A stretch of DNA of 34,190 nucleotides from Hydrogenobacter sp. (GTDB lineage Bacteria > Aquificota > Aquificia > Aquificales > Aquificaceae): positions 1 to 34,190 of the forward strand of contig JBEULM010000046.1 of the NCBI GenBank assembly GCA_041287335.1, in the 5' to 3' direction. The notes under the pieces were generated by a model that saw only the letters and a list, made by a program, of their open reading frames with translations, did not search any database and was not told the origin of the DNA. Position numbers and translations under genes: made by a program. Position 1 is the stretch's first letter, and the number at the start of each line of letters is the position of its first letter. This document shows positions 1 to 34,190 of this stretch, in pieces.

Positions 1-2977
1 CATAAACTATATTTGGGTTCCAAACCTCTATTTCTTTTGTTATAAACTCTTTATCGCTTTTAAAATCTTCTTCTTTCCAACTATCATCGTATTCTCTCCA
101 AACAACAGCAATATCTCTTCCTTCTTTTTCTCCAAGAATAAACATATACTTCCTTTCATTATTTTCCCTTACCTTTATCTTTTTCACCTTTAGACCTAAG
201 ATATAATTGAAAGTTTCTGGAATATCAACCACCATTTCCTTTGGCTCTCCAACCTCAGAAGGGTTTATTTTTAACTTATACTGAAAAGGATTTTTTAGCA
301 TTTCAATGTTTAAAAGATAAGGACTTTCTCTTGTTTCAATATCAAGGAAGTATTTCAAAAGGTATTCATCCTTATTTTTGAATAAGCTTTCTATCCCTTT
401 TTTCTCCTTTAGCTCAATGTTATCTAAGGTGTCTTCATACTGTTCAAGTGTTTGGTATTTAAAAAAGCCCCCTGCTGTCTTTTCATTATACTTTTCCTTT
501 ACATCTTTTTCTTTTGATATACCAGATTTATCATAAGCTAAAACTCTTTTCATTCGTGGTAAAACTACACTGTAAAAATGCTCTCCCATTTCTATACCTA
601 TCCATTTTCTTCTAAGCTTGTGTGCTACCGCTGTAGTAGTGCCAGAACCTAAAAAGAAGTCCATTACTAAATCACCTTCGTTTGATGTGGATTCTATGAC
701 ACGTTTTAGGAGAATTTCGGAGTTTTCGGTAGGGAAATGCCATCCTCTACCATAACCCTCCAGTTCAGACCAATTGTTGTGTGAAACTCTCTTTATCGGT
801 GCCACCCAGTATTTTAAAGTATTCCCTTCTTTTTTTATGAAATTCAACTTCCTACCTGTCTTTTCCCAGTATTCTTCAATGGTTATATTTTCCTTGCTTG
901 TAATCTTTAAAAATTCCTCATAATTTTTAACAGCCTTTTCCGCTTCTTCTCTACGCCACATCCAACTACATCCTTTTTCCGGGATTAAACCTAATAGCTC
1001 GTATCTATTATAGTCTCTATCAAAAAATGTCTTAAAATCTTTCCAATAAGCTTCTCTTTGTTCTTCTATAATCCCTTCAGAAAATTTATTAAAGAATTTT
1101 TCACTTTTCGAATATAAATACAAATTGTCATAGACTACCATTAGACTTTTAAAACTCACGCCAGCTTTTTCAGGTGAAGTCCCGATATAAGGAGCGGTTT
1201 TCGTTCTTCCAATAATGATCTCATTCCTAAAATTCTCCTCCCCAAAAATCTCATTCATCAAAAGCCTTACATACATATTGCCATTGTAATCACACCTGAC
1301 AAAAATACTTCCTGTATCTTTAAGAAACTCTCTTGCTAAGCTTAGCCTATTTTCCAGCATAGTAATCCAAGTGGAGTCTTTATACTTCACAGAATAAAGA
1401 TAATCCGCATCCTGCTCCTTATTAAATGGTGGGTCAATATAAATTGTCTGCACTTTCTCCTTAAACTTTGGCAAAATAGTATTCAACCCCTGCCAGTTTT
1501 CGCTTTTTATTAGCAAACCATCCAAAAGGTCATCTAAATCCTTATCCCTTGTAAGCTTTTCCAAAAGTTTTTCCTTAAACTCTGATGAAAAATGTTTTGT
1601 ATCAACAGGAAGCTTTTTAGCCTTTAGCTCTTCCCTTGTCTTTGGTATATCAAACCCTAACTCTATCCATTCTTGCTTCTGATTTTCATTGTTAAATATT
1701 TCATCGTAAAATTCTTCTGGCACTCTATCGGTTGTAATAACATACTCGGTTCTTACTACAAACTTTTTCTTCTCCCATAGCCTCTTTTGAAAATCTTCAA
1801 TTTGAGAAAGAAAGTCAATAATCTTTTCTCCAATTTCCCGCACCACCTTTGCCCTTGTTATATGCTTATCTAAAAATTTCTCCTGCTCTAATGTTTGAAT
1901 GTTCAAAACTTCAGATTTTATATAGTAGTCTAACTGCTCAAAAAGAAAATTTTTAAGATTTTTATGTATAAAATAGTCCTTTGTATTCTTTGCTGTAAAT
2001 CTAAGAATATGGTAGAGAAGAATAGGTTTTTCGTTTTTAATATTTTCAATCAAGAGCTTGTATAATACACTGTCCTTGGTTTTTATCTTTTCCAAGACCC
2101 TTTCGTAAATTTTCTCATTAATATTCTCCTGTTTTACGCGCTCCGCATTCCTTTGCCTTTGATTTTCATCTCCATTTTCTGTAATATATGTTTCATTATC
2201 TTCTGTATCCTGCTGAGCTTTGTTCTTTTGTTTCTCATCTTTATACTTTTCCATTTCATCAGAAGTTAATTCTCTGTATTGAAATTTAATTACTAAAGTC
2301 TTGCTTTGAAATTCCAAAGGTTCATCGTCAAGCACAAAAAATCTTTGTTTTGTAGCCTTGTTTGAATTAAGCTCTTCCTTAGCTTCAACTATGCGAAAAA
2401 TAATATTGTAATCACCAACTTTAAAAGTATAATCCCTAAAAAGAATTCCTGTTTTCGTATAATACTGGTCAGCATTTGCCCAGTAAAGTTTAACCTCTTC
2501 ACCATTGTAAGGAATAGCATATTTATGTTTGCGTATAGAATACCTGTATTGAGGAATAAAATCTCCTTCTTCGTAATACCGGGAAAAGAAATTGTAAAGG
2601 TCATTATATACTTGCAATTCTATTTCTCTAATCTTATCCAGCATCTCTTTTTGTTCTTTTAAATTAATAAATTCTTCACCAAGTGATGAATCTTTATATT
2701 TTTCTATAAGGTCTCCAGTGGGCGTAAAAGCATGGCTCCCAAAGTATTTAACAATTTTCTCTCTTACTTTTTTTAACTCTTCATCTATGTCTTGTGATAG
2801 CCTTTCCTTATGCTTAGCAAAAGCATTTTCAATTTCCTTCCTGATGCCTTCGTTAATAAAATCTTCAACCTGTTTTCTCTTGTAGTTCATAATGCGATAA
2901 ATTCCAAAATCAAGGTCAGATGCTTCAAACTGAAAGAGTTTTTTAAGTAAGCCTTGAAATCTTTCCACAGCTTCCAT
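1..2977 (-). CDS. Type III-like adenine-specific DNA methyltransferase (Mod), C-terminus cut by window edge
   Basis: An uninterrupted minus-strand frame runs from ATG at 2977 off the left edge, giving 992 visible residues. The start has a strong Shine-Dalgarno (AGGAGGAGG) about 6 nt upstream. Motif IV, D515-P-P-F, sits in TIYIDPPFNKEQDADYLYS. The AdoMet-binding motif I, D773-F-F-L-G-S-G-T780, follows about 255 residues later. Motif IV before motif I marks a beta-class N6-adenine/N4-cytosine methylase of the Mod (COG2189) type, and the interval between them is the probable target-recognition region. The first ~480 residues are charged, mostly helical by composition, and open with ERFQGLLKKLFQFEASDLDF; I recognise this only as a leader shared by ~1000-residue Mod-like proteins. 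A partner restriction helicase/nuclease would be expected beyond the left edge. By eye the gene is AT-richer than the housekeeping genes, which suggests transfer. DNA-methylase identity is firm; specificity and pairing are inferred. Confidence 0.88.
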   Translation of the reverse strand, partial: MEAVERFQGLLKKLFQFEASDLDFGIYRIMNYKRKQVEDFINEGIRKEIENAFAKHKERLSQDIDEELKKVREKIVKYFGSHAFTPTGDLIEKYKDSSLGEEFINLKEQKEMLDKIREIELQVYNDLYNFFSRYYEEGDFIPQYRYSIRKHKYAIPYNGEEVKLYWANADQYYTKTGILFRDYTFKVGDYNIIFRIVEAKEELNSNKATKQRFFVLDDEPLEFQSKTLVIKFQYRELTSDEMEKYKDEKQKNKAQQDTEDNETYITENGDENQRQRNAERVKQENINEKIYERVLEKIKTKDSVLYKLLIENIKNEKPILLYHILRFTAKNTKDYFIHKNLKNFLFEQLDYYIKSEVLNIQTLEQEKFLDKHITRAKVVREIGEKIIDFLSQIEDFQKRLWEKKKFVVRTEYVITTDRVPEEFYDEIFNNENQKQEWIELGFDIPKTREELKAKKLPVDTKHFSSEFKEKLLEKLTRDKDLDDLLDGLLIKSENWQGLNTILPKFKEKVQTIYIDPPFNKEQDADYLYSVKYKDSTWITMLENRLSLAREFLKDTGSIFVRCDYNGNMYVRLLMNEIFGEENFRNEIIIGRTKTAPYIGTSPEKAGVSFKSLMVVYDNLYLYSKSEKFFNKFSEGIIEEQREAYWKDFKTFFDRDYNRYELLGLIPEKGCSWMWRREEAEKAVKNYEEFLKITSKENITIEEYWEKTGRKLNFIKKEGNTLKYWVAPIKRVSHNNWSELEGYGRGWHFPTENSEILLKRVIESTSNEGDLVMDFFLGSGTTTAVAHKLRRKWIGIEMGEHFYSVVLPRMKRVLAYDKSGISKEKDVKEKYNEKTAGGFFKYQTLEQYEDTLDNIELKEKKGIESLFKNKDEYLLKYFLDIETRESPYLLNIEMLKNPFQYKLKINPSEVGEPKEMVVDIPETFNYILGLKVKKIKVRENNERKYMFILGEKEGRDIAVVWREYDDSWKEEDFKSDKEFITKEIEVWNPNIVY

Positions 2978-2998
2978 GAGTTCCTCCTCCTGAATAAA

Positions 2999-3020
2999 AT
3001 CTTAGCATATTCCCTGTCAA
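2999..3020 (-). promoter_or_regulatory. Possible promoter of the Mod gene
   Basis: Reading the minus strand, a perfect TTGACA (3020-3015) lies upstream of the Mod start. About 16 nt later there is a weak -10-like TTTATT, just before the AGGAGGAGG ribosome-binding site. The -35 match is exact but the -10 is poor, so the call is tentative. The rest of the 148-nt gap up to hepT is AT-rich and shows no gene or clear terminator. Confidence 0.3.
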
Positions 3021-3125
3021 AGAGTTAAAAAGTGAGCAAAAACTTACATTAACCCAGAGCCAGCCCTTAGGGGACTCCATATCCATAATAAAAAATAAAA
3101 ATTTTAACATTTAACAGTTCTGACC

Positions 3126-3482
3126 CTATACCTGACGTTCCGCCTCGTTTATCTCTTCAATAATCCTCTTTATTACTTCATACAGTTCAGGAACTCTTTC
3201 CTTTATTGTTTTCCATACAACCGCATAATCAACACCGAAATACTCACGAATCATTTTATTCCTAATTCCAATAACACTTCTCCATGGAATTTCACTGTAT
3301 TTCTTTCTAATCTCTTTTGGAATATGTTTTGATGCCTCTCCGATAACCTCTAAACTTCTTACAAAAGCCCTTTTTAGTTCTTCATTTGCAATGAATTTTT
3401 CATAATTCAAGCCCCTTGTTCTACTCATTAAATATTCACACTCATCCTTTATATCCATCAAATAATCCCTAATTTCTCTCAT
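3126..3482 (-). CDS. hepT: HepT-like HEPN ribonuclease toxin (DUF86), with altered catalytic motif
   Basis: This 118-residue protein has the DUF86/HepT pattern: an all-helical HEPN domain with [10 protein letters not shown] in the middle, then [22 protein letters not shown]. HepT toxins are RNases using R-x4-H, and the cognate MntA antitoxin adenylylates the Tyr of R-x4-H-x-Y. Here the residues are R74-N75-K76-M77-I78-R79-E80-Y81, so the catalytic His is Arg (codon CGT, one base from CAT) while the target Tyr remains. The start overlaps the mntA stop by 4 nt (ATGA), the usual translational coupling of this pair. Family assignment is solid. Whether the toxin is active is doubtful. Confidence 0.88.
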
Positions 3483-3778
3483 ATATATACCACTTCTTTT
3501 AAAATCCTTCTGCCCATGTATGGTTTAAGTGCTGACTTCATTACGAGGTCAACCCTTACCTTAAGTTTTTTTGAAAGAAAACTTTCAATCTCAATGTAAG
3601 TAAACAAATCTGGTGTCTCTTCAAACTCTACAAGTATATCAAGGTCGCTTCCTTTCTTATGCTCTCCTCGTACATAAGAGCCAAAAATCCCTATCTCTTT
3701 GACTTTGTATTTTTCCCTAAGATAAGGTTTAAGTTCAATAAGCTTGTTTTTTAGCTCCTCAAGGGTTTTTATATCCAT
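3479..3778 (-). CDS. mntA: MntA-like minimal nucleotidyltransferase antitoxin
   Basis: This 99-residue minimal nucleotidyltransferase (MNT) contains the signature G33-S34-Y-V-R-G...S-D45-L-D47 and a third acidic residue, D77, in [14 protein letters not shown], so the catalytic triad looks complete. MntA proteins neutralise HepT by transferring AMP to a tyrosine of the toxin. I start it at [10 protein letters not shown] because this ATG shares one base with the atpG stop (TGATG) and the homologous part of the protein begins there. An in-frame ATG 29 codons upstream lies wholly inside atpG and adds a sequence with no family match. hepT follows with a 4-nt overlap. Expression is probably coupled to atpG read-through. 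Confidence 0.88.
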
Positions 3779-4647
3779 CACTTCATAGCTTCCACCGCAT
3801 TCACTATATCTATAAGCTCGGAAGTGATAGCCTCCTGACGGGCTTTGTTGAATATTAGAGTCCATGTCTTTACAAGCTCATCCGCATTCCTTGTGGCATT
3901 GTCCATAGCCACCATACGGGCAAAGTGTTCTGAGGCGTTGGATTCCACCATAGATCTGTATATTTGATAATTCAGGTAAAGGTCTATAAGTTTGTTTACA
4001 AATTCTTCCTTTTCAACCTCAAATTCGTAAACACCATAACTTTCTCCCCCGTCCTTTGGTTTTTCAAAGGGTAGGAAGGTACGCACTACTGGTTTGTAGT
4101 TCACTCTGGTGACCATCTCATTATTTATAAGGTACACAGCATCCGTCTCTTTGTTTGTATATCTTTCCCTGACGGTTTGTCCTACCTCTTTTACTATGGA
4201 AAAGTTTATCTCCTTTCTGAACACCTCATCGTAGCCTTTGATGATCCTATAGCCTCTTTTAGAAAAGTACTGGTAACCCTTTCTACCTATGAGTATGAGG
4301 CTGACACCTGTATCTGCGGATACTTTTTCAGCTATTAGCTCTTCAGCTTTCTTTATAACATTTGAGTTGAAGGCTCCGGCAAGTCCCCTATCGGCTGTTA
4401 CTAAAATAATATCACAATTCTTTTCCTGTCTCCTCTCAAGCAAGGGATGAGTTTGTGCATCTATATGTGCAGAAAGATCCCTCAAGACATCATACAGCCT
4501 TTCTGAGTAGGGTCTTGAGGCATAAAGAAGCTCTTGAGCGCGCCTGAGCTTTGCAGCTGAGACCACCTTCATGGCGTTTGTTATTCTTCTGGTATTTTTT
4601 ATACCCTGTATCTTCCTCCTTATGTCTCTCGGTGATAGCTTAGGCAT
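3778..4647 (-). CDS. atpG: F1F0 ATP synthase gamma subunit
   Basis: This 289-residue protein is the central rotor shaft of F1-ATPase. It has the conserved N-terminal coiled-coil helix ([20 protein letters not shown], then [14 protein letters not shown]) and the C-terminal helix ([20 protein letters not shown], ending [14 protein letters not shown]). Length is typical (about 285-290). It would act on the cytoplasmic face of the membrane with alpha and beta subunits, none of which are encoded in this window, so the atp genes are scattered here. The start at 4647 has no Shine-Dalgarno but an extended -10 box ends 8 nt upstream. Its stop overlaps mntA by one base, an odd partner for an essential rotor gene. 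Confidence 0.97.
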
Positions 4648-4655
4648 AGAAAGAA

Positions 4656-4664
4656 ATTATAACA
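4656..4664 (-). promoter_or_regulatory. Extended -10 promoter element of atpG
   Basis: On the minus strand TG-T-TATAAT (4664-4656) is a perfect extended -10 element. Only 8 nt separate it from the atpG ATG, so transcription would start within a few nucleotides of the start codon. No convincing -35 is visible at normal spacing and no ribosome-binding site lies in the intervening TTCTTTCT. A leaderless or near-leaderless mRNA is inferred. Confidence 0.5.
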
Positions 4665-4729
4665 TACTTTAAGATCGTGTGTGTTAATCCATCATTAAGC
4701 TTTGGTTGATACTTTAATATAAAGCCCCT

Positions 4730-4778
4730 ACCTCAGCACCTCCCATCACCTCAGCCCTCTGGACGCCTCCTGGCGTCC
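4730..4778 (+). promoter_or_regulatory. ilvD leader: ACCTCAGC direct repeat and GC-rich hairpin
   Basis: The 168-nt gap between divergent atpG and ilvD holds two copies of ACCTCAGC (4730-4737 and 4748-4755) spaced by 18 nt. A perfect 7-bp hairpin follows, GGACGCC-TCCT-GGCGTCC (4761-4778). No long T-run follows, so it is not a classical terminator, and I see no branched-chain-amino-acid-rich leader peptide or T-box sequence. It may be a leader structure controlling ilvD, but no known regulator is recognised. Confidence 0.35.
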
Positions 4779-4815
4779 CCTTTCTGAAGTTGAAAGTGCC
4801 AGGAAAAAACCTATA

Positions 4816-6495
4816 ATGTTAAGTACTATGTGGAGAAGCGACAAGGTTAAAAAGGGTATAGAGAGATCACCTCACAGAGCTTTGCTGAGAGCTTGCGGTT
4901 TTTCTGATGAGGATTTTGACAAGCCCCTTATAGGTATAGCTAATTCTTATATAGATATTATTCCCGGTCATGTGCATTTGAGGGAGTTTGTAAAGCCCAT
5001 AAAGGATGAGGTACGGAAGGCAGGCGGAGTACCCATAGAATTTAATGTCATAGGTGTGGATGATGGTATAGCTATGGGGCATTACGGCATGCACTATTCT
5101 TTACCTTCGCGTGAGCTTATAGCCGATTCCATAGAGACTGTTGTAGAAGCTCATCAGCTTGATGCGCTCATATGCATCCCAAACTGTGACAAGATAGTCC
5201 CGGGCATGCTCATGGCTACAGCACGGCTAAATATTCCCACCATATTCATAAGTGGTGGTCCAATGCTGGCGGGTGAGGTAAATGGTAAGAAGGTGGATCT
5301 CATAAGCGTCTTTGAAGGCATAGGACAGCTAAGAGCGGGAAAGATTGACGAAAGACAGTTGAAGGTTATAGAAGAACACGCTTGTCCCACATGTGGTAGC
5401 TGTTCGGGGCTTTTTACAGCTAACTCTATGAACTGTATAACGGAAGTTCTTGGACTTGCACTTCCGGGAAACGGCACCATACCTGCTGTAGATCCAAGAA
5501 GAGAGATCCTTGCAAGAAAAGCTGCAAGACAGATAATGGAGCTTTTGAGGAAAAACGTAAGACCGCGAGATCTCCTTACTCTTTCTACCTTTGATAATGC
5601 CTTTGCAGTGGATATAGCTATGGGAGGATCTTCTAATACCATACTACATCTGCTCGCTATAGCCAGAGAAGCAGGTTTAGATTACCCCCTCTCAAGAATA
5701 AACGAGATATCCAAAAAAACTCCAAACATCTGTAAGATATCTCCATCCTCCGAGTATCACATACAGGATCTGGACAATGTTGGCGGTGTGTCTGCACTTG
5801 TAAAGGAACTCATAAGGGGAGGTTATCTTCCCAATCCCGATGCATTAACGGTAAGCCTAAAAACCTTGAAGGAAATAGCTCAAGAAGCTCCTGATGCTGA
5901 CGGAAGTGTTATAAAGAGAGTGGAAGAGCCTTACTCAAGGGAGGGTGGTATAGCTATACTTTTTGGTAATCTTGCTCCAGAAGGCTCTGTGGTAAAAACT
6001 GCGGGCGTTGACCCCAGGATGCTTACCTTTAAAGGGAAGGCTGTGTGCTTTGATTCCGAAGAGGAAGCTATAGACGGCATATTGGGCGGAAGGGTAAAGC
6101 CGGGACATGTTGTAGTCATAAGATACGAAGGTCCAAAAGGTGGACCAGGTATGAGGGAGATGCTCTCACCTACCTCAGCTATAATGGGTATGGGGCTTGG
6201 AGATAAGGTAGCTCTAATAACTGATGGGAGATTCTCTGGAGGTACGAGAGGTGCGTGTGTAGGACATGTAGCTCCAGAAGCTGCGAGTAAAGGACCAATA
6301 GGTGTTGTGCAGGATGGTGACGAGATACTCATAGATATACCAAACAGAAAGCTTGAGCTTTTGATAAGTGATGTGGAGTTAAAAAGAAGATTGGAAAACT
6401 TCAAACCCAAGCAGAAGGAGATAAGAAGTTCATGGCTTAGGAGGTACGTGAAGTTTGTAACGTCCGCATCTAAGGGAGCTGTACTGGAAGCTTGA
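4816..6495 (+). CDS. ilvD: Dihydroxy-acid dehydratase
   Basis: IlvD catalyses the penultimate step of valine, isoleucine and pantothenate-precursor synthesis, dehydrating 2,3-dihydroxy-3-methyl acids to 2-keto acids in the cytoplasm. Signatures are CIPNCDKIVPGM (C120, C124), CPTCGSCSGLFTANSMN (C190, C193, C196) and GRFSGGTRGACVGH near the end. At the position where [2Fe-2S] plant-type enzymes carry a cysteine, this protein reads PGHVHL as in E. coli IlvD. It is therefore predicted to be the oxygen-labile [4Fe-4S] type. The start at 4816 has a weak AGGA about 12 nt upstream; an in-frame ATG at 4828 is an alternative. The last 26 nt overlap the convergent ElyC-like gene. Confidence 0.97.
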   Translation: MLSTMWRSDKVKKGIERSPHRALLRACGFSDEDFDKPLIGIANSYIDIIPGHVHLREFVKPIKDEVRKAGGVPIEFNVIGVDDGIAMGHYGMHYSLPSRELIADSIETVVEAHQLDALICIPNCDKIVPGMLMATARLNIPTIFISGGPMLAGEVNGKKVDLISVFEGIGQLRAGKIDERQLKVIEEHACPTCGSCSGLFTANSMNCITEVLGLALPGNGTIPAVDPRREILARKAARQIMELLRKNVRPRDLLTLSTFDNAFAVDIAMGGSSNTILHLLAIAREAGLDYPLSRINEISKKTPNICKISPSSEYHIQDLDNVGGVSALVKELIRGGYLPNPDALTVSLKTLKEIAQEAPDADGSVIKRVEEPYSREGGIAILFGNLAPEGSVVKTAGVDPRMLTFKGKAVCFDSEEEAIDGILGGRVKPGHVVVIRYEGPKGGPGMREMLSPTSAIMGMGLGDKVALITDGRFSGGTRGACVGHVAPEAASKGPIGVVQDGDEILIDIPNRKLELLISDVELKRRLENFKPKQKEIRSSWLRRYVKFVTSASKGAVLEA

Positions 6496-7192
6496 GAGCC
6501 AAAATACCAAAATACTCTCTTATGGCTTTTACAGAATCATTCAACACACTTATCTTTGGTAAGAAACTGTAGAGGTTGTATCTTAGGTCCCTTTTGAAAT
6601 CCGTAGGATACGGTATCACATCCATTCCCATTTTTTTAAAAGAGTAAACAGCTCTGGGAAGGTGATAAGCTGAAGTCACGAGAAGTATCCTATTGTAATT
6701 CTTCTGCTGACATATTTTTTGTACATAAAGGGCGTTTTCCTCAGTATCCCTACTACGTACTTCCGTTATTATATCTCTTTTATCAACACCGAGCTGTAAA
6801 AGTAGAGACTTCATTATCTCTGCGTCAGGGAAATTTTCAGCTCCACCCGAAAGTATTATGGGAAGTCCGGTTTTTTTGTGAATTATGAGAGCAGTCAGAA
6901 GCCTTTTCATGGAGTCCTCCTTGAGTATACCGGTATTGTAAGAGCCTCCACCCAGAACAACAATGGCGTCAGCCTGAAACTTTTCAGGGACAGGATATTT
7001 ACTCTCTAAGGGTGTAAGTAAAGCATCTTTGACCGGTTCTATAGAAAGCATATATAAAAATAGCGCGGAAGTTACCGAGATATAGTAAGTTGATCTTTTC
7101 TTTCTTTCAAGGAAGCTTATGACCAGAAGCATCAAAACGATAATACCAGGAGGTAGTAACAGAAATGACAGAGCTTTCTTTAGAAGGAACAT
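6470..7192 (-). CDS. ElyC/YdcF-like DUF218 membrane protein
   Basis: This 240-residue protein has two N-terminal hydrophobic segments (about residues 1-25 and 35-55). A DUF218 domain follows, with AIVVLGGGSYNTG, PIILSGGAENFPDAEIMKSL, SRDTEENALY and LLVTSAYHLPRAVYSF. E. coli ElyC and related proteins act in envelope biogenesis under stress, but the biochemical role of DUF218 is unsettled. It is the last gene of the aminotransferase-pspA-TPR-TolQ-TolR run. I start at ATG 7192, whose A is shared with the exbD stop (TGATG); a GTG one codon upstream is also possible. The 3' end overlaps ilvD by 26 nt with no terminator visible. Confidence 0.82.
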   Translation of the reverse strand: MFLLKKALSFLLLPPGIIVLMLLVISFLERKKRSTYYISVTSALFLYMLSIEPVKDALLTPLESKYPVPEKFQADAIVVLGGGSYNTGILKEDSMKRLLTALIIHKKTGLPIILSGGAENFPDAEIMKSLLLQLGVDKRDIITEVRSRDTEENALYVQKICQQKNYNRILLVTSAYHLPRAVYSFKKMGMDVIPYPTDFKRDLRYNLYSFLPKISVLNDSVKAIREYFGILALKLPVQLP

Positions 7193-7584
7193 CACCTTCT
7201 TGTTCTTGTCGCTATAACTACGTCCTGCACCTTATCTTTTTTTGCTATATCCATAAGAGCTACCACATACTTGTGCAAGGTATCTTCATCAGCTTCTATG
7301 ACGAGTGAATTTGGCTTTTTAGTTTGCATTTCTTTATCCAAATCCTCAAGGCTTACGCTCTTTCCTTCATACATATATGAACCATCTTTTAACACCTGGA
7401 TCCTCATAACCGAAAGTACCTTCTTTTCTCCTTCTTGAGCAAAGGGTAGTTTAACTGCGAGAAAGGTCATGGGTGATTGAAAGGCAAGTATGGCTAAAAA
7501 GAGGAATACTGCCAGAAGAGTATCAACGAGAGGCACCACATCTATGTAAGCTCTCTCATCGTAACCCAATCTTCTCCTTCTCAT
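7192..7584 (-). CDS. ExbD/TolR-family proton-channel subunit
   Basis: This 130-residue inner-membrane protein has a short cytoplasmic Arg-rich N-terminus, one membrane helix containing the family's proton-carrying Asp (D21 in YIDVVPLVDTLLAVFLFLAIL) and a periplasmic domain. With the adjacent TolQ/ExbB-like protein it should form a motor that converts proton-motive force into work on a periplasmic or outer-membrane partner. The start overlaps the upstream gene by 4 nt (ATGA). No TonB, TolA, TolB or Pal gene is in the window, so TolR versus ExbD cannot be decided. The neighbouring secreted TPR protein is the most likely partner. Confidence 0.9.
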   Translation of the reverse strand: MRRRRLGYDERAYIDVVPLVDTLLAVFLFLAILAFQSPMTFLAVKLPFAQEGEKKVLSVMRIQVLKDGSYMYEGKSVSLEDLDKEMQTKKPNSLVIEADEDTLHKYVVALMDIAKKDKVQDVVIATRTRR

Positions 7585-8195
7585 TTTAAAACCCTCAAAG
7601 CCTCAGAGAGTTCCGCTTCAACCCTGTCAAGTATGCTGTTACCGAGTATCCTGAATAGCCAGTAAGCCAATAGGGCAGGAATGGCGACAGCAAGCCCCGT
7701 AGCTGCAGATACCAACGCTTCACTTATACCTGCGGAAAGTAGGGCTACTCCCTGTTCAGTCTGAGCTACTGCAAAGGCTGAAAAGACCTTTATCAAACCC
7801 GTTATAGTTCCGAATAGACCTATGAGAGGTGAGACGCTCGCTATGGTGGAAAGTAGGGCGAGGTTTTTTTCCACTTTGGGAACGAGAAGAGAAACTTCAA
7901 AGCTTAGATCCGTAAGCAGTGTCCTCCTGTCTACCTTACCACTTTTGTACTCTTCAAGCATGCGGTAGAGTATGCCACCTGCTGGAGAGTTATCTAAGGA
8001 GAGAAGTTTTAAAGCACCTTCTATATCGCCACCTGCAAGAAGCGATCTCACATCCTTAACTGACTTAGAGAGGATGCTACCTGATCTTAAATTCACAAGC
8101 CTTTCAATTATCAAAGCCCATGAAACCAAAGATAGAAAGAGAAGCACGTAAACTGCAAATCCTCCCTTCTGTAAAAGACTAAAGAGCATATCCAT
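7581..8195 (-). CDS. TolQ/ExbB-family proton-channel subunit
   Basis: This 204-residue protein has three membrane helices: residues about 12-30, and two in the C-terminal half (LLSTIASVSPLIGLFGTITG and ISEALVSAATGLAVAIPALL). It pairs with the ExbD/TolR-like protein downstream. The first channel Thr is present (T130 in GLFGT). At the second, where ExbB and TolQ normally have ALxxTAxGL, this protein reads A-L-V-S-A164-A-T166-G-L, so the usual Thr is Ala and a Thr lies two positions later. ATG 8195 follows the TPR gene stop by one base, with GGTGAGG as ribosome-binding site. Confidence 0.92.
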   Translation of the reverse strand: MDMLFSLLQKGGFAVYVLLFLSLVSWALIIERLVNLRSGSILSKSVKDVRSLLAGGDIEGALKLLSLDNSPAGGILYRMLEEYKSGKVDRRTLLTDLSFEVSLLVPKVEKNLALLSTIASVSPLIGLFGTITGLIKVFSAFAVAQTEQGVALLSAGISEALVSAATGLAVAIPALLAYWLFRILGNSILDRVEAELSEALRVLK

Positions 8196-8196
8196 C

Positions 8197-10737
8197 TTAC
8201 CTCACCTCACACTTAGGTAATCCTTTCTTAAGAGAGTTTATCACAGCAACATCTTCCTGAGATGCTGTATTAAGGTCAGCCTTATCCAAAAGGCATGACG
8301 CATCATGTCTCGCCCTTAACTCAATGAGTATCTTTGCGCCTTCTATTATAGCCTTATTGTAAAGCGGTGAGTTCTTGTAGTTTACAGTTATGTCAACGAG
8401 GTCCTCAAGAGCCTTTTTCTTCTCACCCTCTTTAAGATAATCAAGAGCGGAAAGGTAGAGAGCCTGGGATCGTATGCTTTCGTCTTTACTCTGCTTTAGG
8501 TAATCAAGGTAAGTCCTATCCTTTGACAGCTTATAGAGATCTAAAAGGTAGCCTTCAAATTCTTGATCTCTGTATCCTTTACTCATAAGATCTTTTGCTA
8601 CCTTTTGGGCGTCAGCATCATCACCCATAGAGATGTATATGCCTATAGCCTTTACCTTGTCACCATCCTCACCTTCAGCGAGCAGATCGGCGAGACTTTT
8701 CTTATCGCCCACTTCCGTATAAAACTTCACAAGATCATCCCTGGCTTGTCTCCTTTCCTCTTCATTTCCTTCCTTGTAAACCTTATAAAGAAGTACCGCT
8801 TTCTTTCCGGGATCTTTCTCTAACTGAGCCAACTTCAGTATAGCCTTGTACTTAAGTGGCGTGTCCATAAGCTCAAGAAGTATGTTTTTTGCCTTATCCT
8901 CTTCCCCATTCTTTATGTATATTTGAGCAAGCTGATACTTAAGGTCGTTAGACATGGAAGATTGAGGATACTTTTTCAGGTAATCTTCCAAAAGCCTTTC
9001 CATCTGCGTATCTCCTATTTCTTTGTCACCCATGCCTATAAGGGATAGTGTGGCATATCTTGCATACTCGGAGTTTGGGTATTTAGTCAGAAGATCGTAG
9101 TAATATGTTTTTGCAAGATCTGCCTTGCCTTCGTTATAGAGCGCATCTCCGAGTTTTAAGAGAGCCTTAGGCTTGATTGGGCTGTTTTCCGAAATGGACT
9201 TAAAGTAACGGGCTGATGTCTCGTAGTCCCCTTCTAAAAAGTAAGAAAGTCCTAGAAGGTAGAGTTCTTCATCCGTCTTTCCCGTCAAGAAACTTCTTGC
9301 CAGTTGAGTATCTCCCAAAAATAAGGCGGACTTTGCTTTGAGTATTCTTTCCCTTTCCGAATTTCTTTTTTCAAGGATCTTAAGCACTTCTTTGTAATTC
9401 TTCATGTTAAAGTAAGCTAAAGCTTTGTAATAAGGGTCCTCAAGATATTTGACTGCGTTTATCCAGTCACCTTTCTTAAAGTAAAACCAGCCTGTATATT
9501 CCCTGTATAGGTCAGGATATCTGTTTCTTACCTCTTCAAGTATAGGTTCTAAGCTTCTATCCGACCAGTAAGCCGATTCAAGATACCACGTATACTCCTC
9601 CTTACCCTTTCTGCTTACATTCCTTAAAAGGTCGTATGCCTTAGAATATTCTCCTAACTTCACATAAGAGTATACCGCGTACAAGGTGTTTCCTGACTCT
9701 AAAAAGTTATAGACAGCTAATCTGTAATCTCCTGAGTTGTAAGCTATTATACCAGCCCTATCCAGGAAACGTTTATCTCCTGTTATGGAGTAAGTAAGCC
9801 TGGAAAGTATGACATTTTTGGCAGATACAAAAGCATAAAGGTTTTCCGAGAGTTTTGGGTTTATAGTTTCAAGAATGCTCGCGTGGGCTAAGGCGTTTTT
9901 CTCATCACCTCTTTTGGCTTCAATAATACCAAGATAGTAAAGAGCTATATCTCTGTATGGTTTTGAAGGTTTTGAGTAATCTCTGAACACTTCCTCAGCT
10001 TGTGGTATTTTCCCCTCCTGATACAGCACTATGGCTCTCCTCAGGTTAAGGCTGTCCCTGTAGCTTTCCCCCTTCTTCCCTTCATAAAAGCTAAGGACAT
10101 ACTGGCAGTATTCTTTGAAGACGGCACCATTGCATGAAGGTTTTGAGAGTTTCCCAGATTTTATGTTTGCCACAGCTCCCCACATGGGATCGGAGTTTTC
10201 AGGGATCTTACCGGTTAGTTTTAAACTCAGAGCGTAGTAAGATTCACAGCTCGCCTTTTGATACATGTGGGAAAAACCACAGGAAGATTTAAAAAGGTCA
10301 AGCGCCTTTTGTTCCTTGCCTTCTTTTACATATATCGTACCCAAAACATACTCAGCCATAGGCTTGAAGGGAGAAGGCATGGCTATAACCTTTTTCAGTT
10401 CTTCCTCCGAAAAGTCATACTTACCTTGAAGGTAGTAATCAACTCCCAGTTTGTAAGATACAAGATCTTTAGGCTCACCGCAACTTATACCGCTTTCCTC
10501 CTTAAAGGGATTTATCTGCGCATACTCAAACTCATTTGGGGGTTCTAAGAGTTGAGAGCTTAAGTCCAGGGGTCTTTCCTCAGGAGCCTGTAATTCTTCT
10601 GGTGGTAGCATCTTTGGTTTTTCTTCCGTAGACTTACCTATGAGTTCTACGCTAACGTCAAACTCCTTCTTTATATCCGCAGAAAGAAGAAAAAGCGCAC
10701 ACAAAAATAAGCTAAATGGCTTTATGAGCTTCCACAT
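8197..10737 (-). CDS. Large secreted TPR-repeat protein, probable envelope scaffold
   Basis: This 846-residue protein begins with a Sec signal peptide (MWKLIKPFSLFLCALFLLSA). After a Pro/Glu-rich linker it consists of many tetratricopeptide-like helical repeats, for example DYETSARYFKSI, KPKALLKLGDALYNEGKADL and YYDLLTKYPNSEYARYATLS. The KYPNSEYA-type repeats resemble those of YbgF/CpoB and BamD, periplasmic adaptor proteins. No catalytic motif is seen. It lies one base upstream of the TolQ/TolR-like pair, so a periplasmic partner of that motor is the natural hypothesis. Its start lies 26 nt inside the end of pspA. The specific function is unknown. Confidence 0.88.
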   Translation of the reverse strand: MWKLIKPFSLFLCALFLLSADIKKEFDVSVELIGKSTEEKPKMLPPEELQAPEERPLDLSSQLLEPPNEFEYAQINPFKEESGISCGEPKDLVSYKLGVDYYLQGKYDFSEEELKKVIAMPSPFKPMAEYVLGTIYVKEGKEQKALDLFKSSCGFSHMYQKASCESYYALSLKLTGKIPENSDPMWGAVANIKSGKLSKPSCNGAVFKEYCQYVLSFYEGKKGESYRDSLNLRRAIVLYQEGKIPQAEEVFRDYSKPSKPYRDIALYYLGIIEAKRGDEKNALAHASILETINPKLSENLYAFVSAKNVILSRLTYSITGDKRFLDRAGIIAYNSGDYRLAVYNFLESGNTLYAVYSYVKLGEYSKAYDLLRNVSRKGKEEYTWYLESAYWSDRSLEPILEEVRNRYPDLYREYTGWFYFKKGDWINAVKYLEDPYYKALAYFNMKNYKEVLKILEKRNSERERILKAKSALFLGDTQLARSFLTGKTDEELYLLGLSYFLEGDYETSARYFKSISENSPIKPKALLKLGDALYNEGKADLAKTYYYDLLTKYPNSEYARYATLSLIGMGDKEIGDTQMERLLEDYLKKYPQSSMSNDLKYQLAQIYIKNGEEDKAKNILLELMDTPLKYKAILKLAQLEKDPGKKAVLLYKVYKEGNEEERRQARDDLVKFYTEVGDKKSLADLLAEGEDGDKVKAIGIYISMGDDADAQKVAKDLMSKGYRDQEFEGYLLDLYKLSKDRTYLDYLKQSKDESIRSQALYLSALDYLKEGEKKKALEDLVDITVNYKNSPLYNKAIIEGAKILIELRARHDASCLLDKADLNTASQEDVAVINSLKKGLPKCEVR

Positions 10738-11347
10738 AAAGCTCTCCCAAGTGGCATGTTATATTGAGTTTAAGTATGACGTTCCTTCTCTCTTCCATGT
10801 GAACTATGGAGTAACTTGCGTTGTCACATCCAAAACTCCAAAACTTTGATAGATCTGTACCAAGTAAAGCGCAGTACATAGCGCGCATAGGTACTGTATG
10901 TGAAACTGCAACTACCGTCTGCCCCCAATGCCTTTCCCTTAAGTGATTGAGAAAATCCTTTACTCTACCATAGACCGATATTAGACTTTCTCCGCTTGGA
11001 AACTCTACTGTGTGAGGTTCTTCTATCCATCTCCTGAAGTCTTCCGAATATTTTTCCATAACTTCCTCTACTAACATGCCCGACCACACACCGTGATCTA
11101 TCTCTATTATTCTATCGTCTTTTATCACGTCAAGTCCCTTTAATTTTGCTATCTCAAAAGCTGTCATGTAAGTTCTTTTGAGTGGTGAGGAATAAATAAC
11201 ATCTATATGCTCCTTTGAGAGTTCCTCCGCAAGGAGTTTACTCTGCCTTTTCCCCCTCTGGGAAAGTTCAGGATCAAGGAGCCCCTGATATCTACCTATG
11301 GGGTTCCACTCACTTTCTGCGTGGCGCACCAGTATGAGCTTTACCAT
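10712..11347 (-). CDS. pspA: Metal-independent phosphoserine phosphatase (histidine phosphatase superfamily)
   Basis: PspA hydrolyses L-phosphoserine to serine, the last step of the phosphorylated serine pathway, without a metal. The 211-residue protein has the superfamily core L-V-R8-H9-A-E with H9 as phosphate acceptor, a second catalytic His (H150 in VVAVSHTVPMRAMY) and GRYQGLLDPELSQRG. It matches my recollection of Hydrogenobacter thermophilus PspA along its whole length, including H85 and the C-terminal EAHKAI, features linked to phosphoserine recognition in that enzyme. Ordinary phosphoglycerate mutases of this fold lack that tail. The start overlaps the preceding aminotransferase by 7 nt, which supports a serine-synthesis unit. 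Confidence 0.93.
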   Translation of the reverse strand: MVKLILVRHAESEWNPIGRYQGLLDPELSQRGKRQSKLLAEELSKEHIDVIYSSPLKRTYMTAFEIAKLKGLDVIKDDRIIEIDHGVWSGMLVEEVMEKYSEDFRRWIEEPHTVEFPSGESLISVYGRVKDFLNHLRERHWGQTVVAVSHTVPMRAMYCALLGTDLSKFWSFGCDNASYSIVHMEERRNVILKLNITCHLGELYVEAHKAI

Positions 11348-12462
11348 AATCCTTCCCGTATGAGAGTTTCCGAATACTCAGATATCCCAGCACCCAGCTG
11401 AGGAGAATAGCCAAGCTTCCTTAGGACGACTTCCAGCATGCCTATAAACATAAGCCCGTCTTTGTCACTTACACCCATATGCGAGATCCTGAAGATCTTT
11501 CCCTTTAACTGATCCTGCCCTCCTGCGACCCTTATACCGTGTCTTAAAAGCTCCTTCCTTATCCTTTCTGCGTCTTGTGTTCTTACCGCAGTTACACATA
11601 TGGCAGGCTTCTCCGGAAATACATCAAGTCCAAGACTATTTATTGCCTTCCTTGTTCCTTCAGAGATGGCTCTGTATTTCTTTTCTATTGTGTCCATACC
11701 TTCTTCTAATATCACAGATAGGGATTCCCTTAAGGCTACGATGAGGTTTATCGCTGGTGTCCATGCTGTTTGTCCTTCCTGTTGTTTGCCAAGCTCCTTC
11801 TTTACGCTAAAGTAAAATGCCCTATCTTTTAATCTGCCTCTTGCTTTATCGGAGAACCAAAGGAGGGAAAGCCCTGGAGGTAACATGAGAGCCTTTTGAG
11901 AACCACCAATTAGTACGTCAATACCTATAGAGGGTTTGAGATTGTATACTCCAAGAGCGGTTATTGCATCAGCTACTAAAAGGGTTTCCGTATTTTTACA
12001 TATTTGTGCTATATCCTCTACGGGATGGTAGCTTCCTGTTGATGTCTCCGATATCTGAAGAAGGACACCTTTACATTCAGGATACCTTTTTAGTGTTTCC
12101 TCAACCTTTTGTGGATCTGCAGACTTGCCCCACTCAACTGAGTACTCTAAAACATCGAGTCCCCAGTGTCTGGCGAGTAAGAGCCATCTCTCACCGAACT
12201 TTCCACCGTTGATCACTAAAACTTTATCTCCCTCCACAAAAAAGTTCAGTATAGCAGCTTCCATGGCACCTGTGCCTGAGGAGGAAAAAAACACAAAGTT
12301 TTCCGATGGATCGTCAAGGAGTCTCTTTAAAAGTTCTCTAACTTCCAAAAAGATACGCCTAAATTCCTCCGTTCTGTGATGGATAATCTGCCTGCCAAGA
12401 ACCTCCCTTACTCTATCCGGAATCTCAACAGGACCCGGCGTAAAAAGCCTTTCGTTATACAT
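11341..12462 (-). CDS. Class V aminotransferase, candidate serine-pathway transaminase
   Basis: This 373-residue PLP enzyme of aminotransferase class V has the opening RLFTPGPVEIPDRV, the SSSGTGAMEAA phosphate-binding segment, D165 (LVADAITALG) and the Schiff-base lysine K190 in GGSQKALMLPPG. Its closest subgroup by pattern is serine-pyruvate/alanine-glyoxylate aminotransferase, often labelled 'soluble hydrogenase 42 kDa subunit'. Some members act as phosphoserine aminotransferase. The 7-nt overlap with pspA makes a role in making phosphoserine or serine likely, but the substrate is inferred from context. It heads the six-gene minus-strand run. Its ATG interlocks head to head with that of the EamA gene (shared CATG). 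Confidence 0.88.
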   Translation of the reverse strand: MYNERLFTPGPVEIPDRVREVLGRQIIHHRTEEFRRIFLEVRELLKRLLDDPSENFVFFSSSGTGAMEAAILNFFVEGDKVLVINGGKFGERWLLLARHWGLDVLEYSVEWGKSADPQKVEETLKRYPECKGVLLQISETSTGSYHPVEDIAQICKNTETLLVADAITALGVYNLKPSIGIDVLIGGSQKALMLPPGLSLLWFSDKARGRLKDRAFYFSVKKELGKQQEGQTAWTPAINLIVALRESLSVILEEGMDTIEKKYRAISEGTRKAINSLGLDVFPEKPAICVTAVRTQDAERIRKELLRHGIRVAGGQDQLKGKIFRISHMGVSDKDGLMFIGMLEVVLRKLGYSPQLGAGISEYSETLIREGLW

Positions 12463-13321
12463 GTTAAACTATTTTATCCCAATGTTAGGTTTGTTGCTTG
12501 CCTTCTTATCTTCCTTTTTCTGGGCTACCAACGATCTTTTCACAAAAAGGTTTATACACAAAGGTTTTGATGAGTACTTTGTGCTTTGGGTAAGATTTCC
12601 CGTATCTTCCCTTTTTCTTTTGCCTGCAGGTATAATTTTTTGGGATCTGAGACCTTTCATTCTTTTGAGTACTTTCCTTTGGCTTCCCGTGGAGGTTCTT
12701 GGAGGAGTCTTTTTTGTAAAAGCCCTGAAGTATGCACCCCTGTCTGTTGCCATGTCCTTTTACTCCTTTATGCCTATATTTTCTGCCCTTTTCGGTTTTT
12801 TACTTCTCAGAGAAGCACCAAACCTCTGGGGTTTTGTGGGCATTTGTCTTATGGTGATCGGTATGCTATTTTTGACAGGCTTTTCACCTAAGGAGTTTTT
12901 TAAAAAGCACATAGGCACCATTTACATGCTAATTTCCACACTTCTCTTTGGTTTTAATGTGGTTCTGGGAAAAATGGTAGTGATAAACAGCAATCCCTTC
13001 TTCTTCAGCTGGTACTATGCCTTCTGTATGTCCTTTTCTACACTCATTTTTGTAAGTCCTAAACACATACTCAAAAAAGAGAATTATGCAGATAAAAGGA
13101 TCATCGTACTCGGCATCCTCTTTGCTTTAGGATCCGTGCTTTACAACTTAGCCTTGCTTTACGCTCCTGCATCTTACGTGGCATCTGTTGAGAGGATCTC
13201 CCTATTGCTCAGCATACTTTACGGAAAGGTATTTTTTGGCGAATCGTTAAGATACTTACTGCCCGGTGCTATGCTTATGCTACTTGGTTCTCTACTTTTG
13301 AGCATCAGCCTCCATGTATGA
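12461..13321 (+). CDS. EamA/DMT-family transporter
   Basis: This 286-residue, very hydrophobic protein has about ten predicted membrane helices in two five-helix halves. EamA traits are the early FFWATNDLFTKRFI, and APLSVAMSFYSFMPIFSALFGFLLLREAP at the end of half one, mirrored by APASYVASVERISLLLSILYGKVFFGESL in half two. DMT transporters usually export amino acids or other small metabolites, but the substrate cannot be read from sequence. The first ATG (12461) overlaps the divergent aminotransferase start by 2 nt. The next Met (12482) begins MLGLLLAFLSS and would free the two genes; neither has a good ribosome-binding site. The 3' end overlaps the gamma-carbonic anhydrase gene by 30 nt. Confidence 0.88.
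   Translation: MLNYFIPMLGLLLAFLSSFFWATNDLFTKRFIHKGFDEYFVLWVRFPVSSLFLLPAGIIFWDLRPFILLSTFLWLPVEVLGGVFFVKALKYAPLSVAMSFYSFMPIFSALFGFLLLREAPNLWGFVGICLMVIGMLFLTGFSPKEFFKKHIGTIYMLISTLLFGFNVVLGKMVVINSNPFFFSWYYAFCMSFSTLIFVSPKHILKKENYADKRIIVLGILFALGSVLYNLALLYAPASYVASVERISLLLSILYGKVFFGESLRYLLPGAMLMLLGSLLLSISLHV
12471..12476 (-). promoter_or_regulatory. -10-like element 8 nt before the aminotransferase start
   Basis: On the minus strand TAAAAT (12476-12471) lies 8 nt before the ATG at 12462, with no Shine-Dalgarno and no clear -35. The element falls inside the first codons of the divergent EamA gene. It fits a near-leaderless promoter for the aminotransferase-pspA-TPR-Tol run, but AT-rich hexamers are common, so this is tentative. 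Confidence 0.35.
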
Positions 13322-13819
13322 ATTTTTGTAGGCTACATAGTTCTTTGAAGACTCCTCTATGAGTTTTATCTCCTCAAGTTTTAAGTCCCTGATGATCTTG
13401 GCAGGCACACCAGCAACAAGTACACCAGAAGGTATCTTTTTGCCCGGAGTTAATAAAGCGCCAGCACCTATTAGAACGTAATCTTCCACTTCTACGCCAT
13501 CCATCACTACAGCTCCCATACCTACAAGTATACGGTTTTTGAGAATACATCCGTGCAAAACAGCTCTATGCCCTACAGTAACATCGTCACCTATTAGAGT
13601 AGGGTGGGTGTGGTGAGTGACATGCACCACACAATTGTCCTGAATGTTGGTTCTTTTACCTATCCTTATGTAGTTTACATCTCCCCTGATAACCGTTCCG
13701 TACCATACACTTGAGTCTTCGTCTATAAACACATCACCTATAATGACAGCATTTTCGGATAAGTAAACGGTGGGATGTATATTGGGGAAAATTCCTTTAT
13801 AGGGTTTTATTAGAGCCAT
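13292..13819 (-). CDS. Gamma-class carbonic anhydrase-like protein
   Basis: This 175-residue protein is a left-handed beta-helix of hexapeptide repeats, typical of YrdA/PaaY/gamma-carbonic anhydrases. The three zinc-ligand histidines are present: H66 (CVVHV), H84 and H89 (VGHRAVLHGC). Reversible CO2 hydration is plausible and would suit an autotroph, but many homologues have other or undetected activity. I start at ATG 13819 because GAGGAG lies 6 nt upstream; an in-frame ATG 7 codons earlier lies inside pgk. It follows the pgk stop by one base and is the last gene of the tsaB-to-pgk run. Confidence 0.88.
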   Translation of the reverse strand: MALIKPYKGIFPNIHPTVYLSENAVIIGDVFIDEDSSVWYGTVIRGDVNYIRIGKRTNIQDNCVVHVTHHTHPTLIGDDVTVGHRAVLHGCILKNRILVGMGAVVMDGVEVEDYVLIGAGALLTPGKKIPSGVLVAGVPAKIIRDLKLEEIKLIEESSKNYVAYKNSYMEADAQK

Positions 13820-13820
13820 G

Positions 13821-15017
13821 CTACTCCTCTGAGTTGTCAAGTACTTCTATGCATGGTAAGGTGTTTCCCTCAAGCAGTTCAAGGAAAGCTCCACCTCCTG
13901 TGGAGACAAAATCTATGGCATTGTAAACTCCTGCTCTATGTATGGCATGATCCGTGTCTCCACCTCCCGCTATGGTGAGTGCCGAGGAGTTTGCCAGCAT
14001 TTTGGCTGTTTCGTAGGTGCCGTCCTCAAATCTGTCAAACTCAAAGGCACCCATTGGTCCGTTCCATATAATGGTTTGTGCATCCGAGATTATCTCTTTA
14101 AGGAGTGCTACGGAAACAGGTCCTATGTCAAGTCCCATCCATCCTTGAGGTATTTCTTGCCAAGGTACTAACCTTGTAGGCGTATTATTGGAAATTTCTC
14201 TACCAAGCACAAAGTCAACGGGAAGGTAAAACTTGACATTCAACTTTCTGGCAACTTCCATTATGTCCCTTGCGGTTTCTATATAGCTATCTTCTACAAA
14301 GGAATTTCCCACATCGTAACCCATAGCCTTTATGAAAGTGAAAGCCATTGCCCCTCCTACAAATATCTTGTCAACTCTTTTGAGTAAGTTCTTTATTATT
14401 CCTATTTTGGAAGAGACTTTTACACCTCCCAAAAGGGCAACTACAGGTCTTTGAGGGTTAACCATAGCCTTTTCAAAGTAAGAGATCTCCTTCTCAAGGA
14501 GAAAACCCATGACAGCAGGCTTTAACAATTTGGGTAATGTATATACGGAGGCATGCTTCCTATGACAAGTGCCGAAGGCATCGCTTACATAAACATCACC
14601 GAGACTCGCAAGATCTTTGGCAAAATTTTCGTCATTTTCTTCCTCTCCTTTATGAAACCTCAGGTTCTCAAGTAGCAACACATCTCCCTCTTTCATACTA
14701 TCTACAAGAGCCTTCACACTTTGACCTACACAATCATCAGCCATTATTACGTCTTTGTTTATGTACCTTGAGAGCCTTTTGGCAACGGGTAATAGGCTGT
14801 ACTTTGGATCTCTTCCTTTGGGTCTTCCAAGATGTGACATGAGAATAACCTTAGCCTTTGCATCCAGGAGGTACTCAATTGTAGGGAGAGAGGATCTTAT
14901 CCTCGTGTCATCTTCAATGTTCCCCTGCTCATCTATAGGCACATTAAAATCAACCCTCACAAGCACTCTTTTGCCAGTAACGTTTATATCCTTCAATCTT
15001 TTCTTTCTTAGAGCCAT
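13821..15017 (-). CDS. pgk: Phosphoglycerate kinase
   Basis: Pgk interconverts 1,3-bisphosphoglycerate plus ADP and 3-phosphoglycerate plus ATP. In an autotroph using the reductive TCA cycle it would work mainly in the gluconeogenic direction, and 3-phosphoglycerate also feeds serine synthesis. The 398-residue length is typical. Signatures are RVLVRVDFNVPIDEQG, LMSHLGRPKG, GDVYVSDAFGTCHRKHAS, the nucleotide-binding GGVKVSSKIG and IAGGGDTDHAI, and FVSTGGGAFLELLEG. It lies 12 nt after the small unknown gene and one base before the carbonic anhydrase gene. Confidence 0.97.
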   Translation of the reverse strand: MALRKKRLKDINVTGKRVLVRVDFNVPIDEQGNIEDDTRIRSSLPTIEYLLDAKAKVILMSHLGRPKGRDPKYSLLPVAKRLSRYINKDVIMADDCVGQSVKALVDSMKEGDVLLLENLRFHKGEEENDENFAKDLASLGDVYVSDAFGTCHRKHASVYTLPKLLKPAVMGFLLEKEISYFEKAMVNPQRPVVALLGGVKVSSKIGIIKNLLKRVDKIFVGGAMAFTFIKAMGYDVGNSFVEDSYIETARDIMEVARKLNVKFYLPVDFVLGREISNNTPTRLVPWQEIPQGWMGLDIGPVSVALLKEIISDAQTIIWNGPMGAFEFDRFEDGTYETAKMLANSSALTIAGGGDTDHAIHRAGVYNAIDFVSTGGGAFLELLEGNTLPCIEVLDNSEE

Positions 15018-15029
15018 TTCAGACCTCGC

Positions 15030-15365
15030 TCAAAGGTCAAGATCTATATCTTCGTCGTCAAGCTCTACGTTTTGGTCAGACATAAATATCCCCCTTATAC
15101 TCATGGCTATATTTTTCAAGGTTTCAAGATAGTAAAGTACATCTTCGTAAAGGGTTATTTGAGCTTTGTACTTACTTAACTCGTCATAAGGGAGTTTTTT
15201 GGCTTTGAGCAGTTTTTTGATAGCTATCCTTGACATATACGCTCTTGAAAACTTCTCTTGCCACTCCTTCCAAAAGTCCTGCGAATTTACAGGGCTTTTG
15301 ACAATGAAGTACTCAAGATTTGAAACTTCTTCTAAGAGCTGGACATCAAGAGGGATGTTCTTCAT
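15030..15365 (-). CDS. Small conserved-looking protein of unknown function
   Basis: This 111-residue protein matches no family I recognise. It is mostly helical by composition, with a Lys/Arg/Tyr-rich middle (RAYMSRIAIKKLLKAKKL, KYKAQITLYEDVLYYLETL) and a strongly acidic tail (NVELDDEDIDLDL). There is no signal peptide or membrane segment. ATG 15365 is chosen because AGGAGG lies 8 nt upstream; an in-frame ATG 7 codons earlier has no such site. It overlaps the end of trpC by 20 nt and precedes pgk by 12 nt, so it is co-expressed with them. The acidic tail could be a docking segment, but that is a guess. Confidence 0.75.
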   Translation of the reverse strand: MKNIPLDVQLLEEVSNLEYFIVKSPVNSQDFWKEWQEKFSRAYMSRIAIKKLLKAKKLPYDELSKYKAQITLYEDVLYYLETLKNIAMSIRGIFMSDQNVELDDEDIDLDL

Positions 15366-16155
15366 GAAATACCTCCTCCTTAGCATTATAACCCAAAAGT
15401 TCTCTGAGTTTTTTTTCGGGATCCTGACTCTTCATGAGAGCTGTTCCGACAAGAAAGGCATCTACACCTACGCTCTCAAGCTCAAGTATATGTATTCTTT
15501 CGCTTATACCACTTTCAGCTACAACGTATTCCGCACCCATACTCTTTATTTCCGGAGCGAGTCTCTTAGAGACATTCCTATCAACTACCAAGGTGTCAAG
15601 ATCCCTGTTGTTTATGCCTACGATCCTTGCGCCCGCCTTTATGGCTATTTGGGCTTCTTCAAGATTGAAAACTTCAACGAGGGGACTTATAGAAAGCTCG
15701 TAAGAGTATTCTATAAGATCTTTTAGAAGAGGGAACTCAAGTATGCGAACTATTAGAAGAACGGCATCAGCACCGAAAGCTTTAGCTTCCTCTATCTGTA
15801 CCGGATCTATTATGAAGTCCTTTCTAAGAATAGGTAGGTTTACCACCTGCCTTGCCTGATGAAGATCCTCAAGAGAGCCGTCAAAGTAAGTGCTGTCCGT
15901 CAAAACGGATATGGCTTTAGCACCTGCACGTTCGTAAATCTTAACCTGATTGGTAACAGAAACCTTTTTTATTTTACCCTCCGAAGGTGAGGCTTTTTTA
16001 ACCTCGGCTATGATCTTGGTACCCTCACCCCTGAGCGCATCTTCAAGCTTTATACAGCTCCCCCTTTTTATACTTATGGAAAGCTCTCTTAAATTTTCCT
16101 TCGTCTTTTTTACTTCCTCCTTTTTGCGTTCTATAATGTCTTTGAGCAGTCCCAT
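15346..16155 (-). CDS. trpC: Indole-3-glycerol phosphate synthase
   Basis: TrpC closes the indole ring in tryptophan synthesis, converting CdRP to indole-3-glycerol phosphate. The 269-residue (beta/alpha)8 enzyme shows IIAEVKKASPSEGKI with the catalytic Lys, ILRKDFIIDPVQIEEAKAFG, GINNRDLDTLVVD and VVAESGISERI. Length is normal. No other trp gene is in the window, so the pathway is dispersed. Its ATG shares one base with the upstream stop codon (TAATG), and its last 20 nt contain the start and ribosome-binding site of the next small gene. Confidence 0.96.
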   Translation of the reverse strand: MGLLKDIIERKKEEVKKTKENLRELSISIKRGSCIKLEDALRGEGTKIIAEVKKASPSEGKIKKVSVTNQVKIYERAGAKAISVLTDSTYFDGSLEDLHQARQVVNLPILRKDFIIDPVQIEEAKAFGADAVLLIVRILEFPLLKDLIEYSYELSISPLVEVFNLEEAQIAIKAGARIVGINNRDLDTLVVDRNVSKRLAPEIKSMGAEYVVAESGISERIHILELESVGVDAFLVGTALMKSQDPEKKLRELLGYNAKEEVFHEEHPS

Positions 16156-16745
16156 TAAGGGTAGACTCTCCTGTAAGACTTTCCTTCCCTCTTATATATG
16201 GCTTCAACACCGAACCCTTTCTTTAAAAGCTCTTCGTATATACTTTTTGCCCTTTCATAACCTACAACTGCAAGAACTACACCGCATCTTGGATCTATCT
16301 CATCAGGTATAGGTATGAGCTTAGCCTTTCCTTTCAGAAATTCCTCAGCCCTTGTGCCTTCGGATATAGCGCTAAAGGTTATAAAGTGATCAGGCTTTTT
16401 TGTAAAGGGGTTGAGTTCCATAAAGATGTGTCTCAAATGAAGCTTGACACCTAAAGCATGGAACTTTATCCAGTATAAGAGGGAGGGTTCAACCGCAGAA
16501 GATCTCTTTCTTATTTCCGCAACGATCTTGTCTCCTTCTCTTTTTATACCTAAAAGTTCGTTCCCCGTTTGGACGCACCAATTTCTTATATCCAGTTCAA
16601 AACCGGGATCTGTAGATATGACCCTTAATATTTGTCCTTCACTAAGCCTTTTGACATGTTCTGAAGTCATCACAACAGGTAGAGGACACATAAGTCCTGA
16701 TAGATCAAGAACTTTTGAATCCTGTTTTTCCTGTACCGTACTCAT
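16155..16745 (-). CDS. TusA-DUF3343 fusion, predicted sulfur/selenium carrier
   Basis: This 196-residue protein joins two carrier domains. Residues about 10-80 are TusA-like, with C20-P-L-P23 in LDLSGLMCPLPVVMTSEHVK, where the Cys carries persulfide sulfur. Residues about 115-190 match the DUF3343 pattern (putative Se/S carrier): HFITFSAISEGTRAEEFL, AKLIPIPDEIDPRCGVVLAV. In other bacteria these are separate small proteins. The fusion suggests sulfur relay between the two cysteines, perhaps to tRNA thiolation, molybdenum cofactor or sulfur-oxidation proteins. None of these targets is adjacent, so the recipient is unknown. It lies 9 nt after the membrane protein gene and abuts trpC. Confidence 0.82.
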   Translation of the reverse strand: MSTVQEKQDSKVLDLSGLMCPLPVVMTSEHVKRLSEGQILRVISTDPGFELDIRNWCVQTGNELLGIKREGDKIVAEIRKRSSAVEPSLLYWIKFHALGVKLHLRHIFMELNPFTKKPDHFITFSAISEGTRAEEFLKGKAKLIPIPDEIDPRCGVVLAVVGYERAKSIYEELLKKGFGVEAIYKREGKSYRRVYP

Positions 16746-16754
16746 CCTATCACC

Positions 16755-17612
16755 TCACACCGCAAGCCTAACGCTATCTTTTTTAACATTGTCATCAAAG
16801 CCAACAATATATAAATTTAGCAACTTAGCGGACTTTTCAAGTGTACTTGTAAGCTCCTTGTCGTAAAGCTCAAAAAGGGTGTTAAAGTAAAAAACCACAT
16901 AAGCACAACCCTTCTCAAAGAAGACTGGAACGTAGAAAGCCTTATTTTCCTTATCTATGATAGCTTCTTTGCTCGCAGGCTCTCCTTTAGGTATTATGGC
17001 AATTCTTCTGAGGGAAAACTTCTCCTTTATGTGTAGAAGGTAATCTTCGGGAGATTTATCCTCTATAGCCCTTTCAAGTATAAAGGAGAGGTACTCTTTT
17101 TCCCTACTTTCTTTCTCAAACCTTGATAGGTCTTTGGAAAGTTCCCTGTAAGATGTCCTCAGCTTCTTCAGATAGTGTCTCTCTTTTCTTATGCTGTCTA
17201 TGAGATCGGGTGAAAGAGAAGCAAGAAAGAAGGCAAGAAGTAGAGGTAAGTAAATCACAACCTGCATACCACCAGTGTAAAAAAACAGGAATACTCCTAC
17301 CCAGAAAAGGACCAGAGAGATCGCTGTATCCCTGTTTGCGTAAAAGATAGATGGAATAAAAAGGGAAAGTGCCACTTTTGAATCACCTGCGCTAAAAACA
17401 AGAAAAGGAAGTATAAGTAAGTCAATAAATCTCTTCACATTCCTTATCTTCGTAGGATATAAGTACGATACCAATGAGAGGCTTATGTAAAATGTGGTGA
17501 GAACCACAAGCAAAGCTCTTTGCTCCACTGGCTTTTTAAAAGCTATCCCAAAAAACACGGACGCGATCAATAGCCTAACGGTGAGGAGTATTAAGTTTAA
17601 ATCCCTCAGCAC
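16755..17612 (-). CDS. Membrane protein with coiled coil and GAF-like C-terminal region
   Basis: This 285-residue protein has about five or six N-terminal hydrophobic segments (residues 5-135). A coiled-coil stretch follows (RKERHYLKKLRTSYRELSKD onward). The C-terminal globular region (about 185-270) has strand-rich FSLRRIAIIPKG and KGCAYVVFYFNTLFELYDKE resembling a degenerate GAF sensor fold. This layout recalls the input half of a signalling protein, but no kinase, GGDEF or other output domain follows. The start is GTG at 17612, 10 nt after the PBP1A stop, without an obvious ribosome-binding site. Co-transcription with PBP1A hints at an envelope role. The function is unknown. Confidence 0.7.
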   Translation of the reverse strand: MLRDLNLILLTVRLLIASVFFGIAFKKPVEQRALLVVLTTFYISLSLVSYLYPTKIRNVKRFIDLLILPFLVFSAGDSKVALSLFIPSIFYANRDTAISLVLFWVGVFLFFYTGGMQVVIYLPLLLAFFLASLSPDLIDSIRKERHYLKKLRTSYRELSKDLSRFEKESREKEYLSFILERAIEDKSPEDYLLHIKEKFSLRRIAIIPKGEPASKEAIIDKENKAFYVPVFFEKGCAYVVFYFNTLFELYDKELTSTLEKSAKLLNLYIVGFDDNVKKDSVRLAV

Positions 17613-17622
17613 AGGTAATATT

Positions 17623-19839
17623 TTACGGTATTTCCTTTATTTTAGGCTCTTCCTCAAGCTTCTTAAGTATATTTGGATCCACTATACCTTTAAGCTCATT
17701 CTCCTGATTCTGCTGTCCGGAGCATACTCCTTGTGTGCCATCAACGAAAAACATAGGTGTAGGGCAGTTAACCAGTACAACCCCTTCGGGAACTGGGAAA
17801 TCTTCATTAGGATACATGAAAGCCGCAACGGACATAAAGTCCAACCATATAGGAAGAGCTACCCTCGCTCCAGCCATACCTTTTCCCATACTCCTTTTTA
17901 TGTCGTATCCTACCCATACACCCGTCACTATGTAAGGTGAAAAGCCAATGAACCACGCATCCATGTAATCGTTGGTCGTTCCAGTTTTTCCTGCAACTAT
18001 CCTACCGAAGGAGCTGGCTGAAGCTGCAGTTCCTTCAAGTACAACAGCTCTCAGCATATCCACAAGTACTCTGACTTCCTGAGGAGGTAAAACCTGCTCA
18101 CATTTGGGTTGATTGCTCTCTATAACTCTACCGTCTGGAGAGATTATCTTTTCTATAAAGTAAGGTTGACATTTCATACCTAAGTCAGCGAAAGCTTGGT
18201 ATGCAGAGGTGAGTTCAAGGGGTGTGACCTCTATACTACCAAGAGCCATAGAGTAGTATGGTTTTAGATCAATACCGAGGCTTCTTCCTACCTCAATAGG
18301 CATATCAAAGCCTATCTCAGATAGAAGATTGACTGTTGCTGTGTTTATGCTCTTTGCTAAAGCTGTACGCAAAGTTACCATCCCATACTCCTCCCCTTCA
18401 TAATTCTTAGGTGTCCACTCCCTTCCTTTTGAAGGATCAAAGAAGCTTTTGGGTGTGGCGTCTATGGTGGAAGCTTGCGTATAACCTTTCATAAGCGCTG
18501 CAAGGTATATTATAGGTTTTATGGCAGAACCCGGCTGACGCTTGGCATAGACGGCTCTGTTATATGAACTTCTCAAATAAGAGTATCCACCTACCATAGC
18601 TCTTATAGCTCCAGTTTTTGCATCTATGGACACAAGCGCCCCTTCAAGATCTGGCAATACCTCAGCTCCTATCTCCCCTTTCTTCCCCTTTTTCACAAAT
18701 CTCACAAGCACGTAATCCCCCTTTTCTACAGGCAGCTGATTTCTCGGCACACTAAACTCGTAATCTTTAACCGTAACTTTGAGTTCGTTGCTGTCTACTT
18801 GTGAAACCTTGCCTATGTATATTTTCCATGGCTTTAGATCCACTTTCTGCTCTTCGTATTTTTTCTGCACTTCGTAAGGATCGTCGGGTAAAAAGGGTAT
18901 ACCGTTAGCTTTTGCTACCCTCATGACACCTCTCTTGACAGCTTCCCTCGCTTGCATTTGGAGATCCCTATCTATGGTAGTGTATACCTTGTAACCACCT
19001 GCTAACACAGCCTCCCCATATTTTTCAACTAAGTAATCTTTTACGTAATCGAGAAAGTAATCCATACCATAATACCTGTTTTCAAGCTTTACCTTCACAG
19101 GCATGGAGGAGTATCGTATGAGTTCATCTCGCGTTATATACCCATCTTCATACATCCTCTGAAGTACGTAATTTCTCCTCTCTTTCACCTTTTCTGGATT
19201 TCTGAATGGGTTGTACTTGGTAGGAGCTTTGGGAAGTCCAGCAAGCAACGCAGCCTCATCCAAAGTAAGATCTTTTACGTGCTTGCCAAAATAGATCCTT
19301 GAAGCGGCTTCAACACCGTACGCACCTTGCCCGAGGTATATGTAATTCAGGTACATCTCAAGTATCTTATCTTTACTGAAGGTCCTCTCAATCTTAATAG
19401 CGAGGAGCATCTCTTTTATCTTTCTTTTAAAACTCCTCTCGGGCGTTAAAAAGAGATTTCTTGCGAGCTGTTGGGTTATGGTGGACGCTCCCTGTGCTAT
19501 CTCTCTTTCCTTTATGTTTGCTATCAAAGCCCTAAGCACAGCGGTAGGATCTATACCAAAATGCCTGTAAAAGTTTCTGTCCTCTGCTGATATGAAGGCT
19601 TCCCTAACGTAAAGGGGTATATCCTTGAGAGGTACGTAATACCGTCTTTGAACCGCCACATCACCGAAGATTCTTCCTTTGTAGTCGTATATAAGTGTCG
19701 CTTCAGGTGGTTTCCAATCCTTGAGTTTATCAACCGAGGGAAGATCAGTAGATAAGATAAAAAGGGCAAAGACCACGAAGGCGGAAATTAAAAATAAAGC
19801 ACCAAGAAAGAAAATCAAAAACCTGCGCACTAAATACAT
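17623..19839 (-). CDS. mrcA: Bifunctional penicillin-binding protein 1A
   Basis: This 738-residue class A PBP polymerises and cross-links peptidoglycan. It has an N-terminal membrane anchor (about residues 5-29). The GT51 glycosyltransferase domain contains E86 (SAEDRNFYRHFGID) and GASTITQQLARNLFLTPERS. A linker/OB-like insert (about 300-400) precedes the transpeptidase domain, which has S438-A-I-K441, an SxN motif in AKSINTATVNLL, and K618-T-G (AGKTGTTNDYMDAWFIGF). All catalytic motifs are present and the length is usual for PBP1A. It starts 6 nt after the tsaB stop. Confidence 0.95.
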   Translation of the reverse strand: MYLVRRFLIFFLGALFLISAFVVFALFILSTDLPSVDKLKDWKPPEATLIYDYKGRIFGDVAVQRRYYVPLKDIPLYVREAFISAEDRNFYRHFGIDPTAVLRALIANIKEREIAQGASTITQQLARNLFLTPERSFKRKIKEMLLAIKIERTFSKDKILEMYLNYIYLGQGAYGVEAASRIYFGKHVKDLTLDEAALLAGLPKAPTKYNPFRNPEKVKERRNYVLQRMYEDGYITRDELIRYSSMPVKVKLENRYYGMDYFLDYVKDYLVEKYGEAVLAGGYKVYTTIDRDLQMQAREAVKRGVMRVAKANGIPFLPDDPYEVQKKYEEQKVDLKPWKIYIGKVSQVDSNELKVTVKDYEFSVPRNQLPVEKGDYVLVRFVKKGKKGEIGAEVLPDLEGALVSIDAKTGAIRAMVGGYSYLRSSYNRAVYAKRQPGSAIKPIIYLAALMKGYTQASTIDATPKSFFDPSKGREWTPKNYEGEEYGMVTLRTALAKSINTATVNLLSEIGFDMPIEVGRSLGIDLKPYYSMALGSIEVTPLELTSAYQAFADLGMKCQPYFIEKIISPDGRVIESNQPKCEQVLPPQEVRVLVDMLRAVVLEGTAASASSFGRIVAGKTGTTNDYMDAWFIGFSPYIVTGVWVGYDIKRSMGKGMAGARVALPIWLDFMSVAAFMYPNEDFPVPEGVVLVNCPTPMFFVDGTQGVCSGQQNQENELKGIVDPNILKKLEEEPKIKEIP

Positions 19840-19845
19840 TATACT

Positions 19846-20421
19846 TCATTCTTTTACCACATAGATGGGTTCTAAAAAGAGAGGATCGTCACCTGAAAAG
19901 CCTGAAGAGAGCTTTTCATAAGCGTAAAGCCCACCATAAGCTGAAAAAGGGAAAAATTCAAGAATTACAGTGCTACCTTTTACATTGTGTGCCTTCAGAC
20001 TTATCACGTTTCCTTCAGTTGTGTATTCTCCCACTTTTATCCGAGACATTGTATCTTCTTTGATTACCCTATAAAAGATAGTATTACTTACCTTTAGGCA
20101 AGGCACTTTGGGAAAGCTTACCTGTGTATAGCGCGCCATTATGTATAGGTTTTCGTATCCGACCACAGGTTTTTTAAAGAGGTAAGCCCAGCTCTTTATA
20201 AAGGTTATACCTATGCGAACGGAAGTGATGTATCCTACACCTATGGAAACAGCGTAAGCATGGTAATCTTGAGGCTTTATATAATAGTCAGAAAGCACCT
20301 TAGGTAGATTTTCAAGGGTCTTCTTTGAGTTGTCTAAATAACACAGGAAAGTTAGCTTTCCATCCTCTATAACGGAAAAGTTCAGGAAAGAGAAGGATGT
20401 ATCAAGGGAAAATATACGCAT
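19846..20421 (-). CDS. tsaB: TsaB-like tRNA threonylcarbamoyladenosine biosynthesis protein
   Basis: TsaB is the scaffold partner of TsaD in making t6A37 on ANN-decoding tRNAs. The 191-residue protein opens with IFSLDTSFSFLNFSVI (typical ILaiDTS). It has VGYITSVRIGITFIKSWAYL where TsaB usually reads GPGSFTGLRIG, followed by PVVGYENLYIMA, and ends PIYVVKE near the usual YLR. It is therefore a diverged, full-length TsaB. I start at ATG 20421; upstream codons in frame overlap the divergent degT gene and carry no family sequence. It heads the eight-gene minus-strand run, with a -10-like box 8 nt before the start. Confidence 0.75.
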   Translation of the reverse strand: MRIFSLDTSFSFLNFSVIEDGKLTFLCYLDNSKKTLENLPKVLSDYYIKPQDYHAYAVSIGVGYITSVRIGITFIKSWAYLFKKPVVGYENLYIMARYTQVSFPKVPCLKVSNTIFYRVIKEDTMSRIKVGEYTTEGNVISLKAHNVKGSTVILEFFPFSAYGGLYAYEKLSSGFSGDDPLFLEPIYVVKE

Positions 20422-20429
20422 CGTACAAT

Positions 20430-20435
20430 ATTTTA
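20430..20435 (-). promoter_or_regulatory. -10-like element of the tsaB run
   Basis: On the minus strand TAAAAT (20435-20430) lies 8 nt before the tsaB ATG, without a Shine-Dalgarno. It shares a 40-nt divergent gap with the degT promoter, so the two transcripts would start almost back to back. Confidence 0.4.
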
Positions 20436-20448
20436 ATTGGTTTTGCCT

Positions 20449-20454
20449 TATAAT
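20449..20454 (+). promoter_or_regulatory. Consensus -10 element of the degT run
   Basis: A perfect TATAAT lies 7 nt before the degT ATG at 20462, so the predicted transcription start coincides with, or is within a base or two of, the start codon. There is no ribosome-binding site in the AAGACAG spacer. The box is the core of an 11-nt inverted repeat, CTTATAATAAG. No good -35 is seen. Confidence 0.5.
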
Positions 20455-20461
20455 AAGACAG

Positions 20462-21517
20462 ATGATCAGGATAATTGAGCCTAAGTTTTCAGAAGAGGAG
20501 AAAAGCGCACTTATCAGTATACTTGAGAGCAGGCAGATAACGAGAGGTGAATGGACAAGAAAGTTTGAAGAAGATTTTGCACGATACCTAAGCGTTAAAT
20601 ATGCTTTCAGCGTATGTTCAGGCACGGTTGCCCTCTTTATAGCTTTAAAGGCTATGGGGATTGAAGGTAAAAGGGTTGTTATACCCGCCATGAGCTTTAT
20701 GGCAACGGTGGATGCTGTACTTCTGGCTGGTGGTATTCCGGTTGTCGTGGACGTGGATGATTATTATACTATGGACATTTCTCAACTTGAGGATGCGATA
20801 AAGAGATATAAACCTGTTGCAGTCATTCCAGTGCATCTTTACGGGCAAACAGCCAATATGCAGGATATTATGTATCTTTCTGAAAAGCATGGTCTTATCG
20901 TTCTTGAAGATGCCGCACAGGCTCACGGAGCAAGTTTTAAAGGTAAAAAGGCGGGAGCGTGGGGACAGCTTTCGGCTTTTAGCTTTTATGCATCAAAAAA
21001 CGTCCCTATGGGGGAGGGTGGAATTATAGCTACGAATGATGAAAAACTGGCAAAGGAGGTAAAAAAGTGGATAGATTTTGGAGATCATCCCGCCTTCAAT
21101 GTAAGGATAACCGAGTTTCAGGCGGCAATAGGACACATACAACTCAAGCACCTTGAGGAGAGAAACGAAAGAAGAAGGAAGATAGCTCAAAAATACACAC
21201 AGCACTTTAACACCTCTTTAATCACGCCTGCGGAGAGAGATGGTGCTCATCATGTGTATCACCTTTATACCCTCAGACATCACGAAAGAGACAGAATAAT
21301 AAAGCATCTTAAAGAAAGGGGTATAGATGCGAGAGTTTATTATACTTACCTACTTAATGAGATACGAAATGTGGAAAGTCTCCCACTTGAGAAGGCTTCC
21401 TTGTTCAAAAATGAAGTTTTTTCTATACCCGTACATCCTTACTTGACGGATGAGGAAGTAAGTTACATAATACAGAGCGTGCTATCAGCAGTTGAAACCG
21501 TTGCTGAAAGGATTTGA
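20462..21517 (+). CDS. DegT/DnrJ/EryC1/StrS-family sugar aminotransferase
   Basis: This 351-residue PLP enzyme of the DegT family transfers an amino group to a nucleotide-linked keto sugar. Family signs are SGTVALFIALKAMGI, VIPAMSFMATVDAVLLAGGI, D150 in VLEDAAQAHGA, the Schiff-base lysine K179 in FSFYASKNVPMGEGG, and ITEFQAAIGHIQLKHLEERN. The likely role is amino-sugar synthesis for LPS or surface polysaccharide, in keeping with lpxA and glmU downstream; the exact sugar is unknown. It is the first gene of a nine-gene plus-strand run and ends one base before the molybdopterin oxidoreductase start. Confidence 0.9.
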   Translation: MIRIIEPKFSEEEKSALISILESRQITRGEWTRKFEEDFARYLSVKYAFSVCSGTVALFIALKAMGIEGKRVVIPAMSFMATVDAVLLAGGIPVVVDVDDYYTMDISQLEDAIKRYKPVAVIPVHLYGQTANMQDIMYLSEKHGLIVLEDAAQAHGASFKGKKAGAWGQLSAFSFYASKNVPMGEGGIIATNDEKLAKEVKKWIDFGDHPAFNVRITEFQAAIGHIQLKHLEERNERRRKIAQKYTQHFNTSLITPAERDGAHHVYHLYTLRHHERDRIIKHLKERGIDARVYYTYLLNEIRNVESLPLEKASLFKNEVFSIPVHPYLTDEEVSYIIQSVLSAVETVAERI

Positions 21518-21518
21518 T

Positions 21519-23102
21519 ATGCGTTTGAGTCCTACAAATGTACCGCTGACGGTCAAGAGTTTTGACAAACAGAGTTGCGGGCTATGTGCAGGATGCGGAT
21601 GTTCCTGTGGATACATACTCTATACCAAGAGGGGCCGTATTGTAGATCTTTACGGGCATCCCGCTGATCCTAACGGAGTGGGAAGCCTATGTACGAAGGG
21701 TATAACTTATATACAAGCTTTAGACACAAATCCACTACGGCTAAAGGGAGCTTATCTAAAAGAGGGTGAGAGTTACAGAGAGATACCCATTGAGGAGGCT
21801 CTGATTGTAGCAAAAGAAAAGCTAACTGGAAAAAGGTTAGCCTTCCTGCTTGACAGGTCAGCCGGACTGGAAGAGTATATACTTGCGAGTAAAATAACGG
21901 ATCTTGTCTTTAGCGATGCTCCTTATGTGCCTTTTAGAGCTTCAAGTTTGAGACCTCAGGATTGGAAAGATAGAAGGTTCATATTATCTATTGAAGCTGA
22001 TCCCGTATTTTCTGAAGTTATGTCCACAAGGTGGATAGTGGACGCTGTAGAAAAGGGGTCTTACCTGTACGTTATGTCTTCAAAGTTCGGTACAGTTTGT
22101 GCAAAAGCAAAAGAATCTCATCTTCTGTCACCTTATGATATAGTGCATTTACTTGAGGGAACACTTGATGTTGAGTCAAATGATCCACACGCTCGCTCGC
22201 TGAAGAGGAATTTACAACTTATAAAACCTTCCCTTGTGCTTATAGGTTCCTGTATGATTGCTTCACCTTTCAAAAATAAGATTCTGAAATTTTTAAAGGA
22301 AGCGAGAACCAAGTTTAGGATAGATTATGCCCTTGTAGGTGACATTATGCCCTTCCCATCAAAAGGTATAAAAGAGTTGTGCGATGCACTTGATGAGTTT
22401 GATAGCCTCGTGGTTTTTGGAAACGCCCTGAGATTCTTAAAAGATGATCATCTTGAGAAGCTAAAAAATAAGTTCGTTCTTCATTTTACGCTCTTTCCAA
22501 ACCTTACAGCTCATTACGCCCATCTTGTTTTACCTACCCAAAACTTTACAGAAAGGGATTTTATAAACTACAGACACGGCTTTGGCTTTTTAACATACAG
22601 CCCCAAAACTTTAAGTAGAGATGGTTACGTAAATCCCTACGAGTTTCTCTCCGAAGTTTTCAAGGTGGATGTGAATGTGGGAGAGTTTCTCAAAAGTTAT
22701 GGTGTGGATTACGAAGAGCTAAAAAGGGAGGGTATACAGGATTTAAAGCTTCCCACCGTGGAGAATCTTCCCTTATCTTACGAAGATGAAGCTTTCAAAA
22801 ATGGCATATATATCTATACGGATAGTGGGCTTGTGGAGGAATTAGGGCATTGGCATACTTGGACACACGATATGGAGAAGTATCAGGTGGCATATATAAA
22901 CGAAAAAACCGCAAAAGAGTTAGGATTGAAAGGTAGCTTACCCATAAATGGTTGTGAGTTTAGACTGAACGTTACACCTAATGTAGCCGAACACGTAATT
23001 TTTATATCCTCTTCTTATGAGGAGTACCAACCTTTTGACCCTGGAGTGAGTGTGGGAAGGTTTCTCAAACAACCTTATTACAGATTTGAGGTTCTGGAAT
23101 GA
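21519..23102 (+). CDS. Short molybdopterin-dependent oxidoreductase with N-terminal [4Fe-4S] motif
   Basis: This 527-residue member of the Mo/W-bisPGD oxidoreductase family has C23-x2-C26-x3-C30-x27-C58 at the N-terminus, ending GSLCTKG, as in formate dehydrogenase/nitrate reductase catalytic subunits. Two extra cysteines (C20, C28) lie in the cluster. NPLRLKGAYLKEGESYREIP then leads into the pterin domains, HLVLPTQNFTERDFINYRHG follows, and a C-terminal dinucleotide-binding-like region closes the protein. It is short for the family (usually 650-900), and I cannot identify a Cys, Sec or Ser metal ligand. No electron-transfer partner is adjacent. ATG 21519 is chosen for AAGGA about 8 nt upstream; a TTG 9 codons earlier lies in degT. 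The substrate is unknown. Confidence 0.82.
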   Translation: MRLSPTNVPLTVKSFDKQSCGLCAGCGCSCGYILYTKRGRIVDLYGHPADPNGVGSLCTKGITYIQALDTNPLRLKGAYLKEGESYREIPIEEALIVAKEKLTGKRLAFLLDRSAGLEEYILASKITDLVFSDAPYVPFRASSLRPQDWKDRRFILSIEADPVFSEVMSTRWIVDAVEKGSYLYVMSSKFGTVCAKAKESHLLSPYDIVHLLEGTLDVESNDPHARSLKRNLQLIKPSLVLIGSCMIASPFKNKILKFLKEARTKFRIDYALVGDIMPFPSKGIKELCDALDEFDSLVVFGNALRFLKDDHLEKLKNKFVLHFTLFPNLTAHYAHLVLPTQNFTERDFINYRHGFGFLTYSPKTLSRDGYVNPYEFLSEVFKVDVNVGEFLKSYGVDYEELKREGIQDLKLPTVENLPLSYEDEAFKNGIYIYTDSGLVEELGHWHTWTHDMEKYQVAYINEKTAKELGLKGSLPINGCEFRLNVTPNVAEHVIFISSSYEEYQPFDPGVSVGRFLKQPYYRFEVLE

Positions 23103-23779
23103 TAGTGAGCGTGTGCATAAAGAAAAAGAGAAATCCTCTTTACATTCTGAGAACTTTTGGGCTTCCTGAAGAGAAGCTCAGACACTACAGACACAAAAAA
23201 TGGCTCGGAGGGGCTGATCTATACTTTGAGGTGGAGCAGGAGAAAATAAAAGCACAGGAAGATATAGGGGAGTTTGTTTATGCGGACAGCTTGGTGGAGA
23301 TGGAAGAAGTAGTTATCCGAATGCTAAAAAAGGATGGACTCAAGCTTGCCGTTGCTGAAAGTTGTTCGGGTGGACTTTTGTCAGCAAGGCTCGTAAATGT
23401 ACCGGGGAGTTCCGATGTCTTTTTGGGAGGTTTTGTAGTTTATGCCAATGAGCTTAAGACCAAGCTTTTGAGTATAAAGGAGAACCTCTTGAAAGAATTT
23501 GGAGCTGTCTCCGAAGAGGTCTGCAGGGCTATGTGCGTTGGTGTGCTTGAGGAGACAGATGCGGATATAGCTTTGGCTATTACGGGTATAGCCGGTCCGG
23601 ATGGAGGTACACCCAAAAAGCCGGTAGGTCTCACTTTTGTAGGTTTAGGAACTGATAGTGAAGTTATAGTACAAAGGCATCATCTGAAAAAAAGTAGAAA
23701 CGCAAATAGATTTCTCTCCACCCAAATAGCCCTTGACATGCTAAGAAAATACCTATCAAAGAGGCGTACCGATGAGTAA
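23099..23779 (+). CDS. CinA C-terminal-domain protein, nicotinamide-nucleotide amidase type
   Basis: This 226-residue protein contains the CinA/PncC amidase domain from about residue 62: LKLAVAESCSGGLLSARLVN, GGFVVYANELKTKLL, ALAITGIAGPDGGTPKKPVG. PncC deamidates NMN to NaMN in NAD recycling. The N-terminal ~60 residues (WLGGADLYFEVEQEKI and around) look like the linker domain of full-length CinA, but the ~170-residue MogA/MoaB-like competence domain is absent. It is thus longer than stand-alone PncC (~160) and shorter than CinA (~410). The start overlaps the previous stop by 4 nt (ATGA) and the end overlaps lpxA by 8 nt. Confidence 0.88.
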   Translation: MIVSVCIKKKRNPLYILRTFGLPEEKLRHYRHKKWLGGADLYFEVEQEKIKAQEDIGEFVYADSLVEMEEVVIRMLKKDGLKLAVAESCSGGLLSARLVNVPGSSDVFLGGFVVYANELKTKLLSIKENLLKEFGAVSEEVCRAMCVGVLEETDADIALAITGIAGPDGGTPKKPVGLTFVGLGTDSEVIVQRHHLKKSRNANRFLSTQIALDMLRKYLSKRRTDE

Positions 23780-24566
23780 GATACACCCTACCGCTTTGAT
23801 AACGGGAAATGTTCAGTTGGATGAGGATGTGGAAGTAGGAGCTTACAGCCTAATCTCAGGTGATGTGATCGTAGGCAAAGGCACAAAGATAGGAAGCAGA
23901 GTGAGCATAAAAGGTAGGGTAACCATAGGGGAAGGATGCAGGATATACGATGGTGCTGTGATAGGCGAAGAGCCTCAGCATCTTAGGTATGCAGGTGAAG
24001 AGAGTGAGGTATTAATAGGCAATCGTGTCATAATAAGAGAGTATGTGACCATACATAGGGGAACAGCCATAGGCATCATGAGAACTGTCGTGGAAGATGA
24101 TGTGATGCTCATGGCGTATGCGCATGTAGCACACGACTGCATTGTAAAAAAAGGGGTTATTATGGCAAACTGTGCTACCTTAGGGGGTCATGTTGAAGTA
24201 GGTGAGTATGCTTTTATAGGTGGACTATCCGCAGTACATCAATGGGCAAGGGTAGGGGCTTACGCCATGGTAGGCGGGCTTTCAGGGGTTTCTTTAGATA
24301 TCCCACCTTATACCAGAGCCTCCGGACAGCACGCACTCCTTTATGGGATAAATACCATAGGCTTGGAGAGGAGAGGTTTTAAAAAGGAAGTGGTAAACGC
24401 TTTAAAGAGAGCATACAAGATAGTCTTTAGGAGCGGTATGTTAAGAAAAGAAGCCACGGAACTTCTTTTAAAAGATTTTGGACAGTATGAAGAGATTAAG
24501 AATCTTGTAGAATTTATAAGGACAAGCAGGAGAGGAGTTGCAAGAGATGCAGGAGGTAAAGGATGA
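23772..24566 (+). CDS. lpxA: UDP-N-acetylglucosamine O-acyltransferase
   Basis: LpxA adds the first fatty acyl chain from acyl-ACP to UDP-GlcNAc, committing it to lipid A. The 264-residue protein is a hexapeptide left-handed beta-helix from residue 3 to about 185, with the catalytic dyad region YAHVAHDC (H118, H121; E. coli H122, H125), GEEPQHLRY and SAVHQWARVG, and a helical C-terminus. Length matches the family. Its presence shows that the organism makes LPS. It overlaps the CinA-C gene by 8 nt and glmU by 4 nt, so UDP-GlcNAc production and use are encoded side by side. Confidence 0.95.
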   Translation: MSKIHPTALITGNVQLDEDVEVGAYSLISGDVIVGKGTKIGSRVSIKGRVTIGEGCRIYDGAVIGEEPQHLRYAGEESEVLIGNRVIIREYVTIHRGTAIGIMRTVVEDDVMLMAYAHVAHDCIVKKGVIMANCATLGGHVEVGEYAFIGGLSAVHQWARVGAYAMVGGLSGVSLDIPPYTRASGQHALLYGINTIGLERRGFKKEVVNALKRAYKIVFRSGMLRKEATELLLKDFGQYEEIKNLVEFIRTSRRGVARDAGGKG

Positions 24567-25948
24567 AGGCGGTCATACTTTCAGCAGGAGTGGGAAGTAG
24601 ATTCAGAAGCGAAAAAAACAAGGTACTTCATACCATCTTAGGCAAACCTATGATCTGGTATGTCCTACAGGCTGTAAAAAACAGCTCTGCAGAGAACATA
24701 GCCATAGTAGTAGGTCATATGGCACAAGAGGTAAAAAAAGCCATAGAAAGTGAAGCTGTCAGCTTTTACTATCAGAGTAACCCGAAAGGAGGTACAGCTG
24801 ACGCGCTTATAGCTTCCGCTGACATGTGGAGATCCTACGATGGATACCTCCTTGTGATTAACGCCGACACTCCTCTGATAAAGTCCCAAACCCTCAAAAA
24901 TATGGAAAGGTTCATCCATATGGTTAAAGAGTACGAAAATGTTACGCTGAGTGCTGTAGTTCTCACTGGTTTTCTCCCGGATCCCACTGGCTACGGCAGG
25001 GTTATTAAAGACAGCGAAGGCAATGTTATAAAGATAACCGAAGAGAAAGAGGCGAGCTTTGAAGAGAAAAAGGTAAATGAGGTAAACGGAGGTGTGTACA
25101 TTTTTTATGCACCACACCTTATAGAGTGTATATTCCATATAAAGCCGAGCGAAAAGACAGGCGAGCTTTATTTGACGGATGTTTTTAAGATCATGTACCA
25201 GAGAGGATACAAGACGAGAACTTTTATGGCTGAGGATGCATCGGAGATAATGGGAGTAAATACAAGATGGGACCTTGCTATAGCAGAAAATGTTGTAAGA
25301 CTGAGAATCCTTCAATATTGGGCTGAGAAAGGAAATACCTTACATCAACCCGAGAGTATATGGATAGATCCAGATGTGGTTTTAGAAGGTGATGTGGAGA
25401 TATATTCTGATGTGACACTGTCGGGCAAGACGAAGATAGGTAGGGGTTGCGTCATAGGAAGGGGGTGTGTAGTGATAAACTCTACACTCGGAAGTGGTGT
25501 AGTGTTAGAACCCTACTCTATAATTAAAGACTCAAGAATTATGGACGATGCTCGCATAGGACCTTTCGCGCATTTGAGAAACGAGTGCGTAATAGGTGAA
25601 AAAAGTGAGATAGGAAACTTTGTGGAAGTGAAAAAGTCCGCTATAGGTAAGGATGTGAAAGCAAAGCACCTTGCGTACATAGGAGATGCCCATATAGGTG
25701 ATGGTACGAACATAGGTGCAGGTGTGGTCTTTGCCAATTTTGACGGAAAGAAAAAGTACGAGGCGCACGTGGGAAGTGGTGCCTTTATAGGTAGTAACTC
25801 CTTACTTGTAGCTCCACTCAAAATAGGTGACTTTTCCTACATTGCGGGAGGCTCTGTAGTAACTAAGGATGTGCCAGATGGAGATCTCGCCATCGCAAGA
25901 CCTCAGCTGAGATTACTAAAAGGTAAAGGGAGAGAGAAGCTAAAATAA
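24563..25948 (+). CDS. glmU: Bifunctional GlmU: GlcN-1-P acetyltransferase / GlcNAc-1-P uridyltransferase
   Basis: GlmU makes UDP-GlcNAc, the precursor of peptidoglycan and LPS. The 461-residue protein has an N-terminal pyrophosphorylase domain: [33 protein letters not shown]-terminal hexapeptide acetyltransferase domain from about residue 250 follows, with [32 protein letters not shown] and [11 protein letters not shown], which carry the family's catalytic His and acetyl-CoA contacts. In the signature LAAGxGTRMxSxxPKVLH, three positions differ (S, S and N for A, T and P), an unusual but conservative set. Its ATG overlaps the lpxA stop by 4 nt. Confidence 0.95.
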
Positions 25949-25952
25949 TAGA

Positions 25953-26786
25953 ATGCTTGGAATCATAGGAGGAAGTGGTCTTTACAATCTGGAAAGCGCT
26001 AAAAAGCTTGAAGAGGTAACCTTTTCAACACCTTTCGGAGAGCCATCTTCTCCTATAGTCATATTCCAGTTAGAAGGAAGAAAAATAGCCTTCCTTTCAA
26101 GGCACGGCAAAGGACACGTATATCCTCCACATCTTGTACCTTACAGAGCTAACCTTTGGGCTTTTAGGGAATTGGGAGTAGATAGAATCCTTTCCCTTTC
26201 AGCGGTTGGAGGTATAAAAGGGGACCTTCGCCCAGGTGATTATGTAGTGGTGAACGACTTTATAGACCTTACTAAAAGTAGGGAAAGCACTTTCTACGAG
26301 GGTAAGCTTTCCCACAAAGTATCAGGTGAGGACAAGGTTGCTAAGCTTTTGAGAGAGGGAAGGGTAGTACATGTGGATATGTCTGAAGCATACTGTCCCC
26401 AATTGAGGAATGTGATCTGCTCTGTACTTGAAAAACTTGGACTGCCTTTCCATAGAGAAGGGGTTTACGCATGTACTGAAGGTCCGAGATTTGAGACACC
26501 TTCCGAAATAAGAGCTATAGAAAGGCTTGGCGGTGATGTGGTTGGTATGACAGGTTATCCGGAAGTCGTTCTCGCAAAGGAGCTTGCCATGTGTTATTGT
26601 AGCCTCTGTATAGTCACAAATCCTGCTGCAGGTATAGCGAGTTACAGATTGACCAGTGATGAAGTGATAAGTCTTATGAAGAAAAAAGGGGAGGAGTTAA
26701 AGATCGTGCTTACTCACTTTATAAAGAATCTTACTGACGAGAGAACGTGTCAATGTGCAAATTCTCTTGAAGGTGCGGAGGTTTAA
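25953..26786 (+). CDS. mtnP: S-methyl-5'-thioadenosine phosphorylase
   Basis: MtnP phosphorolyses methylthioadenosine, a by-product of polyamine synthesis, to adenine and methylthioribose-1-phosphate. The 277-residue protein has [50 protein letters not shown] and [20 protein letters not shown], the purine-nucleoside phosphorylase/MTAP family 2 pattern. Substrate choice between methylthioadenosine and related nucleosides (inosine, guanosine) is not certain from sequence. It starts 4 nt after glmU and ends 10 nt before rbfA. Confidence 0.9.
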
Positions 26787-26796
26787 ATTAAAAGAA

Positions 26797-27114
26797 ATGA
26801 GTAGAAAAAGGGAAAAGCTCGCCAGCCTCCTCAAGGAGGAGATAGCCGGTCTTTTAAAAGAAGCTCGTGATCCCAGGCTCACAATGGCTGTGATAACGAG
26901 GCTTGAACTTTCTCAAGATGGAAGATACGCGGTGGTTTATTTTACTACCATACCTGAGGGTGCAGAAAAGGAAGTGCAGAAAGCTTTTGAGTCTGCAAAG
27001 GGATACATAAAGAGTATCCTCTTAAAGAGGCTCAACTTAAGATTTGTTCCTGATTTAAGCTTTAGGTTTGATCAGGAGCTAAAGCAGTTTGAAAAGTTAT
27101 GGGAAAAACTTTGA
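26797..27114 (+). CDS. rbfA: 30S ribosome-binding factor A
   Basis: RbfA is a KH-fold factor that binds the 16S rRNA during late 30S maturation. The 105-residue protein has the family pattern REKLASLLKEEIAGLLKEAR, DPRLTMAVITRLELSQDGRY, AVVYFTTIPEG and a C-terminal LNLRFVPDLSFRFDQELK. I start at ATG 26797 (MSRKREKLAS); a longer frame starting at 26755 would lie inside mtnP and adds residues with no family match. The 3' end overlaps the helicase start by 16 nt. Confidence 0.92.
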   Translation: MSRKREKLASLLKEEIAGLLKEARDPRLTMAVITRLELSQDGRYAVVYFTTIPEGAEKEVQKAFESAKGYIKSILLKRLNLRFVPDLSFRFDQELKQFEKLWEKL

Positions 27115-29348
27115 TAGTCCTGCGGGAAAGCAACTACAGCCTTAATCCTCCGTGCGGTAGATTACTTTTTAGATATCAAGAGGAAATCCAGGTTAGGGAA
27201 CTTCCCCTCGTTGCAAGCAAAGAGGTGGACGAAAAGATCCCTTACGAGCTGTTAAACCCTCTTCAAAGCCTCTTCTATTACAAGTATAAAGGTGGAAATG
27301 CCCTCGTGTGTGCGCCTACATCTGCAGGGAAAAGCTTGATAGCTTATCTATTTATGAAAAACAGAGAAGGCAAAAAGGTCTATACAGCACCCACAAGATC
27401 CCTCGTTTATGAGAAAGCTTTAGAACTCAAAAGATACTATCCGGGTTTAGTAGAGATAAGAACTGGCGAGAGCATACTGGAAAACTATAAAAAAGTGAAA
27501 GGTGATGTTATAGTAAGTACTTACGAACACTTAGTTTATGCTCTCAGAAACGGATCAGACTGGGTTCAGGATGTATCCTGCGTAATATTTGACGAAATAC
27601 ATCAGATTACCAAAAGGTGGATACTTGAAGAGGCTATAACGTACACTTTGGACAGAGATATAACCCTACTTGGACTTTCAGCTACCTTACCATCTTATGA
27701 GGACATAGCTCGGTGGATAAAAGCCGATTTTGTAATACATAGCGAATGGAGACCAGTTCCTCTTTTGAGGGAGATAAGACCTCTCACTGAATTTTCACCA
27801 ATAAGAAAGTATGAGAACAGGGATTACCAGATCTCAGCAAGACTTTTAAATAGCATCTTTGAGCTTAGCGGTAATAATGAAAAGGTTCTCATCTTTGTAC
27901 CCCAAAAGAAACTCGGGTGGAAAATGCTTGAAGTGGCAAAGGATGAAAAGATAGGCATAATGAACAGGACAACACCTTTTGAGGCTCACCCTGATCGTGA
28001 ACCTGAGATAGCTTTTCACAATGCTGATGTTCCAAAAGAAGAGAGGGAGGAGATAGAGAAGGCTTTTAGAGAGGGAAGACTTAAGAAATTGATAGCCACC
28101 CAGACGCTCGCCTATGGGCTTAACCTTCCTGCGGATCGTGTTGTGATACTCGTGCGTATCTTTCCAGAAAGAGGAACTTGGAGATGTATTCCGGATCTCC
28201 TTGACGTACTTCAAATGGAAGGACGTGCAGGAAGGCTGGGAATAAAAGATGTAGGTTATTCCCACATACTCACATACGGGGGGAAAGTAGAAAAGCTAAA
28301 AGATCAGATAGAGAGAACTATGGAACTTTCCATAGATATGCATATATCTCAGAGGATGAACACAGATGTACTTAGTCTATTTATCCTTTTGGGATTTTTA
28401 TACCAAGGCAAACATTATGAGAAATTTCTTAACAAGACATACTCTTACCGTAACATAAAAAAGATCCAGTTGAGACACATAGTGGATTTCCTCCATGAAA
28501 GGGGATATCTGCAGGGAGAAAAACTGACCCAGAAGGCGCTTTACTGTGTAAAAAGTGGTATTCCTCCTACGAAATTTGAGGAATTTCTAAGGAGGCTATC
28601 TTTGGGATTAGATCCTCTTGTCATTGTGAGACCGCTTTTGCATATGAAGAGATTCGATACGTTATACGACTTTGTGAAAAGCGGTGAGAGCTTTGAAGAA
28701 GATACACACTACATAATAAGCAAGCTATCACTTTGTGGTCACAAATGTTTCCAAGACAATACGGACCAATTTATCTTCTATACGGAAGGACTAACCCTTA
28801 AGTATCCCAACGTATCAAGCCCTCCTGGTGAGTTTTCCTATTTGAGTACCGATGTACTACACCTCCTTAGGATGCTTACCGAACTTAAAAAGCTTGGTAT
28901 GTGGGAGCTGAGTGATAAAGAGATGATAGCCATAGCGCATGCTGTTAAGTATGGACTTACCATTGAGTATGCACCGCTTAGCGGTATAAAGGGTATAGGT
29001 CATCTAAGAGCGAACCTCCTCAAAAGGATCATGCAGGAGGAGTATATTTTGCCACCTTCTGTGGGTTCAAAAGTGGAATCCCTTTTAGAAATATTGAAAA
29101 ATATGGATCTCGTGAGTAAAATGGAACATACGCTTCATATAGTCAGAAAACTAAGCTTGAGCCGAGCGAAAGAAGAAACAAAGAAGGTATTAACACTTTT
29201 GGAAAACAACAGGGAAGGCTTTTTGGTGGATGATAAAATCTTACTCGCCTTTGGGCTTTTTAAATTGGGAGAAAGGGCTTTCAAAATGAAAAAGAAAGAA
29301 CTTGTGAGGGAACTGCTTTGGAACTTGCCAGACCGATCCTCTCCGTAA
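27099..29348 (+). CDS. Ski2/Hel308-like DEIH-box helicase
   Basis: This 749-residue SF2 helicase has motif I APTSAGKS (K78), motif Ia TAPTRSLVYEK, motif II D165-E-I-H168, motif III LSATLPS, motif V region TQTLAYGLNLPADRVVI and motif VI QMEGRAGRLG (about residue 372). A winged-helix-like region and a helical C-terminus follow, with a helix-hairpin-helix-like LSGIKGIGHLRANLLKRI near 627. This order matches Ski2-type enzymes such as archaeal Hel308 rather than RecG or RecQ. A role in replication-fork repair or RNA processing is possible. It sits after rbfA and before DUF4416, with which it overlaps by 31 nt. Family is sure; the substrate is not. Confidence 0.9.
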   Translation: MGKTLIVLRESNYSLNPPCGRLLFRYQEEIQVRELPLVASKEVDEKIPYELLNPLQSLFYYKYKGGNALVCAPTSAGKSLIAYLFMKNREGKKVYTAPTRSLVYEKALELKRYYPGLVEIRTGESILENYKKVKGDVIVSTYEHLVYALRNGSDWVQDVSCVIFDEIHQITKRWILEEAITYTLDRDITLLGLSATLPSYEDIARWIKADFVIHSEWRPVPLLREIRPLTEFSPIRKYENRDYQISARLLNSIFELSGNNEKVLIFVPQKKLGWKMLEVAKDEKIGIMNRTTPFEAHPDREPEIAFHNADVPKEEREEIEKAFREGRLKKLIATQTLAYGLNLPADRVVILVRIFPERGTWRCIPDLLDVLQMEGRAGRLGIKDVGYSHILTYGGKVEKLKDQIERTMELSIDMHISQRMNTDVLSLFILLGFLYQGKHYEKFLNKTYSYRNIKKIQLRHIVDFLHERGYLQGEKLTQKALYCVKSGIPPTKFEEFLRRLSLGLDPLVIVRPLLHMKRFDTLYDFVKSGESFEEDTHYIISKLSLCGHKCFQDNTDQFIFYTEGLTLKYPNVSSPPGEFSYLSTDVLHLLRMLTELKKLGMWELSDKEMIAIAHAVKYGLTIEYAPLSGIKGIGHLRANLLKRIMQEEYILPPSVGSKVESLLEILKNMDLVSKMEHTLHIVRKLSLSRAKEETKKVLTLLENNREGFLVDDKILLAFGLFKLGERAFKMKKKELVRELLWNLPDRSSP

Positions 29349-29914
29349 TTTATAGAGAAGAGCATATTCTAATGGAGTTTCTGAGAGAACTGCCTGTACA
29401 GGAACTTTCACAGGCTTTTGTTCTTCAATCCATTCAAAAATACTATTCCAAAGAGATGGGCGAAGGGCTTTTGAAAATCTTCCTATCTTTGAAAGGTTTA
29501 ATGAAAAAAGAGAATCTTTTGGATTTCAAACTCTGGGCTATAAACAAAGAAAAAAACTTTTCACCAAAAGGTAAAAGACTGCTAAACATAGATCCTGGGT
29601 ATGTAGACGAAAGTCATCTCGTTTTATCCTCCTCAAAGAAGCGAGGTGGTAGGTTTTATTTAGGAAAGGGTGTGTACGCAGAGATAGAGTATCTCTTCCT
29701 TTACGGAAGGTTCAGACCCCTATATTGGACTTACGCGGACTACAGAGAGGAAAATGTAAAGGCGTTTTTTGAAAAAGTTAGAAAAGGTTTTCTGCAGGAG
29801 CTAAAGACTGCAAAGCATTGGGGCAAGTTCCAGTTTGTTTCCTTTACCGAGAATAAGATCCACGAGACTTCCCAAGCTTGGGGAGTGATCAGTGAAAAAG
29901 AGCCTAAGGCTTGA
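29318..29914 (+). CDS. DUF4416 protein with extended C-terminus
   Basis: This 198-residue protein matches the DUF4416 pattern, found in thermophiles and deltaproteobacteria and of unknown function. RPILSVIYREEHIL stands near the N-terminus, KYYSKEMGEGLLKIFLSLKG follows, and the hallmark LLNIDPGYVDESHLVLSSSK, GRFYLGKGVYAEIEYLFLYG, YWTYADYREENVKAFFEKVR comes later. The start is TTG at 29318 with a GAGGG element upstream; ATG 29372 would delete the conserved first strand. About 37 C-terminal residues from position 162 go beyond the usual domain end. They are encoded opposite the C-terminal 37 codons of murI. It is the last gene of the nine-gene plus-strand run. Confidence 0.8.
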   Translation: MELARPILSVIYREEHILMEFLRELPVQELSQAFVLQSIQKYYSKEMGEGLLKIFLSLKGLMKKENLLDFKLWAINKEKNFSPKGKRLLNIDPGYVDESHLVLSSSKKRGGRFYLGKGVYAEIEYLFLYGRFRPLYWTYADYREENVKAFFEKVRKGFLQELKTAKHWGKFQFVSFTENKIHETSQAWGVISEKEPKA

Positions 29915-30568
29915 ACTTCCCTCATTTTTGACGTATGGGCTTATCTCCTCTACCAGTGAGCTTGCAGAATCCACTATATGTATGTGTTCCATGTATCTCT
30001 TTATAGGCTTTAAAAGTAGAGGATAATGAGTACAGCCAAGTATGAGCGTATCTATGCCGATCTGCTTGAGTTCACTCAGATAAAATTCAACCACTTTATC
30101 CGCTATCTCTCCATCCGTTATCCCTTCCTCTACCAGAGGCACAAAAAGAGGGCAAGCTCTTGCATAAACCACGCTTCCCGCCTGCGCAAGTTTTCTTTGA
30201 TACTCTCCACTTGCTATGGTGCTTTTTGTTCCGATTACACCTATGATCTTGGTCTTTGAAACTCCTAAGGCTTTTTTGACCCCGGGATCTATAACACCAA
30301 AGATGGGTATACCAAACTCATCCTTAAGTATATCAAGGGCATAAGAGCTTGCAGTGTTGCAGGCAACTATGAGAAGATCAATATCAAACCTCATGAGAAA
30401 TTGAGCGCACTCAAGGCTGTATCGTATTATAGTATCTTTGGACTTTCCTCCGTAAGGTACTCTCGCCGTGTCACCCAAATAAATTATGTCAACATTGGGA
30501 AATGCCCTTTTAACTTCCTTCAAGACAGTAAGTCCACCTACTCCAGAATCAAAAATTCCCAACTTCAT
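29801..30568 (-). CDS. murI: Glutamate racemase
   Basis: MurI supplies D-glutamate for peptidoglycan. The 255-residue protein starts MKLGIFDSGVGGLTVLKEVK and has the two catalytic cysteines, C70 in ACNTASSYALD and C179 in LILGCTHYPLL, plus YLGDTARVPYG. Its tail (SSSLRLFFTDHSPSLGSLVD, then LILGKGNK) corresponds to that of Aquifex MurI, so the C-terminus is genuine even though its last 114 nt overlap the DUF4416 gene on the other strand. The start ATG 30568 shares one base with the mobB stop (TGATG). It ends the phosphohexomutase-mobB-murI unit. Confidence 0.95.
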   Translation of the reverse strand: MKLGIFDSGVGGLTVLKEVKRAFPNVDIIYLGDTARVPYGGKSKDTIIRYSLECAQFLMRFDIDLLIVACNTASSYALDILKDEFGIPIFGVIDPGVKKALGVSKTKIIGVIGTKSTIASGEYQRKLAQAGSVVYARACPLFVPLVEEGITDGEIADKVVEFYLSELKQIGIDTLILGCTHYPLLLKPIKRYMEHIHIVDSASSLVEEISPYVKNEGSSSLRLFFTDHSPSLGSLVDLILGKGNKLELAPMLCSL

Positions 30569-30978
30569 CAAAGCATAATATAACCTATAACATCTTCAAG
30601 GCTCACACTTTGATCAACACGAAAGCCCTCAACAGAAAGATCACCCATTACTATCTTCTTCAACCCCTTTAGACTCTTCCATCCCTCAAGTATGACTACA
30701 TCAAAGTCAGAAAAGTACCTTTCCACTACGCTGATAGGATCGTCTTGTACCTTCTCCCAAAGGGTGAGTTTACCCTTTCCCAATAGAGCTACCCTATCCA
30801 GAACCTGGAAAATACGGTACGAATCGCTACCTTCTTTGTCCGTAACACCATGACCTTTTGGATCATGCTTGATGTATCCCACTCTGTAACCTCTTGCCGT
30901 AAGTTCCTTTGATATTTTTTCTATAAGGGTTGTTTTTCCCGTATTGTGATATCCAACAACACACACAATCTTAGGCAT
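30568..30978 (-). CDS. mobB: Molybdopterin-guanine dinucleotide biosynthesis protein MobB
   Basis: MobB is a P-loop GTPase that helps MobA attach GMP to molybdopterin to make the bis-MGD cofactor. The 136-residue protein has Walker A G-Y-H-N-T-G-K-T-T, then GYIKHDPKGHGVTDKEGSDS and VVILEGWKSLKGLKKIV, all diagnostic. It is slightly shorter than E. coli MobB (about 170). No mobA lies beside it, but a molybdopterin oxidoreductase is encoded 8 kb away in the plus-strand run. It lies 3 nt after the phosphohexomutase gene and overlaps murI by one base. Confidence 0.92.
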   Translation of the reverse strand: MPKIVCVVGYHNTGKTTLIEKISKELTARGYRVGYIKHDPKGHGVTDKEGSDSYRIFQVLDRVALLGKGKLTLWEKVQDDPISVVERYFSDFDVVILEGWKSLKGLKKIVMGDLSVEGFRVDQSVSLEDVIGYIML

Positions 30979-30981
30979 AAA

Positions 30982-32364
30982 TCATCCCTCAAGTAAACTC
31001 ACGCCCTCTTTTAGAACTTTATCTACATCCTCCTGTGTCGGCATTTCTGTATATATCCTTATGAGAGGTTCTGTGCCAGAAGCCCTAAAGAGTATCCATC
31101 CGTCATTTTCAAAGATGAGTTTAAGTCCATCTTTAGTATTTGCAGACTTCACTTTGTAATTTGATAGCTTCTCGGGTGGGTGGAGCATAAGATCAGAAAG
31201 TCTTTTCTTTTTTTCACTCTGTGCGTGCATATCGTATCTTCTGTAATACGCTGTGCCGTACGTCTGGAATATCTCTTCAACAACTTCCGAAAGGGTTTTG
31301 CCCTTCAGAAGGAGAAGCTCAATAAGGTTAAGACCGGAGAAAAGTCCATCTCTTTCAGGAAGAAAATGCACTATACCGTATCCACCACTTTCTTCGCCTC
31401 CGAATATTACTCTTTCTTTAAGTATCACTTCATTTATGTTTTTGAAACCTACTGCGACTTCTTTTAACTGAACTCCCTCTCTTTGACATATCCTGTCTGC
31501 GAGGTAAGTTGTTGATACTGTCTTCACAACTATACCGTCCCTTATTCCCTTATTTTTTAAAAGGTGATAAAGCAAAAGAGCATACACGATCTGTGTATTC
31601 ACAAACCTACCCCTTTGGTCCACTAAGGCTACCCTATCCCCATCACCATCATTGGCTATTCCTAAATCGGCACCTACAGCTCTGACTTTCTCCATAAGCG
31701 GTGCCAAGTTCACTTCTACAGGCTCAGGAGCGTGACCTCCAAAGAGAGGATCCCTGTATGCTCTTATAGATAAGGTATTTACCTTAGTTCCCGCAAGGAC
31801 TTGCGAATAAGTATTTACTGAAGATCCGTACATAGCATCATGAATTAAAAACATATCTTTTTCACAAAAAAGCTCCCAGCTCACAAAATCTTTCACCTTC
31901 CTTATATACTCTCCCCACACGTTCAGGTATTCAGGTTTAACCTTATCCGTTTTGATTTCTCTGTTTAGTTCAAACTCTTTCTCAACCTCTCTTACAAAGT
32001 CTTCCGTTGCCGAACCTCCAAAACTGTCCTTTATCTTGTAGCCGTTATATTCAGGAGGATTATGGGAAGCAGTTATCATAACCCCACCTTCAAATCCCAT
32101 ATACTTGATAGCAAAAGATACCATAGGAGTTGTGCAGGCTTTATTTGTCATGTATGCTTCAAATCCAAAAGTTTTAAATACTTTGAATACCTCCTCAGCA
32201 AATTTCTCCGACATAAATCTGTGGTCGTAACCGATAATCACCTTTCTCTTCCCCTTACGCTCCAAAACCTTAGCGTGGGCAACAGCAAGCCTTCTGATAT
32301 TTTCAAAAGTAAAATCTTCTCCTATTATAGCCCTCCAGCCATCAGTACCGAATTTCACAGACAT
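30982..32364 (-). CDS. Phosphoglucomutase/phosphomannomutase family protein
   Basis: This 460-residue alpha-D-phosphohexomutase moves phosphate between C1 and C6 of a hexose. Its phosphoserine is S100 in MITASHNPPEYNGYKIKD, the metal-binding loop is GIANDGDGDRVALVD, the sugar-binding loop is FGGEESGGYGIVHFLPERDG, and the phosphate-binding site is RASGTEPLIRIYTEMP. Typical length is 450-470. GEESGG favours glucose/mannose over glucosamine phosphate (GlmM), but substrate choice needs assay. It provides sugar phosphates for glycogen or envelope polysaccharides. It is first in a unit with mobB and murI, behind a near-consensus promoter. Confidence 0.93.
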   Translation of the reverse strand: MSVKFGTDGWRAIIGEDFTFENIRRLAVAHAKVLERKGKRKVIIGYDHRFMSEKFAEEVFKVFKTFGFEAYMTNKACTTPMVSFAIKYMGFEGGVMITASHNPPEYNGYKIKDSFGGSATEDFVREVEKEFELNREIKTDKVKPEYLNVWGEYIRKVKDFVSWELFCEKDMFLIHDAMYGSSVNTYSQVLAGTKVNTLSIRAYRDPLFGGHAPEPVEVNLAPLMEKVRAVGADLGIANDGDGDRVALVDQRGRFVNTQIVYALLLYHLLKNKGIRDGIVVKTVSTTYLADRICQREGVQLKEVAVGFKNINEVILKERVIFGGEESGGYGIVHFLPERDGLFSGLNLIELLLLKGKTLSEVVEEIFQTYGTAYYRRYDMHAQSEKKKRLSDLMLHPPEKLSNYKVKSANTKDGLKLIFENDGWILFRASGTEPLIRIYTEMPTQEDVDKVLKEGVSLLEG

Positions 32365-32374
32365 CTTTCTGAGA

Positions 32375-32403
32375 ATTATCCCAAATTATTTGGTATATGT
32401 CAA
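32375..32403 (-). promoter_or_regulatory. Near-consensus sigma-70 promoter of the phosphohexomutase-mobB-murI unit
   Basis: On the minus strand TTGACA (32403-32398) is followed, after exactly 17 nt, by GATAAT (32380-32375). The -35 is perfect and the -10 matches 5 of 6. The -10 ends 10 nt before the ATG at 32364, which predicts a 5' leader of only about 4 nt. The -35 lies in the last codons of the NifX-like gene. This is the best promoter in the window. Confidence 0.75.
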
Positions 32404-32760
32404 CAGTTTTATCATCTCTTCAAAATTTGCAATCCCCTCAGGAGCTTCTATTACCGCTATACCTTCGTCCAAAAGGAATTTCTTCATTCTGTCTCCTATG
32501 CGCTTTACCATAATTTTGTTAACACCCTGCTTTTTTAAGATATTGATTAGCTCTCCTGTCTTACTATACCTTCTGCACTCATCTTTCTTGGTTAATGAAT
32601 CACCCAGTATCTTTAACTTACCGACGGTCTTTAATGGATTTTGATAAAGCTCGTAAGTTCCATCGTCCCTTATTATCGCAAAAGCATCCGCCCTACCGAA
32701 GTGTTTACTGACACTGATCTTATCAGCAAACTCATAATCCACAGGTATGCATAGACTCAT
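32386..32760 (-). CDS. NifX/NifB-C-like (dinitrogenase iron-molybdenum cofactor domain) protein
   Basis: This 124-residue protein has the PF02579-type pattern: an N-terminal strand CIPVDYEFADKISVSKHFGR followed by ADAFAIIRDDGTYELYQNPL, then ELINILKKQGVNKIMVKRIG and GIAVIEAPEGIANFEEMIKL. Members bind or carry Fe-S/Mo clusters, but many lie in genomes without nitrogenase, and no nif gene is visible here. A general metal-cluster or redox-linked role is all that can be said. The interval DSLTKKDECRRYSK holds its only cysteine after Cys4. It sits between the lipoprotein gene and the phosphohexomutase promoter. Confidence 0.82.
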   Translation of the reverse strand: MSLCIPVDYEFADKISVSKHFGRADAFAIIRDDGTYELYQNPLKTVGKLKILGDSLTKKDECRRYSKTGELINILKKQGVNKIMVKRIGDRMKKFLLDEGIAVIEAPEGIANFEEMIKLLTYTK

Positions 32761-32767
32761 AAACTTA

Positions 32768-32773
32768 ATTTTA
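32768..32773 (-). promoter_or_regulatory. -10-like element before the NifX-like gene
   Basis: TAAAAT on the minus strand (32773-32768) stands 7 nt before the ATG at 32760, with no Shine-Dalgarno and no clear -35. Only 20 nt separate this gene from the upstream lipoprotein gene, so read-through is equally possible. Confidence 0.3.
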
Positions 32774-32780
32774 CCAAATA

Positions 32781-33872
32781 TCAGTACTCTCTCTCTATTT
32801 TTATAGCCTGGTTGTTAGACATCTTTACTTCCACAAGCCAACCTGTTTGGAGGTTTGTTAGACAAGCATAGCCTGTCATGTATGTGTGTTTTTGATACTC
32901 GCAGTATGTGTTTTCTGTTACGCCTATAGGACTACTGTAGGTGTTTAAGGTGAATGCGCTTGAATCTTTGTTAACTACGATTCCCTTTAACTCAAATGGG
33001 TGCATAGGTGGTTGTGGCATAGTAGATGAGGTCATCATACATTTAGCCGGATTTTCGTTTTCCACCTTTATAGCTGTCAAAGTTGTTGACACGGAAGGAT
33101 CTTCTAAAACTTTTACTTCAACACACATACCTACACCTATTTTACCTACACATGCGCTTGCGAAATAATTTACGTCATTTATCTCGCAGACGGTATTTGA
33201 GGTTAAATTGATAGTGTAAGTTTTTCCCATCCAAGTACCTGTAAAGCTATTTCCACTCACATTTAGCACGCTTACGTATAACTTATTGTCATAAATTTTG
33301 CCTTGTATATCCTGAGGTGTAAGGGGCATCATCCTTACTTGTGTCACCTGCCACGGATTGGTTGATGTGTTTACATCAAAGTCTTTAAGTACGAAATCAA
33401 CGACGAGCTTTCCAGTAGCGAAGGGTTGAACAACTCCGTTGAACCTTATATAACATCTGTCTGTAGGACATTGTACAGTGTTGGGTTTGTTAGGGTTGTT
33501 TGAATCCCAATTTACAAAAACCGCCTGATGTGTTTGTTGACTGTTATCCGTTATGGTGAGGTTTTTATCCATTACTACTTCAAGCCTGTTGTAAGTTCCC
33601 TGAGGTATACCTGTTGTTGTTATGTACTCAAGCACACCACTGAGTTTTGCAAGATCTACCTCAAGCCCTCCTTGGTTTGAGAAAAGATTAACCTTTTGCT
33701 GACACTGATTATCGGAGCAAAGGTTGACTTCGTACACTTTAACAAGTATGGAAGGGTACATACTCATATCGTCAGTAAAATAGAGAGAAACTGAAGGATT
33801 ACCACCTTGAGTTCCTCCACCACCACAGGAGAAGATAAAGACAGTGACAACCCACAAAAATAATCTCTTCAT
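32781..33872 (-). CDS. DUF4382 lipoprotein with two DUF5666-like repeats
   Basis: This 363-residue protein starts with a lipoprotein signal (MKRLFLWVVTVFIFS, then C16-G-G-G-G), so it is probably anchored in the membrane. Residues about 27-175 match DUF4382: VSLYFTDDMSMYPSILVKVY, LAKLSGVLEYITTTGIPQGT, YNRLEVVMDKNL. Two later segments (about 190-280 and 292-363) are beta-rich repeats of the DUF5666 type, each with a G-K/V-x-x-G...T-x-C-E pattern (FTGTWMGKTYTINLTSNTVC; FTLNTYSSPIGVTENTYCEY) and paired Cys residues that could form disulfides. The function is unknown. The start codon follows GGGG about 6 nt upstream, inside an inverted repeat. Confidence 0.83.
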   Translation of the reverse strand: MKRLFLWVVTVFIFSCGGGGTQGGNPSVSLYFTDDMSMYPSILVKVYEVNLCSDNQCQQKVNLFSNQGGLEVDLAKLSGVLEYITTTGIPQGTYNRLEVVMDKNLTITDNSQQTHQAVFVNWDSNNPNKPNTVQCPTDRCYIRFNGVVQPFATGKLVVDFVLKDFDVNTSTNPWQVTQVRMMPLTPQDIQGKIYDNKLYVSVLNVSGNSFTGTWMGKTYTINLTSNTVCEINDVNYFASACVGKIGVGMCVEVKVLEDPSVSTTLTAIKVENENPAKCMMTSSTMPQPPMHPFELKGIVVNKDSSAFTLNTYSSPIGVTENTYCEYQKHTYMTGYACLTNLQTGWLVEVKMSNNQAIKIEREY

Positions 33873-33874
33873 CT

Positions 33875-33888
33875 CTAACCCCGGTTAG
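33875..33888. repeat. Inverted repeat over the lipoprotein ribosome-binding region
   Basis: CTAACC-CC-GGTTAG is a perfect 6-bp inverted repeat that ends 2 nt before the lipoprotein ATG. The GGGG that would serve as ribosome-binding site lies in it, so folding of the mRNA could hide the site. Confidence 0.55.
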
Positions 33889-33891
33889 CTA

Positions 33892-33913
33892 AGCTGTACA
33901 AAACTGTACAGCT
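33892..33913. repeat. Perfect 9-bp inverted repeat
   Basis: AGCTGTACA-AAAC-TGTACAGCT is a perfect 9-bp stem with a 4-nt loop, 20 nt upstream of the lipoprotein start codon. It could be an RNA hairpin or a dimeric operator. Confidence 0.6.
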
Positions 33914-33945
33914 CAGGCCGTGCTATTTGTATCCCGCCTTTTTCA

Positions 33946-33984
33946 GGTAAGCCTATGACACGGCTGGCGGTATTTAGGCTTACC
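33946..33984. repeat. Perfect 10-bp inverted repeat with 19-nt loop
   Basis: GGTAAGCCTA (33946-33955) and TAGGCTTACC (33975-33984) are exact inverse complements. They enclose a 19-nt GC-rich loop. Confidence 0.6.
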
Positions 33985-34029
33985 ATAGCCCCCGCTAACT
34001 CCATATATCTTAAGTTAAGAGTATCCCTT

Positions 34030-34070
34030 TGCATAGACAGATATCCCACTTATAGACATCTATCTATGCA
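34030..34070. repeat. 13-bp inverted repeat with one compensated mismatch
   Basis: TGCATAGACAGAT (34030-34042) pairs with ATCTATCTATGCA (34058-34070) except at one C/A position. In the minus-strand RNA that position is G-U, so all 13 positions can pair. Confidence 0.6.
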
Positions 34071-34129
34071 TCGGGTTTAGGACTGTGCCTGAAAACCCCC
34101 TGAAATAAGGATTTCCAGACAGTAAGCCC

Positions 34130-34151
34130 AGTGCCTTACTCCTGAGGCACT
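34130..34151. repeat. 7-bp inverted repeat with extendable stem
   Basis: AGTGCCT (34130-34136) and AGGCACT (34145-34151) form a perfect stem. A T-G and an A-T pair can extend it to 9 bp around a CTCC loop. Confidence 0.5.
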
Positions 34152-34190
34152 CATACCGCTCATCAGACAGGTTCTTCAAAGACCTATCCA

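What the first reader, a model, noticed from the sequence alone, without database searches (positions are those of the whole stretch)
33873..34190. Hairpin-dense, gene-free 318-nt segment upstream of a lipoprotein gene
In a window where genes otherwise touch or overlap, this stretch has no recognisable gene but five sizeable inverted repeats in 280 nt (9-13 bp for the best three). One mismatch becomes a wobble pair only on the minus strand, which hints at selection for RNA structure on that strand. It could be a structured noncoding RNA, a long regulated leader, or the right end of a transposon with its guide-type RNA.
Basis: seen in the sequence. Interest (0 to 1): 0.65.

Follow-up and report, generated by a model that had tools for sequence, protein, structure and literature searches.

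The report
Guide-RNA transposon ends in ribosome-binding sites
The hairpin-rich stretch is the remains of two nested bacterial transposons that encode guide RNAs; the one next to the gene belongs to a family that inserts exactly into genes' ribosome-binding sites and supplies a substitute, and its knotted guide-RNA scaffold persists in front of dozens of ordinary genes across the Aquificota, even in genomes where the matching nuclease gene was not found.

Summary
The segment is real structure on the minus strand and consists of two modules. (A) 34019-34190 is the right end of an IS607-type element: the last codons of a TnpB gene overlapping a guide-RNA end. (B) 33879-33986 is the right end and guide-RNA scaffold of a second IS607 family. 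In the window it is an internally deleted relic (MITE) into which A has jumped. RNA-B folds into a hairpin with two pseudoknots plus a 3' hairpin, with overwhelming covariation, and matches no Rfam family. 82 of 136 Aquificota genomes carry it, up to 35 copies each. In 151 of 161 examined copies a start codon follows 2-12 nt after its 3' end (8.8% at random positions). Sixteen full-length parents all have a Shine-Dalgarno (SD) sequence at the left junction, and an empty site in a relative (AAGGAGG|TAGTATTG) shows insertion at the GG inside the SD; the element's own ...ACCAGG then replaces it. Published IS607 TnpBs use the TAM AGGAG, the same motif. Some genomes without any detectable matching TnpB keep 18-35 solo copies, some at orthologous genes (htpX, hsp20, hfq, ftsH), with pseudoknots intact, suggesting domesticated mRNA leaders. 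The leader function is inferred, not shown.

The parts
34019..34190 (-). Module A: right end of an IS607-type element (IS-A); C-terminal codons of TnpB-A overlapping its putative guide-RNA 3' region; ends ...GCAAAGGGATACTC
   Evidence: 7 further copies in own genome, 84-99% identical; upstream sequence of other copies encodes the TnpB Zn-finger C-terminus; full-length parents are 510-aa TnpB, NF040570/PF07282
34060..34190 (-). last 42 codons of tnpB-A (runs off the contig end)
   Evidence: frame continues in parents
34025..34075 (-). terminal hairpin of module A
   Evidence: 98.5% of cells paired in 10 sequences, 3 pairs changed on both sides
33987..34018 (-). internally deleted remnant of tnpB-B (TTAACTTAAGATATATGGAG, then TTAGC...), the sequence into which IS-A inserted
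   Evidence: same deletion junction in G000 C57; the left half of the MITE lies at the end of contig C58, followed by an IS607 TnpA
33879..33986 (-). Module B (RNA-B): right end and guide-RNA scaffold of IS607-B, 108 nt
   Evidence: covariance model match 121 bits; parents carry IS607 TnpA and TnpB-B
33946..33984 (-). helix P1 of RNA-B (33976-33984 with 33946-33954); its loop holds the 5' strands of both pseudoknots
   Evidence: all 9 pairs show double-sided changes over 102 sequences
33934..33970 (-). pseudoknot PK1 of RNA-B (33966-33970 CCGCC with 33934-33938 GGCGG)
   Evidence: 100% paired; C-G to G-C exchange in 17 of 102 sequences
33917..33964 (-). pseudoknot PK2 of RNA-B (33958-33964 with 33917-33923)
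   Evidence: 99% paired; all 7 pairs with double-sided changes
33889..33916 (-). 3' hairpin P3 of RNA-B
33879..33884 (-). CCGGGG, the right terminus (CCAGG in the consensus): IS607 exchange GG and replacement Shine-Dalgarno, 6 nt before the start codon
32781..33872 (-). downstream gene: lipoprotein with DUF4382 and DUF5666-like domains, ATG at 33870-33872

Best explanation
The segment is two nested IS607-type TnpB element ends. The inner one (RNA-B) belongs to a family that inserts at the GG inside a gene's Shine-Dalgarno (SD) sequence, a few nt before the start codon. Shown: the parents carry a serine recombinase TnpA and/or a TnpB with an intact RuvC triad; the left junction is AGGAGG; the right end is ...ACCAGG followed about 6 nt later by a start codon; an unoccupied relative has the uninterrupted SD. 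Inferred: the element's AGG takes over as SD, so insertion is tolerated even in ribosomal and other essential operons; the RNA scaffold plus the following ~20 nt (SD spacer and first codons) is the TnpB guide, which would cut SD-bearing empty alleles (TAM AGGAG) and so maintain the insertion; internally deleted copies such as the one in the window are mobilised or maintained in trans. Many copies are then reduced to promoter, RNA-B, SD-like AGG and start codon, and stay as 5' leaders. The persistence of all helices in genomes without a detectable TnpB-B suggests that the host now uses the folded leader, most simply as an mRNA 5'-stabilising or translation-tuning element.
For: Copies in own and related genomes. 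Parents: IS607 TnpA NF033518 (1.3e-66) and TnpB TIGR01765/TIGR01766, D227/E290/D359 invariant in 11 proteins, partial model with Cas12f/Cas12k/ISFba1-TnpB as best structural matches. Spacing: 151 of 161 copies have a start codon 2-12 nt downstream, against 8.8% of random positions and 25% of AGGAGG sites. 16 of 16 left junctions SD-like, 14 with GGAGG. Empty site: G107 GGATTTTTAAGGAGG|element|...ACCAGG|TAGGATTG, relative G038 GGATTTTTAAGGAGGTAGTATTG. Literature: IS607 inserts at GG without target duplication (PMC6188088, PMC10711439); IS607 TnpB TAM is AGGAG in 18 of 22 strains (PMC11061315). Covariation: one orthologous htpX locus in 8 species; TnpB-B-less genomes. Nested structure of the window. 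rpsT: seven relatives have a plain GGAGG SD where G012 and G017 have RNA-B.
Against: No expression, binding or cleavage data. The short solo copies lack a recognisable left end, and SD remnants upstream of them are not enriched (29 of 106 against 20-32 in control windows), so their origin by insertion is inferred. The window copy's terminus is CCGGGG, a poor SD. Downstream genes are functionally mixed, so there is no obvious regulon. Three congeners of the 35-copy genome have no confident copy, so the leaders are not indispensable. Absence of TnpB-B was judged by one protein query at E <= 1e-10, so very divergent relatives could be missed. The positional bias could partly be survivorship.
Confidence: 0.86

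Rival explanations
1. RNA-B is purely selfish debris: IS607-B ends and MITEs land at many GG sites and only those before start codons survive, because elsewhere they damage genes; structure is kept only by recent transposition and TnpB use.
For: Autonomous parents exist in many genomes; the window copy and C57 share one deletion junction, i.e. a MITE; distribution is patchy.
Against: G012 and G017 have 35 and 18 diverged copies and no detectable TnpB-B, yet the pseudoknots are 98-100% intact with compensatory changes; the same orthologous gene carries the leader in up to nine genomes with covariation at that one locus.
Confidence: 0.35
2. RNA-B is originally a host cis-regulatory RNA (riboswitch or protein-binding leader) that an IS607 element later captured as its guide scaffold.
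For: Solo leaders in TnpB-B-free genomes, -10 boxes directly upstream of P1 (40 of 155 copies against about 5-20 at shifted positions), orthologous positions, very high conservation of the unpaired AAAUA and AUACAAAUA stretches.
Against: Downstream genes are unrelated in function; no alternative structure hiding the SD was noticed; insertion into an SD is directly seen for the full-length elements.
Confidence: 0.15
3. The solo RNAs act in trans as guides for another TnpB or a TldR-type repressor.
For: TldR regulators use TnpB-derived guide RNAs (PMC13418256, abstract seen; the TnpB link is from general knowledge); the own genome holds many other TnpB genes (15 PF07282 matches).
Against: The guide would be the element's own flank (SD and start codon), whose target lacks the TAM once occupied; all 11 TnpB-B examined keep the catalytic triad; no intact TnpB-B in the own genome or in G012.
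Confidence: 0.08

Closest known systems
IS607-family TnpB with RAGATH-18-derived guide RNA (ISFba1 and relatives, PMC11061315)
   Same: Serine-recombinase IS607 element, TnpB with RuvC triad, structured pseudoknotted RNA at the right end, AGGAG next to the left end (the published TAM), GG exchange site
   Different: RNA-B does not match any Rfam family including RAGATH-18 at the thresholds used; TnpB-B is 540-560 aa with no CxxC zinc finger seen, versus about 390 aa; most copies are solo and sit directly before start codons, which that paper does not discuss (it had no match for 'Shine-Dalgarno')
ISXfa1 / IS607 reRNAs (PMC10711439)
   Same: Pseudoknotted scaffold ending at the transposon boundary, GG crossover at both ends
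   Different: TAM reported there is GGG; no solo leaders described in the passages read
MITE/PATE non-autonomous derivatives of TnpB elements
   Same: Internal deletion with both ends kept (C57; C58 plus window)
   Different: The ends here keep a guide-RNA scaffold and lie at the SD of same-strand genes
Riboswitches and other structured 5' leaders
   Same: Conserved, covarying RNA between promoter and start codon
   Different: No common function of the downstream genes, no visible switch, evident transposon relatives

Membership tests
IS607-family element (module B) | TnpA of the serine-recombinase IS607 type | tested here: met
   L039 3876-4472, NF033518 E 1.3e-66; found in some parents, not in the deleted window copy
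IS607-family element (module B) | insertion at GG without target duplication | tested here: met
   G107 adk junctions against empty sites in G038 and G108
RNA-guided TnpB nuclease (TnpB-B) | RuvC D-E-D triad and TnpB fold | tested here: met
   D227, E290, D359 invariant in 11 proteins; TIGR01766 above cut-off; Cas12f/TnpB structural matches of a medium-confidence model. Activity not testable
RNA-guided TnpB nuclease (TnpB-B) | TAM at the left junction (AGGAG for IS607 TnpBs) | tested here: inconclusive
   16 of 16 left junctions SD-like; cleavage specificity not measured
RAGATH-18 RNA | match to the Rfam covariance model | tested here: not met
   no match at E <= 10 in the window or E <= 0.5 in seven loci
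MITE / non-autonomous derivative | shared internal deletion with both ends retained at two loci | tested here: met
   C57, and C58 plus window
Riboswitch / regulated leader | covarying structure in the 5' UTR | tested here: met
Riboswitch / regulated leader | functionally coherent regulon | tested here: not met
   ribosomal proteins, rho, ftsZ, ilvC, metE, lipoproteins and others
Riboswitch / regulated leader | ligand or protein binding | not testable with these tools
   needs biochemistry
IS607-type TnpB element (module A) | TnpB gene with Zn finger and right-end RNA hairpin | tested here: met
   NF040570 104 bits (cut-off 100), PF07282; hairpin covariation
IS607-type TnpB element (module A) | IS607 TnpA in the same element | tested here: inconclusive
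   partial IS607 TnpA at the end of contig C58 exactly where IS-A should begin; not joined by sequence

The most novel reading that the evidence does not exclude
A transposon guide-RNA scaffold has been domesticated genome-wide as an mRNA 5' leader: IS607 insertions into SD sequences seeded up to 35 leaders per genome in front of housekeeping genes, and hosts that have lost the nuclease keep the double-pseudoknot RNA because it now controls stability or translation of those mRNAs.
Probability: 0.5. Interest if true: 0.9.

Novelty: new variant of a known kind. Interest (0 to 1): 0.78.

Why it matters
It gives a biological reason for the AGGAG TAM of IS607 TnpBs: the motif is the bacterial ribosome-binding site, and the element carries a replacement for what it breaks, so it can live inside essential operons. 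It also supplies a large natural set of TnpB-type guide scaffolds separated from the nuclease, at fixed orthologous genes, with which one can test whether a selfish RNA has become a gene-control element. The RNA family is new to Rfam and has a compact, strongly supported pseudoknotted fold.

Tried and rejected
Known RNA family: Rfam scans gave only chance-level matches. Protein gene across the segment: only the tnpB-A tail. IS200/IS605 filing of module A: first assumed, then set back in favour of IS607 because an IS607-type TnpA stands at the matching contig end, though this is not joined by sequence. SD remnants upstream of the short solos: not enriched. My split of copies by an upstream hairpin was faulty (the two groups overlapped), so only the pooled -10 count is used. 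First register chosen for the module A hairpin was two columns off and was corrected. TnpB relatives in G019, G074, G002 and others mostly lie in elements with inverted-repeat-like ends and do not sit at SDs, so the SD habit belongs to the IS607-B lineage. The tail of the rpsT probe protein was filled in by me; it served only to locate the gene.

Full report
What is there. On the minus strand the 318 nt fold far better than shuffles (z = -8.7; plus strand -5.2), and the inverted repeats are as described. A search of the own genome splits the segment in two: positions 34019-34190 recur 7 more times, mostly at contig ends, and 33879-33995 recurs at other places. Both recur in relatives.

Module A. 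Upstream of other copies lies the C-terminal zinc-finger part of a TnpB; intact parents are about 510-aa TnpB proteins (NF040570, PF07282). The window keeps the last 42 codons and the right end, whose terminal hairpin is 98.5% paired over ten sequences with compensatory changes.

Module B. Twenty-four copies align with one fold: hairpin P1, whose loop pairs twice with downstream sequence (PK1 CCGCC-GGCGG, PK2 GCCGUGU-GCACGGC), then a 3' hairpin and ...TAACCAGG. Covariation is strong in the seed and in 102 distinct sequences (98.2% paired; 28 of 31 pairs with double-sided changes; covariation score 0.68 against 0.18 shuffled and at most 0.12 slid). The pseudoknots were not in the search model, so their covariation is not fitted. 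No Rfam family matches. Full-length parents carry IS607 TnpA and/or a 540-560-aa TnpB (TIGR01765/TIGR01766) with an invariant D-E-D triad and Cas12f/TnpB-like structure. RNA-B is the right end of these elements.

The window copy. Contig C57 holds an internally deleted IS607-B (TnpB N-terminus fused to the right end). The window shows the same junction, and the missing left half ends contig C58, where an IS607-type TnpA begins exactly where module A must have inserted. So IS-A jumped into a MITE of IS607-B upstream of the lipoprotein gene. The contig gap itself was not read.

Insertion into Shine-Dalgarno sequences. Of 161 RNA-B copies, 151 have a start codon of a same-strand ORF 2-12 nt beyond the 3' end (ATG alone 128), against 8.8% (3.5%) of random positions and 12% after SD-like 4-mers; only 25% of AGGAGG sites are followed by a start. 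Sixteen parents with readable left junctions have an SD-like sequence there, 14 with GGAGG. In G107 the adk gene is split as ...TTTTTAAGGAGG|element...ACCAGG|TAGGATTG; relatives G038 and G108 have the uninterrupted ...TTTTTAAGGAGGTAGTATTG and ...AAGGAGGTAGTTTTG. G107 has such insertions before rpsM, rpsN and adk. IS607 is known to insert at GG without duplication (PMC6188088, PMC10711439), and IS607 TnpBs need AGGAG as TAM in 18 of 22 strains (PMC11061315). I found no paper in the held library that connects this with Shine-Dalgarno sequences.

Solo leaders. 82 of 136 Aquificota genomes have RNA-B. G012, whose length equals the published T. albus genome (PMC3035279), has 35 copies and G017 has 18; neither has a TnpB-B match at E <= 1e-10. 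In these two genomes both pseudoknots are 98-100% paired with exchanges such as C-G to G-C in PK1 (a few rows are counted twice because loci overlap). The same orthologous gene carries the leader in several species: htpX in eight species of one genus, hsp20 in five of the own genus, hfq, ftsH, mreB, trxB, rho, rpsT, rpmF, acpP. At htpX alone 10 pairs have double-sided changes. A -10 box stands directly before P1 in 40 of 155 copies, against about 5-20 at shifted positions. At rpsT, seven relatives have an ordinary GGAGG SD where G012 and G017 have RNA-B. Against indispensability, three relatives in G012's genus have no confident copy.

Mechanism. Shown: identity, nesting, SD insertion, conserved fold. 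Inferred: that the terminal AGG serves as SD, that TnpB uses these RNAs as guides against empty SD alleles, and that the leaders have a host function. The most economical function is an mRNA 5'-end stabiliser or translation tuner, since the downstream genes share no pathway and no SD-hiding alternative fold was noticed; this is not tested.

Noticed in passing
L261-L269, L272, L274 (G019, G074, G002, G020): Relatives of TnpB-B (about 45% identical) lie between inverted-repeat-like ends GAGGCTGTTCTAAAAATCC...GGGATTTTTAGAACAGCCTC, suggesting capture of this TnpB by a different, inverted-repeat type of transposon.
   Followed up: partly
L223 (G107:C1:1605500-1620500): Three IS607-B insertions before rpsN, adk and rpsM within about 8 kb of a ribosomal-protein region, each just upstream of a start codon.
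   Followed up: partly
window 34019 / G000 C58: Element A seems to recombine at a TC dinucleotide (TTTGG-TC-TTAGAAACC on the left, GATAC-TC-TTAACTT on the right) rather than the usual GG of IS607; its copies are not tied to start codons.
   Followed up: no
G000 contig ends C4, C33, C35, C41, C46, C49, C51, C61: The draft assembly breaks at copies of element A, so several contigs, including the window's, can probably be joined through them.
   Followed up: partly
G000 C60, L132 and orthologues L200, L201, L203, L205: hsp20 carries an RNA-B leader in all five genomes examined of the own genus, with a promoter-like box just upstream; a good candidate for a functional test.
   Followed up: partly
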